A stretch of 64,000 nt of DNA, taken from NCBI RefSeq assembly GCF_003063665.1, contig NZ_NESF01000008.1:62001-126000 (forward strand), in the 5' to 3' direction. The position numbers and the translations under genes are program-made. The stretch comes from Limnohabitans sp. Hippo3. GTDB lineage: Bacteria; Pseudomonadota; Gammaproteobacteria; Burkholderiales; Burkholderiaceae_C. Positions 1 through 64,000 of this stretch are shown here, in pieces; within the stretch, counting starts at the first letter, position 1; every line of letters begins with the position of its first letter. Below the pieces are notes generated by a model. That model made no database searches and had not been told where the DNA came from. It saw only the letters and a program-made list of their open reading frames with translations.

Positions 1-1
1 A

Positions 2-724
2 AAACCCCTGGAGCTCGACCTGCAGCGCTCTGCCCAACTGGTCGAGGCGGCCCAACAATCGGGGCTGCACCTGGGAGTGGTGCTGCAGCACCGCTTTCGC
101 GAAGCCTCGGTCGTGTTGCAGCAATTGCTCACGCAAGGGCGCTTGGGCGAAGTGCAGGCCGCTTCGGTGCGGGTGCCCTGGTGGCGCTCGCAAGCGTATT
201 ACAACGAACTCGGGCGCGGCACTTTGGCGCGTGACGGAGGTGGCGTTTTGCTCACCCAGGCCATCCACACCCTGAACCTGTTTCAGGCTTTGGTCGGGGT
301 GCAATCGGTCAAAGCCGCCACAGTGCGACAAACCCGCCTGCACCAGATGGAAACCGAAGACCATGTGAGCGCCCTGCTGGTCCTGGGCAACGGCGCCCCC
401 GGCGACTTGATGGCCACCACGGCGATGTACCCCGGTTATCCGGAAACGATCGAGGTCATCGGCACGCTGGGCAGTGCACGCCTGAGTGGTGCCAGTCTGG
501 AAGTGAACTTTCTGACGCAAGAGACCCTGACGGTGACCAGCGAAGGCGGCACCGGCAGCGGTGCCAACATGATGGATTTTTCACACCAGCCCCACAAAGA
601 CCTGTTGACCGATTTCATCGACGCAATTGCTTCAAACCGCCCACCCCGGGTCACCGGTGCCGATGCGCTGAGCACCCACGCCCTGATCGATGAATTGCTG
701 CGCATGGGTTCATCGCCGCTGTGA
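2..724 (+). CDS. Gfo/Idh/MocA-family oxidoreductase, C-terminal part (5' end outside window)
   Basis: The reading frame is open from the first bases of the window and ends at TGA 722-724, giving 240 visible residues. It begins with K-P-L-E, which matches the conserved E-K-P segment that follows the NAD(P)-binding Rossmann fold in this family, so roughly 95 N-terminal residues are missing. The rest fits the substrate-binding alpha/beta domain: the QHRFREA stretch, then GGGVLLTQAIHTLNLF, where a helix with a conserved His usually sits in the active site. Such enzymes oxidise or reduce sugars, inositols or related polyols; the substrate cannot be told from this fragment. It converges on senA with 9 bp between the stops. 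Confidence 0.85.
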   Translation, partial: KPLELDLQRSAQLVEAAQQSGLHLGVVLQHRFREASVVLQQLLTQGRLGEVQAASVRVPWWRSQAYYNELGRGTLARDGGGVLLTQAIHTLNLFQALVGVQSVKAATVRQTRLHQMETEDHVSALLVLGNGAPGDLMATTAMYPGYPETIEVIGTLGSARLSGASLEVNFLTQETLTVTSEGGTGSGANMMDFSHQPHKDLLTDFIDAIASNRPPRVTGADALSTHALIDELLRMGSSPL

Positions 725-733
725 GCTGATTGC

Positions 734-1987
734 TCACAAGGCCACGGACCGGAAGCCTGCAAAGATGTCCTGACGCTCGGGCACAAAGAAGTTACGGTAA
801 CGCACATCCACCACATGCGCTGAGGTGGCCGCGCATGCCCCACGCAGCACGCGGTGCGTGTGCCACCAAGGCGCTGAATAGTCGCGGTAGGGATGCACCT
901 CAAAACTCGGATAGGGCGCGAAGTCGCTGGCCGTCCATTCCCACACCTGTCCCCACGCAAAACCGGACTGCTGCGCAGCGCAATCCCACTCGGCCTCGGT
1001 GGGCAAGCGCCTGCCCGCCCATTGGCACCAAGCCTCAGCATCCTGCGCGCTCAGGTGCACCGCCGGGGCTTGCAAGTCCAGCGCTTGCCACCGGCCAAAG
1101 CGCTGCGCTTGCCAAGCCCCATGCTCCCAGCGCACGTGCGGCGGCATGGGGTGACCTGTGGCCTGCACAAACGGCAGGTAACGCGCCCAGCTGACAGCCT
1201 CTGCGTCGATGCTGAAAGCCGCCAGCGCCACCGGGTGGGCCTGGCGCTCGTTGTCGAAAGCGAAACCTGGCCCCGCATGGCCGAGTGTGTAGACCTGCGC
1301 CGCCACATGGATCTGTGCTGGGGACTCAGTCTGCAACCAGGGGGCACCCGTACGCCAGCACAGGGCCTCGGGCAAGGTCAGTCCCAAAGCCTGCGCCATG
1401 TAGACCGAGGCTTCGTTGTGCATGTCCTCGTGTTGCAGGGCCAGCCGCCAGAAATACAGGTCATCGTCGCTGGCTACATGACCTGCGTCGTGCTGCACCT
1501 GCACCGCTTGCAAGTGGCCCAGGCTGCGCTGCAGCACCTGCGCCAAATAGGTCTGCGTCCCGGCCAGATCGGGCAAAGACAAAGCCCAGCGGCTGTCGTG
1601 CGCCACCTCGCTGGAGTTGTAGAGCGCATCGGCATGGGACAGCAGCGAGGCGTCAAAGTCCGCGCCGCTGCTGGCACTGCGCGTGCCCAGATGGTGCTGG
1701 CGGTTGCGCACTGTCCACCATTCCTGAAACCAGGCGATGTGACCCCACTCCCACAAAGGTGGGTTCATGCCGGGCAGGGGCGGCACCGACAAATCGGGCA
1801 GGGCGCTTTGCCAAGCCTGCATCAGCCCCAGCGTGCGGGTGCGGGTGGCTTGCAGGGCGCGGGCCAACGCCGCAGGCCCGGCGGTGCGCACAGCGCTGTG
1901 CACGGGCCCCAGGGAAGCTGAAAAAGACCCGGCCAACGATGCGCCTGGCCCTGTCTGCCCTGCCCCTGCCGTGGTACTGCCATTCAT
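734..1987 (-). CDS. senA: Selenoneine synthase SenA (EgtB-like non-haem iron C-Se bond-forming enzyme)
   Basis: 417 residues with the EgtB layout: an N-terminal DinB-like four-helix domain and a C-terminal formylglycine-generating-enzyme (FGE-sulfatase) domain. Iron ligands are visible as H83 in WGHIAWFQEW and H186/H190 in the HEDMHNE motif. The C-terminus has the family signature RYRNFF..ER.D...GFR (396-413). EgtB itself makes ergothioneine; the assignment to SenA rests on the neighbours, a TIGR04348-type glycosyltransferase (SenB) and a selenophosphate synthetase, the known senABC set. SenA would couple the selenosugar to hercynine oxidatively. The reading frame is open for 128 codons further upstream, but that stretch is antisense to senB. 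ATG 1987 is preferred; an ATG at 2002 would overlap the senB start. No strong ribosome-binding site is visible. No EgtD-type hercynine methyltransferase lies in the window. Confidence 0.85.
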   Translation of the reverse strand: MNGSTTAGAGQTGPGASLAGSFSASLGPVHSAVRTAGPAALARALQATRTRTLGLMQAWQSALPDLSVPPLPGMNPPLWEWGHIAWFQEWWTVRNRQHHLGTRSASSGADFDASLLSHADALYNSSEVAHDSRWALSLPDLAGTQTYLAQVLQRSLGHLQAVQVQHDAGHVASDDDLYFWRLALQHEDMHNEASVYMAQALGLTLPEALCWRTGAPWLQTESPAQIHVAAQVYTLGHAGPGFAFDNERQAHPVALAAFSIDAEAVSWARYLPFVQATGHPMPPHVRWEHGAWQAQRFGRWQALDLQAPAVHLSAQDAEAWCQWAGRRLPTEAEWDCAAQQSGFAWGQVWEWTASDFAPYPSFEVHPYRDYSAPWWHTHRVLRGACAATSAHVVDVRYRNFFVPERQDIFAGFRSVAL

Positions 1988-2000
1988 GTATAAACCGCCC

Positions 2001-2975
2001 ATGCAAAAACTTCGTGTGGTCATTGTCAGCCCGGCCTTGGCCGACGCCAACAATGGCAATTGGCAAACGGCGCGCCGCTGGCAACAACTGCTGTCTGCGC
2101 ATTCTGCCCGCATCGTGCGGCAGTGGCCCGATGCCCAGGCTGACACGGACGATGTGATGCTGGCACTGCACGCCCGCCGCTCGGCCGAGGCGGTGCAGGC
2201 CTGGCACGACAGGCACGGCCAGCGGGGCCTGGGCGTGGTGCTGACGGGCACCGACCTGTACCGCGACATTGCCCATGACCCGCAAGCGCAAAAGTCTTTG
2301 GCACTGGCGCATTCCTTGGTGGTGCTGCAGGGGCTGGGGGTGCAAAGCCTGCCGCCCGAGCACCAGGCCAAGGCCCGCGTGATTTTTCAGTCCACCGGCA
2401 CGCGCCAGACCTTGCCCAAAACCAAGCGCCACCTGCGCGTGGTGATGGTGGGCCATCTGCGCGAAGAAAAAGACCCGCTCACCCTCATGGCAGCAGCCCG
2501 ACTGTTGCCACCCGACGCTGGCGTGTTCATCGACCACATTGGCGCAGCGCTTGACCTCGTGCTGGGCCAGGCCGCAGAGGCCACGCAGGCGCAATGCCCC
2601 CATTACCGCTGGCTGGGGGCTGTGCCTCACGCGCAAACGCTGCGACGCATCCAGCGCGCCCACCTGCTGGTGCACTGCAGCCGCATGGAAGGCGGGGCGC
2701 ATGTGCTGATGGAGGCGATGTGCAGCGGCACGCCCGTGCTGGCCTCGCGCATCGACGGCAACGTGGGCCTGTTGGGCGAAGATTACGCGGGCTACTTCGA
2801 GCCCGGTGATGCACAGGCACTCGCCGATTTTTTGCTGGCTTGCCGAGCGCCGCAGACCGGTCACAGCCTGGTGGCACACTTGGGGGATCAGTGCGCCTTG
2901 CGCGCACCCTTGTTTGAACCTCAGGCCGAACGCGCCGCCTTGCACCGCTGGGTGCAAGACCTCTGGACCCATTAA
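2001..2975 (+). CDS. senB: Selenosugar synthase SenB (TIGR04348-type glycosyltransferase)
   Basis: 324 residues, GT-B fold glycosyltransferase. The N-terminal half opens with a nucleotide-fold strand (KLRVVIVSPA) and a NNGNWQTARRW loop typical of the TIGR04348 group. The C-terminal half has the GHLREEKDP segment (151-159) and the donor-binding E-x7-E motif at E230/E238 (EGGAHVLMEA). In the selenoneine pathway SenB joins selenophosphate to UDP-N-acetylglucosamine to make a selenosugar, the first C-Se bond. The start ATG 2001 lies 13 bp from the divergent senA start. The stop codon (2973-2975) directly abuts the selD ATG, so the two are almost certainly cotranscribed and translationally coupled. 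Longer upstream reading frames are antisense to senA and were discarded. Confidence 0.87.
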   Translation: MQKLRVVIVSPALADANNGNWQTARRWQQLLSAHSARIVRQWPDAQADTDDVMLALHARRSAEAVQAWHDRHGQRGLGVVLTGTDLYRDIAHDPQAQKSLALAHSLVVLQGLGVQSLPPEHQAKARVIFQSTGTRQTLPKTKRHLRVVMVGHLREEKDPLTLMAAARLLPPDAGVFIDHIGAALDLVLGQAAEATQAQCPHYRWLGAVPHAQTLRRIQRAHLLVHCSRMEGGAHVLMEAMCSGTPVLASRIDGNVGLLGEDYAGYFEPGDAQALADFLLACRAPQTGHSLVAHLGDQCALRAPLFEPQAERAALHRWVQDLWTH

Positions 2976-5330
2976 ATGCAATCATCCCATCAACCTGTTT
3001 TGCGCGACCTGGTGCTGGTCGGCGGCGGCCACAGCCATGTGGGCGTGCTGCGCATGTTCGCCATGAAGCCCGAGCCCGGTGTGCGCATCACCGTGATCTG
3101 CACCGACATCGACACGCCCTACTCGGGCATGCTGCCCGGCTACATCTCAGGCCATTACAGTTTTGACGAGGTGCACATCGACCTAGGCCGCCTGTGCGCC
3201 TTTGCCGGTGCACGCCTGTACCACGACGCCGTGGTCGGCATCGACCGCAAAAACCAGAAAGTCATTTGCCAAAACCGCCCACCCGTGGCCTATGACCTGC
3301 TGTCCATCAACATCGGCTCCACGCCGCAGGTGCAACACATCGAAGGCGCACCCACGCTGGCGGTGCCCGTCAAACCGATTGCGCAGTTCAACCAGCGCTG
3401 GCTGGCCCTGCTGGAAAAGGCGCGGCAGTGGCCATCGCACAGGGGTCGCATGACGATCGCGGTGGTGGGCGGTGGTGCGGGGGGCGTGGAGCTTCTGCTG
3501 TCCATGCAGTACCGTTTGCGCCACGAGCTCAAGGCCCTGGGGCGCAGCCCCGAAGATTTGAAATTTGTGCTGCTGACTTCAGGCGACACGATCTTGCCCA
3601 CACACAACCCAGGCGTTCGCGCACGCTTTGTCAAAGTGCTGCAAGAGCGCAATGTCGAGGTGCACACGCATGCCGAGGTGGTGCAGGTCTCGCCCGGCTG
3701 CCTGCACACGCGCGATGGCCGCACCTTCGATGCCGACGAAACCATGTGGGTCACACAGGCCGGTGGCCCGGCCTGGCTGCAAAGCACGGGTCTGGCGCTC
3801 GATGACAAAGGCTTCATCCTCGTTCACCCCCAGTTGCAATGCCTGAATGACCCGCTGGTGTTCGCAGCGGGCGATATTGCCTCGTTGGTGGAACGCCCGC
3901 TGGAAAAAGCAGGTGTGTTTGCCGTGCGCATGGCCAAGCCTTTGGCCGAGAATTTGCGCCGCAGTTTGCGCGGCCAAAAACTATTGGCTTACCACCCACA
4001 ACGCCACTGGCTGGCCCTGATCTCGACCGGCAACCGTTATGCCGTGGGTTCGCGTGGGCCTTGGGGCTTTGGCGGTGACTGGGTGTGGCGCTGGAAGGAC
4101 CGGATCGATCGGCAGTTCATGCGCCGCTTCACCGAATTGCCCGACATGGCAACCCAAGCGCCTGGCACCAATTTGCAGACTGCCATGCGGTCGATGGGCC
4201 AACTCCTCAAGGACATCCAGGCGCAAGGCAAAGCCCCCACCACGCGCCTGAGCCTGACATCCGAGGAGTCCTTGCAGGCCATCTCGGCCATCGCCATGCG
4301 CTGCGGCGGCTGCGGCGCCAAGGTCGGTGCCAACATCCTGTCCCGCGCACTGGGCAGTTTGCAACCGGTGGAACGACCGGATGTGCTGATCGGCCTGCAC
4401 TCGCCCGACGACGCAGCCGTGGTGCGCGTGCCGCCCGGCATGGCCGTGGTGCAGACGGTGGACTTTTTCCGGGCTTTCATCGACGACCCCTATCTGTTTG
4501 GCAAAGTGGCGGCCAACCACGCACTGGGCGATATTTTTGCCATGGGCGGCGAGCCGCAAACGGCCACCGCCGTGGTCACCGTGCCGCCGGGCCTGGAAAG
4601 CAAGGTCGAAGACCTGCTGACGCAAATGATGGGCGGCGCGATCGAGGTGCTGAACGCCGCAGGCTGCGCCCTGGTGGGCGGACACACAGGCGAAGGCGCG
4701 GAGCTGGCCCTGGGCTTTGCCATCAACGGGCTGATCGACGAGAAGATGGACAGCGTGATGCGCAAGGGCGGCATGCAGCCCGGCGATGTGCTGCTGTTGA
4801 CCAAACCCATGGGCATCGGCACCTTGTTTGCCGCACACGCACGCCATGCGGCCAAGGGTCGATGGATCGCCGCCGCCTTGCAATCGATGGTGCAATCCAA
4901 TCAGCAGGGCGCTGCCATTTTGCGCACGCATGGCGCCACCGCCTGCACCGACCTGACCGGCTTTGGTCTGCTCGGCCACTTGGTGGAGATGACGCGGCCA
5001 TCCGGCGTGGACGCCGAGTTGAACATGAGCACGCTGCCCCTGCTGGACGGTGCGGTGGACTGCGTCAAGGCGGGCATCGTCAGCTCCTTGCAACCGGCCA
5101 ATGTGCGGCTGCGCCGTGCCCTGCGCAACGCGGACGAGTTTGTGGGCGACCCGCGCTACCCGCTGCTGTTTGACCCGCAAACCGCGGGCGGCTTGCTGGC
5201 CAGCGTGCCCGCAGCCCAAGCCGCTGCCTGTGTGCAGGCGCTCAAAGCGGCAGGCTACGCGCACACCGCCATCATCGGCCGCATCACCGCGCAAGGCGAA
5301 GCCATTGAGCCGGTGCTGCTGAAAACCTGA
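2976..5330 (+). CDS. selD: Selenide, water dikinase SelD/SenC with N-terminal NADH dehydrogenase-like FAD domain
   Basis: 784 residues in two parts. Residues 1-400 resemble type II NADH dehydrogenases: an FAD-binding LVGGGHSHVGVL at 13-24, an NAD-binding VVGGGAGGVELL at 163-174, and an FAD-contact FAAGDIA at 297-303. Residues 430-784 are selenophosphate synthetase with the catalytic CGGCGAK loop (C443, C446, K449) and metal-binding Asp residues in SPDDAAV and VDFF. The catalytic position is Cys; there is no in-frame TGA selenocysteine. The product makes selenophosphate from selenide and ATP, here for SenB and possibly for selU or selA elsewhere. The flavin domain could supply reduced selenium (inference). 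The fused form is known in many bacteria; here it fills the SenC position of the selenoneine cluster. A cupin gene follows 14 bp downstream. Confidence 0.93.
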   Translation: MQSSHQPVLRDLVLVGGGHSHVGVLRMFAMKPEPGVRITVICTDIDTPYSGMLPGYISGHYSFDEVHIDLGRLCAFAGARLYHDAVVGIDRKNQKVICQNRPPVAYDLLSINIGSTPQVQHIEGAPTLAVPVKPIAQFNQRWLALLEKARQWPSHRGRMTIAVVGGGAGGVELLLSMQYRLRHELKALGRSPEDLKFVLLTSGDTILPTHNPGVRARFVKVLQERNVEVHTHAEVVQVSPGCLHTRDGRTFDADETMWVTQAGGPAWLQSTGLALDDKGFILVHPQLQCLNDPLVFAAGDIASLVERPLEKAGVFAVRMAKPLAENLRRSLRGQKLLAYHPQRHWLALISTGNRYAVGSRGPWGFGGDWVWRWKDRIDRQFMRRFTELPDMATQAPGTNLQTAMRSMGQLLKDIQAQGKAPTTRLSLTSEESLQAISAIAMRCGGCGAKVGANILSRALGSLQPVERPDVLIGLHSPDDAAVVRVPPGMAVVQTVDFFRAFIDDPYLFGKVAANHALGDIFAMGGEPQTATAVVTVPPGLESKVEDLLTQMMGGAIEVLNAAGCALVGGHTGEGAELALGFAINGLIDEKMDSVMRKGGMQPGDVLLLTKPMGIGTLFAAHARHAAKGRWIAAALQSMVQSNQQGAAILRTHGATACTDLTGFGLLGHLVEMTRPSGVDAELNMSTLPLLDGAVDCVKAGIVSSLQPANVRLRRALRNADEFVGDPRYPLLFDPQTAGGLLASVPAAQAAACVQALKAAGYAHTAIIGRITAQGEAIEPVLLKT

Positions 5331-5344
5331 GCGGCTCCAACGAC

Positions 5345-6025
5345 ATGACCACAGAACACTTCACCCACCCCATCACACTGAACGCCGACCTGGCCCAGCG
5401 CTGCGTCGTGCACAGCCCCTCGCTCGATTGGGTGGCATCGCCCGCTTCAGGCGTGTCGCGCCGCATGCTCGAGCGCGACGGCGGCGAAGTGGCGCGCGTC
5501 ACGTCCATCGTACGTTATGCGCCGGGCTCGGCCTTTGCCAGCCACACGCATGGCGGGGGTGAGGAAATTTGGGTGCTCGACGGCACGCTGCACGACGAGC
5601 ACGGGGTCTACGGCCCCGGCACCTACATCAAGAATCCGGTGGGCAGTTCGCACGCGCCGTCATCGCCCGAGGGCTGCATCTTGTTTGTGAAGCTGCGCCA
5701 CCTGGACCCACGCGACGACGAGCGCGTGGTCATCGACACACGGCGCAGCCAATGGCGACAAGGCCTGGTAGAGGGCCTCAAGGTCTTGCCCCTGAACACC
5801 TTCGAGACCCAAAACACCGCCCTGGTGCGCTGGGCACCGTAGACGTTTTTCAACCCGCACCGGCATTGGGGCGGCGAAGAGATTCTGGTGCTCGAAGGCG
5901 TGTTTTCTGACGAGCACGGCGACTACCCGGCAGGCAGCTGGCTGCGCAGCCCACACATGAGCCAGCACCAACCCTTCAGCCGCGAAGGCTGTCTGATCCT
6001 TGTGAAAACCGGACACTTGGTATGA
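5345..6025 (+). pseudogene. ChrR-type two-domain cupin gene interrupted by an in-frame amber codon
   Basis: The first open frame (5345-5839, 165 aa) carries a full ChrR-like cupin with metal-ligand motif SHTHGGGEE and a G..IKNP turn. After TAG at 5840-5842 the same frame continues without a shift to TGA 6023-6025 and encodes a second, clearly homologous cupin: [17 protein letters not shown], then [15 protein letters not shown] and [10 protein letters not shown]. Two-repeat ChrR cupins of about 220 residues are the family norm, so the ancestral gene was 227 codons and one codon has become TAG. Either the product is truncated to one domain, the codon is read through, or the base call is wrong. 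It sits 14 bp after selD and 22 bp before an araC gene, so it is probably the last gene of the senB-selD transcript. Cupins of this type are often linked to oxidative stress responses. Confidence 0.8.
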
Positions 6026-6047
6026 GTACCCGCGAACAGCCCCACAC

Positions 6048-6893
6048 ATGGACGCCCTGAGTTCAGTCTTGTCACGCATTGCCCTGCGGGCGGGTGTTTT
6101 CTACAGCGGCAACCTTTGCGGCCTGCACGATTTCGAGCACGATGTGTTCAAGGGGCATCTGCACCTGATCGAGCGCGGGCCCATCACGCTGCACATGCTG
6201 GGGCAAGCCGATGTGCACCTGACCGAACCCACCGTGCTGTTCTTGCCACGCCCTCAATGGCACAGGTTGTCGGCCGATGATGGTGCGGGGGCTGACGTGG
6301 TGTGCGGCACCATCGCCTTGGGCGGCGGCGTGCACAACCCGGTCAGCGCCTCGCTGCCCGATGTGGTGCAGGTGCCTCTGTCGGCTCTCCCGGGCGTGAG
6401 GGCCTTGCTGGCCCTGATGCGACAAGAGGCTTTTCAGGAGCAGCCAGGCCGCCAGGCGGTGCTCGACCGTTTGTGCGAAGTGCTGATCCTGCAGCTGCTG
6501 CGCCACTGCATGGCACAGGGCATCACCTCGGGAGGCTTGCTGGCGGGCTTGGCCGATCCGAAGCTGGGCAAGGCTTTGCGCGCCGTGCACGACGATCCGG
6601 CACAAGACTGGGATTTGCCCAACATGGCCGCTGCCGCAAGCATGTCGCGTGCGCGTTTTGCCCACCACTTCAAGGCCGTCCTGGGCCACACCCCAGCACA
6701 CTACTTGAGCCAGTGGCGCATCCAGACCGCCCAGCAGTTGATGCAGCAGGGCCAGAGCATTCAGCAAGCAGCGCACGCCGTAGGCTATGGCAGCGCAAGC
6801 GCATTCACCCGCGCCTTTGTCCGTGAATTGGGCATTTCACCAGGCGCTTGGTTGATGGCGACCTCAAAAGGCGGACCTCAAACTCAGCACTGA
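6048..6893 (+). CDS. AraC-family transcriptional regulator with cupin-type sensor domain
   Basis: 281 residues. Residues 1-180 form an N-terminal effector domain of the cupin_6 kind (FLPRPQWHRL, then VCGTIALGGG). Residues about 185-275 hold the two helix-turn-helix motifs of the AraC/XylS family: MAAAASMSRARFAHHFKAVLG for the first and the conserved AVGYGSASAFTRAF for the second, followed by the usual GISPGAW tail. It starts 22 bp after the broken cupin gene on the same strand. AraC regulators of this subfamily commonly control a neighbouring oxidoreductase or cupin gene; whether it controls the selenium genes is unknown. The effector is not predictable. Confidence 0.88.
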   Translation: MDALSSVLSRIALRAGVFYSGNLCGLHDFEHDVFKGHLHLIERGPITLHMLGQADVHLTEPTVLFLPRPQWHRLSADDGAGADVVCGTIALGGGVHNPVSASLPDVVQVPLSALPGVRALLALMRQEAFQEQPGRQAVLDRLCEVLILQLLRHCMAQGITSGGLLAGLADPKLGKALRAVHDDPAQDWDLPNMAAAASMSRARFAHHFKAVLGHTPAHYLSQWRIQTAQQLMQQGQSIQQAAHAVGYGSASAFTRAFVRELGISPGAWLMATSKGGPQTQH

Positions 6894-6952
6894 GACTTTC
6901 GGTCAACTGCTTGAGCGTCTGAGGTACAGATTTTGCAAAATTCACGCCTACG

Positions 6953-7330
6953 ATGGATTGTTCAAAATCCATCTTTGTCATGCGCACATCCGATCATCCA
7001 CACAACTTGACCATTTGGTGCCTTTGCGCTGGGTGGTGTGTGATTTGTCGTGAATTCAAAACCGCGTTTTTGAGCATGCAGTCCGAACAGCACGAACACA
7101 AATGGCACTGGACAGACGTTGAGGATCACGATGAGGCGCTGTCTGAGATCGATGTGCAGGGTTTCCCAAGCATCGTCATTTGGAGCAGCACGGGTCAGTG
7201 GTGCTTTGCGGGCACCATCGAGCCGCGGACAGACACATTGCTGCGCCTCATCAGGTCTTCTCTGGCGGATGAACTGCGGTTGACCGGATCAGAAGCACAC
7301 CACTGGCAAGCTTTGCAACAAATTCGATGA
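6953..7330 (+). CDS. Thioredoxin-fold protein with a C-V-I-C active site
   Basis: 125 residues. The motif WCVIC (28-32) sits after a short beta strand (LTIWCLCAGW), as the WCxxC redox centre does in thioredoxins. A cis-proline segment follows at VQGFPSIVIW, the other hallmark of the fold. No signal peptide is visible, so it is probably cytoplasmic. Two further Cys at 23 and 25 lie just ahead of the active site, which is unusual. The small membrane protein gene begins 19 bp downstream and is probably cotranscribed. It may serve a thiol-disulfide exchange role; the partner is unknown. An internal ATG at 6980 would give a shorter product and cannot be excluded. Confidence 0.75.
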   Translation: MDCSKSIFVMRTSDHPHNLTIWCLCAGWCVICREFKTAFLSMQSEQHEHKWHWTDVEDHDEALSEIDVQGFPSIVIWSSTGQWCFAGTIEPRTDTLLRLIRSSLADELRLTGSEAHHWQALQQIR

Positions 7331-7348
7331 TTGGCGAGTGAATGCACC

Positions 7349-7696
7349 ATGAGAGAAGTCATTTCCAACCACTCCGGAAAAATTTTCATCGGTACTTTTG
7401 TGCTGTTGTTGGCATTTGGAAATTACTACTACCGCTGGCATCTCAAGCCACCCGTGCCGCAATACAAAAGCCAATGCGAAAAAGAAATTGCCGAACTGGA
7501 TCAGACCATCAAGAACCAATATGGAACCGGTGCGCTTCGCGTACTGAATCTGCGTGATGATGCCAAGGTCACAGAAGCCGAAATCAACGTAGCTCGCAGC
7601 ATTCGCCGAAACGCAGTTCAACTTTTGCAAAACGCACAAGAGAGACTTTGTCTGGAAGACATGGCCAATGCCCGTCAGGTCATGAAAATGCGGTAG
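7349..7696 (+). CDS. Small single-pass membrane protein, unknown function
   Basis: 115 residues from ATG 7349. One hydrophobic segment at about residues 11-24 (KIFIGTFVLLLAFGNYYY) near the N-terminus suggests a single membrane anchor, with the remaining charged, helical 90 residues on one side of the membrane. Two Cys are present (QCEKE and RLCLED). A TTG codon at 7331, immediately after the previous stop, would add six residues and allow tight coupling; neither start has a strong Shine-Dalgarno sequence. It follows the thioredoxin-like gene on the same strand, so the two may act together. I do not recognise the family. Confidence 0.55.
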   Translation: MREVISNHSGKIFIGTFVLLLAFGNYYYRWHLKPPVPQYKSQCEKEIAELDQTIKNQYGTGALRVLNLRDDAKVTEAEINVARSIRRNAVQLLQNAQERLCLEDMANARQVMKMR

Positions 7697-7710
7697 TGGC
7701 CTGCTGGCAA

Positions 7711-9087
7711 TCACCCGCCTCGGCGCACCGTGCGTTTGTCGCGCATCGTCATGAACTCTTCGGCCGATGTCGGGTGGATGCCAATGGTGGCGTCAAAGTC
7801 GGCCTTGGTCGCCCCCAGGTTCAGGGCCAGCGCCAGGCCCTGAACGATCTCGGGCGCATCTGGCCCTACCATGTGCACACCTAGCACGCGCTGGTTGGCG
7901 GTGTCGACCACCAGCTTCATCAAGGTTTTTTCAAGGCGGCCCGAAAGCGTGTGGCGCATGGGCTTGAAGCGCGATTCGTACACGTCGATCTCGCCGTACT
8001 GGGCCAGCGCCAACTCTTCGCCCAAACCCACCGTGCCAATCGGCGGCTGGCTGAACACGGCCGAGGCCACATGGCCCAGCTGCGCCGCTTGGCGCTCCGG
8101 CCCAAACAGGCTGCGGGCCACTGCACCGCCTTGCGCCAGCGCCACCGGGGTCAAGGCGATGCCCTCGGTCACATCACCCACGGCGTAGATGTGCGACACC
8201 GCGGTTTGGCCAAAAGCGTCCACCTTGACACCTCGGCCCGGGGCTGCGCTCAAGCCCACTGCGGCCAGGTTCAGGCCTTCGGTTTGCGGTGTGCGGCCGG
8301 TCGCATACATCACGGCATCGAAATGCTCTGCGCCCGTCACAGCGCCATGCAGCTGCACCGCGATCTGGCCGCCGGCCATACGCTCAAGTGAAGCGGCTTG
8401 GGTTTCGGTCAGGACGCGGATGCCCTTGCGCGCGATCTCTTCATGCAGGTGCTGCGCCACCGCGCCATCGAAGCCGCGCAGCAGCTGCACGCCCCGGTGG
8501 ATCAGAGTCACTTCGGAGCCCATGCCGTTGAAAATACCCGCAAACTCCACCGCGATGTAACCGCCCCCCACCACCAGCACACGCTGTGGCAAGGTGGGCA
8601 AATCAAAGGCCTCGTTGGAAGTGATGGCGTGCTCGATGCCAGGAATGTCGGGCAAGGCGGGGGTGCCGCCCGTGGCGATCAAAATGTAGCGCGCCGTGAT
8701 GCTCTGACCGTTCACGCTGAGGGTGTGCGGGTCTTCAAAACGGGCATGGCCCTGAAAAATTTGCACACCCGAGTTCTTCAACAAGTTTTGGTAGATGCCG
8801 CTCAAGCGCGTGATCTCTTGCTCCTTGGCTGCGACCAGGCGAGGCCAATCGAAGGAGGCCGGAGGCACGGTCCAGCCAAAACCGGCCGCGTCTTCCAGAT
8901 CTTCGGCGTAATGCGAAGCCTGCACCAACAGCTTCTTGGGCACGCAGCCCCGGATCACGCACGTGCCGCCGTAGCGAAAGCCCTCGGCAATGCCCACCTT
9001 GGCCCCTAGGCTGGCCGCCACGCGCGAGGCGCGCACGCCGCCTGAGCCGCCGCCAATCACAAAGAAATCAAAGTCGTATTGCTGCAT
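7711..9087 (-). CDS. gor: Glutathione-disulfide reductase
   Basis: 458 residues. The FAD-binding GGGSGGVRA is at 12-20 and the redox-active disulfide at C43/C48 in GTCVIRGCVPKK; the GCVPKK form is typical of glutathione reductase rather than lipoamide dehydrogenase. The NAD(P)-binding VVGGGYIAVEFAG follows, with the FAD motif YAVGDVTEG, and the C-terminal IGIHPTSAEEF carries the catalytic His-Glu pair. It reduces GSSG with NADPH in the cytoplasm. The frame is open 16 codons further upstream but ATG 9087 matches the usual N-terminus of the family. It diverges from the AhpD-like gene across about 160 bp, which must hold both promoters. Confidence 0.93.
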   Translation of the reverse strand: MQQYDFDFFVIGGGSGGVRASRVAASLGAKVGIAEGFRYGGTCVIRGCVPKKLLVQASHYAEDLEDAAGFGWTVPPASFDWPRLVAAKEQEITRLSGIYQNLLKNSGVQIFQGHARFEDPHTLSVNGQSITARYILIATGGTPALPDIPGIEHAITSNEAFDLPTLPQRVLVVGGGYIAVEFAGIFNGMGSEVTLIHRGVQLLRGFDGAVAQHLHEEIARKGIRVLTETQAASLERMAGGQIAVQLHGAVTGAEHFDAVMYATGRTPQTEGLNLAAVGLSAAPGRGVKVDAFGQTAVSHIYAVGDVTEGIALTPVALAQGGAVARSLFGPERQAAQLGHVASAVFSQPPIGTVGLGEELALAQYGEIDVYESRFKPMRHTLSGRLEKTLMKLVVDTANQRVLGVHMVGPDAPEIVQGLALALNLGATKADFDATIGIHPTSAEEFMTMRDKRTVRRGG

Positions 9088-9247
9088 GAGGTGCTTTCGT
9101 CCAAGAGTTCGTCTGATTCTGACAGGGCACGCCATGCATCACGCGTATGCACCCACACACGGTCAAGACCCTGAGACGAATGGTCAATTTCTGCAGACAT
9201 GGGGCTTATACGATGTCTCTTTCTCCATTCACCAACAGGAGCCATCC

Positions 9248-9814
9248 ATGTCCAATCCCTTCATTCAGAACCTCAAGCCCATTGACCACGCCAGCGCACA
9301 GGGCGCGCAAAAAGCCATCCTCGATACCGCTCTGGCGCAAGTCGGCTTCATCCCCAATATGTACGCCAACATGGCCAATGCGCCTGCTGTGCTGAGCACC
9401 TACCTGCATGGCTATGCTTTGTTTCGCAAAGAATCCGGCCTGAGCGCACCCGAGCAAGAGGTGGTGTTTCTGGCCGTGAGCCAGGCCAACGGTTGCACCT
9501 ATTGCACTGCCGCGCACAGCATGATTGCTGACAAAGTCTCTAAACTCGCCCCCGACGCGCTGCAAGCTATCCGCGCAGGCCAGCCGATGGCCGAGGCCAA
9601 ACTTGCCGCGCTCTACGCCATGACCACCACCATGGTCAAAAACAATGGCCAGCCCGATGCCGCCGCTGTGCAGGCCTTTTTGGCAGCCGGCTACAAAGAA
9701 AGCGACCTGCTCTACATCGTGTTGGCGATCTCGGTCAAGGTGCTCAGCAACTTCTCTAACCACGCCTTTGGCACCGTGGTGGACGAGCGCTTTGCGGCCT
9801 ACAAAGTAGCCTAA
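9248..9814 (+). CDS. Carboxymuconolactone decarboxylase (AhpD-like) family protein
   Basis: 188 residues. The motif E-x11-C-x2-C-x3-H is visible (E71, C83, C86, H90 in GCTYCTAAH), which is the redox centre of AhpD-type alkylhydroperoxidases within the CMD family. The C-terminal half, with the SNFSNHAFGTVVDE segment, fits the larger peroxidase-related subgroup. It probably reduces a peroxide or disulfide. ATG 9248 was chosen because it has a purine-rich AACAGGAG a few bases upstream; an in-frame extension to 8990 would run antisense into gor. It is transcribed divergently from gor, which fits a shared redox-stress role, though that is inference. Confidence 0.85.
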   Translation: MSNPFIQNLKPIDHASAQGAQKAILDTALAQVGFIPNMYANMANAPAVLSTYLHGYALFRKESGLSAPEQEVVFLAVSQANGCTYCTAAHSMIADKVSKLAPDALQAIRAGQPMAEAKLAALYAMTTTMVKNNGQPDAAAVQAFLAAGYKESDLLYIVLAISVKVLSNFSNHAFGTVVDERFAAYKVA

Positions 9815-9888
9815 GAACTGTCACATCCAACGCAGACTATGGCCTCGACATCCACGACAATTGGGGTTCATCACCGAGTTTTTGCTGC

Positions 9889-10197
9889 ATGACGCCCACG
9901 CACGTTCCCGAACAATTTGACCGCACCATGGGCTGCACCGCAGCCGAGCTGATGAGTTGGTTGCCACGCTCCTTGCCGGATGCCCAGTTGGCAGTGGACG
10001 CCACGCTCGGGCGCTGTGTGGCCAGTTGGTCCGAGGGCACGCTGAGTTTGCGGTGGTCGCCCTTGCCTGATCGCTGCATCGCGCTGCTGCGCATTCCGCA
10101 GTTACAGGTGCACTTTGCGTTTCAGGGCTTGGACGATGCGGCGCGTTACGCGCGGCAAAAATTCTTTGACCTGCACACCCACCGAGGAGGCGGTTAA
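9889..10197 (+). CDS. Hypothetical protein, 102 aa
   Basis: 102 residues, ending TAA at 10195-10197, three bases before the next ATG at 10201; this tight spacing suggests cotranscription with the haloacid dehalogenase. The sequence is globular in composition, with no signal peptide or membrane segment, and alternates short beta-like stretches (GTLSLRWSPLP, CIALLRIPQLQVHFAF) in a way seen in small alpha/beta domains. I do not recognise the family. Codon usage matches the neighbours, which supports it as a real gene rather than a chance frame. Confidence 0.6.
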   Translation: MTPTHVPEQFDRTMGCTAAELMSWLPRSLPDAQLAVDATLGRCVASWSEGTLSLRWSPLPDRCIALLRIPQLQVHFAFQGLDDAARYARQKFFDLHTHRGGG

Positions 10198-10200
10198 GCC

Positions 10201-10896
10201 ATGGCCATTCAAGGGGTGGTGTTCGATGCCTACGGCACACTGTTCGATGTGTATTCGATTAGCGCTTTAGCTGAAAAGCTGTACCCCGGCCAAGGCTCGG
10301 CCCTGTCAGTGATCTGGCGTGACAAGCAAATCGAGTACACGCGCCTGATTTCGCTGAGCGACCCCAATTCAGAGGGCAGTCGGCATTACCAATCGTTTTG
10401 GGACATCACACGCGCATCGTTGCGCTATGCGCTGGCCCGTTTGAGCTTGGCGCACACAGCGGCGAACGAAGACGCGCTGATGGCGCAATACGCCGAACTC
10501 ACGGCCTTCCCGGAAAACCTGGGTGTGCTGCAGGCCCTGCGCCAGCGCGGCGTGGCCACGGCGATTTTGTCGAACGGTAGCCCCGAGATGCTGCAATCGG
10601 CTGTGCGCAGTGCGAGCATGGCCGACCTGCTCGACGCCGTGTTGTCGGTGGACAGCGTGCGCCAGTTCAAGACCACCCCCACGAGCTACCAGCTGGTGCA
10701 GGACCACTTGGGCTTTGCACCCGCTGATGTGTTGTTCGTGTCCAGCAACGCCTGGGATGCGCTGGGCGCCACCTGGTTTGGCTTCACCACGCTGTGGGTC
10801 AACCGCCAGGGCCTGCCCCCCGAGGCCATTGGCCCATCACCGCACCACACAGGGCGCGACCTGACCGAGGTGCTGCAGGTCTTGCAGTTCCACTGA
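10201..10896 (+). CDS. Haloacid dehalogenase, type II ((S)-2-haloacid dehalogenase)
   Basis: 231 residues, the usual length for type II haloacid dehalogenases. The nucleophile is D9 in VVFDAYGTLFD. The SNGSPEM segment gives the motif II Ser/Asn, FKTTPTSYQL carries the motif III Lys, and VSSNAWDALGA is the motif IV segment characteristic of L-2-haloacid dehalogenases rather than phosphatases of the wider HAD family. The reaction is hydrolytic removal of halide from short 2-haloalkanoic acids with inversion at C2. A GAGGAGG sequence ending about 10 bp before the ATG is a strong ribosome-binding site. It forms a pair with the 102-residue protein upstream. Confidence 0.9.
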   Translation: MAIQGVVFDAYGTLFDVYSISALAEKLYPGQGSALSVIWRDKQIEYTRLISLSDPNSEGSRHYQSFWDITRASLRYALARLSLAHTAANEDALMAQYAELTAFPENLGVLQALRQRGVATAILSNGSPEMLQSAVRSASMADLLDAVLSVDSVRQFKTTPTSYQLVQDHLGFAPADVLFVSSNAWDALGATWFGFTTLWVNRQGLPPEAIGPSPHHTGRDLTEVLQVLQFH

Positions 10897-11070
10897 CAGC
10901 AACTTTGCCCCGACTGCCGCTGTTTGGCTCAACACCCCACGCCATGCACACCTGACCATGACCAGCATGCGAGAGGCCTGTCCTCAAAGTCTGAAAACTC
11001 AAGATTCCTGACCTGCTGCCGATATCAGGATGTGGTTGATTGTTTTGGATGCACTGGCCTTGGACTGTTG

Positions 11071-11934
11071 ATGAAAAACTGGCGTCTTTCCCTGCTCGGC
11101 CTTGTCATAACGATGCTGGCCCTTCATTGCCCTGCGCAGGCTCAGTCCCGGGCAGGCGGATGCCTGGTCGCCGAATTCAGATCGCTGGCTTTGCTGACCC
11201 ACGATGTGGGCGAGCGCATTGCCAAAGTGAACGCCTGGCTGAAACAAAAAGGCCCGCGCTGCACGCAAGCGCAGCTGGCCGCCATTGCCTCCAACCGCGC
11301 CACATGGCTGGGCACGGCCGACACGATTGAAGTGGCGGGCCAGGTAGACGGCTTGATCGAAGCCAAAATTGCCAACGATCCCGACATGATGGCGGCCATG
11401 TACACCTCCAAAGGCAAAGAAGCCCGCGCCTCTGTCGAGGTCACACAACCTCCGCCTGCGCCTGCGCCTGTGGTGCCGGCAGCGGCCGGCCTGCCAGCCC
11501 CTGCCGCCGCAGGGAACACGGTACAGCCCGTCATCGTGCAAGCGCCCATGGCGGCTTTGGCAGACAAACACGAACCGCCTGACGCATTTTTTGGTCGTCG
11601 GCAAAAAGCCCAGATTCTGGAGTACTACGAAGAAAACAGAGGTCCTGGCGAATGCCCAAGAGGCATGGTGAAGCGTGGCGACAAGTGTGAATCCAGAATC
11701 AAAGAACGGGATTGGAAGCTTCGCCAACCGCTGGCATCTTCTGAAAAACCCGAGGACTTGCCTACCCCACTGTTGCTCAAGCTCGGCCCACCCGCACCTG
11801 ATCACCAGTTCAAACGGATCGGCTTCGACATCCTGATGTTGAAGGGTCCCCAAAACATCGTGACAGATGCCGTACTCGACCTCGGCGGTATCCAAGTCAA
11901 AGCAGACAAAAAAGAAGAGCCGCCAAAAAGCTGA
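11071..11934 (+). CDS. Hypothetical exported protein with proline/alanine-rich linker
   Basis: 287 residues from ATG 11071. The start is followed by a classical signal peptide (basic MKNWR, hydrophobic LLGLVITMLALHC, cleavage near AQAQS). The frame is open upstream to 10924, but the signal peptide fixes the start. After an N-terminal helical domain of about 100 residues there is a low-complexity Pro/Ala linker (PPPAPAPVVPAAAG), then a C-terminal domain with two Cys in CPRGMVKRGDKC, which could form a disulfide. Export to the periplasm is likely. I do not recognise the family. It converges on the DUF3047 gene with 17 bp between the stops. Confidence 0.65.
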   Translation: MKNWRLSLLGLVITMLALHCPAQAQSRAGGCLVAEFRSLALLTHDVGERIAKVNAWLKQKGPRCTQAQLAAIASNRATWLGTADTIEVAGQVDGLIEAKIANDPDMMAAMYTSKGKEARASVEVTQPPPAPAPVVPAAAGLPAPAAAGNTVQPVIVQAPMAALADKHEPPDAFFGRRQKAQILEYYEENRGPGECPRGMVKRGDKCESRIKERDWKLRQPLASSEKPEDLPTPLLLKLGPPAPDHQFKRIGFDILMLKGPQNIVTDAVLDLGGIQVKADKKEEPPKS

Positions 11935-11951
11935 TCGCTTGCGCCCGTAGT

Positions 11952-12707
11952 TCAACGGGTCCAGTCCAGACCCTTGACCCAGCCCACACTTTGACGACCT
12001 GTGTTGTCGCTGTCGGCACCGATCAACACCGCACGCACTGAAGGTGCCGTAGCGCCTGTGGGCAGTTCATCGGCAAACAGCTTGGCAAAGTCAGCGGCCA
12101 CGTCGCGCGTTTCGGTTTGCCACTGAGACAAGGGCGCGTCCTTGCCTTGCAGGGTGATGAAGCGCACACGCTGGGTGTAGGGGTTTGCACCTTGCAAGCC
12201 TGCTGGGTAGGTGCTGTCCCACACATAGCAAAGGGTAGCGGCCGGCAGGTCTTCGCCACTGACGGTGCGGGCGATACGCAACAAGGTGCGCTCCACAAAA
12301 GGCACGCGCTCCAGCGGGTGGTCGAACATCACGCACACCTTGAGTGCCGCATCGTCACCCGCTTTGGTCAAGATGTCGGGCGCCGCTTTGCCACCGGTGA
12401 GCGGCTGGTCCAGCCGCCAGCGCCATTGCAGGCGACCTGCAGCAACTTGGGGCACATCGTGGACCCAGGTGCCATACGACGCACGGGTGCTGACCTTGAA
12501 TGCACGCTCACCTTGCACATCGGCCAGTTCAAAGCGCGTGTGCGGGATGTCGGCCTTGGATTTGGGAAAGCCCACAAAGCGCCAAGTACTGGGCGCAGCG
12601 CTATCGGGCGGCACCAGAGGCGAAAGGCTTTGCGCACTGGAGCAAGGTGATGCGCAGGCCATGCTCAGCGCCAGCAGCGCAGGGCGGAGTTTCAACAAGT
12701 GGTTCAT
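11952..12707 (-). CDS. DUF3047 domain protein, exported
   Basis: 251 residues. An N-terminal signal peptide (LLKLRPALLALSMACA) ends near SSAQS; the Cys at 18 could also make this a lipoprotein site. The body matches the DUF3047 pattern as I recall it: a WRFVGFPKSK opening, WRWRLDQPL, a run of Asp-rich strand then VCVMFD, and LCYVWDSTYPAG, with a C-terminal VRAVLIGADSDNTG. The function of DUF3047 is unknown; the fold is probably a carbohydrate-binding-like beta sandwich (inference). The start ATG overlaps the stop of the upstream fusion gene (ATGA), so the two are translationally coupled and probably work in the same place. Confidence 0.8.
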   Translation of the reverse strand: MNHLLKLRPALLALSMACASPCSSAQSLSPLVPPDSAAPSTWRFVGFPKSKADIPHTRFELADVQGERAFKVSTRASYGTWVHDVPQVAAGRLQWRWRLDQPLTGGKAAPDILTKAGDDAALKVCVMFDHPLERVPFVERTLLRIARTVSGEDLPAATLCYVWDSTYPAGLQGANPYTQRVRFITLQGKDAPLSQWQTETRDVAADFAKLFADELPTGATAPSVRAVLIGADSDNTGRQSVGWVKGLDWTR

Positions 12708-14866
12708 CCACGCCGCCAATCGTGGAACTTCTTCACCCAGGCCAGCAGCTGTTGCGGCGCGTGGGCCCGCTTCCATTCGCCTGCCGCGTACTTGTTGGCT
12801 TCGGCCATCGTGGGGTAGGTGTGGATGGTGCCCAGGATTTTGTTGAGGCCCAAGCCATGCTTCATAGCCAGCACGTATTCGGCCAGCAAGTCGCCCGCGT
12901 GTGAGCCCACGATGGTCACGCCCAAAATGCGGTCTTTGCCGGGCACGGTGAGCACCTTCACAAAGCCGTGGGCTTCGCTGTCGGCAATCGCCCGGTCCAG
13001 GTCGTCGATGCCGTACTTCGTCACCTCGTACGCGATGCCTTGGGCTTTTGCCTCTTGTTCGTTCAGGCCCACACGCGCCACCTCGGGGTCGATGAAGGTG
13101 GCCCAGGGGATCACGCGGTAGTCGACCTTGAAAGATTTGAAGTCGCCAAACAGGGCGTTGACTGCCGCGTACCAAGCTTGGTGCGCGGCCGTGTGAGTGA
13201 ACTGGTAAGGCCCGGCCACATCACCTGCGGCATAGATGTTGGGGTAGAGCGTTTGCAGATACTCGTTGGTGTCCACCGTGCGGTGCGTGGGCACGCCAAT
13301 GTCTTCTAAGCCGTAGCCTTGCAGACGGGCCACACGCCCAACGGCGCAGACCAAAGCGTCAAAAACAATCTCCACTTCTTGCCCCTGTGTGGAGGCCACC
13401 AAAATTTTGTCCTCACCCCGGCGCTCGCAGCGCAGCGCCTTGTGCCCGGTGAGCACCCGCACGCCGTCGGCCTGCAGCGCGTCGCGTGCCAGCGCAGAGA
13501 CCTCTTCGTCCTCGCGCACCATGATGCGATCGCCCATCTCGACCTGCGTGACCTGTGCACCCAGGCGGGCAAAACTTTGTGACAGCTCGCAGCCAATCGG
13601 CCCGCCGCCCAGCACCACGATGCGCTTCGGAATGTCATCGAGCTTGGCAAACTCGTCCCACAGCGTGTCGCTGGTGACATAGCCCACGTCATCGAGGCCC
13701 GGCAAAGGCGGCACCATGGGGCGTGCGCCCGCCGCAATCACAATGCTCCGCGCTGTCAGGCGCTGCACCTGGCCGTCGTTCAAAGTCACTTCCACTGTCC
13801 AGGGGTTCACCAACTTGCCGTAACCCTGCAGCACCTCCACGCCCAAGCCGGTGTAGCGCTCCACACTGTCGTGCGGCTCGATGGCTTTGATCACATCGTG
13901 CACACGCTGCATCACCGCCTTGAAGCTGAAACTGGGCGCGGTGTCGCTCAGGCCGTATTTCGCACCGTGGCGCATCTGGTGCGCCAGCTTGGCGCTCTTG
14001 ATCAAGGCCTTGCTCGGCACGCAGCCGTAGTTCAGGCAGTCGCCGCCCATCTTGTGCGCCTCGATCAAAGTGACTTTGGCTTTGACGGCAGCGGCAATGT
14101 AGGCTGACACCAAGCCTGCCGCACCACCGCCGATCACGATCAGGTTGCGGTCAAAAGTCTTGGGGCGAACGCTGGCCCAGCGGGCATAGACCTTGCGCTT
14201 TTGAACGGCCGCCACCACACGCCGCGCCAACAAAGGGAAGATGCCCAGCAACACAAAGCTGCCCAACAGCGCCGGGCTCAGAATGCCCCGCACCGAGCCC
14301 AACTGCGCCAGTTGCGTGCCCGCATTCACATACACCGCCGTGCCCGCCAGCATGCCCAACTGGCTCACCCAGTAATACGTCCAGGTCTTCATGCGCGTCA
14401 GGCCCATGAGCAGGTTGATCAGGAAAAACGGCACCACCGGAATCAAACGCAAGGTGAACAGGTAGAACGCGCCCTCTTTGTCCACGCCCGCGTTGATGTC
14501 GGCCAAGCGCTGACCAAAACGCGCTTCGACCCACTCGCGCAGCACAAAGCGCGAAGCCAGAAAAGCCAAAGTGGCACCGAGGGTGGAAGCAAACGACACC
14601 AGCAGCAAACCCTGCCACAGGCCAAACACAGCCCCACCGCCCAAGGTGATGATGACCGCGCCCGGAATCGACAGCGCCGTGGCCAAGACGTACACCCCAA
14701 AGTAAACGGCGGCCACCATCACAGGCTGCTGTGCATAGAGCTGGTCAAAACTCGCTTGGCTGGCCTTGAGCTGTTCAAAGCTCAGATAACGCCCCAGGTC
14801 CAGCGCGACAAAAGCACCGATGGCCAGCGCCAGCAAGAGCAACAAAACAATTTGACGAAGACGCAT
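12704..14866 (-). CDS. VTT/TVP38 membrane domain fused to mercuric-reductase-like FAD oxidoreductase
   Basis: 720 residues. Residues 1-220 are a TVP38/TMEM64 (VTT, DedA-like) membrane domain: an N-terminal hydrophobic helix, then ALSIPGAVIITLGGGAVFG and FTLRLIPVVPFFLINLLMG, the family's signature loops. Residues 240-720 are a class I pyridine nucleotide-disulfide oxidoreductase, with VIGGGAAGLVSA (244-255), redox Cys pair C277/C282 in GGDCLNYGCVPSK, a second NAD(P) motif VVLGGGPIGCELSQ, and FAD motif YAAGDVAG. The C-terminal HTYPTMAEANK replaces the HPTxxE of glutathione reductase and is as seen in MerA-like proteins; there is no N-terminal HMA domain. It would put a flavin disulfide reductase at the inner membrane. 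AGGAG precedes the ATG by 10 bases. The frame extends upstream to 15154 but without a plausible start. Confidence 0.88.
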   Translation of the reverse strand: MRLRQIVLLLLLALAIGAFVALDLGRYLSFEQLKASQASFDQLYAQQPVMVAAVYFGVYVLATALSIPGAVIITLGGGAVFGLWQGLLLVSFASTLGATLAFLASRFVLREWVEARFGQRLADINAGVDKEGAFYLFTLRLIPVVPFFLINLLMGLTRMKTWTYYWVSQLGMLAGTAVYVNAGTQLAQLGSVRGILSPALLGSFVLLGIFPLLARRVVAAVQKRKVYARWASVRPKTFDRNLIVIGGGAAGLVSAYIAAAVKAKVTLIEAHKMGGDCLNYGCVPSKALIKSAKLAHQMRHGAKYGLSDTAPSFSFKAVMQRVHDVIKAIEPHDSVERYTGLGVEVLQGYGKLVNPWTVEVTLNDGQVQRLTARSIVIAAGARPMVPPLPGLDDVGYVTSDTLWDEFAKLDDIPKRIVVLGGGPIGCELSQSFARLGAQVTQVEMGDRIMVREDEEVSALARDALQADGVRVLTGHKALRCERRGEDKILVASTQGQEVEIVFDALVCAVGRVARLQGYGLEDIGVPTHRTVDTNEYLQTLYPNIYAAGDVAGPYQFTHTAAHQAWYAAVNALFGDFKSFKVDYRVIPWATFIDPEVARVGLNEQEAKAQGIAYEVTKYGIDDLDRAIADSEAHGFVKVLTVPGKDRILGVTIVGSHAGDLLAEYVLAMKHGLGLNKILGTIHTYPTMAEANKYAAGEWKRAHAPQQLLAWVKKFHDWRRG

Positions 14867-14981
14867 AAAGGGGGAACTCCTGATGGGGCGATGAATTGGC
14901 GGATGGTGCGAGATGTGCGCTGCCCAAGACCGTGAACGATAACGCTGATGAACTAACAGTTCGGTGCGGCTGGTCAAAAAG

Positions 14982-15101
14982 TTACAAGTGATCGTCACCA
15001 CCCGAGCAAACCAACTGCCAGGCCAGGTATTCAGAGCGACGCAGCCGGTAACGGGCCACACTGCCCTCGTGCAACTGGTGCAGTGCCTCGGTATCTCGAT
15101 C
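14982..15101 (-). pseudogene. Possible 3' remnant of a gene at the edge of the restriction operon
   Basis: Directly after the rhuM TAG stop (15102-15104) the same frame stays open for 39 codons to TAA 14982-14984. The encoded peptide (DRDTEALHQLHEGSVARYRL, then RRSEYLAWQLV) has a regular amphipathic, coding-like composition, unlike random intergenic sequence. It has no start codon of its own. It may be the tail of a gene whose front was lost when the restriction operon arrived, or a former C-terminus of rhuM. I do not recognise the family. The remaining bases up to 14866 hold only the promoter and ribosome-binding site for the fusion gene. Confidence 0.3.
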
Positions 15102-16196
15102 CTATTTTTTACTCTTATCGCCCTTGCGTTTGACCTGAGAAACGTCAACTCCAAGTGCTTTTGTGACCTTCAAGACCCGGTCAAAGTCCGATTCAATTTT
15201 TTGCGTTCGATTGAATTCCGCGTATTCGGCCAAAGCTTTCTGGTCCGCCTGCGTCTTAGTGATCCGGCCTTTATGCGTCAGCACCTCGTACTCGTTGAAA
15301 CTCAGGAACTTATCCACGCTGGTGGCCATATCGGCCATGCCCATTTGCACACGGTTTTCGATGATGTTTTCGATGTAGTCGAAGAAGCTGGAGATGGTGC
15401 GCTCCAGGCGCTTGATCTCGGGTTCAGTCAGGTAGTTTTTGGCGATGGTCACATCCGAGGCGAGGACTCGCCCATGTGGTGCGTTTTTCCAAGTCAGCAA
15501 GCCTGCGTGCGGGGCATTGTGGTCGGCCTTGCTGTGAATGATCTCGGCGGCCGTCTGGCCGGTAATGGCGAAATGGAACTTGTTCTGCACCATGGCATAA
15601 AAGTTCTGCGTGATGTCCGACTTGGGATCGTAGTCCACGCTGCACTCAGCGAAGATGTCGGTGATTTGCTGGTAGATGCGACGCTCGCTGGCACGGATGG
15701 AGCGGACCCGCTCCAGCAACTCCAAAAAGTAGTCTTCGCCGAAGACTTGTTTGCCCTGCTTCAAGCGCTCGTCGTCCAGGACAAAACCCTTACGGATGTA
15801 CTCATTGAGAATCTGGGTGGCCCAGATGCGGAACTGGGTGGCACGCTTGGAGCTGACCCGGTAGCCAACGGCAATGATGGCGTCCAGGCTGTAGTGCTTG
15901 AGCGTGCGCCGGACGGCCCGGCCACCTTCGTTTTGAACTACCGAGAAATCCTCGGCAGTTGCCGATTCCACCAGTTCGCCTTCGGCATAGATGTTCTTGA
16001 GGTGCAACCCGACGTTATCGGGGGTGGTCTGGAACAGTTCGGCCATCAGGCGTTGCGGCAGCCAAAGCGTCTCGGCGTGGATGAGAACGCGGACATGCAC
16101 TTTTTCATCGTCGCCAGCGTAGAGCAGGAATGGTGTTTCCGTGCCTTCAGTAACCGTGATGGACTGCTTCTCCATCGGAGTCTGTTTCTCTGTCAT
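15102..16196 (-). CDS. rhuM: RhuM-family protein
   Basis: 364 residues with the family features: an N-terminal beta segment (PFLLYAGDDEKVHVRVLIHA), the helix TLWLPQRLMAELFQTT, then KNIYAEGEL, the conserved SLDAIIAVGYRVSSKRATQFR motif and IWATQILNEYIRKGFVLDDERLK. The C-terminal half has the EIKRLERTISSFFDYIE segment. RhuM was first named as a Salmonella pathogenicity-island protein of unknown function; homologues are regularly found inside type I restriction loci and defence islands. It is last in the restriction operon, 37 bp after the HNH gene, and ends in a lysine-rich tail. The N-terminal region resembles DNA-binding antirepressor-like domains, so a DNA-binding or regulatory role is possible. 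Confidence 0.88.
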   Translation of the reverse strand: MTEKQTPMEKQSITVTEGTETPFLLYAGDDEKVHVRVLIHAETLWLPQRLMAELFQTTPDNVGLHLKNIYAEGELVESATAEDFSVVQNEGGRAVRRTLKHYSLDAIIAVGYRVSSKRATQFRIWATQILNEYIRKGFVLDDERLKQGKQVFGEDYFLELLERVRSIRASERRIYQQITDIFAECSVDYDPKSDITQNFYAMVQNKFHFAITGQTAAEIIHSKADHNAPHAGLLTWKNAPHGRVLASDVTIAKNYLTEPEIKRLERTISSFFDYIENIIENRVQMGMADMATSVDKFLSFNEYEVLTHKGRITKTQADQKALAEYAEFNRTQKIESDFDRVLKVTKALGVDVSQVKRKGDKSKK

Positions 16197-16233
16197 TTGG
16201 CACTCCCCCTGAAGTTTGTTTGGTGAGTGATGG

Positions 16234-17325
16234 TCATATCGCCACCCCTAACTCGGTTTGCCAAGCATCTAGCCGAGCTTGCTGAAGCAGAGCGGTAAAA
16301 AGTGCGTAATGCACTTCGAACCATGGGCGCGCAGGCGATAGTTTTGACTGCTCACCTTGCAGGTGATTTTGAATTTCAACTTGGCTCACTGCGCCTTGCT
16401 GCGACTCAATTTTCTTTTTCGCAATCCGCCTTAAGTCATCCTGCTGAATTCGATATTCGGCTTTGAAGCGCTTTGTCCAGCGCGTAGATAGATTGAGCAA
16501 CTCATCCAGATTACGTACTCTCGCCTCATCGGTCGGATTGACGGCTGCGCAGGTCACACTTCGTGTAATCAATTGGTAATTTACGGTCACCTTTCCATTC
16601 CCTGAGCGTAGATAGGGATGAAACCAGTCGTCAAAACAGCCAGAAACGTGAACGGGTTTCTCTCCCTTGTTCGCTGACGAATTGCAGTCGTGGCAAATGG
16701 GCAAAAGATTATTTTGGCAAACGCTGAGCAGTGGGTACTGGCCTTTGCTGATCCAGTGGTCCACTTCAGGAGTATCTCCCAGTTCACCGCCGCAAAGCAC
16801 GCAGAGGTCAAGCGCATCAGGATGCGAACGATGCGCGTCGCAGAACGCCTGAACAAAGCTCTTGTAGCTCACGCCATTCACAGCGGCAGGCGTTCCGTTT
16901 GCGAGATAAGGCAACCCTCTTTTTAGACCACGCTCGTAAAAAGCCTCCATTAAACCTTTGAAAGCAGCCCACGCTGGAGCGGCAATGACCAGCGGCGCGG
17001 TTGGCCAAGCCGGTGGGGTAGGAAGAAATTGGGCAAAAACCGCAGCAACAGAATTGCTCCAGCCGAGCAGCGCAGTCTTTTCTGGTGCTGACATACCCGC
17101 AATGATCTTTGCTTGTTCGAGGCGAGTCGGCTTACGGCCATACAAAAAATTCCATAGCCAATCTGCTTCAATCTGCGTTGGCACACGGGGTGGCACAAGG
17201 TTGATTTGGGTTACATCGGCGGCGGCTGTCGTAGGATCGCACAGCCATTTCAGTAGATGCATTTGCAATTCGAAACAAGCGTTAAGCGCACCACAGCAAA
17301 ATGGTTGCGAGATAGGCTTAAGCAT
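16234..17325 (-). CDS. HNH endonuclease, partner of the adjacent AAA ATPase
   Basis: 363 residues. The nuclease centre lies mid-protein: C175-x2-C178 (CVLCGGELG), V-D-H at 188-190, an N-N-L-L segment and C211-x2-C214 (ICHDCNSSANK). This is a zinc-stabilised HNH motif with H190 as the likely general base. The N-terminal 170 residues and the C-terminal 110 are not recognised. ATG 17325 overlaps the ATPase stop by 8 bases (ATGCTTAA); a GTG at 17331 is also possible. An SMC-like ATPase translated in overlap with an HNH nuclease is the same arrangement as PtuA/PtuB in Septu systems, so a role as a toxic effector released on infection is likely, but the family is not proven here. Confidence 0.82.
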   Translation of the reverse strand: MLKPISQPFCCGALNACFELQMHLLKWLCDPTTAAADVTQINLVPPRVPTQIEADWLWNFLYGRKPTRLEQAKIIAGMSAPEKTALLGWSNSVAAVFAQFLPTPPAWPTAPLVIAAPAWAAFKGLMEAFYERGLKRGLPYLANGTPAAVNGVSYKSFVQAFCDAHRSHPDALDLCVLCGGELGDTPEVDHWISKGQYPLLSVCQNNLLPICHDCNSSANKGEKPVHVSGCFDDWFHPYLRSGNGKVTVNYQLITRSVTCAAVNPTDEARVRNLDELLNLSTRWTKRFKAEYRIQQDDLRRIAKKKIESQQGAVSQVEIQNHLQGEQSKLSPARPWFEVHYALFTALLQQARLDAWQTELGVAI

Positions 17326-19117
17326 TGCCACCCCGCCAAGTGTTCAGCAAGGTGCGCAGCTCGCTGCGATAGAAACCCGATCCCATCCGGGCAATTAGGC
17401 GCTCTAGGTCGGCTACTTCGTCAGGTGTTCCGGTGGCTTGCTGCAACTTGTCTTCAATGAATTCTTGGGCACGTTTGCCAATGCTGTCATCGGCCCCGAA
17501 CACCGTCATCATCAGTGCGCTGGGGTCGGTGGCGAACGTCGGTTCGTCCACGCTGCGGACGGTCGAGCCATTCTGCGTTTTCTGTACCATCACAATCTCG
17601 TTGTTAAACACATCCGAGAGCACAATGGCCGAATGGGTGGAGATCAACACGTCATTGAATGTATGACCAATGGCATCGTCGATGATGTCGACAATCTCTC
17701 GCTTCCATTTGTCGTTGAAATGCGTCTCGGGCTCATCGAGTAGCAGCAAGGCGTCCTGCTGGCCTTGCAGTAAGTGGAATAGCGCCATGCGGCCCAGCAC
17801 CATCTGCTCGCCGTCCGAAAGTTCCTCGTAGCGCAATACGCCGATGTCGGTCAAATCGGAATCGGCGGGCACGGGCACGGGCGCGCGGCGCAAGCGCAGC
17901 AGCACATCGTCGAACAGGCCTGCCTGGTTCAACTCCAGCAAGCGGGTAAAGAGCTCAAAGCTGCTGACGTCCTTAGCCCCACCCAGCAAGGCCCACAAGG
18001 CTTCGCCTTGGCTGCGGCAATTTTTCAGTTCCGCACGGGCGGGTGACATGAACGACTGCCCTTGACCATCGAATGGCCCTTGAAGGTCGAACCATAAAGT
18101 GCGCTGCTGCTCCACCGGGTGAGGCTCTGTGGTCACCTCGCTGGCACACAGCCACCAATCGTGAGCGGTTTCGCGCAGTTTTTGATCCCATTGATCCGTT
18201 TGGATACGTGAGCGAAAGGCGATCGAAACCAAATGGTGCCAACCGCCGCGCTCCAGCAGTTCTTGCAGCGGGTTCTTGTTGTTGTCGGATCGGCGCAGTT
18301 TGGCCACCGCCGCATCAAGCTCGGCGCGCTGCGAATAGTCTGTCGCCTCAACAAATGCTTGCGGCAGAGTCACCGACAGCAGCGCGCACTTCAACAACGT
18401 GGCATCCAGCAGCACGGGACGGCGGAAAAGATCAGCCCCCGAACTGCCCGTGTTCAAGGAACGCCGGGGCATATCTTCGTCGCCTTGTCGTGCCGCTTGC
18501 AAGGCGTCTTCATGAGCCGTGGTCCAACCTGCGGGGCGTTCGTCGTTTTGGGTGTCATCACTACTTTCTAGCACGCCGTCAGCACGCTGATTACGGCCCC
18601 ACACCGAGCGCCAAGGACGTAGGTCGCCTGTGGTGTAAGCCAATACAGCAGAAGGCAATGCAATCTGTGGTGGCGAGCTGTCGCGCAGCGGCCAATTGCC
18701 GGGGGCAATCAGCGCCGAGAAACCCGGCGTCATCGGCACACCATGGCTGTTCAGATGTTCGATGCAGGTATCAAACACCTCCTTGTCGTTTTGGTCGTCA
18801 AACGCAAAGCGCTCGTGCAGCCATAAGCTCGCTTGTTGCCTGTTGCCCGGACAGTGCAGCAGCAAGGTGCGGTGGTTGGGCGATCCGCGCACCCCCAATT
18901 CGTACACCAAGCTCACTGGGAACGCAGAGACTCGCAAGTCAGCCAGCGCCAGGAACACCTCGGCCACTGCGCGCAGCAGGTTGGATTTGCCACTGCCATT
19001 GACCCCGACCACAAAGCGGATGGCACATTCACGTGCCAAGGGCGAGCCGCTGGCAAAACACACCTGGATGTCTGAGATGGGTGGGTAGTTTTGCAGGTGC
19101 AGGTAGCGCAGGCGCAT
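17318..19117 (-). CDS. Restriction-system-associated AAA ATPase (SMC/OLD/PtuA-like)
   Basis: 599 residues. An ABC/SMC-type ATPase with Walker A GVNGSGKS (38-45), signature-like ELSDGEQ (432-438), Walker B LLLLDEPETH (457-466) and H-loop STHS (493-496). The long insert between Walker A and the signature replaces the coiled coil of SMC proteins. No C-terminal TOPRIM domain is visible, which separates it from OLD nucleases; the nuclease is instead the separate HNH gene downstream. The start codon overlaps the hsdS stop (TAATG). Position inside a type I R-M operon suggests it senses restriction products or foreign DNA ends and licenses the HNH protein. That role is inferred from PtuA/PtuB-type pairs. 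Confidence 0.87.
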   Translation of the reverse strand: MRLRYLHLQNYPPISDIQVCFASGSPLARECAIRFVVGVNGSGKSNLLRAVAEVFLALADLRVSAFPVSLVYELGVRGSPNHRTLLLHCPGNRQQASLWLHERFAFDDQNDKEVFDTCIEHLNSHGVPMTPGFSALIAPGNWPLRDSSPPQIALPSAVLAYTTGDLRPWRSVWGRNQRADGVLESSDDTQNDERPAGWTTAHEDALQAARQGDEDMPRRSLNTGSSGADLFRRPVLLDATLLKCALLSVTLPQAFVEATDYSQRAELDAAVAKLRRSDNNKNPLQELLERGGWHHLVSIAFRSRIQTDQWDQKLRETAHDWWLCASEVTTEPHPVEQQRTLWFDLQGPFDGQGQSFMSPARAELKNCRSQGEALWALLGGAKDVSSFELFTRLLELNQAGLFDDVLLRLRRAPVPVPADSDLTDIGVLRYEELSDGEQMVLGRMALFHLLQGQQDALLLLDEPETHFNDKWKREIVDIIDDAIGHTFNDVLISTHSAIVLSDVFNNEIVMVQKTQNGSTVRSVDEPTFATDPSALMMTVFGADDSIGKRAQEFIEDKLQQATGTPDEVADLERLIARMGSGFYRSELRTLLNTWRGGNA

Positions 19118-20850
19118 TACTTGAGCTCCTCATCTGTACTGAGTGCTAAAGCCTTTCGCAATGTCTCCACATCGGCCATGCGCGTGAATTCTTCTGGTCG
19201 TAGAGGGCGAAAAGCCTTCAGATAATCGCGCTCGCCGCTTTCCAAGTCTTGCTTGGGCAGGGTGATTTTGGCGATCAGGCCCAGCGCCGCTAATTGGCTG
19301 AGAGAACGGCGGATGCGATTGCCGTGAGACTGGCCGAATGCTTGCAAACGCACGTTTACGGCCTCGTCGTCACAGAAGCGAGCGAATACGTCTGGATCTT
19401 CCACGAGCAAGGGCTGGCCGCTTTGCTGGCAATACTCGGTGAAGGCCGCTAACACTTGGCGCTGAAACTCACTCAGCTCGCTCAGTAGCCAGTGGCGGGC
19501 GGAGCGTGTCGAGCGTGTGGTGAGGTCGGCTTGTTTCGTAGCGGTGACCACGACGTTAGCACTAAGAGTGATTTTGGTGCCACGTTCGCGCAGCAGGGCA
19601 TCACGGGTGCGCGATGCTTCTACGATTTCAGAAGCGTGATCTTTTCGCCATTGAATGGTCAGATCACCGATCAAAGCCTGTTGGCCAACGTTGGACTGTA
19701 AATCGGCAAACACGTCTAATTTGCCAATCATCTGGCTGCGGAGTTCTTCAACAGCACGTACAAATTTGGCGAACTTCTCTTGCAGAGGTAGCGGTGGAAG
19801 CGGCAACGTAATTCGCCCCAATCCTGTCGGACTGACATTAGCCATGCTGACGGCCTGCTTGGCCGAATTCAAAAGGCGATATTTTCCGTAGGAACTATTT
19901 AAAGTAGCCCAAAGGAATTCAGGCAGCATTTCTGGCTTCAAGCGAAAGCGCACGAGGTAAGACGCAAAACTGTATGCACCGGTAACTGGGCGCCAGATTG
20001 CACACTTGCCGACCAGCTCCTTTGAGTTCGTCCGATTGAACAGCAAGTCACCGTCTCGCAATTCGGTAGATTCGATGTCTTTTTTGGACAGACTGGCGTA
20101 CTTCAAATCTGTCAAATCCAACCAGCCGCTAGTGGTCATGCTGTTCATACGCAAGACAGCATGCGTCCCATTCTCGCCCATGGCTTCGGATACTCCATAC
20201 TGAGAGTCAGCTACATAGTCGCTAATCCGAACCGGATCAATCAAGCCATCAGCTGTGAACCATGCGCCAAAGTACTCCCAGTAAGCCGTCCGAATTAGAT
20301 GATCAACTTGATCGCAAATAGATTTCTTGGCCTTTGCCACCACATCTGCTTGCCGCAGCACATCGACAATGCGCTGTTGTTCGGGGCGTGTTGGGAGAGC
20401 AATTTTTACCCTCCCCAAATCTTGCAATCTAATTGACGGATAGCTGGGGTCTGGAATGACCCTTGCAGCATCAAATTTCGTAGACCACCAATAGAGGAAA
20501 TCCGCTTCAATTAATTCAGTTGGTTCAAGAATCGCTAGGTGAGATACAACACAGGCATCCACCCCTAGCAGGGCACGCTGGTTCAAGAGTGCAGATGCCC
20601 CACTTTTAGGCAACAGCAAAGAATCTTTTCGCCATTTTCGAAGGCGCAACTTCTCCACAGCTTCTGAAGTTAGCTGGTCACGACTGCTCTTAATGCGAAT
20701 ATCTTCTCTTGGGGTAGAAAGGTCGCTGACGCGAATGAATGGTTCGCCACTCTCTTGAAACCAATGTTCCTCTTGAGGAGCACCATCGCCAGATCCAATT
20801 AAACAAACGTCTGCCAGTCGCAGTGTGGCCCAGTGTGTAGGCAAACTCAT
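19117..20850 (-). CDS. hsdS: Type I restriction-modification specificity subunit HsdS, with C-terminal extension
   Basis: 577 residues, longer than the usual 400-450. Two target-recognition domains are visible, each with its own conserved helix: the first ends in RPEQQRIVDVLRQADVVAKAK (150-172 region), the second in LPPLPLQEKFAKFVRAVEEL. These helices set the spacing between the half-sites. After about residue 400 there is an extra 170-residue region ending with a winged-helix-like part (FQRQVLAAFTEYCQQSG, then NRIRRSLSQLAALGLI), not normal for HsdS; it may be a regulatory DNA-binding module. The start overlaps the hsdM stop (ATGA). The target sequence cannot be predicted from the protein. 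Confidence 0.93.
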   Translation of the reverse strand: MSLPTHWATLRLADVCLIGSGDGAPQEEHWFQESGEPFIRVSDLSTPREDIRIKSSRDQLTSEAVEKLRLRKWRKDSLLLPKSGASALLNQRALLGVDACVVSHLAILEPTELIEADFLYWWSTKFDAARVIPDPSYPSIRLQDLGRVKIALPTRPEQQRIVDVLRQADVVAKAKKSICDQVDHLIRTAYWEYFGAWFTADGLIDPVRISDYVADSQYGVSEAMGENGTHAVLRMNSMTTSGWLDLTDLKYASLSKKDIESTELRDGDLLFNRTNSKELVGKCAIWRPVTGAYSFASYLVRFRLKPEMLPEFLWATLNSSYGKYRLLNSAKQAVSMANVSPTGLGRITLPLPPLPLQEKFAKFVRAVEELRSQMIGKLDVFADLQSNVGQQALIGDLTIQWRKDHASEIVEASRTRDALLRERGTKITLSANVVVTATKQADLTTRSTRSARHWLLSELSEFQRQVLAAFTEYCQQSGQPLLVEDPDVFARFCDDEAVNVRLQAFGQSHGNRIRRSLSQLAALGLIAKITLPKQDLESGERDYLKAFRPLRPEEFTRMADVETLRKALALSTDEELK

Positions 20851-23306
20851 TCTCTTCCCTCCATCATCGCCAGCAACTTGTCCAACCCCTTGATGATGTC
20901 CTTCTCGGTGGTTTTGAGCGCGTCGATCAGCTCGGCTACGCTCTTATCGCTCTTGAGTTGGGTGAAGTCAAAAGGCTTGTACTGCCCAGCGGACAAGTTC
21001 CAGTCGCGGGCTTCGATGCAATCGGGGTCAAGCAGGCCGTCCTTGAGTGTGCCCTTGTCGTCATAAAGACCCTCGACCAGCATGGCTTGCACATAAGCCG
21101 GGCGCACCAAGCCATCGACATCGTGTGAACCAATGAGCTGGCCATCTTCGCTTTGCCATTCATCGTTGCGCGCCCAGTCGCGCACGGGCACCACCCAATG
21201 TTTGGCGGCTTTGAGTTCGGTGGCTTGATCAATCGCCAGGCTGCGCAGGGTAACGTCAAAGCCATCGAGTTTGGCCACTTCGCGGGCTATAACTTCCAGC
21301 GCTGCGTTCAGATCGGCCACCTGATCATGGTGACTCAACTGCACCGTAGACGCTTGCATAACGGTGTTTTTATGGGAAGCCAGCCCTGCGTTCAGCGCGT
21401 CCTTGACCATGTCCTTCCACAGCGGCAGGGCTGGACCGTCTTCCGATTCAAAAAATCGCTGCACGTCACGCGCTGCGCGGTTGAATTCCTGCTGCGGGAC
21501 TTTGATGGCTTTTTGCCAGTCGGCCAATGCATGGTCTGCATTCATTGGTCGATCGGCAGTTCCAGCGGCACGCCACTGTTCCCAAATGGGCAGAGTAGCT
21601 GGTGCAAAGAATTGAATCACCAGGTCGTAAAGCATCTTGCTGGCGGCGTTGCGTACCTGAATCTCTGCGGCCTTGGGGTCGCGGGGGAGTTCTGGAAACA
21701 GCTCATGTACACCCCACACCTGACCATCCCACATACTGGTATCAGGCAGCGAGGCGAAAGCTTCACCGGCGGGGGTGAGTTTGTCGGCGGTGTCACGCAA
21801 CAAGGCCTGACGCCAGCGCTCAGAGTGAAAGCTAGGTTGCAGCAGGGTTTTTTCGTGGCGCTGTGCAGCTGATCGCCCGTGGGTGATCCAGGCCTTGAAC
21901 TTTTCGAGCGCATCCCACAGGTCGTTCTGTTGCCCGGGGCGGGCGTTGCGTTTGGCGTCTTTCGAGTAACCGTCTTCCTCCACCTCGTAGAACCATACGT
22001 GTTCACTGAGTGGTGCCGCGTTGCTCGGCAAAGTTTGCTTGCTATCGCGGCGCGTGACCTTACGAAAGATCACGATGGAGGTTTTGACGCCGGTATAGGG
22101 CTGAAACACGCCACCCGGAAGGGAGATGATGCCTTCCACCACATGTTCAACAAGCAGCTCACGGCGCAGCCGCACATGGGCATCGGTGTTGCCGAACAGC
22201 ACACCCTCAGGAATGATCACCGCACAGCGCCCGCCGATATCGAGCAAATCGAGCATCAGCCAAAGAAAGAGCAGTTCGCTCTTGTTGGTGATGGATTCGT
22301 CTTTTTTCTTGCCACCACCACCGACACGCGGGAACAGCACGGTATCTGGCTCCAGATCGCCACTGTCGACCGTACCGGTAAAGGGTGGGTTGGCCAGTAC
22401 GAACTGGTAGCTGCCCGGTTCCAATAGTTCTTTAAGCTTGGCCTTGCCTTCGCGTTTGCTCAGTGAGTCGCCCTGCAACAAATGCGGATCGGTAACATCG
22501 TGCAGCACCAAGTTCATCCAGCCAATGCGGGCCATGGTGCGGTCGTTATCGAGACCGACGAAGTTGGCGCCGTTATGTATGGCCGCGTATTGCTCGGGTG
22601 TAGCGGCTGCACCATCGGTGCGGTGTGGGGTACCGTCCCATTCCAGCACGAGATTTTCTTGCGCTGAATATTTGCGCATCAGGTGCTGCTGGGTACTGAA
22701 CAAAAAGCCACCCGTGCCGGCAGCCGGGTCGATGATGCGCTGACCGGGCTCGGGGTCGAGCAACTCAACCATGAAGCGGATCAGATGGCGCGGCGTACGG
22801 AACTGACCGTTCTTGCCTGCGGTGGCGACTTCGCTGAGCAGGTACTCGAAGGTGTCGCCCATGATGTCTTGAGCAGCAGAGCCTTCACCGGCACGTGCAA
22901 AAAGCTCATCAATTTTGTCGATAGCGTCGCTCAGCACCTTGCCCTTATTCGGATCAAGCTGAAAGTAGGCATCGGCCATGCGGTTATTGAGGCTGGCCAA
23001 TTCCGTGCCATCAGCGCTGGTAGCAGTGAAATGCTTGTCGAGCTCGCGCAGCCATGGAAAAACCACATCGATCAGGTGCGTGGGGTTGGTTTTGTCCTGC
23101 CGGATGTAGCTCCACTTGCAGGACTCGTATCCAAAGTAGATCGAGGGAAAGCCGCGTTGCTGACGCTTCAGGTCGATGTCTTCCAAGCGCTTGAGAAAAA
23201 GCAAATAGGTGATTTGTTCGACTGCAACCAAGGGGTTGGTGAGGCCTGCCGCCCAGAAGCGGCTCCAGAGTTCGTCGACTTTTTTCTTGATATGAGGGGC
23301 TAGCAT
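20847..23306 (-). CDS. hsdM: Type I restriction-modification DNA methyltransferase subunit HsdM
   Basis: 819 residues. The N-terminal HsdM_N helical domain is followed by the N6-adenine methyltransferase core: motif I IIDPAAGTGGF (191-201) binds AdoMet, and catalytic motif IV NPPF (306-309) lies in a gamma-type order. The protein is about 300 residues longer than EcoKI HsdM, with a C-terminal region containing segments such as VRDWARNDEWQ and ARDWNLSAGQYKP, as seen in the long HsdM subgroup. With HsdS it methylates adenine in both strands of the bipartite target. The stop overlaps the hsdS start; hsdR lies 20 bp upstream. Confidence 0.95.
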   Translation of the reverse strand: MLAPHIKKKVDELWSRFWAAGLTNPLVAVEQITYLLFLKRLEDIDLKRQQRGFPSIYFGYESCKWSYIRQDKTNPTHLIDVVFPWLRELDKHFTATSADGTELASLNNRMADAYFQLDPNKGKVLSDAIDKIDELFARAGEGSAAQDIMGDTFEYLLSEVATAGKNGQFRTPRHLIRFMVELLDPEPGQRIIDPAAGTGGFLFSTQQHLMRKYSAQENLVLEWDGTPHRTDGAAATPEQYAAIHNGANFVGLDNDRTMARIGWMNLVLHDVTDPHLLQGDSLSKREGKAKLKELLEPGSYQFVLANPPFTGTVDSGDLEPDTVLFPRVGGGGKKKDESITNKSELLFLWLMLDLLDIGGRCAVIIPEGVLFGNTDAHVRLRRELLVEHVVEGIISLPGGVFQPYTGVKTSIVIFRKVTRRDSKQTLPSNAAPLSEHVWFYEVEEDGYSKDAKRNARPGQQNDLWDALEKFKAWITHGRSAAQRHEKTLLQPSFHSERWRQALLRDTADKLTPAGEAFASLPDTSMWDGQVWGVHELFPELPRDPKAAEIQVRNAASKMLYDLVIQFFAPATLPIWEQWRAAGTADRPMNADHALADWQKAIKVPQQEFNRAARDVQRFFESEDGPALPLWKDMVKDALNAGLASHKNTVMQASTVQLSHHDQVADLNAALEVIAREVAKLDGFDVTLRSLAIDQATELKAAKHWVVPVRDWARNDEWQSEDGQLIGSHDVDGLVRPAYVQAMLVEGLYDDKGTLKDGLLDPDCIEARDWNLSAGQYKPFDFTQLKSDKSVAELIDALKTTEKDIIKGLDKLLAMMEGRE

Positions 23307-23326
23307 TCAGTGGTGTCCTTGAGGGG

Positions 23327-26056
23327 TCAAGCTGCCTCATCCAACAATTGGTTGGCGAGGTTGATGAGTTCGTCGATGTCTTGCGACGGGAATAGCGTTT
23401 CTACTCGCCCTACGCGCGAAAGCGGTGGTTCGGCGAGGGCCGCACGGGTGATGCGCCCGTGGCGCAGCACTGCCGCTTTTACGGCCCGCAGGAAGTTGAG
23501 TTGGTTGGCACGCAAATAGCCGTGTGCGGCAACGAAAGCGTCGAACACGGCATTGATGCGCTGCTCACGGTTAGGCAGGTGCGCACCCTCGCAAAGTATG
23601 TGACGCAGGAAATCGGCCAGCGATGCGGTGGGAGCTTCAAAGGCTTTGCGCAAGGTGTCTTCAGTGACGAACAAATCGGCCTGGTTGAGTGAGTCGCTGA
23701 TCCGCTCCAGTTCGCCGTCATCCAGATGCTCGCCTTGCTTGAGTTTGGCCAATTCGGGCAGCTGGTCGGCCAGTCGACGCACCAGTGCCTCTACCTGCTC
23801 GCGATAGCTTTCGGCAAAGGCACCTTCGCCCGTGGGTCCGTAGATGATCCAGCTCCGCTGGGTAATGCTGTCCGGCAGGTTGATTTCAACCGTGCGGCTG
23901 GGTGTGGTGGTGCGATAGCGCATCAAGGGCGCGAACACGGACTGCAATGTGATCAGCCGGGCCGTATCCAAGTGTTGCCAGAAACCGGTGGACTGCACCC
24001 AGGCGCGTTGCTCAGCCACCCGCTGCACTTCGGGGATGTTGTCGGCTAGGCTATTCACAGCCTCTTGGATATGCTCGCGCACCTTGATTTGTTCGGTGGC
24101 ATCACCCTTGAGCCAGGCCACGGTGAGCCGCTCGCACCAGATGCGAAACTGCAACTCATCCAGGCCAGCCAACGGGGCCAAGCGTATCAAAGGGGCGATG
24201 GTTTGCGATAGATGCTCAAGGGCGCTTTGGCTGGGCTGAGGCCATTGCTGTACCAGCGCATCGAGCTCATCCCAGTGCGGTCGCACGTTGATGCTGTGGC
24301 GAGGCAAGGCGTGCAACATGGCCAGAAGATCGGCGACAGCCGTCTCGGCGTCTTGCTGTTGGGCGTGCAGCAGTTGCCACTTTTCTAACCGCAGGCGGAA
24401 CAGGCGTACCGGTAGTGGTTCGCTAGGGTGGTCAACTTCGCCTTCGGGTTTAAGCTTGAAATAGGCGAAGTTTTTCCAGTGATCGATGATCAAAAAGTCT
24501 TTCTTGATCTCGCCTGTGGTCTTGTCGGTATTTAGCCGTGTGCCGCGCCCGATCATTTGCCAGAATTTGACCTTACTGAATACGGGCTTGGCAAAGACCA
24601 AGTTCTGGATGGCAGGAACGTCTACGCCGGTGTCGAGCATGTCCACAGAGATGGCCACACGCGGCATGGTGCGGTACTTGAAGTCGTCCAGCGTGGCATC
24701 AGCGCGCTCCATATGACTGTCGATGATTTCGGCCATGCCTTGGCGCTGCAGTTCCGGATACAGGCGATTGAAAGCTTCGTAGAGTCGCTTGGCGTGGGCA
24801 TGGCTGACGGCGAAGATAATGGACTTGTGCGGCAGGCCGCGCACATCTTTGCGGCTTTTGTCCATGAACTCTTTCACCATGGCATCGTTGGTGCCCTGGT
24901 TGATGATGCCTTTTTCGATATCACTGCCATCGAAGTTGAGCTCTTCCAGATCTACGCCTTGATCACGGGCCATCTGCTTCAGCGGCTCGGGCAATGCATC
25001 ACCTTGAATACCTTGAAGCTGGAAGTTGGTTTGCGCGTCGAGCACCCGGTAGTTCACCAAGTTCTGATCGGCAATGGCCTGCTCGTAACTGTAGTAATAG
25101 CTGGGCGCACCGTCGCCGCAATCAAATAGCTCAAATGTGTTGTGGTCGATGTAGTCGGTCGGGGTGGCGGTCAGCCCGAGCTGAATGGCGTCGAAATGAT
25201 CGAAGATGGCCTTGTAACGCTGGTAGATGGAGCGGTGGCTTTCGTCGGCGACGATCAGATCGTAATAACCCACCGAAAGGCGCGAATACACCTGCATCAT
25301 GCTCGGGTAGGTGGAAAACTGGATACGTGCTCCAGAAGTTTCGCCGGACTCAATACGTGCCAGGCTTTCGTTCGGCAGATGGCTCTTGAACTCCGACATG
25401 GCCTGGCGCACCAATTCCCGTCGGTCTGCCAAGAACAGCACACGCTGCACGCGCTTGGAGCGCAGTAATGTATCGACCAGGGCGATGGTTGTTCGAGTCT
25501 TGCCCGTGCCAGTGGCCATGACAAGCAAGAACTTGCGCTTGGCAGCATCCACGCCTTCTGTGACGCGGCGAATGGCTTCATTTTGATAGTCGCGGCCAGC
25601 TATGTCCGCGTTGATCGTGACGCCGTTCAGTGGCTGGGCGAACTGTCGCTGGTGATGTAGGCGCTCAAGATCATCCCGGGTGTAAAAGCCAGAGACCTTT
25701 CGAGGCGCATAGCGTTCACGATCCCAGAATTGAATTTCTTTGCCGTTGGTGAGGAAGATGAACGGATCACTGTCGAATTTCGTTTTGATTGCTTCTGCGT
25801 AATCGGCTGCTTGGCGCTTGCCCGCTAATTCATCGCGGGAAGTACGCTTGGCTTCTACTACCGCAATTGGCTTACCGTCTGAACCAAGTAACACGTAGTC
25901 GGCAAACTGTTCGTTGCCATAGGCGCTATCTGGCTCAGAACCCTTTAGCAAGAACTCTTCGACAAGGGTTCGTCGATTTCGCGACCAGCCAGCATGAGCA
26001 AGCTGAGAGTCAATGATTTCTGTTCGTGTTTTCGCTTCATTACGATTGGGTGTCAT
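23327..26056 (-). CDS. hsdR: Type I restriction endonuclease subunit HsdR
   Basis: 909 residues, EcoEI-like. An N-terminal PD-(D/E)xK nuclease is marked by D53 and VVEAK (66-70), with the downstream Q-x3-Y motif (RQAADYAEA). A superfamily 2 helicase/translocase core follows: Walker A ATGTGKT (181-187), DESH box (271-274), LTATPTD motif III, and C-terminal helicase motifs SVDMLDTGVDVP and QMIGRGTR. The C-terminal part that docks on HsdM/HsdS is present. It translocates DNA and cuts at a distance from unmodified sites. The start codon overlaps the stop of the HTH gene (ATGA). All key motifs are intact, so the enzyme is probably active. Confidence 0.95.
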   Translation of the reverse strand: MTPNRNEAKTRTEIIDSQLAHAGWSRNRRTLVEEFLLKGSEPDSAYGNEQFADYVLLGSDGKPIAVVEAKRTSRDELAGKRQAADYAEAIKTKFDSDPFIFLTNGKEIQFWDRERYAPRKVSGFYTRDDLERLHHQRQFAQPLNGVTINADIAGRDYQNEAIRRVTEGVDAAKRKFLLVMATGTGKTRTTIALVDTLLRSKRVQRVLFLADRRELVRQAMSEFKSHLPNESLARIESGETSGARIQFSTYPSMMQVYSRLSVGYYDLIVADESHRSIYQRYKAIFDHFDAIQLGLTATPTDYIDHNTFELFDCGDGAPSYYYSYEQAIADQNLVNYRVLDAQTNFQLQGIQGDALPEPLKQMARDQGVDLEELNFDGSDIEKGIINQGTNDAMVKEFMDKSRKDVRGLPHKSIIFAVSHAHAKRLYEAFNRLYPELQRQGMAEIIDSHMERADATLDDFKYRTMPRVAISVDMLDTGVDVPAIQNLVFAKPVFSKVKFWQMIGRGTRLNTDKTTGEIKKDFLIIDHWKNFAYFKLKPEGEVDHPSEPLPVRLFRLRLEKWQLLHAQQQDAETAVADLLAMLHALPRHSINVRPHWDELDALVQQWPQPSQSALEHLSQTIAPLIRLAPLAGLDELQFRIWCERLTVAWLKGDATEQIKVREHIQEAVNSLADNIPEVQRVAEQRAWVQSTGFWQHLDTARLITLQSVFAPLMRYRTTTPSRTVEINLPDSITQRSWIIYGPTGEGAFAESYREQVEALVRRLADQLPELAKLKQGEHLDDGELERISDSLNQADLFVTEDTLRKAFEAPTASLADFLRHILCEGAHLPNREQRINAVFDAFVAAHGYLRANQLNFLRAVKAAVLRHGRITRAALAEPPLSRVGRVETLFPSQDIDELINLANQLLDEAA

Positions 26057-26256
26057 GCAGCACCGCCTCTGTCGGAGGATTCATCCGCACCACCGGCACG
26101 CACCCATTCATCCACCTCAGACAGCTGAAATTTCCACAATCTACCGATTTTGTGCGCTGGCAACCCTTTGCGCTCGCGCCAGCGATACACGGTGTCTTTC
26201 ACAACGCCCAAATGACGCGCAACATCAATGGCGGTGACCCACGGTTCAGCGTTCAT
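26053..26256 (-). CDS. Excisionase/MerR-like helix-turn-helix DNA-binding protein
   Basis: 67 residues of the helix_turn_helix_17 (excisionase-family) type: WVTAIDVARHLGVVKDTVYR forms the HTH, followed by the wing RKGLPAHKIGRLWKF and the typical EVDEWVRAGG. In phage and plasmid biology such proteins direct excision; here no integrase is nearby. As the first gene of the restriction operon and overlapping hsdR (ATGA), it more likely acts as a control protein for timing of restriction expression. A short inverted repeat 120 bp upstream is a candidate operator. Gene function is inferred from position. Confidence 0.85.
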   Translation of the reverse strand: MNAEPWVTAIDVARHLGVVKDTVYRWRERKGLPAHKIGRLWKFQLSEVDEWVRAGGADESSDRGGAA

Positions 26257-26375
26257 GGCATTGGCGTTCAGCTTACGGCCTCTAAGTCGTTTAAAGTCGT
26301 CATCAGTCTAACAGAGTGTCAGTTCTGCTACTCGGAGCAATCAGCCAGTAAACCGCTGATTTTGCATAATAAAGT

Positions 26376-26390
26376 GTTTATCAAGTAAAC
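26376..26390 (-). promoter_or_regulatory. Inverted repeat, candidate operator of the restriction operon
   Basis: Perfect 5-5-5 dyad GTTTA-CTTGA-TAAAC (minus strand) in the AT-rich 165 bp between the HTH gene start and the end of the CDP-alcohol phosphatidyltransferase gene. It is the only clear dyad in the gap. I could not assign a convincing -35/-10 pair. Binding by the HTH protein is conjecture. Confidence 0.35.
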
Positions 26391-26421
26391 AAACAAACTC
26401 TGCGGGTGTACTCCAATACAT

Positions 26422-27027
26422 TCACCCCAACCGCCGATACCCCCACCCAACCCGCATCCCCGTCGTCACTGCACACAACCCCGCAAACCCATAAGCCAAC
26501 ACCGCAAAGTGTTCAGGCCAGATGCACATGGCGGCGAAGACGGTGATGGTCTCGGTGGCTTCAGTCAGGCCGCCCAAGAAGTAAAAGCTTTTGCCTGGCA
26601 ACGCGGTGTCCGTCAGGCCACGTTTTTCTGCCAGTGCAGCAAACGCCAAAAAGCTGCTGCCGGTGCCAATGAAGCTGGCCAGCAAGGCTGCGGCGGGCAG
26701 TGCGTTGGCGCTGGGGTTGGCCACCGCAAAGGCCAGGGGGATGGCAGCGTAAAACACGAAGTCGAGTGCGATGTCCAAGAAGCCACCCGCGTCGGTGGGT
26801 TGGGTCAGGCGGGCCACGCTGCCGTCCAAGCCGTCAAGCAAGCGCGAGGCGAGTAGCAGCGCCAAGCCCCACCACCACCCTTGCACTGCAATGGCCACGG
26901 CGGCGGCCATGCCGATGGCAAAGCCCAGCCAGGTCAGCGCATCGGCGCTGACGCCTGCGCGCACCAAGCCGCGTGCGGCGGCGTTCAGCGCGGGGCGCAA
27001 GAGGGTTTGGGCGTGGCGGTCAAACAT
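26422..27027 (-). CDS. ynjF: CDP-alcohol phosphatidyltransferase family protein (YnjF-like)
   Basis: 201 residues with five or six hydrophobic segments. The CDP-alcohol phosphotransferase signature D-x2-D-G-x2-A-R-x-G-x3-D-x3-D is complete: D65, D68, G69, A72, R73, G81, D85, D89. These enzymes transfer a phosphatidyl or other phospho-group from a CDP-activated donor to an alcohol in the inner membrane; the substrate of YnjF is not established. The length and the position right after a ynjBCD-type transporter match the E. coli ynjBCDEF cluster, here without the ynjE sulfurtransferase. ATG 27027 overlaps the ATPase gene end by 8 bases. The frame extends upstream antisense-free but within the ATPase gene, so the longer form was rejected. 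Confidence 0.85.
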   Translation of the reverse strand: MFDRHAQTLLRPALNAAARGLVRAGVSADALTWLGFAIGMAAAVAIAVQGWWWGLALLLASRLLDGLDGSVARLTQPTDAGGFLDIALDFVFYAAIPLAFAVANPSANALPAAALLASFIGTGSSFLAFAALAEKRGLTDTALPGKSFYFLGGLTEATETITVFAAMCIWPEHFAVLAYGFAGLCAVTTGMRVGWGYRRLG

Positions 27028-27697
27028 GCGTTGGGCTTTCTTCGGTGGCGCGCAAGTGCACCACGCGCTGCGGGTCGGCCACGTCTTGTTCGTCGTGCGT
27101 GACCAGCACCACGGGGATGCGCCGCTCGCGCACATGCGCAAACACCCACGGGCGCAGTTGGGCGCGCAAGGCGGCGTCGAGTTTTGAAAACGGTTCATCG
27201 AGCAACAGCGCTTGCGGCTCGGCCAGCAGCGCCCGCATGAGCGCGACGCGGGCGCGTTGCCCGCCCGAAAGCGTGGACGGGTCGCGATTGCACATGCCGC
27301 TCAGCTCAGCTTCTTGCAGCGCTTGCTGCACACGCGCTTGGCGCTGTGCAAGCGGCAAAGCGCGGGAAACGGCAAACAGCAGGTTCTCAGCCACCGTCAT
27401 GTGCGGGAACAGCAAAGCATCCTGAAACACCAAGCCGACACCGCGCAGGTGCGTGGGTAAAGTGGTGAGGTCACGGCCGTTCAGCTGCACGCGGCCCGCA
27501 AACTGCAAAGGCTGCAAACCTTCGGACACGCTGGCCAGCGTGCCTGCGATGGCCGCCAGCACCGAGCTTTTGCCGCAACCGCTCGGCCCCATCAGCGTGA
27601 GGATCTCGCCTGCGGGCACATGCAGGTACAGGTCTTGCACCAAGGTCTGCGCCGCCGTGCCCAAGCGTTCGATGTCGATCTGGAGTCCCGCGTTCAT
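27020..27697 (-). CDS. ynjD: ABC transporter ATP-binding protein (YnjD-like)
   Basis: 225 residues. Walker A GPSGCGKS (37-44), Q-loop FQDALLFP, signature LSGGQRARV, Walker B ALLLDEPFSKLD and the H-loop VTHDEQD are all present, so it should be catalytically competent. It is close to the ThiQ/PotA-type importer ATPases and to YnjD in length and architecture. It energises uptake through the YnjC-like permease encoded just upstream (its ATG overlaps the permease TGA). The transported compound is unknown; ThiQ-like similarity is not enough to assign thiamine, and no TPP riboswitch is visible near the operon. Confidence 0.87.
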   Translation of the reverse strand: MNAGLQIDIERLGTAAQTLVQDLYLHVPAGEILTLMGPSGCGKSSVLAAIAGTLASVSEGLQPLQFAGRVQLNGRDLTTLPTHLRGVGLVFQDALLFPHMTVAENLLFAVSRALPLAQRQARVQQALQEAELSGMCNRDPSTLSGGQRARVALMRALLAEPQALLLDEPFSKLDAALRAQLRPWVFAHVRERRIPVVLVTHDEQDVADPQRVVHLRATEESPTHV

Positions 27698-29370
27698 GTG
27701 TTGTCTTTCATCGACCCGATCTTCTCAAATTGGCGCGGCCTGCCCAAGTAAGCGGCCAAAGCAAAGGCCAAGACGGGCAAGAGCATTTGCAAAGCGGCAT
27801 AAGCGCTCATGAGCGAGCGCTGCGCGCCAGATGCCAGCGTCACGGCCTCGGTGGTCACCGTGGCAAAGCGCCCCGCCCCCACATACAAGGTGGGCAAATA
27901 CTGCGCCACACTGACCGCAAAACCCACCGCCCAGGCCGAGGCGATGGCGCGTTGGAGCAGCGGCCATTTGATGCGAAGCAACTCGATCCAACGGCAATGG
28001 CCCAAGCTGGCCACCACAGCCGATTGGCGCGGATCGACCGCCAAATAGGCAGGCTCCAGCGCCAGCAACACATAGGGCAGCACCATGACCGCATGCGCCA
28101 TCAACAAGCCGAGCCACTGCCCCTCCAGCCGCCACTGCAGCGCCACGCTATAGAGGCCAACCACCCACAGCACCGAGGGCAACACCAGCGGCAGCAACCA
28201 CCAAGGTCGCCAAGCCTGTTGCCAGCGGCGCGGTGTCAGTTCCAGCCAGGCTACCGACCAGACCAGGCACACACTGGCCGAGGCCACCGCCAAACCCAAG
28301 GTGGTGCCGACCGTGCTGACACTGCCCAGCACTTGCGACCAGGCGTGCGTGGTCCACAACGATGGCCAGACCTGCGGAAAGGGCCAGACGCCCGAAACAC
28401 TGCCCACAGCCAAGACCCACCACACGGCGAGGTAGGCGGCACCGATGGCAAGCGCCAGCCCGGACATTCGGCCGCGAAGTTGGCCACCGGGGAAATGCAA
28501 TACCCTGTTTGGCGTTTGCTGCAAAAGCGAGCCCCTGCTCGCAAATCTGCGCACAAGCGCCGCTGCGTGCACCACCACCACAGTCACCCCTGCCAAAATC
28601 GCCACGCTCAAGGTGAGCGCACCCGCCGCCGCTGCGCCTTGCGCCTGCATGGCCACATCGGCATCGCCCAGCCATTGCCAGGCGAGCACCGCCAAAGTGG
28701 GCGGCGACGCGGGGCCGATGATGAGCGCCATGTCCACCACCGTGAGGCCATAGGCCAGCACCGCCAACAACGGCCAATGCAAACGTGGGGCCAGCTGCGG
28801 CCAAACCACTTGGGCAAAGGCTTGACCGGGCGTGCGGCCCAAGGTCTGAGCGAGTGCGAATTCGGCTTGCCAGCGGCGGCGCAAGTCTTCACGTTGAAGT
28901 TGCGTGGCGGCCACCCACAGCAAAAACGGTACCTCCTTGAGCCACAGCGCCAAAATCAGACCCAAGCCCCAGGGGTCTTGCGTGGTGGGCCAAGGTGGCG
29001 GCGCTTCAAAGCCCGTGAGGCCGGGCGACGCCAGGCGCAAAGCCCAGCCGCTGGGCGAGAGCCACAACACCAGGCCAATGGCCAAGGCCGCGTGCGGCGT
29101 GGCAAGCCATGCGGGCAGATGGGTGAGCCACCGGGTCAATTGCTGGCGGATGAAGCCGCTCGCCAATGAGCGCGCCACTGTCCACCACACCAGCACCGTC
29201 GAGGCCAGACCGGTCCACAGGGTCATGCACCAAGCACGCAGCGTTTGCGGATCAGTCCACAGAGCTTGCCAGGATGGTGCATCGAACACTTGTGATGCCG
29301 CAGCCCACAACGCCCAACCCATGGGCAGGCCAGCAATCAGGGCCAGCAACACGGCCCCCATGAACCTCAA
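27694..29370 (-). CDS. ynjC: ABC transporter permease, fused double-domain (YnjC-like)
   Basis: 558 residues with about twelve hydrophobic segments arranged as two six-helix halves, as in the fused ThiP, FbpB and YnjC permeases. EAA-like loops are visible in each half (ALAQTLGRTPGQAFAQVVWPQ in the first, AVVASLGHCRWIELLRIKWP in the second), which contact the ATPase. The linker between halves (around residues 270-300) contains a short arginine- and serine-rich stretch that coincides with a degenerate REP-like palindrome in the DNA (28521-28546). Overlaps the ATPase gene by ATGA. ATG 29361 is an alternative start. Substrate unknown. Confidence 0.87.
   Translation of the reverse strand: MRFMGAVLLALIAGLPMGWALWAAASQVFDAPSWQALWTDPQTLRAWCMTLWTGLASTVLVWWTVARSLASGFIRQQLTRWLTHLPAWLATPHAALAIGLVLWLSPSGWALRLASPGLTGFEAPPPWPTTQDPWGLGLILALWLKEVPFLLWVAATQLQREDLRRRWQAEFALAQTLGRTPGQAFAQVVWPQLAPRLHWPLLAVLAYGLTVVDMALIIGPASPPTLAVLAWQWLGDADVAMQAQGAAAAGALTLSVAILAGVTVVVVHAAALVRRFASRGSLLQQTPNRVLHFPGGQLRGRMSGLALAIGAAYLAVWWVLAVGSVSGVWPFPQVWPSLWTTHAWSQVLGSVSTVGTTLGLAVASASVCLVWSVAWLELTPRRWQQAWRPWWLLPLVLPSVLWVVGLYSVALQWRLEGQWLGLLMAHAVMVLPYVLLALEPAYLAVDPRQSAVVASLGHCRWIELLRIKWPLLQRAIASAWAVGFAVSVAQYLPTLYVGAGRFATVTTEAVTLASGAQRSLMSAYAALQMLLPVLAFALAAYLGRPRQFEKIGSMKDNT
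28521..28546. repeat. Degenerate REP-like palindrome inside the permease gene
   Basis: GCGAGCCCCTGCTCGC is the core of the REP family at 41435 (GCGAGCCCCCGCTCGC), here flanked by diverged arms (GCAAAA and AAAT instead of GTGGGA and GAATG). It encodes part of the linker between the two permease halves. The short length means chance is possible. Confidence 0.35.
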
Positions 29371-29377
29371 GTCCTGC

Positions 29378-29444
29378 AGGTCGGAGCTTTAGCTCCGACA
29401 TTGGCGGTGATCGGACCCCATGTCGGGGCTGAAGCCGCCGACCT
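29378..29444. repeat. Paired palindromic repeat, family A (copy 1)
   Basis: Two hairpin units face each other: AGGTCGGAGCTTTAGCTCC (29378 on) and ATGTCGGGGCTGAAGCCGCC (29420 on), each a stem built on GTCGG/CCGAC, 18 bp apart. The same pair occurs at 38540 (in reverse order) and 48374. It lies between the permease and solute-binding-protein genes. A run of seven A follows the second unit on the plus strand. Such BIME-like pairs can act as mRNA-stabilising or weak terminator structures. Confidence 0.8.
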
Positions 29445-29466
29445 AAAAAAACAAGCAGCGGCCATC

Positions 29467-30696
29467 TCACACGCCATAGCGGCGCACCCACTCTTTTTCG
29501 AGCGCGTCCACCCACGAGGCATGGGGCTCGGACAACACAGGTGCCGTCACGGCCACTTGCCCGGGACGCGAGGCCGATTGAAAACGTGCACGCTCTGCCA
29601 CAGGCAAGCGGGCCACATCCAGCACCGTCGGGTCGCCCCACACGTCGATGTCGGCCTTGCGCGCTTGCGCGGCGGGTGACAGCAAAAAGTTGGCCACCAC
29701 CTGCGCACCCGCTTTGCTGGGCGCGTTGTACGGGATGGCCACAAAGTGCGTGTTGCCAATCGTGCCCTTGGCGAACTGCCAGCTCTGCACCGAGGCGGGC
29801 AGGCGCTTGGCGGCGATCTCATTGGCCGCCTCGTTCGGGTTGAAGGTCAGCGCCATCACGAGCTCGCCATCGGCCATCATCTGGCGCACGGCCGCCGAGT
29901 TTTGCGGAAACTGTTTGCCACCGCGCCACAAGAGCGGGTGCAGCGAATCCAGAAAACGCCACAAGGGCGCGGCCTGTGCCTCCAATGTGGCGGGGGTCAC
30001 GGGCTGGGCCAGCGCTTTCACATCCGGCGCGTGCTCGATCAAGGCCTGCTTGATGAAGGTGGTGCCGTGGAACTCAGGGGGGCTCGGGTAGGTGATGCGC
30101 CCAGACTGCTGGCGGGCCAGGGCCAGCAACTCGGCCATGTTTTGCGGTGGTTTAGGCAGGCGCTTGGCGTCAGCAAAAAACGTGAGCTGGGCCATGCCCC
30201 AAGGGGCTTCCAAGCCCTCTGTAGGCACCGAAAAATCCACCAGCGTGGTGGGCTTGCCCACCGTGTCGACCCACTGAAAATTGGGCAAGGTTGGGGCAAA
30301 AGGCGCTGACAGCAAGCCGCCCTGCTTCATGGCCGCGAAGTTTTCGCCGTTGATCCAGACCAGGTCCACCGTGCCCTCGGTGTCTTTGCGGCCCGCCTGC
30401 TTTTCGGCACGCACCCGCTTGACGACATCGGCCGCATCGCTGATCTTGACGTGCTGCAGCTTGACGCCAAAGTCGCGCTGCAATTCGGACGCGGCCCATT
30501 GCAAGTAGGCATTGATGCGCTCGCTACCCGCCCAGGCGTTGAAGTACACCGTCTGGCCACGGGCCGCACGCAAGGTGTCGGCCCATGTTGCGTTTTGGGC
30601 TTGTAAAGACCAGGGGGCCGTTGTGAGGGCCAACAAAGCGAGCACTTGACGGCGATTGGACGCCAGACGTGTCGGAACAAATGGTTTCATGGTCAT
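29467..30696 (-). CDS. ynjB: ABC transporter substrate-binding protein (YnjB-like)
   Basis: 409 residues. The N-terminus has a signal peptide with an R-R-QVLALLALTTAPW run ending near LQAQN, followed by a family 1-type periplasmic binding fold. Characteristic stretches are VYFNAWAGSERINAYLQWA, the DLVWINGENFAAMKQGGLL segment and GTIGNTHFVAIPYNAP. These match the YnjB group of ABC solute receptors, and the gene order with a fused permease and ATPase is that of ynjBCD. The ligand is unknown. It is separated from the permease gene by 96 bp that hold a palindromic repeat pair, which may give differential expression of the receptor over the membrane parts. Confidence 0.85.
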   Translation of the reverse strand: MTMKPFVPTRLASNRRQVLALLALTTAPWSLQAQNATWADTLRAARGQTVYFNAWAGSERINAYLQWAASELQRDFGVKLQHVKISDAADVVKRVRAEKQAGRKDTEGTVDLVWINGENFAAMKQGGLLSAPFAPTLPNFQWVDTVGKPTTLVDFSVPTEGLEAPWGMAQLTFFADAKRLPKPPQNMAELLALARQQSGRITYPSPPEFHGTTFIKQALIEHAPDVKALAQPVTPATLEAQAAPLWRFLDSLHPLLWRGGKQFPQNSAAVRQMMADGELVMALTFNPNEAANEIAAKRLPASVQSWQFAKGTIGNTHFVAIPYNAPSKAGAQVVANFLLSPAAQARKADIDVWGDPTVLDVARLPVAERARFQSASRPGQVAVTAPVLSEPHASWVDALEKEWVRRYGV

Positions 30697-30699
30697 GAT

Positions 30700-31770
30700 T
30701 CAAAACTCGGCAGCCAAGGGCAAATTGAGCAACAGGTTTTGCGGCTTGAGCTTGAGCAAGCCTTGCTCGTTCATGGCCAAGCCCAAATAAACCGGCTTGC
30801 CTTGCACATCGGCACGCATATCCTGCGGGTTGTCAAAACGCAATTTGAACAGGCTGATGAGTTGCTGCTGGCGCTTGGCGTCCAGCTCGATGCCCTGGTA
30901 CAGGTCGTTGAGCAAAGCGGTGGCCGTCACGTCCAGACCCACATGCCAGCGCCAGGCTGGGTCATCGACTTTTTGCACCGGCTCGATGCTGACGGCCACG
31001 CCCAAAAAGTGCTGCACCCAACGAGCCAGCACCACCGACAAGGCCTTGAGCCCAGAGCGGGCGTTGACCATGCTCAAAATCAAACCGTGCGGCAATTCGT
31101 TTTGCAGTTCGTGCGTCATGTCGAGCAAGAACGCATAGCGGCCCAGGCCTTCGCGCTGCGCAAAATAGCGCTCGGCGTTGTCCGGGTGCAGCACTTTCAC
31201 ATCGACCGCCTTGAGCGTGGCGCCGCCCTCCATCAAGAGGCGGCCCATCTCGCCAAAGCCAGCTGTGGATTTGAGGCTATCGAGTGTGTCGCTGTCGCCC
31301 GACAGCACGCGACCGCCTTCGATGGTGATGCGCTGACGCCGAAACAGCAGCTCGGCCGCACGCCAGACCCAGGCGTCCTGCACATCGGCCAGCACATTGC
31401 ACACGATGGCCTGCACCACGAGGTCAATGAACAGCAGAGGCAGCTGAATGTTGCCGCTTTGCTGCCAAGCCATGTAGGCCGACTCCAGCGAGCCAGCGGC
31501 TTGCACCTCATCGCGAAAGCGCAAGAACAGTTGGTAGTTCTCCCGCGCATCGTCGTCCTTGAAGGCCTGAAGTTGCGCAGGCAACACGGGCATCAAAGGA
31601 TCATCCAACAGGGCCTGGTGCAAACGCTTTTCGGCTTTGCACGATTCAGGCACCAAGGCCAGTTCGGGGCGCTGCAGCCAAAGCCGCCAGTAGTCCGGCG
31701 TGGGGGCCATCCAGCCACGCGCGTTGCGCGTCAGGTGTTGGTGGCCGCAGGCCGTCCAGAAGTTGAGCAT
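30700..31770 (-). CDS. DUF6352-like protein
   Basis: 356 residues, no signal peptide or membrane segment. The opening LNFWTACGHQHLTRNARGWM and the repeated DYWRLWLQRPELALVPESC pattern resemble DUF6352 proteins of Burkholderiales as I recall them; no function is known. ATG 31770 follows the metH stop by 5 bases; a GTG at 31779 would overlap the stop as GTGA. The stop is 3 bases upstream of the ynjB start, so the metH, DUF6352 and ynjBCDF genes could form one long transcript. The region around 240-290 (HVGLDVTATALLNDLYQG) is rich in conserved-looking aliphatic residues. Confidence 0.65.
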   Translation of the reverse strand: MLNFWTACGHQHLTRNARGWMAPTPDYWRLWLQRPELALVPESCKAEKRLHQALLDDPLMPVLPAQLQAFKDDDARENYQLFLRFRDEVQAAGSLESAYMAWQQSGNIQLPLLFIDLVVQAIVCNVLADVQDAWVWRAAELLFRRQRITIEGGRVLSGDSDTLDSLKSTAGFGEMGRLLMEGGATLKAVDVKVLHPDNAERYFAQREGLGRYAFLLDMTHELQNELPHGLILSMVNARSGLKALSVVLARWVQHFLGVAVSIEPVQKVDDPAWRWHVGLDVTATALLNDLYQGIELDAKRQQQLISLFKLRFDNPQDMRADVQGKPVYLGLAMNEQGLLKLKPQNLLLNLPLAAEF

Positions 31771-31775
31771 GGCGG

Positions 31776-34526
31776 TCACAGGTTGGGGGCCAACAAACGC
31801 TGCAGGTCTTTGACTTCCACACCGCTGCGCTGAGCCAGGTCTTGCACCTGGTCCTCACCCACTTTGCCCACGTTGAAGTACTGCGCCTCGGGGTGCGCGA
31901 TGTAGAAACCACTCACGCTGGCCGCAGGCGTCATGGCCAGGCTCTCGGTCAGGCCCATGCCGATGTCTTCGCATTGCAGCAGCTCGAACATCGCCTTTTT
32001 GGCACTGTGGTCGGGGCAGGCGGGGTAGCCCGGTGCGGGGCGGATGCCTTGGTATTTTTCGGCGATCAAGTCTTCGTTGCTCAGTGTCTCGCCAGCTGCG
32101 TAACCCCACAGGTCGGTGCGCACTTTTTTGTGCAGGCATTCGGCCAATGCTTCGGCCAAACGGTCGGCCAGGGACTTGAGCATGATGGCGCTGTAGTCGT
32201 CGTGTGCGGCTTCAAAAGCGGCGGCGCGTTTGTCGGCGCCAATGCCTGCGGTGACAGCGAAGACGCCCACATGGTCTGGGGCTGTGCCTTGCGGTGCGAC
32301 GAAGTCGGCCAGGCAACGGCTGGGGCGCATGACACCGTCGATCATGTGTTTCTCGGTCTGCTGACGCAGGCCGCGCCAAGTCATGGCGACTTGGCTGCGC
32401 GAGGCGTCGGTGTAGAGCGCGATGTCGTCGTCGTTCACGCTGTTGGCGGGGTACAGGCCCAGCACCGCGTTGGCCGTGACCCAGCGGCCATCGATGATTT
32501 TTTGCAGCATGGCCTGGCCATCGGCATAGACCTTGCGGGCCTGCTCGCCTACCACCTCGTCGTCGAGGATCGCCGGGAAAGGCCCGGCCAAGTCCCAGGT
32601 CTGGAAAAACGGACCCCAATCGATGTACTGCGCGATCTCGGCCAGGTCGTAGTTCTTGAACACACGGCGGCCAACGAACTTGGGCGCAGCGGGCACGCCC
32701 TGGGCCCAATCGATCGGCGTCTTGTTGGCGCGGGCCTGCGCCAGAGTCCACATCGGGGTTTGTTTTTTGTTGGCGTGCTGCTCGCGCACCTTGGCGTAAT
32801 CGGTGTTCAAGTCGGCGATGAACTTGGCCGCTTGCTCGGACAGCAAACCCTGCGCCACACCCACGCTGCGCGAGGCATCAGGCACATAGACTACGGGGCC
32901 GCTGTAATTGGGTGCGATTTTGACGGCGGTGTGCACGCGGCTGCAAGTGGCGCCACCAATCAAGAGCGGCATCTGTCGTTCGCGGAAGTACGGGTCTTTT
33001 TCCATCTCGTCCGCCACGTACTGCATCTCTTCGAGGCTGGGCGTGATGAGGCCCGACAGACCGATGATGTCGGCGTTTTCTTCCTTGGCCTTGGCCAAAA
33101 TTTCGTGGCAGGGCACCATCACGCCCATGTTGACCACTTCGAAGTTGTTGCACTGCAAGACCACGGTGACGATGTTCTTGCCGATGTCGTGCACATCGCC
33201 CTTGACGGTGGCGATCACGATCTTGCCCTTGGCTTTGACGTCCTGGCCTGCGGCTTCTTGGGCCAGCTTTTCAGCCTCGATGTAGGGCAGCAAATGCGCC
33301 ACGGCTTGCTTCATCACGCGGGCGCTCTTGACCACTTGCGGCAAGAACATCTTGCCTTGGCCGAACAGGTCACCAACCACGTTCATGCCGTCCATCAGCG
33401 GGCCTTCGATCACATGCAAGGGCCGTCCGCCCTGCGCCAAGACCTCTTGATAAGCCGCTTCGGTGTCTTCGTTGATGAAATCGGTGATGCCATGCACCAG
33501 CGCGTGCGAGAGGCGCTGCGCCACGCTCACAGGCGCATCGGCCGTGCCGCGCCAAGCCAGCTTGGTGCTCTCGTCTTTGGCGGCGCCCTTGGCGCTGTCG
33601 GCAATCTCCACCAGGCGTTCGCCCGCGTCAGGGCGGCGGTTCAGCACCACGTCTTCCACCCGCTCGCGCAGCGTAGGCTCCAGGTCGTCGTACACGCCGA
33701 CCATGCCTGCGTTCACGATGCCCATGTCCATGCCGGCTTTGATCGCGTGGTACAGGAACACGGTGTGGATCGCTTCGCGCACCGGGTCGTTGCCCCGGAA
33801 GCTGAAGGACACGTTGGACACACCGCCCGACACCTTGGCGCCCGGCAAGTTCTGCTTGATCCAGCGCGTGGCTTCGATGAAGTCCACCGCGTAGTTGTTG
33901 TGCTCTTCGATGCCGGTGGCGATCGCAAAAATGTTGGGGTCGAAGATGATGTCTTCGGGCGGGAAGTCCACCTCATCGACCAGCACGCGGTAAGCGCGTT
34001 CGCAAATCTCGATCTTGCGCTCGTAGGTGTCGGCCTGGCCCTTTTCGTCGAAAGCCATCACCACGGCCGCAGCGCCGTAGCGCTTGACCAGCTTGGCCTG
34101 ACGCTTGAATTCGTCCAAGCCTTCTTTCATGCTGATCGAGTTGACGATGCCCTTGCCCTGGATGCAACGCAGACCCGCTTCGATCACGGTCCATTTGCTC
34201 GAATCCACCATCACCGGCACGCGGGCGATGTCGGGCTCCCCCGCCATCAGGTTCAAAAACCGCACCATGGCCGCCTGGCTGTCGAGCATGGCTTCGTCCA
34301 TGTTCACGTCGATCACCTGCGCGCCGTTTTCAACCTGCTGGCGCGCCACGGCCAGCGCCTCTTCGTACTGGCCGTTCAGGATCATGCGGGCAAAGGCCTT
34401 GGAACCGGTCACGTTGGTGCGCTCACCCACGTTGACAAACAGCGAACCGGTGCCGATGGAGACAGGCTCCAGACCGGACAACTTCATGGGGGGAACAGAC
34501 ACGATTTCAGACGCGACAACAGACAC
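31776..34526 (-). CDS. metH: Methionine synthase, folate/B12/activation-domain protein (C-terminal half of split MetH)
   Basis: About 916 residues from the proposed GTG 34526. It lacks the homocysteine-binding barrel, which is on a separate gene at 41539. Domain order: pterin-binding (methyltetrahydrofolate) barrel from about residue 15 ([22 protein letters not shown]), a helical B12 cap, the B12-binding Rossmann domain with the cobalt-ligand motif GDVHDIG (443-449), and the AdoMet-binding activation domain with [12 protein letters not shown] near the end. The start is uncertain. An in-frame ATG at 34571 lies inside the SAH riboswitch aptamer and is rejected. GTG 34526 has AAGG seven bases upstream, and that AAGGTGAG is exactly the strand masked by the riboswitch hairpin. 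ATG 34487 (MKLSGLEP) has no Shine-Dalgarno sequence. Confidence 0.92.
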
Positions 34527-34528
34527 AG

Positions 34529-34640
34529 GCTCACCTTGGGATAACAGGTGAGCGTCGTTGTGCAAGATCATTCAGACATTGAACGGCCCCAAGCCTGACC
34601 TGCTGCGCCTGAAAGGCGGCGGGCTGCAACGCTCCTTGGG
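34529..34640 (-). promoter_or_regulatory. S-adenosylhomocysteine (SAH) riboswitch of metH
   Basis: Minus strand. Pairing stem P1 is CCCAAGG (from 34640) with GCTTGGG (about 34586-34592). After P1 comes GGAGCGTTGCA, followed by an internal C/G-rich hairpin (CGCC/GGCG). The downstream AACGACGCTCAC (34548-34559) complements AGCGTT and GAGCG to form the pseudoknot of the SAH aptamer. The expression platform is GCTCACC-11-nt loop-GGTGAGC (34529-34553): without SAH its 3' arm, which carries AAGGTGAG, is masked. With SAH the 5' arm joins the pseudoknot and the ribosome-binding site is freed. This matches the known ON-type SAH riboswitch of beta- and gammaproteobacterial metH and ahcY genes. Confidence 0.85.
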
Positions 34641-34649
34641 AAATGCGTG

Positions 34650-34679
34650 ATTTTAACCGCCTCCACAGCCTAGTGACGA
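34650..34679 (-). promoter_or_regulatory. Candidate sigma-70 promoter of metH
   Basis: Minus strand -35 TCGTCA (34674-34679, 4/6) and -10 TAAAAT (34650-34655, 5/6) with an 18-base spacer. The start would fall at about 34643, just ahead of the first base of the SAH aptamer at 34640, which supports the call. Confidence 0.45.
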
Positions 34680-34700
34680 CCATCCCCATGCCGGGCTGAA

Positions 34701-34735
34701 TGGCCAACTCGGACCGCCCAAGTCCAAGTTGGCCA
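34701..34735 (-). terminator. Hairpin after cynS
   Basis: Inverted repeat TGGCCAACT...AGTTGGCCA with an inner GGAC/GTCC pairing, starting 14 bases after the cynS stop on the minus strand. No U-run follows, so it may protect the 3' end or terminate weakly rather than act as a classical intrinsic terminator. Confidence 0.5.
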
Positions 34736-34749
34736 TGCGAAGGCTCAGA

Positions 34750-35193
34750 TCAGTACTGCTTGTAAGGCAAAAATTTGCCCGACAGCACCACGTTCACACG
34801 GTCACCCTTAGGGTCGGGCTGGCGCACGATGTCCATGCTGAAGTCGATGGCACTCATGATGCCGTCCCCAAACTCTTCGTGGATCAGCTCCTTGATGGTT
34901 GTGCCATACACGCTCACGATTTCGTACCAGCGGTAAATCAGCGGGTCGGTGGGCACCTGGCTGGGCAGTGAACCTTTGTAGGGCACCACTTGCAGCCATT
35001 TGATCTCGTCGGCGCTCAGGCCAAAGATCTTGCCAATGACCTTGGCTTGCTTGGCGTCAAAGGTCATTTGGCCGAGGCACCCGGCGGTGACCCATTCTTT
35101 GGACAAGCCGACTTTCTCTGCGACGTCGCTCCACTTGATGCCTTTGGCCACTTTGGTGGCGATGATTTTTTCGGTGACTTCTAAACGGTTCAT
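34750..35193 (-). CDS. cynS: Cyanase (cyanate hydratase)
   Basis: 147 residues. N-terminal helical POU-like domain followed by the C-terminal catalytic domain. The three catalytic residues are in place: R88 and E91 in YRWYE and S114 in GDGIMSAIDF, equal to R96, E99 and S122 of the E. coli enzyme. It converts cyanate and bicarbonate to ammonia and carbon dioxide as a homodecamer in the cytoplasm. ATG 35193 has a GAGG-type site upstream (CAAGAGGTC). It is the fourth gene of the uptake operon, 46 bp after the ATPase gene, which sets the operon's role as cyanate use or detoxification. Confidence 0.96.
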   Translation of the reverse strand: MNRLEVTEKIIATKVAKGIKWSDVAEKVGLSKEWVTAGCLGQMTFDAKQAKVIGKIFGLSADEIKWLQVVPYKGSLPSQVPTDPLIYRWYEIVSVYGTTIKELIHEEFGDGIMSAIDFSMDIVRQPDPKGDRVNVVLSGKFLPYKQY

Positions 35194-35239
35194 GAAAGAC
35201 CTCTTGAGGGGGGTTGATGAAAATTTGGGATGAAACAAT

Positions 35240-36034
35240 TCAATGGGCTTTGGCGCGAGACACCAAAAAGTCGACGATGTGGTTGCGCATGTCGTAGTAG
35301 CCCGGCAGGTGGTGCAGCTGAGCACGGGTACGTTCGCGCGGCAGCGGGTTGACCACCACTTCGGCCAAGCCACCGGGCACATAGCTGCCACCCGACTCGT
35401 TGCCGTTGCTCATGAGCAAGATGCGGTCGGACAGCAAAATGGCTTCGTCCACGTCGTGCGTGATCATGAACACCGTCTGCTGCGTCTGGCGCACGATGGT
35501 CATCAGCTCGTCTTGAATCGTGCCGCGTGTGAGCGCATCCAAGGCGCCAAAGGGCTCGTCGAGCAGCAGCATCTTGGGCTGGATGGCAAAGGCCCGTGCA
35601 ATGCCCACACGCTGCTTCATGCCGCCCGAGAGCTGGCTGGGGTTTTTGTCGATGGCGTGCAACAAGCCGACCATGCCGACGTGCTTTTCCACATGCAGAT
35701 TGACCTGTGGGGTTTTCCATTCGGGCCACTTGGACTTAACGGCGAAGGCAATGTTTTGCCGCACCGTGAGCCAGGGCATGAGGGCGTGGCTTTGGAACAC
35801 CACGCCACGCTCCAGGCTGGGGCCTGCGATCTCGCGGCCGTCCATGAAGGCATGGCCTTCAGTGGCCGTGTCCAGACCCGCCAACACGTTGAGAATGGTG
35901 GTTTTGCCGCAGCCCGAGTGGCCGATGATGCAGACGAACTCGCCCTTGTCGATGGTAAAGGACACGTCCGAAAACACAGGCTTGTCGCTTTGGTAGGCCT
36001 TGCCCAGTTTTTCAATTTTGAGGAAAGCGTTCAT
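35240..36034 (-). CDS. cynD: ABC transporter ATP-binding protein, nitrate/cyanate type
   Basis: 264 residues from ATG 36034. Walker A GHSGCGKT (38-45), Q-loop FQSHALMPW, signature LSGGMKQRVG, Walker B LLLDEPFGALD and H-loop THDVDEA are intact. It belongs to the NrtD/SsuB/TauB group. AAGG eight bases before ATG 36034 supports this start; the frame continues upstream to 36115, overlapping the permease gene by 11 bases, and that longer form cannot be excluded. C-terminal to the ATPase core is a tail with LPGYYDMRNHIVDFLV typical of NrtD-like proteins. The name cynD is inferred from linkage to cynS; nitrate/nitrite use is the alternative. Confidence 0.87.
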   Translation of the reverse strand: MNAFLKIEKLGKAYQSDKPVFSDVSFTIDKGEFVCIIGHSGCGKTTILNVLAGLDTATEGHAFMDGREIAGPSLERGVVFQSHALMPWLTVRQNIAFAVKSKWPEWKTPQVNLHVEKHVGMVGLLHAIDKNPSQLSGGMKQRVGIARAFAIQPKMLLLDEPFGALDALTRGTIQDELMTIVRQTQQTVFMITHDVDEAILLSDRILLMSNGNESGGSYVPGGLAEVVVNPLPRERTRAQLHHLPGYYDMRNHIVDFLVSRAKAH

Positions 36035-36104
36035 GGCTTTGGCCTTGGGTTGGGGTGCAAACATGTTGGTGGGCAAGGGTGCGATCAGCTCGCGGTCACG
36101 GGTA

Positions 36105-36971
36105 TCACTCCACATAGGTCACCGCCTTTTGCACCTGGGCAAACGCCAGGTCCAGCAACATGCCGACCACACCGATAACCAGCACCGCAAAGATCACATT
36201 GACCAGCGACAGGTTGTTCCACTCGTTCCACACGAAGTAGCCCACGCCCGTGCCGCCCACCAGCATCTCGGCGGCCACGATCACCAGCCAGGCAATGCCC
36301 ATGCTGATGCGCATGCCAGTGACGATGGTGGGTGCCGCAGCGGGCAAGATCACCAAGAAGGCTTTGCGCAGCGGCTGCACTTCCAGCGTGCTGGCCACGT
36401 TGAGCCAGTCACGTTTGACCGCAGCCACACCAAAGGCGGTGTTGATCAGCATGGGCCAAACCGAACAGATGAAGATGACGAAGATGCCACTCACATCCGA
36501 GTCTTTCAGCGTGTACAGCGCCAGAGGCATCCAGGCCAGCGGGCTGATGGGCTTGAGCACCTGAATGAAGGGGTCAAACGCCTTGCGCATGAGAGGCGAC
36601 ATGCCGATCATGAAACCCACAGGCAAAGCCACCAGCACAGCCAGGAAGAACCCCAGCGCTACGCGCCCCAGAGAATGCGCCAGCTGGATGCCGATGCCTT
36701 TGTCATTGGGGCCTTTGTCATAGAACGGGTCGGCCAAATGGCCCAACATGGCCTTGCCCACTTCTAAAGGCGGTGGAAAGCCTGTGGTTTTGACGGCACC
36801 AGGGTCCTTGCCCATCATCTTCTGGTACTCGATTTCTTCGGCCGTCATGCCCGCCTTGACGGCACCCGCCACCGAAGGCGCCGTGGCAGACAGCTGCCAC
36901 GCCCCCAGAAAGACCAGGAACATGAGCAACGAGACCATGGCCGCGCGCAAATTGAGGTGCGTGGTTTTCAT
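36105..36971 (-). CDS. cynB: ABC transporter permease, nitrate/cyanate type
   Basis: 288 residues. One N-terminal hydrophobic anchor (MVSLLMFLVFLGAWQL), a periplasmic loop, then five further segments with the EAA-loop region LEVQPLRKAFLVILPAAAPTIVTGMR, as in NrtB/SsuC permeases. The 50-residue loop after the first helix, with GMTAEEIEYQKMMGKDP, is typical of the nitrate/cyanate NrtB class. A TTG at 36980 would overlap the binding-protein stop as TTGA, but ATG 36971 is preferred. It forms the membrane channel for the CynA-like receptor and CynD ATPase. Confidence 0.88.
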   Translation of the reverse strand: MKTTHLNLRAAMVSLLMFLVFLGAWQLSATAPSVAGAVKAGMTAEEIEYQKMMGKDPGAVKTTGFPPPLEVGKAMLGHLADPFYDKGPNDKGIGIQLAHSLGRVALGFFLAVLVALPVGFMIGMSPLMRKAFDPFIQVLKPISPLAWMPLALYTLKDSDVSGIFVIFICSVWPMLINTAFGVAAVKRDWLNVASTLEVQPLRKAFLVILPAAAPTIVTGMRISMGIAWLVIVAAEMLVGGTGVGYFVWNEWNNLSLVNVIFAVLVIGVVGMLLDLAFAQVQKAVTYVE

Positions 36972-36976
36972 GACGC

Positions 36977-38383
36977 TCAACCCATCTTGTTGATCGCAAA
37001 GCTCTTGAGGTAGTCCTCTGGCTTGGCAGGGTCAAACTCTTTGCCCATGATCTTGTGTTTAGGGTAAGGCGTGGTCGCCGCAAATTCATGACCCAACGCC
37101 TTCATGTGCTTGCGCGCATCGGTGATCAGGAAGACTTTTTCAGCGATCTGTTTGTAGTCCACGTTGCCTTTGATGTAGCCCCAACGCTTCATCTGCGTCA
37201 GCATCCACACCGCCATGCTCTGCCAGGGCATGGGGTCAAAGTCGGCGCGGTCGGGCACGTTTTGCACCTTGCCCAGACCATCGGCAAACTTGCCCGTGAG
37301 CACTTGGCTGATCACCGCCTCGGGCTGGTTCAGGTATTGCGCAGGCGAAATGACCTTGGCAATCAGCTCGCGGTTGCCCGGCTGGCGCGCCATGGCAGCG
37401 GCCGTGAGGACAGCGCGGTACAAGGCAGCGAAGGTGTTGGGATTCTTCTGGATGAACTCGGTGCTGGTGCCGAAGGCGCAGCAAGGATGACCATTCCACA
37501 AGTCCTTGGTCAGGATGTGGATGAAACCCACTTCGTCGAACACCGCGCGCTGGTTGAACGGATCGGGTCCGAGAAAGCCGTCAATATTGCCCGAGCGCAG
37601 GTTAGCCACCATCTCTGGCGGAGGCACCACGCGGATCTGGACATCGGTGTCAGGATTGAGACCGTTTTCGGCCAGGTAGTACCGCAACAAGAAGTTGTGC
37701 ATCGAGTAATCAAAAGGCACGGCGAACTTGAAACCCTTCCAGTTCTTCGGGTCACGGTTGTTTTTGTGCTTCATGGCCAGGGTAATGGCCTGGCCATTGA
37801 TGTTCTGGATGGTGGCCACGTTCATGGGCGTGGCGTTGGCACCCAGCCCCATGCTGATGGCCAGCGGCATGGGCGACAGGAAATGTGTGGCGTCGTATTC
37901 CTTGTTGATCATCTTGTCGCGGATCAAGGCCCAGCCTGCGGTCTTGGTCACTTCCACGTTGAGGCCTTGCTTTTGGTAGAAGCCCAACGGCTGCGCCATG
38001 ATGAGTGGCGTGGCGCAGGTGATCGGGATGAAACCGATCTTGAGGTTGGTTTTTTCCAGTGGCCCTTTTTCTTGCGCCATTGCTTGCAGACTGGCCATGG
38101 GCAACACGCTGGCAATGGCCGCCATGGCGGTCTTTTTACCCACGGCGCGCAGGAACATGCGGCGCTCTTCATCGTGTGGGAACAGCGACTTGACCAGCGT
38201 GGCCTCAATGAATGCCTGGCTGTAAGCCTCAAACTCGGCCGTCTCGGAGCGGGCGCGCAGTTGGACGGCTGCGGCATCGGCGGCCACTTCGGCGTGGTGG
38301 TCGGCAGACGAATGGTCACGGCCACAGCTGCACTTGAGCATCAGGGGACGGTCGGCGTTGTACGGATCGAAAAATTCAGACAT
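36977..38383 (-). CDS. cynA: CmpA/NrtA-family substrate-binding protein with N-terminal extension, likely cyanate receptor
   Basis: 468 residues. From about residue 100 it is a NrtA/CmpA solute receptor (NLKIGFIPITCATPLIMAQ, then FAVPFDYSMHNFLLRYYLAE). A twin-arginine-like signal sits unusually far in: R74-R75 in ERRMFLRAVGKKTAMAAIASV. The 73 residues before it are charged and include C18-S-C20-G and several His (DHHAE), a possible metal or redox site. GAGG lies seven bases upstream of ATG 38383. With the permease, ATPase and cyanase downstream it would deliver cyanate, as the cyanobacterial cynABDS operon does; nitrate or nitrite binding cannot be excluded from sequence alone. Confidence 0.88.
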   Translation of the reverse strand: MSEFFDPYNADRPLMLKCSCGRDHSSADHHAEVAADAAAVQLRARSETAEFEAYSQAFIEATLVKSLFPHDEERRMFLRAVGKKTAMAAIASVLPMASLQAMAQEKGPLEKTNLKIGFIPITCATPLIMAQPLGFYQKQGLNVEVTKTAGWALIRDKMINKEYDATHFLSPMPLAISMGLGANATPMNVATIQNINGQAITLAMKHKNNRDPKNWKGFKFAVPFDYSMHNFLLRYYLAENGLNPDTDVQIRVVPPPEMVANLRSGNIDGFLGPDPFNQRAVFDEVGFIHILTKDLWNGHPCCAFGTSTEFIQKNPNTFAALYRAVLTAAAMARQPGNRELIAKVISPAQYLNQPEAVISQVLTGKFADGLGKVQNVPDRADFDPMPWQSMAVWMLTQMKRWGYIKGNVDYKQIAEKVFLITDARKHMKALGHEFAATTPYPKHKIMGKEFDPAKPEDYLKSFAINKMG

Positions 38384-38539
38384 GGCAACCTCGCTTGTGA
38401 AGATGCACAGGTCCATGCAAGCAGTGGGCCAGAATTCGTTGAATGCGTGCCATCGGTGGGGCATGGCTTAATTTCGTGAGGGGCTTGTCGACGTACTGTA
38501 GGGCTGGCCCTACAAAAGTTTCGGTGCAACTGTTGACCG

Positions 38540-38613
38540 GTAGGTCGGCGGCTTCAGCCCCGACATGAACCATGTGGCACCTCAACCACGTCGGAGCTGA
38601 AGCTCCGACTTAC
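38540..38613. repeat. Paired palindromic repeat, family A (copy 2)
   Basis: GTAGGTCGGCGGCTTCAGCC (38540 on) and CGTCGGAGCTGAAGCTCCGA (38589 on). Its reverse complement reads in the same order as copy 1 at 29378. It occupies the 270 bp between the cynA start and the response regulator end, where nothing else is recognised apart from the cynA ribosome-binding site. Confidence 0.8.
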
Positions 38614-38653
38614 AGAAAGACGCTGACAACAGCTCTGGCACCGACAGGCCCGC

Positions 38654-39307
38654 TCAATACGCTGCTCCGAGGCTTTTCGCGTACAAAGCCAGCTCCACAT
38701 CGTTCTTGGTGCCGGTCTTTTCCAGGATGCGTGCACGGTAAGTGCTCACCGTGTTGGGTGCGAGGCTCAACTGCGCACCAATTTCGCTCACGCTGTGACC
38801 TTGCGTCAACAAAAGATAGACCTGGTGCTCGCGGTGCGAGAGCTGTTCGATCCCGCTTTTGGTGCGACCCTGGCTCACCAGGCTGGCCAGCGCCTCAGCT
38901 GTGGTGGGCGAGACATGCATGCCGCCTGCGGCCACGCGGCGCAGTGCGGCCATCAAGGCGTCGGTGTCGGTGCTTTTGTTCAGATAACCCGATGCCCCCA
39001 GTTGGATGCAGCGCACCGCGTATTGTTTTTCCGGGTAGGTGCTGAGCATGAGCACGGGCAACCCCGGCCAGTCGCGCCGCAAGATTTGCAGTACATCCAG
39101 TCCATCCATGCCGGGCATGGCGATGTCGAGCAGGATCACGTCCAGCCCTTGCGGACCTTGCAGAGCCTGTACTGCGTCCAGCACCCCAGGTCCGGTGTCG
39201 GCCTCGGCCACCACCTGCAGGCCCGGGTCGTCGGCCAACACCATCTTCAAGCCTTCGCGCACGATCTTGTGGTCGTCGCCCAGCAGCACGCGCACGGGGT
39301 TTTTCAT
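38654..39307 (-). CDS. NarL/LuxR-family response regulator
   Basis: 217 residues. Receiver domain with acidic pocket D11-D12 and phosphoacceptor D61 in LLDIAMPGMDG, switch residues in LSTYPEK and K in GASGYLNK. The C-terminal LuxR-type HTH reads LSHREHQVYLLLTQGHSVSEI, then LSLAPNTVSTYRARI. The start overlaps the sensor kinase stop (ATGA), so the pair is a single two-component unit. It lies immediately upstream (in chromosome order) of the cyanate operon on the same strand, with 270 bp between, so control of nitrogen or cyanate genes is plausible but unproven. Confidence 0.92.
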   Translation of the reverse strand: MKNPVRVLLGDDHKIVREGLKMVLADDPGLQVVAEADTGPGVLDAVQALQGPQGLDVILLDIAMPGMDGLDVLQILRRDWPGLPVLMLSTYPEKQYAVRCIQLGASGYLNKSTDTDALMAALRRVAAGGMHVSPTTAEALASLVSQGRTKSGIEQLSHREHQVYLLLTQGHSVSEIGAQLSLAPNTVSTYRARILEKTGTKNDVELALYAKSLGAAY

Positions 39308-40548
39308 GGTGTCTCCGGGTGGTGGGGCATGGGCAAGGACAGGCGCATGCGGGTGCCCCGGCGGGGTTGGCTGTCGATGTCGATCACGCCCCCAAAATGC
39401 CGTGCCCGCTCACGCATGCCCATGATGCCGTAGGCCTGCGCCGACTCGAAGACCCGCGCCTCGGCCCCGCAACCGTCGTCTTCCACCGACAGGTGCAACC
39501 AGCCCTCGCGCTCCACAATGTCCACATCCAGCGTGCGGGCGCGGGCGTGACGCCCCACGTTGCTGAGCATCTCCTGAAAAATTCGGAACACCGCCATGGC
39601 CAGGGGTTCGGGCAAAACGCGTTGCACGTTCACGTCCATGCACCATTTGAGTTCTTGCTCGGCCGACTGCACAAACTCCTGCGCCTGCCACGCCAGAGCG
39701 TCCCACAAGCCCTGGTGGTCCAGGATGCTGGGACGCAGGTCGGTGATGATGCGGCCCACATTGACCACCGCGTTCTCGATCAAACGGCTCATGTTCTGAC
39801 ACTTGCCACGCATCTTTTCGCGCATGCTTTGCGCCTCTTCGGCCGCTCGTTGCGCCTGCTCGGACAAGCGCTTGTCCAGCCAACCCACATCCATCTTGAG
39901 CGCCACCAGCAAGCTGCCCAGCTCATCGTGTACCTCGCGGGCGATGCGGGTGCGCTCTTCTTCGCGCACCGCCTCGGACCAGGCGGCGAGCTCGCGCAGT
40001 TGCTGCAGGGCGGTTTCCAGCGCCTGGGTGCGCTCAGCCACACGTTGCTCCAGCTGGTTCTTGGCCTGGTGCAAGGCGTGCTCGGCCTGCTTGCGTTCGG
40101 TGATGTCCACAAAAGTCACCACCGCGCCACGCACCTGGCCTTGGTCAAACACCGGATAGCTCGAGTACTCCACCGGGAAGCTTCTGCCGTCCGCACGCCA
40201 GAACACCTCGCTGTCAATGCGACAGGGCTGGCCCTGACGAAACGCGTTGTAGATCGGGCAGTCATCCATCGGGTAATGGGCCCCATCGCCATGTGAATGG
40301 TGGGTGAGCACATGCATGTTCTGGCCCAGCACCTGCTCGGGCTCCAGGCCGATCATGCGAGCCCCGGCCGGGTTGATGAAGACGCACAGGCCGTCCAGGT
40401 CCACACCAAAAACCCCTTCGCCCGTAGAAGCCAGCATCAGGCCCAAGGGGTCGCGCCAGGCTTCGGTGACGCCCAAAACGCCGTTGATCGTTGGTTGTAA
40501 AGGATGACGTGCCAGGTTCATGACCTTGCTATGCAAGCCTTGTGCCAT
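39304..40548 (-). CDS. PAS-domain sensor histidine kinase, NarX-like (HisKA_3)
   Basis: 414 residues, no membrane segment. A PAS domain at about 30-155 (INPAGARMIGLEPEQVLGQ, ending in the PAC motif VTFVDITERKQAE), a coiled coil, then the HisKA_3 phosphoacceptor with His in RTRIAREVHDELGSLL, and a HATPase_c domain with SVEDDGCGAE and GIMGMRERA. The kinase is cytoplasmic and likely senses a redox or small-molecule cue through PAS; a Cys pair (DDCPIYNAFRQGQPC) lies within it. Cotranscribed with the response regulator. An internal ATG at 40521 is a possible alternative start. Confidence 0.9.
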   Translation of the reverse strand: MAQGLHSKVMNLARHPLQPTINGVLGVTEAWRDPLGLMLASTGEGVFGVDLDGLCVFINPAGARMIGLEPEQVLGQNMHVLTHHSHGDGAHYPMDDCPIYNAFRQGQPCRIDSEVFWRADGRSFPVEYSSYPVFDQGQVRGAVVTFVDITERKQAEHALHQAKNQLEQRVAERTQALETALQQLRELAAWSEAVREEERTRIAREVHDELGSLLVALKMDVGWLDKRLSEQAQRAAEEAQSMREKMRGKCQNMSRLIENAVVNVGRIITDLRPSILDHQGLWDALAWQAQEFVQSAEQELKWCMDVNVQRVLPEPLAMAVFRIFQEMLSNVGRHARARTLDVDIVEREGWLHLSVEDDGCGAEARVFESAQAYGIMGMRERARHFGGVIDIDSQPRRGTRMRLSLPMPHHPETP

Positions 40549-40664
40549 GCGTACGGATGCTTCACCTTATGCGCCATGAGCTTTGTCGCCTGAGGCAACT
40601 GCCCTAAACGGCGCTGCACGCGACAATGACGTTTTTTTAGAACCATGTTTTGACTGCTGATTGG

Positions 40665-41411
40665 ATGGCCATGACCCCGGTACCCACTGCGCTGCTGCAA
40701 GGCGCTTCGAACTTTCGCGATATTGGTGGCTACCGCAGCGCCGACGGCCGCCGCGTGCGGCGCGGCCAGATTTTTCGATCCGACCATCTGGCGGGATTGA
40801 CATCCGAAGACCTGGCGCGTCTGGCTTCGCTGGGCATTGGACACAGCCTCGACTTTCGCGGAGCGGCCGAATGCGCTGCCACGCCCTACGACATTCCCGG
40901 CGTGCAGCGTGTGGCGCTCACCATCGAGCCCACCGTGATCGCCCGCATGCAGGCTTTGGTAGCGCAGGGCGTGGTGCCCACGGCCGAAGAAACGGTGGAA
41001 TTGATGCGCGAGACCTACCGCGATTTCGTGAACCGCAACGCGGACACGTATGGACGCTTCATGAAACATTTGCTGGAACAGCCCACACCGCAGGTGTTTC
41101 ACTGCACAGCGGGCAAAGACCGCACGGGTTTTGCGGCGGCGCTGGTTTTGTCAGCGCTGGGGGTGGACAGGGCGACCATCGAACATGATTATTTGCTGAC
41201 CAACCAGCTCTACAAACGCGATGCCCGCCTGGAAGGCCAAGGCCACCCGCATGTGATGAAGGTGCTGTGGCAAGTGCAGCCTGAGTTTTTGCATGCGGCG
41301 TTTGAGGCGGTGGATGCGCAGCACGGCGGCATGACCGACTATTTACATGGCGCCATTGGCCTGACCCCGCAAGAGCTGGCCGAGTTGCAGCGCATGCTGC
41401 TGGAAGATTAA
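40665..41411 (+). CDS. Tyrosine/serine phosphatase family protein
   Basis: 248 residues. The active-site loop is HCTAGKDRTG with nucleophile C147 and the P-loop Arg, as in Y_phosphatase3 proteins. The N-terminus has the family's NFRDIGGYRSADGRRV segment, and RSDHLAGLT follows. The general acid is probably the Asp in this N-terminal region. It hydrolyses phosphotyrosine, phosphoserine or phosphoinositide substrates; the physiological target is unknown. A TTG at 40650 is in frame, but ATG 40665 has better spacing. It stands alone between the divergent kinase gene and the convergent metH N-terminal gene. Confidence 0.85.
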   Translation: MAMTPVPTALLQGASNFRDIGGYRSADGRRVRRGQIFRSDHLAGLTSEDLARLASLGIGHSLDFRGAAECAATPYDIPGVQRVALTIEPTVIARMQALVAQGVVPTAEETVELMRETYRDFVNRNADTYGRFMKHLLEQPTPQVFHCTAGKDRTGFAAALVLSALGVDRATIEHDYLLTNQLYKRDARLEGQGHPHVMKVLWQVQPEFLHAAFEAVDAQHGGMTDYLHGAIGLTPQELAELQRMLLED

Positions 41412-41434
41412 GCTGCTTTTGGGGGCGGATTTTT

Positions 41435-41509
41435 GTGGGAGCGAGCCCCCGCTCGCGAATGGCCGCAAAGCCACTGAAATCATTCGGCCGCAAGGGCGGC
41501 CTCCCACAG
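41435..41509. repeat. REP-like palindrome pair, family B (GTGGGAGCGAG type)
   Basis: GTGGGAGCGAG-CCCC-GCTCGCGAATG (41435-41461) and the inverted partner CATTCGGCCGCAAGGGCGGC ending in CTCCCACAG (41481-41509). The GTGGGAGCG...CGCGAATG frame is close to the REP elements of Pseudomonas. It lies between the convergent phosphatase and metH genes, the usual setting for a REP. Another pair and a single unit of the same family lie inside the aconitase-like gene at 53347-53493. Confidence 0.85.
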
Positions 41510-41538
41510 GGAAAAACTGACCGCCGGGCGCGGTGAAC

Positions 41539-42585
<1,047 letters not shown>

Positions 42586-42622
42586 GTGGTGTATTGTAAA
42601 AAGAACGCACACACGTATTTTT

Positions 42623-42640
42623 GTAGGTCGGAAGCTTCAA
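42623..42640. repeat. Solitary half of a family A repeat
   Basis: GTAGGTCGGAAGCTTC in the gap between queC and the metH N-terminal gene matches the left unit of the family A pairs but the right arm is degenerate and no partner unit follows. Confidence 0.35.
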
Positions 42641-42647
42641 GCGATGG

Positions 42648-43367
42648 TCAAGCTTTTTGGTAACGCGCAAAACCCGAAGCCCTGAGCTGACACGCAGGGC
42701 ACTGCCCACAGCCATAGCCCCAGTCGTGGCGCTGCGTGCGCTCGCCCAGGTAGCAGGTGTGGCTGTGCTCCACGATCAAGTCCACCAAGGCCTGACCGCC
42801 GCCTTGGGGCACAGCTTTTTGGCCCAGCTCGTGCGCCAGCTGCCAGGTCTGGGCCTTGTCGATCCACATGAGCGGGGTTTCGATCAGCAGCTTGCGGTCC
42901 ATGCCCAACGACAGGGCCACCTGCATGGCCTTCATGGTGTCGTCGCGGCAGTCGGGGTAGCCCGAGAAATCGGTCTCGCACACGCCCGTGACGATGACCT
43001 GCAAGCCCCGGCGGTAGGCTAAGGCGGCGGCGAGCGTGAGGAACAGCAGGTTGCGCCCGGGCACAAAGGTGTTGGGCAGGCCCGAGCTTTCCATCTCGAT
43101 GGCGGTGTCGCGGGTCAGCGATGTTTCGCTGATCTGGCCCAGGATGCCTGCGTCCAGCAAGTGGTCTTCGCCCATCTTGGGGGCCCATTGCGGAAATTTC
43201 GCCTTGATGGCGGCCAGCACGTTCAGGCGGGCTTCCAGCTCGACTTTGTGGCGCTGGCCGTAGTCAAAGGCGAGGGTTTCAACGCGTTCGTATTTGGACA
43301 GCGCATGGACCAGGCAGGTGGTGGAGTCCTGACCACCAGAAAACAGGACGAGGGCGGAGGTGTGCAT
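42648..43367 (-). CDS. queC: 7-cyano-7-deazaguanine synthase
   Basis: 239 residues. The PP-loop ATP pyrophosphatase motif is SGGQDS (10-15), and the C-terminal zinc site is formed by a Cys in HTCYLGE and the CGQCPAC cluster. It converts 7-carboxy-7-deazaguanine and ammonia to preQ0 with ATP, on the path to queuosine in tRNA. The conserved segments [12 protein letters not shown] and [11 protein letters not shown] match QueC closely. No preQ1 riboswitch is visible upstream. The other queuosine genes (queD, queE, queF) are not in the window. Confidence 0.96.
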
Positions 43368-43401
43368 GGGCTGGGATGGTAACGCTATGTACTAGGAGGG
43401 A

Positions 43402-43485
43402 GCTGTCAAAGTCTGGGCGCAGCGGACTCCTCATGAGGCGGGGGTACGCCAAAATCGTCGCCCGCCGCGCCCAGACTCTGACAGC
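43402..43485. repeat. Long imperfect inverted repeat, possible structured RNA
   Basis: Arms GCTGTCA-A-AGTCTGGGCGC (43402-43420) and GCGCCCAGACT-CT-GACAGC (43467-43485) pair over about 18 bp around a 46-nt GC-rich loop with its own inner dyads. It lies in the 379-bp gap between the queC start and recQ. No U-tract follows either arm. The rest of this gap holds the family C element at 43602 and no recognisable gene. Confidence 0.55.
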
Positions 43486-43601
43486 ATGGGATGGATGACG
43501 TTAGCGAGATGAAAAGAACGCGCAGCCCATGGTCTTGTGTGGGTGGGAGGGGGCGAGCACGGTGTGACGAATTAAGTATCACCCCGGAAAGATTTGAATT
43601 T

Positions 43602-43670
43602 GTCACCCCCGACTTGATCGGGGGTCCAGGGCTTCGTTGGCCATGGATACCCGCGTTCGCGGGCATGACA
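43602..43670. repeat. Intergenic repeat, family C (GTCACCCCCG...GGGCATGAC)
   Basis: Two hairpins in tandem, CCCCCGACTTGATCGGGGG and CCCGCGTTCGCGGG, bracketed by GTCA and TGAC termini. This is the form of a common short interspersed element of Burkholderiales genomes (recognised from memory). Only one copy is in the window. Confidence 0.6.
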
Positions 43671-43746
43671 GGGTCTCCGCTCATCCCCGAAAATACCGCT
43701 TCACGATAGGGGACAATCAAGCCTTCAAAAAGCTGTCCAATCCCAC

Positions 43747-45627
43747 GTGTCCCCCCACCTCCCCATCCTGCGCGAAGTATTTGGCTACGACGCCTTTCGC
43801 GGCCCGCAGCAAGCCATCATCGACCATGTGGCCGCCGGGGGTGATGCGCTGGTGCTCATGCCCACGGGCGGGGGCAAATCGCTGTGTTACCAAATTCCGG
43901 CCATTGCGCGCCAGCGTGCGGGCCACGGCATCACGGTGGTGGTGTCGCCGCTGATTGCACTGATGCACGACCAGGTGGGTGCCCTGCACGAAGCGGGGGT
44001 GAATGCCGCCTTCCTCAACTCCACCCTGACGAGCGAAGAGGCCAGCGACATCGAGCGGCGCTTGCTGCGTGGCGAAATCACGCTGCTGTATGCCGCGCCC
44101 GAGCGCGTGACCAATGGCCGCTTTCTGGCGCAGATGGATTCACTACTCGAACGTGGACTGCTGAGCCTATTCGCCATTGACGAAGCACATTGCGTGAGCC
44201 AGTGGGGCCATGACTTCCGGCCTGAATACCGGGGCCTCACAGTCTTGCACGAGCGCTACCCCAGTGTGCCGCGTGTAGCGCTCACCGCCACGGCCGATGC
44301 GCTCACCCGTGCCGACATCGTCGAGCGGCTGCAGCTGGAAAGCGCCAAGTTGTTCATCAGCAGCTTTGACCGGCCCAACATCCGCTACACCATCGTCGAG
44401 AAAAAAGACGCCAGCACCCAGCTGCTGCGCTTCATCGAGCGCGAGCACCCTGAAGAAGCGGGCGTGGTCTATTGCCAGTCGCGCAAGCGGGTCGAAGAGG
44501 TCGCGGCCATGCTGTGCGAAGCGGGCATCCGTGCCCTGCCCTACCACGCGGGGCTGGACGCGGCCGTGCGCCAGCGCCACCAGAACGAATTTCTGCGCGA
44601 AGAGGGCGTGGTGATGGTCGCCACCGTGGCGTTTGGCATGGGCATCGACAAGCCCGATGTGCGCTTTGTGGCGCACCTGGACATGCCCAAGAACATCGAA
44701 GGCTACTACCAGGAGACAGGCCGCGCCGGACGCGACGGCCTGGCGTCTGACGCGTGGATGGCCTACGGTCTTCAGGACGTGGTCAACCAGCGCCGCATGA
44801 TCGACGAAAGCCCGGCGGGCGAAGAGTTCAAGCAGGTCATGCGCGGCAAGCTCGACGCGCTGCTGGCCTTGGCCGAAGCGACCGATTGCCGCCGCGTGCG
44901 GCTTTTGAGCTACTTTGGCGAGAGCTACGCCAGCCAGAAGGACAGCGCGCAAGGCGTTTACATGCCCTTTTGTGGTAACTGCGACAACTGCCTGAACCCA
45001 CCTGAAGTCTGGGACGGCACCGATGCCGCACGCAAGCTGCTGTCCACCGTGTACCGCACGCAGCAAAGCAGTGGCCACAGCTTTGGGGCCAGCCACACCA
45101 TGGACATCGTGCGGGGCAAAAAAACCGAGAAGGTGGTGCAGCGTGGCCACGAAGGCATCAGCACCTTTGGCCTGGGCGCTGAATACAGCGAGCAGCAGTT
45201 GCGCGCCGTGATGCGCCAGCTGATCGCGATAGGCGCTTTGCATGTGCACACCGAAGACGGTTTCAGCACCCTGCACCTGACCGAAGCGTCACGCGCCGTG
45301 CTCAAAGGCGAGGTGCCCGTGCAGCTGCGCGAGAGCACCAGCCAGCGCAGCGACAAAAAAAGCCGCACCCGCAGCGGCCCGGCACCCGCAGCCGCCAACC
45401 TGGGGCAAGACGCGATGGTGCGCTACATCAACCTCAAGGCCTGGCGGGCCGAGGTGGCCAAGGAGCACAACCTGCCCGCCTACGTCATCTTTCATGACGC
45501 CACGCTGGCCGCGATTGCCGAAGCAGCCCCGCACAGCCTGGCCGACCTGCAGGGCATCAGTGGCCTGGGCGTCAAAAAGCTCGAAGCCTATGGCGAGCAG
45601 GTGCTCAAGGTGTGCAACGGCACCTGA
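43747..45627 (+). CDS. recQ: ATP-dependent DNA helicase RecQ
   Basis: 626 residues from GTG 43747. Superfamily 2 helicase core with Walker A PTGGGKS (39-45), DEAH box [12 protein letters not shown] including the RecQ-specific aromatic-rich loop, and motif [12 protein letters not shown]. The RQC zinc site is [12 protein letters not shown] with CGNCDNC. A winged-helix region follows, then the C-terminal HRDC domain ([17 protein letters not shown]). It unwinds 3'-5' in recombination and replication repair. The linker before HRDC carries a basic, Ser-rich run ([15 protein letters not shown]). No ATG gives a better start: the GTG is preceded by A-rich sequence but only a weak ribosome-binding site. 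Confidence 0.95.
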
Positions 45628-45633
45628 CGCCCC

Positions 45634-45658
45634 GTAGGAGCCGCGCCCTCGCGGCGAT
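45634..45658. repeat. Short palindrome, possible recQ terminator
   Basis: GTAGGAGCCGCGCCCTCGCGGCGAT contains the stem GCCGCG/CGCGGC and resembles the REP family B layout with a different stem. It starts 6 bp after the recQ stop, before the convergent tautomerase gene. There is no U-tract. Confidence 0.5.
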
Positions 45659-45668
45659 GCTGATGCTG

Positions 45669-46064
45669 TCACGCTGCCGCGTGGTAGCGCCACTCCTGCG
45701 TGCGCCCACCGTAGCCATACGCCGTGGCACGGACATCCTCCACATGCACATAACTTTCTGAATGCAATGGTCCCAGCAGCGATTTGAATAAATCAAAAAC
45801 CGCTGCAATGTACTGCGCCTTTTCTGCTTTGGTGTTCGTCTCGTCGGTGATCTTGATGCCCAGGTAAAAGCTGTGCAGGCCTTGCGCAGCCAGTGTTTGA
45901 CCGCCAACAACCCAGTCTTGCGGGTCCACACAGGTGAGCACTGTTGAAATCAGCTCGGCTTTTTTATGCAACAAGCTGACGGTCAAATCAGACACGCCCC
46001 TGGCGATGCTTTGTGTCAGTGTTGCTGATCGCTGCGCGCTGATCTGAATCTGGATGATGGGCAT
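45669..46064 (-). CDS. Tautomerase-superfamily protein
   Basis: 131 residues. The sequence starts M-P-I-I-Q-I-Q, so processing of Met would leave the catalytic N-terminal Pro1 of the 4-oxalocrotonate tautomerase/MIF fold. At about 130 residues it is the length of the larger MSAD/cis-CaaD-type or MIF-like members rather than the 62-residue 4-OT. AAAGGAAATCCT precedes ATG 46064, a clear ribosome-binding site. The frame extends upstream to 46199 but this would lose the Pro-1 start. It is divergent from a LysR gene that may regulate it. Substrate unknown. Confidence 0.85.
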   Translation of the reverse strand: MPIIQIQISAQRSATLTQSIARGVSDLTVSLLHKKAELISTVLTCVDPQDWVVGGQTLAAQGLHSFYLGIKITDETNTKAEKAQYIAAVFDLFKSLLGPLHSESYVHVEDVRATAYGYGGRTQEWRYHAAA

Positions 46065-46218
46065 AGGATTTCCTTTGGAAAAGTGAGAAGAAAAACAGCA
46101 TGCGCGACCACAAGGCCTCCAGCCAGGCATCCATGGCTTGGCGATGCAAGCGACGGGCTTGTGCGCGCGCCAGGCCATGAAGCCTTGCCCTTTCTGCATG
46201 GGTAAGAGAAGTGTTCAT
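45988..46218 (-). CDS. Possible small protein overlapping the tautomerase start
   Basis: 76 residues from ATG 46218, which has AGGGG six bases upstream. The first 50 residues are a basic, helix-prone stretch (RARLHGLARAQARRLHRQAM) followed by a hydrophobic WSRMLFFFSLF. The last 26 codons overlap the tautomerase gene in another frame, which argues that only the first part is meaningful. It could be a leader or small protein cotranscribed with the tautomerase; I do not recognise it. Confidence 0.3.
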   Translation of the reverse strand: MNTSLTHAERARLHGLARAQARRLHRQAMDAWLEALWSRMLFFFSLFQRKSYAHHPDSDQRAAISNTDTKHRQGRV

Positions 46219-46325
46219 GCCAGCCCCTGTGTGAAATGACGATGCTTTGCACTTTATTGGTTTACAAGCCTATTGAAAACAGGCTAAATTGCAAATTCGT
46301 ATTTCACTTTTTGCAAAACAACCTC

Positions 46326-47207
46326 ATGGAATTGGACGATTTACGGATTTTTGTGCGGGTGACCGAGTTGGGCACCTTGTCAGCCGTAGCACGCGAACGC
46401 CATGCACCCGTCAGCCAGATCACCCGCGCCATGGCACGCCTGGAGTCGGCCTTGCAAGTGCGACTTTTGCACCGCAGCACACACGGCTTGAGTCTGACCG
46501 ACGAAGGTGATATTTGCCTAGCGCAAGCACGCGGCATGCTCGACAGTGCCGATACGCTGGACAGTGAACTGGGCCGCCACCGCCAAGGGGTTCACGGTTG
46601 GGTGCGTGTGGGCGTCAGCGCTTTGATGGCGCAGTGTGTGGTCATCCCCCATTTGCCCGCGCTCTATGCACAACATCCAGGCCTGCACCTCGACATTCGG
46701 GCCGATGACCGTATGGTGGACATGGCGCGCGACGGCATTGACATCGCCATTCGCTCAGGACAGGTCGGCAACGATGGCTTGGTGGCCCGAAAGATCGGGT
46801 TGGCCAGTCGCTCGCTGTATGCCGCGCCCAGCTACTTGGCTCAGCATGGCTCGCCACAGCAGCCCGATGATTTGGTCAACCACCACCTGATTGGTCTCAG
46901 CCATGTGCCCGCCATGAACCGCTGGCAGCGACTGGACACCCCCCAATCCTTGCATGTCCAAGGTGACAGTCGCGTGGACCACACTGGTTTGTTGCTGAGT
47001 ATGGTGCAACACGGTGTGGGCATTTCACGTTTATTGGATGTAGCCGCTCGTCCTTTAGTCGCCAGTGGTCAGCTGGCGCCAGTGTTGCAAGGATGCTTCG
47101 AGCAAGACGCTATTGCCATTTACGCTGTGATGCTGCCTGAGCGGCACCGCCTGCCCAAAATTCGAGCTTGCGTGGACCACTGGGCAGCAGTACTGCAGGG
47201 GTCTTGA
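46326..47207 (+). CDS. LysR-family transcriptional regulator
   Basis: 293 residues. The winged HTH spans residues 1-60 (ELDDLRIFVRVTELGTLSA, then ITRAMARLESALQVRLLHRS) and the LysR substrate-binding domain 90-290. The frame is open upstream from 46236 but MELDDLRIF is the family start. It is divergent from the tautomerase gene, the classical LysR arrangement, and its effector is unknown. The 107 bp upstream include an AT-rich stretch with a TTGCAA...TTGCAA direct repeat that could be the binding site. Its stop is a single base from the convergent hppD stop. Confidence 0.9.
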   Translation: MELDDLRIFVRVTELGTLSAVARERHAPVSQITRAMARLESALQVRLLHRSTHGLSLTDEGDICLAQARGMLDSADTLDSELGRHRQGVHGWVRVGVSALMAQCVVIPHLPALYAQHPGLHLDIRADDRMVDMARDGIDIAIRSGQVGNDGLVARKIGLASRSLYAAPSYLAQHGSPQQPDDLVNHHLIGLSHVPAMNRWQRLDTPQSLHVQGDSRVDHTGLLLSMVQHGVGISRLLDVAARPLVASGQLAPVLQGCFEQDAIAIYAVMLPERHRLPKIRACVDHWAAVLQGS

Positions 47208-47208
47208 G

Positions 47209-48291
47209 TCAAGCCGCGTCCACCGCAATCGCACCACGCCGGATCTGATCACGCTCCAGTGACTCGAACAAAGCCTTGAAGTTGCCCTCGCCAAAGCCCT
47301 CGTCGGCCTTGCGCTGGATGAACTCGAAGAACACGGGGCCCAGCAGCGTCTGGCTGAAGATCTGCAACAGCAACCGCTTCTCGCCATTGGCGGTGGAGCC
47401 GTCCATCAAAATGCCGCGTGCCTGCAACTCGGGCACGGGTTCGCCGTGGCCCGGCAGGCGTTCTTGTAGCATCTCGTAATAGATGTCGTTGGGCGCGGTC
47501 ATGAGTGGAATACCCGCCATCTGCAAGGCGTCCACGCTCTTCAAAATGTCGTCGGTCAGCAGCGCGATGTGCTGGATGCCTTCACCGTTGAACTGCATCA
47601 GGAACTCTTCGATCTGACCGCCCGTTTTGCCCGACTCTTCGTTGAGCGGGATGCGAATCATGCCATCGGGCGCGGTCATGGCGCGGCTGGTCAGGCCCGT
47701 GTATTCGCCTTTGATGTCGAAGTAACGGATCTCGCGGAAGTTGAAAATCTTTTCGTAGAAGTTGCCCCAAAAAGCCATGCGGCCCTTGTAGACGTTGTGC
47801 GTCAGGTGGTCGATGATTTTGAAGCCATGGCCGGGTGGGTGGCGGTCCACCCCCTCGATGAATTCAAAGTCGATGTCGTAGATGCTCTTGCCGTCTTCGA
47901 AGCGGTCGATCAAATACAAAGGCGCACCGCCAATGCCCTTGATGGCGGGCAGTCGCAGTTCCATCGGACCAGTGGGAATCTCGACCGGTTGCGCGCCCAT
48001 CTCCAATGCACGCTCGTAGGCCTTGTGCGAATCCTTCACCCGAAAAGCCAGCGCACAGGCGCACGGGCCGTGCTCGGCGGCAAAGTAACCGGCCAGGCTT
48101 TTGGGTTCGCGGTTGACGATGAAATTGATGTCGCCCTGGCGGTAGAGCACCACGTCTTTGGAACGGTGCTTCGCCACCAACGTGAAGCCCATTTTTTCAA
48201 ACAGGGGCTCCAGGGTGTTGGGCACAGGGGATGCGAACTCGACGAACTCAAAGCCACACAGGCCCATAGGGTTGTCAAACAAATCGGTCAT
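47209..48291 (-). CDS. hppD: 4-hydroxyphenylpyruvate dioxygenase
   Basis: 360 residues, vicinal oxygen chelate fold in two modules. The iron ligands are H162 (IIDHLTHNV), H241 ([11 protein letters not shown]) and E323 (FFEFIQRK), one residue off P. fluorescens HPPD. The C-terminal tail with [15 protein letters not shown] is the alpha-helix that gates the active site. It converts 4-hydroxyphenylpyruvate to homogentisate in tyrosine catabolism. ATG 48291 has GGAG seven bases upstream; a longer frame to 48420 runs through a repeat element and is rejected. Homogentisate dioxygenase is not in the window. Confidence 0.95.
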
Positions 48292-48373
48292 GAAAATCTC
48301 CAGCAATGAACCGGGCCGCGCTGCTGAAAGAGCACGGCCCGAATTGAAATCGGTCAAACGAAAAAGGGGGTCT

Positions 48374-48445
48374 GTAGGTCGGACCTTCAGGTCCGACATG
48401 GCATGGGCATGCGCCAACATGTCGGGGCTGAAGCCGCCGCCCTAC
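48374..48445. repeat. Paired palindromic repeat, family A (copy 3)
   Basis: GTAGGTCGGACCTTCAGGTC (48374 on) and ATGTCGGGGCTGAAGCCGCC (48419 on), 18 bp apart, same order as copy 1. It lies in the 301-bp gap between the hppD start and the end of the Bug gene; apart from this and the hppD ribosome-binding site I see no other feature in the gap. Confidence 0.8.
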
Positions 48446-48592
48446 AAAGAACGTTCACAAATCCTGCGGCGGCGCGCAAGGCTTGCCCCGCGTGCTGCGC
48501 GCGAGGTGAATGCCGAAAATCAAAACCTGGATGGACATGAGGGTGATGGTCGTCGCCTGACCGTCAAATGTCAAGCGACGAACCCACCGGCC

Positions 48593-49570
48593 TTATTGCG
48601 GCTCGATGCCGACTTTCTTGACCAGCGCAGCAAAGCGCTCCATTTCACTGCGGAAGGCTTTTTGCGCTTGCTCCACAGAGCTGATCGCAATGGTGTTGCC
48701 CTGTTTGGTCATGGTGTCCTTCACGGCCGGGTCGTTGAAGGCCGCGACCAGTGCGTCATGGACTTTCTTGACGGCCGCAGCACTCATGCCCTTGGGTCCC
48801 AGAACACCAAACCATGCATCGATCACGTAACGTGGCAAACCTTGCTCCACGAAAGTCGGGATGTCGGGCGCTGCGGCATTGCGCTTTTCGCCGCACATGC
48901 CTACCGCCTTGAGTGCACCACTCTTGATGTGCTGCTGCACGCTGGGCAAGGCCACAACGGCAAAGTCAATCTGACCACCCAGCAAGTCGGTGACCATAGG
49001 GCCAACGCCTTTGTAAGGGATGTGACGCGCTTTGATGCCGGCCTCATCCACAAACATCTCTGCGGCCAAATGCAAGATCGTGCCCGTGCCGCCAGACCCG
49101 AAATTGAAACCATCAGGCTTGGCCTTCAGGGCGGCAATGAACTCACGCCCGTTGTTGGCAGGCACTCGCTGTGGGTTGGCCACCAACACCAACGGTGTGG
49201 CACCGACGACTGCAATCGGCGTGAAGTCACCGGGCATCTCAAAGGGCAGGTTCTTGATGACGCTGGGGAAGATCACCACGTTGTTGGACACCACCGACAA
49301 GGTGTAGCCGTCGGGCGGGTTCTTGGCCAGGGCCTGCAAACCGATCACGCCGCTGGCACCTGCCTGGTTTTCAACCACCACGTTGGTACCGAGTGCCTTG
49401 CCCAAGGCGGGTGCTGCGGCACGCGTGATCGCGTCCACGCCTGAGCCAGTGGCGTTGGGCAGGATGAACTTGACGGGACGGTCAGCTTGCGCCAAGGACA
49501 GGCCGGGCAAAGCCACGGCGGAAGCAGCCAATGCAGCCAAAGTGGTGCGGCGTGAGATGGTGTTTTTCAT
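48593..49570 (-). CDS. Bug/TctC-family tripartite tricarboxylate transporter solute-binding protein
   Basis: 325 residues. An N-terminal signal peptide (RRTTLAALAASAVALPGLSLA) has a twin Arg but is short in spacing, with cleavage near LAQAD. The mature protein has the Bug fold with the conserved VKFILPNATGSGVD opening and the NKPGAS-like VENQAGASGVIG loop that pairs with carboxylate ligands. No TctA or TctB membrane genes are adjacent, as is common for the expanded Bug families of Burkholderiales. Because it precedes a CoA-transferase and lyase cluster, it may capture the acid that the cluster degrades. Confidence 0.9.
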   Translation of the reverse strand: MKNTISRRTTLAALAASAVALPGLSLAQADRPVKFILPNATGSGVDAITRAAAPALGKALGTNVVVENQAGASGVIGLQALAKNPPDGYTLSVVSNNVVIFPSVIKNLPFEMPGDFTPIAVVGATPLVLVANPQRVPANNGREFIAALKAKPDGFNFGSGGTGTILHLAAEMFVDEAGIKARHIPYKGVGPMVTDLLGGQIDFAVVALPSVQQHIKSGALKAVGMCGEKRNAAAPDIPTFVEQGLPRYVIDAWFGVLGPKGMSAAAVKKVHDALVAAFNDPAVKDTMTKQGNTIAISSVEQAQKAFRSEMERFAALVKKVGIEPQ

Positions 49571-49641
49571 GGTTTGTCTCTCTCTGTGTTGTTGGATGGA
49601 AAGGAATTTACAGCATGTTCAAAAGTTGGACCCACACGCCC

Positions 49642-50841
49642 TCAGGCGACGGCCTTGAGTGCACGCAAACGCTCAATGTCTGAAGCGCCCAAGCCCAGGC
49701 CTTGCAACAGTTCATCGGTGTTTTCACCTTGTTGGGGTGGCTGACGCCGCACACCCAGGCGTTGCCCGTTCATGGTGAACGGGAACAGCGCGGCGCGGGC
49801 CGTCTGACCGGCCTTGGGGCCATCGGTCAGGCGCACATCGGCCAGGCCCCCGGTGGCATTCAGGTGCGGATCATCAAACAGCTCTTCGGGCTTGACGATG
49901 GGCGCAAAGGGCAAACCGGCTTTTTCAAAAATCACGGTCAACTCGGCGGCTGTGAAAGCCTCCAGACGGCGGCGCAGTTCGGGCAGCAACTTGGCGCGCA
50001 AGGACACGCGGGCGTTGTTGTCCACATAGCGCGGGTCGGCCTTCAAGTCGGCAAAACCGAGCACGTCGCAAAAGGTGGCCCATTGCGGATCGCTCACGGC
50101 GGCCAAAAAGATTTGTTCGCCGTTTTTCACGGTGAACACGTCGTACACCGCCCAGGCCGAAATGCGGTTGGGCATGGGCTCGGCCGCCTGGCCGGTGATG
50201 GCGTACTGCAGCATGTGCTGGCCCACCAGAAACACATTGTTTTCAAACAGAGCCGACTGGATCTCCTGCCCACGGCCGGTGATGCCGCGCTGAATGAGCG
50301 CGCCCAGAATACCGATGGCGCCAAACATGCCGCCCATGATGTCGTTCACGCTGGTGCCTGCGCGCAGCGGGTCACCCGGGCGGCCCGTCATGTAGGCCAG
50401 GCCACCCATCATCTGCACCACCTCGTCGAGCGCCGTGCGGTGGTCGTAGGGCCCGGGCAAAAAGCCCTTGAGGCTCGCGTAAATCAGCCTGGGGTTGCTG
50501 GCCGACAGGCTGGCGTAGTCCAGGCCGTACTTGGCCATGGAGCCGGGCTTGAAGTTCTCGGCCACCACATCGGCCGTGGCGCACAGGCGGCGCGCCATCT
50601 CGGCCCCTTCGGGGCTTTGCAGGTTGATCTGGATGCTCTTCTTGTTGCGGTTGAACATCGGGAAAAAGCCCGCGCCCGAGCCCAGCAAGTGCCGTGTGCG
50701 GTCGCCCTCGATGGGTTCGACCTTGATGACCTCGGCCCCCATGTCGGCCAGCACCATGCCGCAGGTCGGGCCCATGACCATGTGGGTGAACTCGACGACG
50801 CGCAGGCCTTCGAGCGGGAGTTTCTTGTCGGAATTGTTCAT
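49642..50841 (-). CDS. CaiB/BaiF family type III CoA-transferase
   Basis: 399 residues. Type III CoA-transferase fold: RVVEFTHMVMGPTCGMVLAD at the start, then EVIKVEPIEGD, NRNKKSIQIN and the SVNDIMGGMFGAIG segment that usually holds the catalytic Asp. It transfers CoA between carboxylic acids through an aspartyl-CoA intermediate. Its start overlaps the HMG-CoA-lyase-like gene (ATGA). In CoA-dependent catabolism of branched dicarboxylic acids this pair would activate and then cleave one substrate, for example succinyl-CoA:citramalate CoA-transferase with citramalyl-CoA lyase. The exact acid cannot be read from the sequence. Confidence 0.9.
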   Translation of the reverse strand: MNNSDKKLPLEGLRVVEFTHMVMGPTCGMVLADMGAEVIKVEPIEGDRTRHLLGSGAGFFPMFNRNKKSIQINLQSPEGAEMARRLCATADVVAENFKPGSMAKYGLDYASLSASNPRLIYASLKGFLPGPYDHRTALDEVVQMMGGLAYMTGRPGDPLRAGTSVNDIMGGMFGAIGILGALIQRGITGRGQEIQSALFENNVFLVGQHMLQYAITGQAAEPMPNRISAWAVYDVFTVKNGEQIFLAAVSDPQWATFCDVLGFADLKADPRYVDNNARVSLRAKLLPELRRRLEAFTAAELTVIFEKAGLPFAPIVKPEELFDDPHLNATGGLADVRLTDGPKAGQTARAALFPFTMNGQRLGVRRQPPQQGENTDELLQGLGLGASDIERLRALKAVA

Positions 50842-51782
50842 GCCATCACTTCTGGGGTGCGCAGGGTCTTGGGCAAACCCGCCTGCGCGATCGAACCGTG
50901 CAGACATTCGCCTGCGAGCCATTGCGCCACCTGGGCGCGCAAAGCCATGAGCTTACCGAAATCGATGCCGGTGTCGATGCCCATGCTGGCAAACAGATAC
51001 GCCAGGTCTTCGGTGGCCACGTTGCCGCTGGCCCCCGGGGCATGCGGGCAGCCGCCGATGCCGGCCAGGCACGCGTCAAAACGGGTCTCGCCCGCTTGCA
51101 GCGCGGCCATCACATTGGCCATGCCCAGACCGCGTGTGTCGTGGAAATGCCCGCAAGCGAGTTTGTCACCCGCCACCTCGCGGGCCTTGGCAAACAACTC
51201 GCCCACCTGGCGCGGGTCGGCATAGCCCACGGTGTCGGCAATGCCCACGCGGTCCACGCCCAGCGCCACAACCGCTTGGAGCAGGCGCAGCACTTCATCG
51301 ACCTCCACCCGGCCCTGGATCGTGCAGCCCAGCGCGGTGCTCATGCCCACTTCGATGCGGATGTTCGATCCGCGTGCGCGGCGCGCTTCGACCATCGCGA
51401 CGATCTCGGCCAGCACCTCGTCGGGCGCCCGGCGCAAATTGGCCAGGCTGTGCGCATGGCTGGCCGACAGCGGCAGCAGCATCCAGTCGGCCCCGCTGTC
51501 CATGGCGCGCTCAGCGCCTTTCAGGTTGGGCACCAGCACCGACACCACCAGCCCGGGCAGGGTTTTGGCAAAGGCCACCAGCTCGGCCGTGTCGGCCAGC
51601 TGCGGCAGCAGTTTGGGTGGCACGAAAGAGCCGACCTCAATCTCGCGGATGCCCGCCTCGTAAGCGTCTTGAATCCATTGCAGTTTTTGCGCGGTGGGCA
51701 AGGTGCGGGCGATACTTTGCAAACCGTCGCGCAAACCGACTTCGCGGATCGTCACGCGCTCGGGCCATTGAAATGCGTTCAT
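50838..51782 (-). CDS. HMG-CoA lyase-like pyruvate carboxyltransferase-family enzyme
   Basis: 314 residues, TIM barrel of the HMGL family. The catalytic start IREVGLRDGLQS is intact, divalent metal His residues are in HFHDTRGLG, and the flexible-loop Cys lies in GIGGCPHAPGASGNVATEDL. The reaction is cleavage of a 3-hydroxy-3-methyl acyl-CoA to acetyl-CoA plus a keto acid. It could be true HMG-CoA lyase, but coupling to a type III CoA-transferase and an aconitase-like gene makes citramalyl-CoA or a similar substrate as likely. AAGG lies 9 bases ahead of ATG 51782. Divergent from the LysR gene. Confidence 0.88.
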   Translation of the reverse strand: MNAFQWPERVTIREVGLRDGLQSIARTLPTAQKLQWIQDAYEAGIREIEVGSFVPPKLLPQLADTAELVAFAKTLPGLVVSVLVPNLKGAERAMDSGADWMLLPLSASHAHSLANLRRAPDEVLAEIVAMVEARRARGSNIRIEVGMSTALGCTIQGRVEVDEVLRLLQAVVALGVDRVGIADTVGYADPRQVGELFAKAREVAGDKLACGHFHDTRGLGMANVMAALQAGETRFDACLAGIGGCPHAPGASGNVATEDLAYLFASMGIDTGIDFGKLMALRAQVAQWLAGECLHGSIAQAGLPKTLRTPEVMA

Positions 51783-51821
51783 GCCGGGTGTCCTTGTCTT
51801 GTGAAGCTACGAGTTTAATGT

Positions 51822-51874
51822 TTCCAATCGATCATACAATTCAATTTTGGAAGCTTATTTGTTCCCATCTGGAA
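51822..51874. promoter_or_regulatory. LysR-type operator region between HMGL-like and lysR genes
   Basis: Two dyads with TTCC...GGAA arms: TTCCAA (51822-51827) with TTGGAA (51847-51852), and TTCC-CATCT-GGAA (51862-51874). They lie in the 99-bp divergent intergenic region, where a LysR regulator would bind one recognition and one activation site. Confidence 0.5.
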
Positions 51875-51881
51875 TAACTTG

Positions 51882-52787
51882 ATGCGTGACCTCGACTTGA
51901 CCTCGCTGCGCCTGTTTGTGACCGTCTGCGACACGGGCAACATGAGCCGCGCCGCCGAAAAGGCCAACATGGTCGCCTCGGCCGTGAGCAAACGGCTGGC
52001 CCAGCTCGAAGCCACGGTGGGCGCGAGCCTGCTGATCCGGCGCAAGCACGGTGTGGTGCCCACCCCGGCGGGCGAGACCTTGCTGGAACATGCCCGCAGC
52101 ATGCTGCTGAGCGCCAGCCGCATCGAGCGCGACATGGCCAGCCACGCAGCAGGCATCCAGGGCCGGGTGAACGTGCTGGCCACGGCCTCGGTCATGGCCG
52201 AGTCGCTGGCCGACGAGATCGCCGAGTTCCTGAAAAAACCCGAACACCAAAACATCCAGATTGACCTGGAAGAACGCATCAGCCCGGACGTGGTGCGCGG
52301 CATCCGCGAAGGTGTGGCGTCGATTGGCATTTGCTGGGACGCGGCCGAAACCGGCCTGCTGCACACCCGCACCTACCGGCACGACCACCTGAGCGTGGCC
52401 GTGCCCCGGGGCCACCCGCTATGCGCCCTGAAAACGGTGCGTTATGCCGACACGCTGCAGTTCGAGCACGTGATCATGCCGGTCAACTCGGCGGTCGAAG
52501 TGATGCTGCAACGCGAAGCCAGCTTGTTGGGCCAGCGGCTGCAGCACCGCGTGATCGTGACCAACTTCGAAGCCGCGCTGCGCGTGGTGCGGGCGGGCTT
52601 GGCGATTGCGCTGGTGCCCCGCGAGGTGACCACGCTGTATGCCGAGGCCTATGGGCTGGCCATTTTGCCGCTGCAGGAAAACTGGTCACGCAGGCGCTTC
52701 ATTTTGTGCCACCGGGGCGAAGACCAACTGAGCCCGGCCGCGCAGCTGCTGCTGAACTATTTGTCATCCGAACATCCGGACGCTTGA
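51882..52787 (+). CDS. LysR-family transcriptional regulator of the CoA-transferase/lyase cluster
   Basis: 301 residues. The winged HTH reads DLTSLRLFVTVCDTGNMSRA, then VASAVSKRLAQLEATVGASL; the substrate-binding domain follows from residue 90. ATG 51882 is preferred to the in-frame TTG at 51879. It is divergent from the lyase and CoA-transferase genes across 99 bp with two TTCC/GGAA dyads, and its stop lies 3 bp before the aconitase-like gene. It probably controls both arms in response to the pathway acid or an intermediate. Confidence 0.92.
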   Translation: MRDLDLTSLRLFVTVCDTGNMSRAAEKANMVASAVSKRLAQLEATVGASLLIRRKHGVVPTPAGETLLEHARSMLLSASRIERDMASHAAGIQGRVNVLATASVMAESLADEIAEFLKKPEHQNIQIDLEERISPDVVRGIREGVASIGICWDAAETGLLHTRTYRHDHLSVAVPRGHPLCALKTVRYADTLQFEHVIMPVNSAVEVMLQREASLLGQRLQHRVIVTNFEAALRVVRAGLAIALVPREVTTLYAEAYGLAILPLQENWSRRRFILCHRGEDQLSPAAQLLLNYLSSEHPDA

Positions 52788-52790
52788 GAC

Positions 52791-54896
52791 ATGACCATGA
52801 ACAACTTTGCACTGAAGGCACCGCTGCGCGTGCTGTACCTGAGCCAGAGCCCGGCGCTGATCGGACGCCAGCTGGATGGCGAAGCGCTGAGCCGCGAGCA
52901 GGCTGGGGCCCTGCGCGACGATGTCTCGACCGACGAGATCACGCCCGTGCACATCCTGAGCCATTACGACGACACCTTGGGCGACTTTGCCCACACCGGG
53001 CTGCGCTGCGAAGGCGAAAACCCCATCGCGCGGCGGGCGCTGCGGCAAGCCGGGTTCCAGGTATTGGTAGCCGGGCGGCGCTACGGCAAGGGCTCCTCGC
53101 GCGAACACAGCCCCACCGCCGAAAAACTGGCGGGTGTGTGGCTGGTGATCGCCGAAAGTTTTGAGCGCATCTACCGCCAGAACGCCGACAACATCGGCCT
53201 GTTCACCTCAACCGACTTCGGTTTGCTGGACCGCATCGAACGTGGCGAAGCCATCACCCTGGCCGATCTGCTGCAAGGCCGCGAGCCGCTGGCGGCATCC
53301 ATCTTGTCGGCCGGTGGTCTGCTGCTATGGGGGCAACGCTTTTTGAGTGGGAGCGAGCCTCTGCTCGCGAATGCCCGCCTGGGCCACAACACCCATTCGG
53401 CCGCAGAGGCGACCACCCACACAGAAACCGCCACACACACTGGGTATGCCGAAGACGCCGCTCTTTGTGGGAGCGAGCCCATACTCGCGAATGCGGCCCC
53501 TCAAACCCTGTTCGACAAAATTCTGAATCGCCACCGCCTGGCTGCGCCCCACACACCCGAGCAACCGCAAGCGGGTGACGGCCTGTTCGTGCAGGCCGAC
53601 TGGCGCTTCATTCACGAGTACTACACCGGCATGGCCGACACCTTGCTGCGGGGCGCTTTGGGCGAAGATTTCACGCTGCAGCGCCCCGAGCAGATCGTGG
53701 TGTTTGAAGACCACACCTCGTATGTCGAAGAAAGCCCGGCGCATGTGCGCGGCGGCCTGATCGCCAACATGCACGCCATGAGCCAGGCGCAGCGCGACTT
53801 TGCGGCACGCCACGGTCTGCGCATGCACCGCACCCTGACCGATGCCGAGGTGCTGCAAGACGACGGCAGCAACGTGGCCGGCATCTCGCACGCCATGGTG
53901 GCCGAGCACTACGCCTTGCCCGGCCAGGTGGTGGTGGGCACCGATTCGCACACCCCGCACAGCGGCGCCCTGGGTTGTGTGGCCTTTGGCGTGGGCACCA
54001 CCGACATGGCCAACGCCTTTGTCACCGGCGCGGTGCGTGTGCGCTGGCCCGAATGCGTGCGGGTCGAACTGCAAGGCCGCTTGCACGCGGGCGTGACCGC
54101 CAAAGACCTGATGCTGCACCTGCTGGCCACCCCCTGGATCCGCGAAGGGCACGGCGTGGGCAAGGTGTTTGAATTTGCAGGCGAGGGCATCGCCCAACTG
54201 AGCACCGACGAGCGCGCCACGCTCACCAACATGTGCGCCGAGCTGGGGGGCCTCACGGGCATCGTGGCACCGGACGCAGAGACCGTGCGCTTCTTGAAAG
54301 AACGCCGGGGCGTGGACTTCCTGATCGAGGACTGGATGCACAGCGACGCCAAGGCCCGCTATGCGCACCACATCGCGGTGGACCTGCCCAGTCTGCAGCC
54401 CATGGTGGCCCGCCCGGGCGATCCGGGCCTGGGCCTGGCGCTGTCGGCGCTGAAAGAGCGCATGAAAATCGACATCGCCTACGGCGGCTCGTGCACCGCA
54501 GGCAAACGCGAAGACTTCGACCACTACCACGCGGTGCTGGCCTGGGGCCTGAAGCAGGGCCTGAAAGTGCCCGAAGGCGTGCAGGTGTTCTTGCAGTATG
54601 GCACCACCGCCGTGCGCGATTACTGCAGGGCGCAGGGCTATGACCAAACGTTTGCGGCCATGGGCGTGCGGATCTTGCAGCCCTCGTGCGGGGCCTGCGC
54701 CAATTGCGGGCCGGGTTCATCGACCGACGCCGCGCAGGTGACAGTGAGCGCCATCAACCGCAATTTTCCGGGCCGCTCAGGCCCGGGCCAGGTCTGGCTG
54801 GCCAGCCCACCCACGGTGATGGCGAGTGCGCTAGCGGGGGAGTTGCTGTCGTTTGAGGATTTGCAGCGACGCACCCTGGCCGGTGAACACCGCTGA
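52791..54896 (+). CDS. Aconitase-superfamily hydratase with swivel-first (AcnB-like) domain order
   Basis: 701 residues. The swivel (LeuD/domain 4) comes first: VSTDEITPVHIL, then GRRYGKGSSREHSP at 93-106. After a linker comes the aconitase core with GTDSHTPHSGALGCVAFG (cluster Cys 1), VTAKDLMLHL, YGGSCTAGKREDF and QPSCGACANCGPG, which holds the other two Cys of the [4Fe-4S] cluster as C-x2-C. There is no HEAT domain as in AcnB, and size and motif wording are between LeuCD and AcnB. It should dehydrate/hydrate a 2- or 3-hydroxy acid; the neighbours suggest a citramalate/citraconate-like substrate. The linker at about 186-235 is encoded by inserted REP palindromes. An internal ATG at 52797 is an alternative start. 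Confidence 0.87.
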   Translation: MTMNNFALKAPLRVLYLSQSPALIGRQLDGEALSREQAGALRDDVSTDEITPVHILSHYDDTLGDFAHTGLRCEGENPIARRALRQAGFQVLVAGRRYGKGSSREHSPTAEKLAGVWLVIAESFERIYRQNADNIGLFTSTDFGLLDRIERGEAITLADLLQGREPLAASILSAGGLLLWGQRFLSGSEPLLANARLGHNTHSAAEATTHTETATHTGYAEDAALCGSEPILANAAPQTLFDKILNRHRLAAPHTPEQPQAGDGLFVQADWRFIHEYYTGMADTLLRGALGEDFTLQRPEQIVVFEDHTSYVEESPAHVRGGLIANMHAMSQAQRDFAARHGLRMHRTLTDAEVLQDDGSNVAGISHAMVAEHYALPGQVVVGTDSHTPHSGALGCVAFGVGTTDMANAFVTGAVRVRWPECVRVELQGRLHAGVTAKDLMLHLLATPWIREGHGVGKVFEFAGEGIAQLSTDERATLTNMCAELGGLTGIVAPDAETVRFLKERRGVDFLIEDWMHSDAKARYAHHIAVDLPSLQPMVARPGDPGLGLALSALKERMKIDIAYGGSCTAGKREDFDHYHAVLAWGLKQGLKVPEGVQVFLQYGTTAVRDYCRAQGYDQTFAAMGVRILQPSCGACANCGPGSSTDAAQVTVSAINRNFPGRSGPGQVWLASPPTVMASALAGELLSFEDLQRRTLAGEHR
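53347..53493. repeat. REP family B palindromes inside the aconitase-like gene
   Basis: A complete pair (GTGGGAGCGAGCCTCTGCTCGCGAATG type at 53347-53373, partner CCATTCGGCCGC...ACCACCC at 53393-53419) and a further single unit at 53467-53493. They match the intergenic pair at 41435. The reading frame runs through all of them, giving the translated repeats GSEPLLANA and GSEPILANA in the interdomain linker. Confidence 0.88.
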
Positions 54897-54901
54897 CAGG
54901 C

Positions 54902-55171
54902 TCAGCGGTAAAACGCTTCCACTTTGCCTTTGAGCTTGATGAGCAGCGGCTGGCCTTTGCGGTCTAGCGTTTTGCCTGCAGGCACACGCACCCAGCCTTC
55001 GCTGATGCAGTATTCCTCGACGTCGTTGCGGTCCTTGCCATTGAAGCGGATGCCAATGTCGTGCTCGAACACGGCACGCACATGGTGTGGGCTGCGGGCG
55101 TCGATGGACAGACGGTCAGGCAATGGGGGGCGCTTTGTGGCAGACGTTTCGGGGATAGAGGATTCGGTCAT
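54902..55171 (-). CDS. DUF3297 family protein
   Basis: 89 residues. Matches the DUF3297 pattern as I know it: PPLPDRLSIDARSPHH, GIRFNGKDRNDVEEYC and EGWVRVPAGKTLDRKGQP, ending KLKGKVEAFYR. Function unknown; the protein is small, charged and cytoplasmic. ATG 55171 is preferred to the in-frame start at 55189 because the family N-terminus is variable but short. It converges on the aconitase-like gene with only 5 bp between the stops and diverges from the Hsp70-like gene. Confidence 0.85.
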   Translation of the reverse strand: MTESSIPETSATKRPPLPDRLSIDARSPHHVRAVFEHDIGIRFNGKDRNDVEEYCISEGWVRVPAGKTLDRKGQPLLIKLKGKVEAFYR

Positions 55172-55308
55172 GGGATGGCGAGTGCACAAAAAATAAGGAA
55201 CAGCGGCGATTCTCCCTGATTTGCGGGGGCCGTCGGTGGCAGAATCCCGGGTCCTTCGACGGCCAGCGCTTTGGTCTGTCCCGTCCGCTTCAGCTTCCCC
55301 CCGTCCTC

Positions 55309-56562
55309 ATGACATCTTCCCCCGTCGGCACGCTCGGCATCGATTTCGGCACCTCCAACTCGGCCATGGCCTGGCTCGGCCCAGAGGGCAGTGCCCGCCT
55401 GATTCCGCTGGAGGGCGAGGCGCTGGCCATGCCCACGGCCGTGTTCTACAACGCCGAAGACCACAGCACGCACTTCAGGCGCGATGCCATCAAACATTAC
55501 CTGGAAGGCACCGAAGGCCGCTTGATACGTTCGCTCAAAAGTCTGCTGGGCAGCCCGCTTTTGCTGGAGACCACACAGATTGGCCATCAGCAGATCAGCT
55601 TTCAGGACATCATCGCCACCTTTTTGGCCACCCTGCGCGAACGCGCCACGCAAAGCTTGGGCAGTGCCCCACGCCGCGTGGTGATGGGCCGCCCGGTGCA
55701 CTTTGTCGACGATGACCCCGAGCGCGATGCGCAGGCCGAAGCCTCGCTGCGCCAGGCGGTGTTGTCAGTGGGCTTTGAAGAGGTGTCGTTTCAACTCGAA
55801 CCCATTGCCGCCGCGCTGGACTACGAACGGCGCCTGACGAAAGAAAGCACTGTGCTGGTGGTCGACCTGGGCGGCGGCACCTCGGACTTCACCGTGGTGC
55901 GGCTGGGGCCTGGGCGCATTCAGAGCCTCGACCGCAACGCGGATATTTTCGCCACCACCGGCGTGCACATCGGCGGCACCGACTACGACCGGCAATTGAA
56001 TCTGGCACAGGTCATGCCGTTGCTGGGTTACAAACACCTCGGCCCTGAACAGCGCGAGGTGCCCAGCCGCGTGTTTTTTGACCTCGCCACTTGGCACCTG
56101 ATTCACTGGCAATACCAGCCCAAGGCCATCGCACATGCCCAAACCCTGCGCAGCAACTACAGCGATGCCCGCCTGCACGAGCGCCTGATGCAGGTGCTGA
56201 CCGAGCGCCACGGCCACCACATCGCACACGAGGTGGAGCAGGCCAAGATCCGCTGCTCAATGAGCCGCGCCAACACGGCCATTGACCTGTCGGTCATCGC
56301 GCGCGACTTGCAAGCCCATCTGGGCGTGGCCGACATGCAGGCGCATTTGCACGACTTGCTGGCGCGCACCCTGGCCTGCGCCCGCGAATGTGTACAAAGC
56401 GCAGGGCTGAGTCACGCTTCGCTCAATGCGATTTACCTCACCGGCGGTTCATCGGCCTTGAGCAGTTTCCAACAAGCCTTGCCGGCCGAATTCGCGGGCG
56501 TACCGCTCCTCGAAGGGGATTTGTTTGGTGGTGTGGCGCTCGGTTTGGCCTACAGCCGCTGA
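55309..56562 (+). CDS. yegD: Hsp70-family protein, YegD-like
   Basis: 417 residues, corresponding to the Hsp70 nucleotide-binding domain only. Phosphate 1 motif GIDFGTSNSAMA (10-21), phosphate 2 LVVDLGGGTSDF and adenosine motif YLTGGSSALS are present. The C-terminal substrate-binding domain of DnaK is absent, as in YegD. Such proteins probably bind ATP but their clients are unknown. The start ATG follows a C-rich stretch without a good ribosome-binding site. It converges on icd with an intrinsic terminator between the two. Confidence 0.9.
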   Translation: MTSSPVGTLGIDFGTSNSAMAWLGPEGSARLIPLEGEALAMPTAVFYNAEDHSTHFRRDAIKHYLEGTEGRLIRSLKSLLGSPLLLETTQIGHQQISFQDIIATFLATLRERATQSLGSAPRRVVMGRPVHFVDDDPERDAQAEASLRQAVLSVGFEEVSFQLEPIAAALDYERRLTKESTVLVVDLGGGTSDFTVVRLGPGRIQSLDRNADIFATTGVHIGGTDYDRQLNLAQVMPLLGYKHLGPEQREVPSRVFFDLATWHLIHWQYQPKAIAHAQTLRSNYSDARLHERLMQVLTERHGHHIAHEVEQAKIRCSMSRANTAIDLSVIARDLQAHLGVADMQAHLHDLLARTLACARECVQSAGLSHASLNAIYLTGGSSALSSFQQALPAEFAGVPLLEGDLFGGVALGLAYSR

Positions 56563-56566
56563 GCCG

Positions 56567-56600
56567 AAAAAAAGCCACTCAGGCATGACCTGAGTGGCTT
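56567..56600 (-). terminator. Intrinsic terminator of icd
   Basis: On the minus strand the stem AGCCACTCAGG/CCTGAGTGGCT with a 5-nt loop is followed by a run of seven T. It starts 19 bases after the icd stop and is a strong Rho-independent terminator; the plus-strand yegD transcript would meet the same stem but without a U-run. Confidence 0.9.
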
Positions 56601-56618
56601 GGATGCGAAAGGAGCCGA

Positions 56619-58856
56619 TCAGCTCTTCACGGCAGCCAGAGCGGCATTGAACGTGGCACTGGGGCGCATGATGGCGGCCAGCTTGGCTTGGTCAGGCATG
56701 TAGTAGCCGCCAATGTCCACGGGCTTGCCCTGCACGGCATTGAGCTCTTCCACGATCTTCTTTTCGCTGTCGGTCAAGACTTTGGCCAAAGGTGCGAACT
56801 GGGCAGCCAGCTCGGCGTCTTCGGTTTGCGCTGCCAGCTCCTGCGCCCAGTACATGGCCAGATAGAACTGGCTGCCACGGTTGTCCAGCTGACCCGTTTT
56901 GGGCGAAGGGTTCTTGTTGTTGTCGAGCAGCTTGCCGGTTGCGGCATCCAGCATTTTGGACAACACGACGGCCTTTTTGTTGCCCGTCTTCAAGCCCAGA
57001 TCTTCCAACGACACGGCGAGCGCAAGGAATTCACCCAAGGAGTCCCAGCGCAGGTGGTTTTCTTCCACCAGCTGCTGCACGTGCTTGGGGGCCGAGCCGC
57101 CCGCACCGGTTTCGTACATGCCGCCACCGGCCATCAAAGGCACGATGGACAGCATCTTGGCCGAGGTGCCCAGCTCCATGATGGGGAACAGGTCGGTCAG
57201 GTAGTCGCGCAGGATGTTGCCGGTGGCGCTGATGGTGTCCAGACCACGGATCACGCGCTCCAGGGTGTAACGCATGGCACGCACCTGGCTCATGATCTGG
57301 ATGTCCAGACCGGCCGTGTTGTGCTCGTGCAGGTACATCTTGACCTTGGTGATGAGCTGGGCTTCGTGGGGGCGGTACTGGTCGAGCCAGAACACCACGG
57401 GCATGCCGGAGTTGCGGGCACGGGTCACGGCCAGCTTGACCCAGTCGCGGATCGCCGCGTCCTTGACCTGGCACATGCGCCAGATGTCGCCCTCTTCCAC
57501 GTTTTGGCTCAGCAGCACTTCGCCGGTGTTGAGGTCGGTGATGTTGGCCACGCCGTCTTCAGGAATCTCGAACGTCTTGTCGTGTGAGCCATATTCTTCG
57601 GCTTGCTGGGCCATCAGGCCCACGTTGGGCACCGTGCCCATGGTCTTGGGATCGAACGCGCCGTGCCATTTGCAGAAGTTGATCATCTCCTGGTAGATGC
57701 GGGCAAAGGTCGACTCGGGCATGACGGCCTTGACGTCTTTCAAGCGGCCGTTGGCGTCCCACATCTTGCCGCCGTTGCGGATCATGGCGGGCATGGAGGC
57801 GTCCACGATCACGTCGTTGGGCGAATGGAAGTTGGTGATGCCCTTGGCCGAGTCCACCATGGCCAGCTCGGGACGACCTTCGTGGCAAGCGTGCAGGTCA
57901 CGCTTGATCTCGTCTTGCTTGGACTGGGGCAAGCTGGTGATCTTGTTGTACAGATCGGCCATGCCGTTGTTGACGTTCACACCCAGCTCTTTGAACAGGG
58001 CACCGTGCTTGGCAAACGCGTCCTTGTAGAAAATCTTGACGCAATGACCGAACACGATGGGGTGGGACACCTTCATCATGGTGGCCTTGACGTGCAAGGA
58101 GAACATCACACCGGTTTTGTGCGCGTCTTCGATTTCTTTTTCATAGAACTCGAGCAAGGCTTTCTTGCTCATGAACATGCTGTCGATGACTTCGCGGTCA
58201 AGCAAGGAAACTTTGGGTTTGAGGATGATGGTCTTGCCGCTCTTGGTGATCAGCTCCATCTTCACGTCACGTGCGCGGTCCAGCGTCATGGACTTTTCGC
58301 CATGGTAGAAGTCGCCCGCGTGCATGTGCGAGACGTGCGAGCGCGAAGCCTGGCTCCACTCGGCCATGCTGTGAGGGTTCTTGCGGGCGAATTCCTTGAC
58401 CGCACGAGGAGCGCGGCGGTCCGAGTTGCCTTCACGCAGCACCGGGTTCACGGCAGAGCCTGTGCACTTGGCATAGCGGGCCTTGATGGCTTTTTCTTCG
58501 TCGTTTTTGGGGTTCTCGGGGTAGTCGGGCAGGGCGTAGCCTTTGGCCTGCAGCTCCTTGATGGCAGCCGTCAGCTGACCGACAGAAGCGCTGATGTTGG
58601 GCAGCTTGATGATGTTGGCTTCGGGCTTGAGGGTCAACTTGCCCAACTCGGCCAGGTTGTTGGTGACGCGCTGCTCAGGAGGCAGCAGATCCGAAAATTC
58701 ACCCAGAATGCGGGCGGCCACCGAAATGTCGCTTTCGGCCACGTCGATGCCGGCAGGCGCTGCAAAAGTGCGGATGATGGGCAGGAACGATGCCGTGGCC
58801 AACAAAGGCGCTTCGTCTGTCAGGGTGTAAATGATCCGGGATTTGTCTGCAGCCAT
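56619..58856 (-). CDS. icd: NADP-dependent isocitrate dehydrogenase, monomeric type
   Basis: 745 residues, the length of monomeric IDH-II enzymes (about 740), with no similarity to the 416-residue dimeric Icd. Recognisable stretches are [20 protein letters not shown] at the start, the [12 protein letters not shown]-like [26 protein letters not shown], and the [15 protein letters not shown] segment near the active site. It oxidatively decarboxylates isocitrate to 2-oxoglutarate with NADP in the TCA cycle. A single gene with its own terminator; the leader includes a small AAACCGCC-TTAAAA-GGGCGATTT hairpin at 58923-58946. Confidence 0.96.
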
Positions 58857-59138
58857 GGGTACTCTCGTTGTCAGGGATATGAAAAAAGAATCCGGCGCTC
58901 GGCGGTATGTCGAGCCGATTCAAAAATCGCCCTTTTAAGGCGGTTTAGCCCGTGACTTTATCTCAAATACCCCCCCGTTTTGCTTACTGGGGACCCGCCG
59001 CCGTCTCCTGGTGGGGGCCCTCCGACTGGCCGGGCGATTAAACTGACACCCCTTCAAACATGCGTCAGCCCCACGGGTGGGCGCTTTTTTCACAGCATCT
59101 GCGCCTTTGGGGGCAGACCACCACCAAGGAAAACCGCC

Positions 59139-59852
59139 ATGGGCGCGCAATGGAAAGCAAAAGGCAAGGCACAGGCAGCAGACGCCCGGGGCAAACTGTT
59201 TGGCCGCCTGGCCAAGGACATCATGATCGCCGCCCGCAACGGCGCGGACCCCGCTGCCAATGCCCGTTTGCGCCTGGTGGTCGAACAAGCCCGCAAGGTG
59301 TCCATGCCCAAAGACACCCTGGAGCGCGCCATCAAAAAAGGCGCGGGCCTCTTGGGCGATGCCGTCAGCTTTGACCGCGTCATTTATGAAGGTTTCGCGC
59401 CCCACCAGGTGCCGGTGATGATCGAAGTGCTGACCGACAACGTGAACCGCACCGCGTCAGAAATGCGCGTGTTGTTCCGCAAGGGCCAGCAGGGCACGTC
59501 GGGTTCGGTGTCCTGGGATTTTGACCATGTGGGCTTCATCGAGGCCGAGCCTGCCCAGCCCGGGGCCGACGCCGAGCTGGCCGCCATCGAAGCCGGTGCG
59601 CAGGATTTTGAACCCGCCGACGAAGACGGCGTGACGGTGTTCATCACCGAAGCGACCGACCTGGATCTGGTCAGCCGCGCCCTGCCCAATTTCGGCTTCA
59701 CCGTGGTGTCGGCCAAACTGGGCTACAAACCCAAAAACCCGGTCGACCCGGCCAACTTGAGCGCAGAGCAACTCGAAGAAGTTGAAACCTTCCTGGGCGC
59801 GATCGACAACAACGACGACGTTCAAAACGTGTTTGTGGGCTTAGCAGGCTAA
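59139..59852 (+). CDS. yebC: YebC/PmpR-family protein
   Basis: 237 residues. The opening [20 protein letters not shown] is a close variant of the family's MAGHSKWANIKHRKxxxDxKRGK. The family then shows GADPxxNxRLR as [11 protein letters not shown], followed by [13 protein letters not shown] and [18 protein letters not shown]. Members act as transcription regulators and, in recent work, as ribosome-associated relief factors for proline stretches. AAGGA ten bases before ATG 59139 supports the start; the upstream frame from 58980 lacks family similarity. The first residues differ from the main YebC subgroup, so this may be the second paralogue (YebC2 type). An intrinsic terminator follows. Confidence 0.92.
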
Positions 59853-59872
59853 GCCCCGCCTATTCCGGCCAT

Positions 59873-59905
59873 GGGCCTGACGGGAAATTTCCGTCAGGCC
59901 CTTTT
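59873..59905 (+). terminator. Intrinsic terminator of yebC
   Basis: GGGCCTGACGG-AAATTT-CCGTCAGGCCC stem followed by TTTTGCTT, 20 bases after the stop. A strong Rho-independent structure. Confidence 0.9.
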
Positions 59906-60010
59906 GCTTGGGGACTGAGACACAACACAACGCAAATTGGTGCACAACCGCGCACCAGACAAGGGAAATCCATGAGTCACAAGTGATTTGCGCACACCTA
60001 TGATGCACAA

Positions 60011-60026
60011 ATCTTGCATACAAGAT
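60011..60026. promoter_or_regulatory. Palindromic operator at the gntR start
   Basis: ATCTTG-CATA-CAAGAT is a perfect 6-4-6 dyad whose core TTGCATACAA resembles the TTGTATACAA-type sites of FCD-subfamily GntR regulators. It overlaps the annotated ATG, suggesting autoregulation and perhaps a true start further downstream. Confidence 0.6.
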
Positions 60027-60843
60027 GTCAAAACAAGTGGCACGGTATTCGCTAGAGGTTCAAGCAAAGGAAGCCTTGGTTGTGAACTCCAAAGACATTG
60101 CCGACCGGATCGTGGAAGCGATCCTGGCTCAAAAGCTGATGCCCGGTGCACGCCTGGGCGAGCAGGCTTTGTCGATGTTGTTTGACTGCAGCCGCACCCT
60201 GGTGCGCGAAGCACTGATGCAACTGGCCGCACGCGGCATCGTGCAAGTCAGCTCGCGCCGGGGCTGGTTTGTGGTGCAGCCGTCCAAGACCGAAGCCCGC
60301 GAGGCCTTTGAAGCCCGCAGGGTGATCGAAACCGGTCTGATCCGCAGCGCTGGGGTCATGGACAAAACCACACTCAAGCGCCTGAAGCAGCACATCCAGC
60401 AGGAAAAGACTGCGCTCAAACAAGACGACGTGGGGCGACGCAGCTTTTTGCTGGGCGACTTCCATGTGTGCCTGGCCGAATGCCTGGGCAACCAGTTGCT
60501 GGCCGATACGCTGCGCGACTTCACGGCACGGACCACGCTGATCGCCATGCTCTACCAATCGAGCCACGATGCGGTGAAGTCCTGTCAGGAACACATCGAC
60601 ATCGTGCAGGCGCTGGAGCGTGGCGACAAGGAAACGGCCGAGCGGCTCATGGCCGAGCACATCGGCCAGGTGCAATCGGCCTTGCAGATCAACGCCGCGC
60701 CCGCAGACCCGCTGGCCGAGTTGCGCCTTGCGCTCGCACCCCTGACCCCTGCCAAAGCGGCAAGCCCCAAACCGGGCAAAAGCGCAGCCGGCAACACCTC
60801 TTCATCCACCTCACCTTCCACTTACTTAGGAGCCTTGTTATGA
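60025..60843 (+). CDS. GntR-family (FCD) transcriptional regulator
   Basis: 272 residues. Winged HTH of the GntR type (AILAQKLMPGARLGEQALSM, then SRTLVREALMQLAARGIV) and a C-terminal FCD ligand-binding domain whose metal/ligand residues lie in FHVCLAE and the QEHIDIVQALERGD region. A 45-residue Ala/Pro/Ser-rich tail follows the FCD domain. ATG 60025 lies in a perfect palindrome and lacks a ribosome-binding site; GTG 60082 (VNSKDIAD) has AAGGA about 10 bases ahead and would leave the operator at -56, so it is a good alternative. The stop overlaps the binding-protein ATG (ATGA), so it heads and probably controls the amino acid transporter operon. Confidence 0.9.
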   Translation: MSKQVARYSLEVQAKEALVVNSKDIADRIVEAILAQKLMPGARLGEQALSMLFDCSRTLVREALMQLAARGIVQVSSRRGWFVVQPSKTEAREAFEARRVIETGLIRSAGVMDKTTLKRLKQHIQQEKTALKQDDVGRRSFLLGDFHVCLAECLGNQLLADTLRDFTARTTLIAMLYQSSHDAVKSCQEHIDIVQALERGDKETAERLMAEHIGQVQSALQINAAPADPLAELRLALAPLTPAKAASPKPGKSAAGNTSSSTSPSTYLGALL

Positions 60844-61634
60844 AACTCTCGAAACGCCTTGTGTTGTCCACCGCCGTGGCCGCCAGCCTGTTGACACTGG
60901 CAGGCGCCAGCCACGCACAGAGTGCACTGGACAACATCCAGAAAGCCAAATTGATCAAGATCGCCATCCCGACCGACTTTCCGCCCTACGGCTTTGTGGG
61001 CATCGACCTCAAGCCCCAAGGCCTGGACATCGACATGGCCAACTACATCGCCACCAAAATGGGCGTGAAGATCGAGCTGATGCCCGTGACCAGCGCCAAC
61101 CGCATCGCCTACCTGCAAACCAAGAAGGCCGATCTGGTCATCTCCACGCTGGGCAAGAACCCCGAGCGCGAAAAAGTCATCGATTTCACCTCGGCTTATT
61201 CACCGTTCTTCCAGGCCATTTACGGGGCGAAAACCCTGAACATCAAGTCGATGAACGACCTGACGGGCAAAACCGTGGCCGTGACGCGGGGTGCCATCGA
61301 GGACCAGGAGTTGACCAAGGTGGCCCCGGCAGGCGCCGAGCTCAAGCGCTTTGAAGACAACAACGCTACCGTGTCGGCCTATGTCTCGGGCCAAACCCAG
61401 CTGCTGGCCACAGGTGCATCGGTCGCGGGCGTGATGATGCAGAAGAACCCCCAGCTCAACGCCGAATACAAGCTGTTGCTCAAGGACAGCCCCAACTTCA
61501 TCGGTGTGGGCAAAGGCGAGGACGCGCTGCGCACCAAGGTCAACGCCATCATTGCCGAAGCCAAGAAGTCCGGCGACATCGACAAGATGGCGCAAAAGTG
61601 GCTGGGCCGTCCTGCTGGCCAGTTGCCTGAATAA
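60840..61634 (+). CDS. Polar amino acid ABC transporter substrate-binding protein
   Basis: 264 residues. Signal peptide MKLSKRLVLSTAVAASLLTL cleaved near ASHAQ. The mature family 3 receptor has IKIAIPTDFPPYGFVG, GLDIDMANYIA and the KKADLVISTLGKNPEREKVI hallmark of glutamine/arginine/lysine-type binding proteins. AGGAG eight bases before the ATG. It delivers an amino acid to the two permeases and ATPase encoded downstream. The exact amino acid is not predictable; a GntR-regulated set is often for catabolism of one particular amino acid or opine-like compound. Confidence 0.93.
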   Translation: MKLSKRLVLSTAVAASLLTLAGASHAQSALDNIQKAKLIKIAIPTDFPPYGFVGIDLKPQGLDIDMANYIATKMGVKIELMPVTSANRIAYLQTKKADLVISTLGKNPEREKVIDFTSAYSPFFQAIYGAKTLNIKSMNDLTGKTVAVTRGAIEDQELTKVAPAGAELKRFEDNNATVSAYVSGQTQLLATGASVAGVMMQKNPQLNAEYKLLLKDSPNFIGVGKGEDALRTKVNAIIAEAKKSGDIDKMAQKWLGRPAGQLPE

Positions 61635-61654
61635 GCCCGACAAGGCCTGACACC

Positions 61655-62326
61655 ATGGCGATTGAGCTGGACTTTGCAGCGGTATTGACCGAGTGGCCCT
61701 TGTTGGTCAAGGGCGTGGGGTGGACGCTCGGCCTCACAGCCGTGTCTGCAGTGCTGGGCGTGTTGCTGGGCATTGGCTGTGCCTGGGTCCGCACCCAAGG
61801 GCCCGGCTGGAGCCGCCCCGGCGTGGCCGCTTATGTGGAGCTGATCCGCAACACGCCTTTCATCGTCCAGCTCTTTTTCATTTTCTTTGGCCTGCCTGCA
61901 ATGGGTGTGCGCCTGAGCCCCGAATGGTCGTCGGTGATCGCCATGGTGATCAACCTGGGGGCCTATTCGGCCGAGATCGTGCGGGCCGGCATCCAGACCA
62001 CCCCCGCCGGGCAGATCGAAGCGGCCATGAGCCTGGCGCTCTCGCGCATGCAGACCTTCATCTGGGTGGTGCTGCCGCCCGCACTGCAACGCGTATGGCC
62101 CGCCTTGGTCAGCCAGATCATCATCGTGATGCTGGGCTCGGCGGTGTGCGGACAGATCTCGACCGAAGAGCTGAGCTTTGCCGCCAACCTGATCCAGAGC
62201 CGCAACTTCCGCGCCTTTGAGGCCTTCATCGTCGCCACAGCCATTTACCTGCTGCTGTCGATCGCCACCCGTGCCACGCTGAACTGGCTCGGCCAACGCT
62301 TCTTGTTCGGAGGCCGCCGTGGTTGA
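61655..62326 (+). CDS. Amino acid ABC transporter permease (first)
   Basis: 223 residues, HisM/GlnP family with about five hydrophobic segments. The region ELIRNTPFIVQLFFIFFGLP and the EAA-type loop AAMSLALSRMQTFIWVVLPPAL are typical of polar amino acid permeases. It pairs with the second permease to form the heterodimeric channel. Its TGA overlaps the second permease GTG by 8 bases, so expression is coupled. AA-rich sequence precedes ATG 61655 without a strong ribosome-binding site. Confidence 0.92.
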   Translation: MAIELDFAAVLTEWPLLVKGVGWTLGLTAVSAVLGVLLGIGCAWVRTQGPGWSRPGVAAYVELIRNTPFIVQLFFIFFGLPAMGVRLSPEWSSVIAMVINLGAYSAEIVRAGIQTTPAGQIEAAMSLALSRMQTFIWVVLPPALQRVWPALVSQIIIVMLGSAVCGQISTEELSFAANLIQSRNFRAFEAFIVATAIYLLLSIATRATLNWLGQRFLFGGRRG

Positions 62327-62969
62327 GTTTTCACTTTGGGACATCGTCAGCAACTTGTTGCTGGCCGCGCGCTGGACGCTGGTGCTGTCGCTGATCGCTT
62401 TTGTCGGCGGCGGGCTGGTGGGCCTGGCCCTGCTGGTGGTCCGCACCACGCCCAACCGCAGCCTGCAACAAGCCGTCGCGCTGTATGTACAGCTCTTTCA
62501 AGGAACGCCTTTGCTGATGCAGCTGTTCCTGGCTTATTTCGGCATGGCCATGCTGGGCGTCGAGACCTCGGCGTGGACAGCGGCCACTGTGGCTTTGACG
62601 CTGTACAGCAGCGCCTTCCTGACCGAGATCTGGCATGGCTGCGTCAAATCCATTGGCAAAGGCCAGTGGGAAGCTGCCCAAAGCCTGGCACTGAACTTTG
62701 GCGAGCAACTGCGTTACGTCATCTTGCCGCAGGCGGCACGCATTGCGGTCGCGCCCACCGTGGGCTTTCTGGTCCAGGTGGTCAAGGGCACGGCACTGGC
62801 CTCGGTCATCGGCTTTGTCGAGCTGACCAAGGCCGGCACCATGATCACCAACGCCACCTTCAAACCCTTTGTGGTCTACAGCTGTGTGGCACTCCTGTAT
62901 TTCCTGATCTGCTACCCCATCAGCCTGTATGCACGCTCTCTCGAAGGTCGCCTCCATGTCCAACGCTAA
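62319..62969 (+). CDS. Amino acid ABC transporter permease (second)
   Basis: 216 residues from GTG 62319, preceded by CGGAGG at good distance. HisQ/GlnP-like, with LYVQLFQGTPLLMQLFLAYF and the EAA loop EAAQSLALNFGEQLRYVILPQA. It partners the first permease. The stop lies 14 bases inside the following ATPase gene. The high similarity of the two EAA loops shows they are paralogues within the same transporter. Confidence 0.93.
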   Translation: MVEFSLWDIVSNLLLAARWTLVLSLIAFVGGGLVGLALLVVRTTPNRSLQQAVALYVQLFQGTPLLMQLFLAYFGMAMLGVETSAWTAATVALTLYSSAFLTEIWHGCVKSIGKGQWEAAQSLALNFGEQLRYVILPQAARIAVAPTVGFLVQVVKGTALASVIGFVELTKAGTMITNATFKPFVVYSCVALLYFLICYPISLYARSLEGRLHVQR

Positions 62970-63708
62970 CTCTTCTACTGCCGCTGTCGCGATCACGGGG
63001 CTGCGCAAGTCCTACGGCAACAATGAAGTCCTCAAAGGCATCGACTTGCAGGTGCAAGCGGGCGAGGTGATTGCCATCATCGGCAAAAGCGGCTCGGGCA
63101 AAAGCACGCTGCTGCGTTGCATCAACGGGTTGGAGACTTTTCAACATGGCACTTTGACCGTCCAAGGCCAGCCCTTGGTCTATTCAGACCCCTCGGCGAT
63201 GCGCAAGCTGCGTCAGCAGGTCGGCATGATCTTCCAGTCCTTCAACCTGTTCCCACACCTCACGGTGGGCAAGAACATCCAGCTCGCACCGGGTCTGGTC
63301 AAGCAGCTGTCCGCCGCCGAGACCGAAGCCACAGCGCGCCGCTTGCTGGCCCGTGTAGGCCTGGCCGAAAAGTTCGACGCGTTTCCCGATCAGCTCTCGG
63401 GCGGGCAGCAACAGCGCGTGGCAATTGCCCGGGCGCTGGCCATGTCGCCCGGCATCTTGCTGTGCGACGAAATCACCTCGGCGCTCGACCCCGAGCTGGT
63501 GGGCGAAGTGCTGGCCGTGGTGGAGTCGCTCGCGCAAGAAGGCATGACGCTCTTGATGGTCACGCACGAGATGAACTTTGCCCGCAAGGTCAGTGACCGC
63601 GTGATCTTCATGCACCAGGGCTTGGTGCATGAGCAGGGCGCACCAGCTGAACTGTTTGCCAACCCCAAGACGCCCGAATTGCAGCAGTTTCTGTCGTCTT
63701 TGCACTAA
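62956..63708 (+). CDS. Amino acid ABC transporter ATP-binding protein
   Basis: 250 residues from ATG 62956 (AAGG nine bases upstream). Walker A IGKSGSGKST (42-51), Q-loop FQSFNLFPHLT, signature LSGGQQQRVAIARAL, Walker B LLCDEITSALDPELVG and H-loop MVTHEM are intact. The DEITSALDPE wording is the polar amino acid (GlnQ/HisP) variant. An upstream start at 62929 would overlap the permease by 41 bases and lacks a ribosome-binding site. Last gene of the GntR-led operon; a GC hairpin follows. Confidence 0.95.
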   Translation: MSNANSSTAAVAITGLRKSYGNNEVLKGIDLQVQAGEVIAIIGKSGSGKSTLLRCINGLETFQHGTLTVQGQPLVYSDPSAMRKLRQQVGMIFQSFNLFPHLTVGKNIQLAPGLVKQLSAAETEATARRLLARVGLAEKFDAFPDQLSGGQQQRVAIARALAMSPGILLCDEITSALDPELVGEVLAVVESLAQEGMTLLMVTHEMNFARKVSDRVIFMHQGLVHEQGAPAELFANPKTPELQQFLSSLH

Positions 63709-63759
63709 AGGCGCGTACCGCGCAACACTGCTTGCGTGCATCGGCTCACTGAAATCATC

Positions 63760-63782
63760 AGCCCACCCCACTAAGGTGGGCT
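63760..63782 (+). terminator. Probable terminator of the amino acid ABC operon
   Basis: AGCCCACC-CCACTAA-GGTGGGCT stem followed by GTTGTCATTTT, a broken U-rich tail. It lies 52 bases after the ATPase stop and before the ribosome-binding site of the CBS gene. Confidence 0.7.
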
Positions 63783-63808
63783 GTTGTCATTTTCAGGAGC
63801 GTTTTGCC

Positions 63809-64000
63809 ATGAACCTGTCCCAACTTTGCCAACGCGACATTCTCACCGTGAGCGCCGAAGCCCCGGTGCGCAAAGCCGCGGAAATGATGCGCGTCCACCA
63901 TGTCGGTGCCTTGGCCCTGACCGACCCCGAGGACGCCACACGCGTGGTGGGTGTGGTGACCGACCGCGATCTGGTCATCAACCTGCTGGCCCAGGACCGC
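63809..64000 (+). CDS. CBS-domain protein, N-terminal part (runs off window)
   Basis: 64 visible residues. CAGGAG lies 9 bases before ATG 63809. The sequence is one CBS motif in the usual layout: a short linker, TVSAEAPVRKAAEMMRVHHV, then GALALTDPEDATRVVGVVTD and the RDLV end. CBS pairs bind adenosine nucleotides; the rest of the protein, probably a second CBS motif, is outside the window. It stands behind a terminator and is likely its own transcription unit. Confidence 0.85.
   Translation, partial: MNLSQLCQRDILTVSAEAPVRKAAEMMRVHHVGALALTDPEDATRVVGVVTDRDLVINLLAQDR

Follow-up and report, generated by a model that had tools for sequence, protein, structure and literature searches.

A probable selenoneine locus in Limnohabitans sp. 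Hippo3, with an oxidoreductase–SelD fusion in the senC slot and a candidate selenium transporter nearby

Does Limnohabitans sp. Hippo3 carry the genes to make selenoneine, a small selenium-containing antioxidant, and from where would the pathway draw its hercynine and its selenium? Three adjoining open reading frames raise the question in a 64-kb window, the whole stretch of DNA analysed here: senA on the minus strand, and senB and a 784-residue frame on the plus strand. The locus type is already known, Hippo3 being a further case, and the published account of the senABC locus of Variovorax paradoxus DSM 30034 likewise describes SenA, SenB and a selenophosphate synthetase (PMC10891094). From sequence comparison, we consider it very probable that the Hippo3 genes form the core of a selenoneine biosynthesis locus, which would add a freshwater bacterium resembling Limnohabitans to the selenoneine producers. 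The features discussed are as follows.

734–1987, minus strand: senA, selenoneine synthase, above the NF041186 cut-off; start codon uncertain.
2001–2975, plus strand: senB, selenosugar synthase, above the TIGR04348 cut-off.
2976–5330, plus strand: senC slot, oxidoreductase–SelD fusion of 784 aa, above the TIGR03169 and TIGR00476 cut-offs.
5345–5842, plus strand: ChrR-type cupin (PF12973, 126.4 bits), starting 14 bp past the SelD stop.
1–724, plus strand: 3′ portion of a Gfo/Idh/MocA oxidoreductase gene, which ends a seven-gene block between egtD and senA.

The preliminary description had placed a three-gene set at 734–5330; the genes are real and correctly positioned, with senA divergent from senB, and senB and the fusion frame abutting (2975/2976) on the same strand. 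A promoter scan of the senA–senB intergenic stretch found none. The Gfo/Idh/MocA oxidoreductase lies outside the selenoneine pathway. The cupin is possibly on the same transcript as the SelD fusion, and also adjoins SelD in another Limnohabitans locus (L134), at 90% identity.

SenA shares a common fold with EgtB and an EgtD gene is nearby, so that the locus might instead encode an EgtB-type sulfoxide synthase making ergothioneine or a sulfur analogue. SenA scores 444.3 bits against the SenA equivalog NF041186 (cut-off 420); the EgtB model TIGR03440 still gives 200.9 bits, far below its own cut-off of 360. Against solved SenA structures (8k5i/8ryz) the score is 371 bits, versus 79–98 bits for solved EgtB chains. 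All three SenA site histidines reported previously as H83/H186/H190 are present, in minus-strand codons that begin at 1741, 1432 and 1420. This numbering holds for the ATG start at 1987; other possible starts are TTG at 1936 and GTG at 1903 or 1891. In a tree built by a quick method from 65 of 75 alignment rows, SenA groups with 53 other SenA proteins (54 in all) apart from 11 EgtB-like proteins of the host's family (SH-aLRT 100), the latter being so labelled because they lie beside EgtD (6) or are distant paralogues (5) and not by EgtB-model score. Clustering of SenA with true EgtB had been named as one outcome that would overturn the assignment; SenA is far nearer to solved SenA than to solved EgtB and separate from the family's EgtB-like proteins, in a tree that holds no characterised EgtB. 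A profile search of the genome found no EgtB over the TIGR03440 cut-off, and the observed neighbours of senA encode SenB and SelD. On model scores, structure comparison and tree we reject EgtB as the identity of SenA, and a sulfur product of the locus is very improbable; the identification as SenA is upheld.

SenB reaches 433.5 bits against TIGR04348 (cut-off 300) and 414 bits against solved SenB, bearing out the proposed TIGR04348-type glycosyltransferase. Its catalytic lysine, K157, aligns with K158 of solved SenB and its EGGAHV motif is kept, this lysine and motif being common to the Hippo3 locus and the V. paradoxus locus as published (PMC10891094).

Hercynine had been expected from elsewhere in the genome or from uptake, with no egtD nearby. 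That statement is true of the window; just beyond its left edge, a search of the genome found egtD on the same contig, at C30:54998-55966 and 6.8 kb from senA. The encoded protein scores 338.7 bits against the EgtD model (cut-off 290.9), and a hercynine source is thus present. The seven-gene block separating egtD from senA is a difference from the V. paradoxus senABC locus. Six of its genes were searched for, and all six occur in the same row in two relatives (loci L136 and L172); the gene order of Limnohabitans sp. WS1 is compact.

We surveyed sen loci in 53 SenB-positive genomes of the host's family. EgtD is over its cut-off in 49 of these genomes, and in 28 it shares a segment with SenB. 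SenA is divergent from SenB within 1 kb in 36 of the 53, and 15 sen segments have no SenA match at 150 bits, one of which (L050) has a 148-bit match cut by the contig end. A different enzyme in sen loci lacking a neighbouring SenA was considered and mostly rejected, as nine of the other 14 genomes have SenA over cut-off elsewhere. The five genomes with no SenA over cut-off anywhere are G108, where a 343-bit protein beside EgtD is all there is; G057, which has EgtD; and G021, G036 and G137, which have SenB and neither SenA nor EgtD.

The third gene had been described as a selenophosphate synthetase. Its SelD domain (about 4296–5330) does pass TIGR00476 (301 bits, cut-off 125); what went unmentioned is that the frame is a fusion, with a pyridine-nucleotide oxidoreductase domain at about 3006–4130 (TIGR03169, 505.5 bits, cut-off 310). 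The protein falls below the cut-off of TIGR04369, 'fusion_not_SelD' (469.6 bits, cut-off 700). A GGCGAK motif stands close after residue 442 of the fusion, with its catalytic Cys and Lys present. In the published account of V. paradoxus SenC, that protein is modelled on the synthetase 2yye (PMC11929427), whereas the Hippo3 gene is of the same kind as reported NADH-oxidoreductase/SelD fusions (COG1252, PMC2432076; TIGR03169), whose oxidoreductase part has been proposed to supply reductant for a selenium compound (PMC2432076). Unlike the COG1252 fusions described in that paper, the Hippo3 fusion occupies the senC slot.

No SelD other than this fusion passes the cut-off in Hippo3. It might be in the locus by chance, serving selenouridine alone while SenB works without selenophosphate. 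The genome does encode SelU (C1:368083-368994, 355.7 bits, cut-off 219.75), the marker of the selenouridine trait. Nevertheless, the SenB segment also contains SelD in 50 of the 53 SenB-positive genomes, fused in 12 and plain in 38, and 50 of the 53 have a single SelD match over cut-off; in Hippo3, senB and selD abut. (Locus L096 is listed as 'no SelD' only because the SelD of the genome falls in the adjoining segment.) A SelD serving only selenouridine is therefore hardly credible, and one dedicated to selenoneine alone is ruled out by SelU. No SelA match was found in the genome, and of 733 tRNA-Sec candidates 150 were scored, none of which exceeded the gathering score, in keeping with the suggested independence from selenocysteine; the implied use of selenium for a small molecule only does not survive. 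With SelU present and SelA absent, SelD should also feed selenouridine. The locus shows that one oxidoreductase–SelD fusion can fill the senC slot even when selenouridine in tRNA depends on it as well. SelU is no marker of sen loci, being over cut-off in 51 of 53 SenB-positive genomes, with fragments in the other two, and in 69 of 80 SenB-negative ones. Mapped on a quick SenB tree in which 24 of 50 inner branches are open and 3 of 53 rows unlabelled, the fused and plain forms require five changes, at least two of them forced by well-supported branches.

Genes for a PhnCDE-type ABC transporter lie directly divergent from egtD, outside the window. The binding protein passes TIGR04553, a putative selenate ABC transporter family whose name is hypothetical only (361.5 bits, cut-off 250), and falls below the phosphonate PhnD model TIGR03431 (190.5 bits, cut-off 261.1). 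A literature search on the TIGR04553 transporter found no experimental study and no link to sen loci; one annotation paper, in the part that uses the name, guesses at export. Reviews of 2022 and 2026 state, in the passages concerned, that a high-affinity selenium transporter has not been identified, the latter with reference to prokaryotes. A rhodanese beside the transporter was considered as an ergothioneine enzyme of the EanB type and was rejected by eye, given its signal-peptide-like start and scores below the sulfurtransferase cut-offs.

Position ties the transporter to selenium genes. Counting within sen segments, the TIGR04553 binding protein occurs in 36 of the 53 SenB-positive genomes (37 for any subunit), where random placement in a 3-Mb genome would give about 0.35. 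Sixteen segments, G036's among them, have no transporter gene; four of these (L049, L050, L051 and L059) have less than 3.3 kb upstream of senB, whereas at least 7.3 kb is available in the remaining 12. Among SenB-negative genomes with the transporter, SelD shares the segment in 12 of 20, nine of the 12 having SelU too, and eight of the 20 loci have neither in the examined stretch. Eleven of the 80 SenB-negative genomes have no SelU over cut-off, and none of these 11 contains a close transporter homologue (at least 47% identity). When only the SenB-negative set is considered, SelU and the transporter are weakly associated (p = 0.033, with no control for kinship). Among the best 80 of 590 transporter loci, all chosen for closeness to that of Hippo3, 45 have no SenB, SelD or SelU in the examined stretch.

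The divergent egtD could mean that the transporter carries hercynine, selenoneine or ergothioneine. We consider this quite improbable: in SenB-negative genomes the transporter has SelD and SelU as neighbours, the solved structures nearest to it are of proteins for small phosphorus oxyanions, and in G021 and G137, two of the three genomes with neither SenA nor EgtD, the transporter adjoins SenB, which argues for a selenium substrate and not hercynine. A selenium oxyanion is the probable cargo.

The binding pocket bears on which oxyanion this might be. The nearest solved structures are of Prochlorococcus PhnD1 with phosphate, methylphosphonate and phosphite, and the six residues of PhnD1 that contact or cap phosphite (Y46, S126, T127, S128, H158 and Y206) are conserved in every one of the 135 aligned family binding proteins. 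These represent 130 distinct sequences, given five near-identical pairs, four of which are one sequence in both sets and probably the same genome twice. PhnD1/PtxB structures (5lq5, 7s6g) share the fold (Z 29.1 and 29.7) and ligand residues at 34–41% identity to the modelled homologue; the Hippo3-type protein differs in its linkage to selenium genes, and in 87 of the 130 distinct sequences D13 and D205 are replaced, always together, by E and N. Judged by its residues, the pocket would fit selenite, and equally phosphite or phosphate. Such a pocket is what a carrier of phosphate or a reduced phosphorus compound would have, in which case its linkage to selenium genes would be historical. However, the linkage recurs with three different selenium genes, the binding protein passes TIGR04553 and not the PhnD equivalog, and no other regular neighbour was found in 46 transporter loci with none of SenA, SenB, SelD and SelU. 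We regard a phosphorus substrate as unlikely.

For a selenium oxyanion, selenite is more likely than selenate, and the chances that selenite in particular is carried are about even. We propose that a phosphite-type pocket could take up selenite, since hydrogen selenite resembles hydrogen phosphite in its charge and in its pyramidal three-oxygen face. The transporter travelling with senB, selD and selU may or may not, with the balance level, be a dedicated high-affinity selenium importer that inherited its pocket from phosphite-binding proteins and uses it to take up selenite; its ties by position to SenB, SelD and SelU make it a concrete candidate gene for high-affinity selenium uptake. Once imported, the oxyanion would be reduced to selenide, perhaps via the oxidoreductase domain of the fusion, and SelD would form selenophosphate for both the SenB route and SelU. 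SenB would then make the selenosugar and EgtD hercynine, which SenA would join oxidatively to give selenoneine. After SelD, selenium could thus end in selenoneine, in selenouridine or, where SenB occurs without SenA and EgtD, in a selenosugar end product. G021 and G137, which keep transporter, SenB and SelD without SenA or EgtD, hint at such another selenium end product. The G021 locus (L095) also has an extra open reading frame between senB and selD, on the opposite strand.

This is a real selenoneine locus of a fairly ordinary type, in which SelD is fused and egtD displaced. Its three open reading frames lie where the preliminary description, which read senA as divergent from senB-selD, had placed them:

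Ends at 734, minus strand: senA, passing the NCBI SenA equivalog (444.3 bits, cut-off 420)
2001-2975, plus strand: senB, passing TIGR04348 (433.5 bits, cut-off 300)
2976-5330, plus strand: third gene, a 784-residue open reading frame abutting senB with no gap

In Variovorax, SenA, SenB and SenC are an established route to selenoneine (PMC10891094). SenA of Hippo3 fails the EgtB model (200.9 bits, cut-off 360) and scores 371 bits against solved SenA (8k5i, 8ryz), versus 133–143 bits against the solved selenoxide synthase OvsA, 79–98 against solved EgtB and 30–42 against EgtB-IV. These scores and a quick-method tree argue against clustering of SenA with EgtB, the result that the preliminary description had named as contrary to its reading. 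In the tree (65 of 75 SenA-like proteins from fetched loci, with 10 SenA omitted for speed), a branch with SH-aLRT support of 100 separates 54 SenA from 11 EgtB-like proteins; the latter, six encoded beside EgtD and five other paralogues, were named from place and distance, and the tree contains no characterised EgtB. The three proposed SenA histidines are present. Their numbering as H83/H186/H190 agrees with translation from ATG 1987, but this codon leaves just 13 bases before the senB ATG at 2001, so a later start is also possible. SenB aligns with solved SenB at 414 bits and retains two features named in PMC10891094, the motif EGGAHV and a lysine at the aligned position of K158.

The third gene, described earlier as selD, does carry a SelD domain (residues 441–748; 301 bits, cut-off 125) but is not a plain selD: residues 11–385 match TIGR03169, an oxidoreductase model named for preceding SelD (505.5 bits, cut-off 310). 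Assignment to the look-alike family TIGR04369 fails (469.6 bits, below 700). Fusions of this kind have been known since 2008, when it was proposed that their oxidoreductase part serves SelD by reducing a selenium compound (PMC2432076). A ChrR-type cupin (window 5345-5842) begins 14 bp past the fused gene and also adjoins the fused SelD of Limnohabitans sp. WS1.

The assembly (2.99 Mb, 31 contigs, 99.99% complete) also supplies what the window lacks. The earlier statement that no egtD is nearby holds within the window, but a genome search places EgtD (338.7 bits, cut-off 290.9) at 54998-55966 of the same contig, 6.0 kb outside the left edge and 6.8 kb from senA, so a hercynine source is close by. 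No EgtB exceeds its cut-off in the genome. Selenocysteine synthesis appears absent, because SelA has no match and none of the 150 tRNA-Sec candidates scored, out of 733, rises above the gathering threshold, in agreement with the proposal of selenium use independent of selenocysteine. The fused protein is the sole SelD above cut-off and SelU is present; two SelD customers, SenB and SelU, are therefore expected. An SAH riboswitch lies at window 34543-34643 on the minus strand (45.2 bits, gathering 37).

Gene order in relatives accounts for the displacement of egtD. The 8.05-kb EgtD–SenB distance in Hippo3 is the largest among 28 segments with both genes, whereas WS1 has a compact row of PhnD, EgtD, SenA, SenB, fused SelD and cupin. 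A bin of uncultured Burkholderiales (L172) has the same block between EgtD and SenA: six of its seven genes were looked for and all six are there (SDR, TauD-like, two TRAP genes and two oxidoreductases), and in a bin titled Limnohabitans sp. Rim8 the block adjoins EgtD as far as the stretch extends. Thus, the long distance reflects an interposed seven-gene block.

More broadly, SenB exceeds its cut-off in 53 of 150 sampled family genomes, and of these 53, all have SelD, 51 SelU (the remaining two hold fragments of it), 49 EgtD, 46 SenA and 7 SelA. Within the SenB segments, mostly 20 kb and shorter where contigs end, lie SelD in 50 of 53 (12 fused, this genome included, and 38 plain), SenA in 38 (divergent and <1 kb from SenB in 36) and EgtD in 28. 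Two SelD matches each occur in G040, G100 and G117, partly as fragments in the first two, and two proteins each above the SenA cut-off in G042, G046, G070, G074, G090, G091 and G098.

The part of the locus that deserves specialist attention is a transporter outside the window:

Contig C30 (shared with the window), 51407-54935: four-gene PhnCDE-type ABC transporter, divergent from egtD

ABC systems with a substrate-binding protein are generally importers. The binding protein, PhnD, passes TIGR04553 (361.5 bits, cut-off 250), a family already named a putative selenate transporter by NCBI and in print as an annotation; one paper adds a guess at selenite export (PMC13077682). According to a 2026 review (PMC13188914), a high-affinity selenium transporter has yet to be identified in prokaryotes. 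Our literature search, which reached few subscription papers, found no experimental study of it.

PhnD lies inside the sen segment in 36 of 53 genomes (any subunit, 37), against ~0.35 expected by chance for random positions in a 3-Mb genome. Among 80 of the 97 SenB-negative genomes, 31 have transporter matches, 20 close (best identity 47–71%) and 11 at 26–34%. SelD lies in the transporter segment of 12 of these 20, nine of them also with SelU, and neither was found there in the other 8. SelU exceeds its cut-off in all 20 genomes with a close homologue, and none of the 11 without SelU over cut-off has one (p = 0.033; p = 0.0018 with the 53 added, all scored SelU-positive; kinship ignored in both). 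Three genomes have SenB and SelD without EgtD or SenA, and their end product may be free selenosugar. Two of them (G021, G137) nevertheless keep the transporter, divergent from SenB, whose segment in the third (G036) lacks it. Because the transporter accompanies SenB in G021 and G137, and SelD or SelU in SenB-negative genomes, the common element of its linkages is selenium, not hercynine.

Among the best 80 of 590 matches in a named-genome scan with the binding protein, at least four of which look like genomes among the 53, SenB, SelD or SelU lies in 35 stretches; among the 61 that extend 4 kb or more upstream, the figure is 32. Forty-six loci without SenA, SenB, SelD or SelU (six with EgtD, 15 shorter than 10 kb) show no other regular neighbour, the commonest family reaching 14 of 46.

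What the transporter carries is suggested by a structure model of a Limnohabitans homologue (L135; 14-sequence alignment; best of five models at mean pLDDT 83.6, others 53–77). It most closely resembles marine cyanobacterial PhnD1 (Z 29.1–29.7, rmsd 3.4–3.7), solved with phosphate, methylphosphonate and phosphite, and also arsenate-binding ArrX and arsenite-binding AioX. The phosphite ligand of Prochlorococcus PhnD1 is bound by Y46, S126, T127, S128, H158 and D205, with Y206 as its cap (PMC5700983). Across 135 of 136 family sequences (L134, from WS1, removed by a filter for stops or length; 130 distinct), equivalents of all but D205 are invariant. The predicted pocket, in which a tyrosine caps a pyramidal anion with three oxygens, would suit hydrogen selenite better than four-oxygen selenate; phosphite or phosphate is a possible ligand, as the nearest structure binds phosphate. 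Positions D13 and D205 vary jointly, being D/D in 43 sequences and E/N in 92 (87 of 130 distinct), Hippo3 included; the two types could mark two ligand preferences or merely two clades.

Near the transporter in Hippo3 (L002:117-2214, C30:46116-48213) and in the named relatives L134 and L141 lie a rhodanese that appears to be exported and a membrane protein of the YeeE/YedE type, both scoring below selenium-related model cut-offs. Binding-protein genes 75–88% identical to that of Hippo3 occur in bins titled Akkermansia, Singulisphaera and Thermoflexus (L142, L143, L202), which are probably mislabelled or contaminated.
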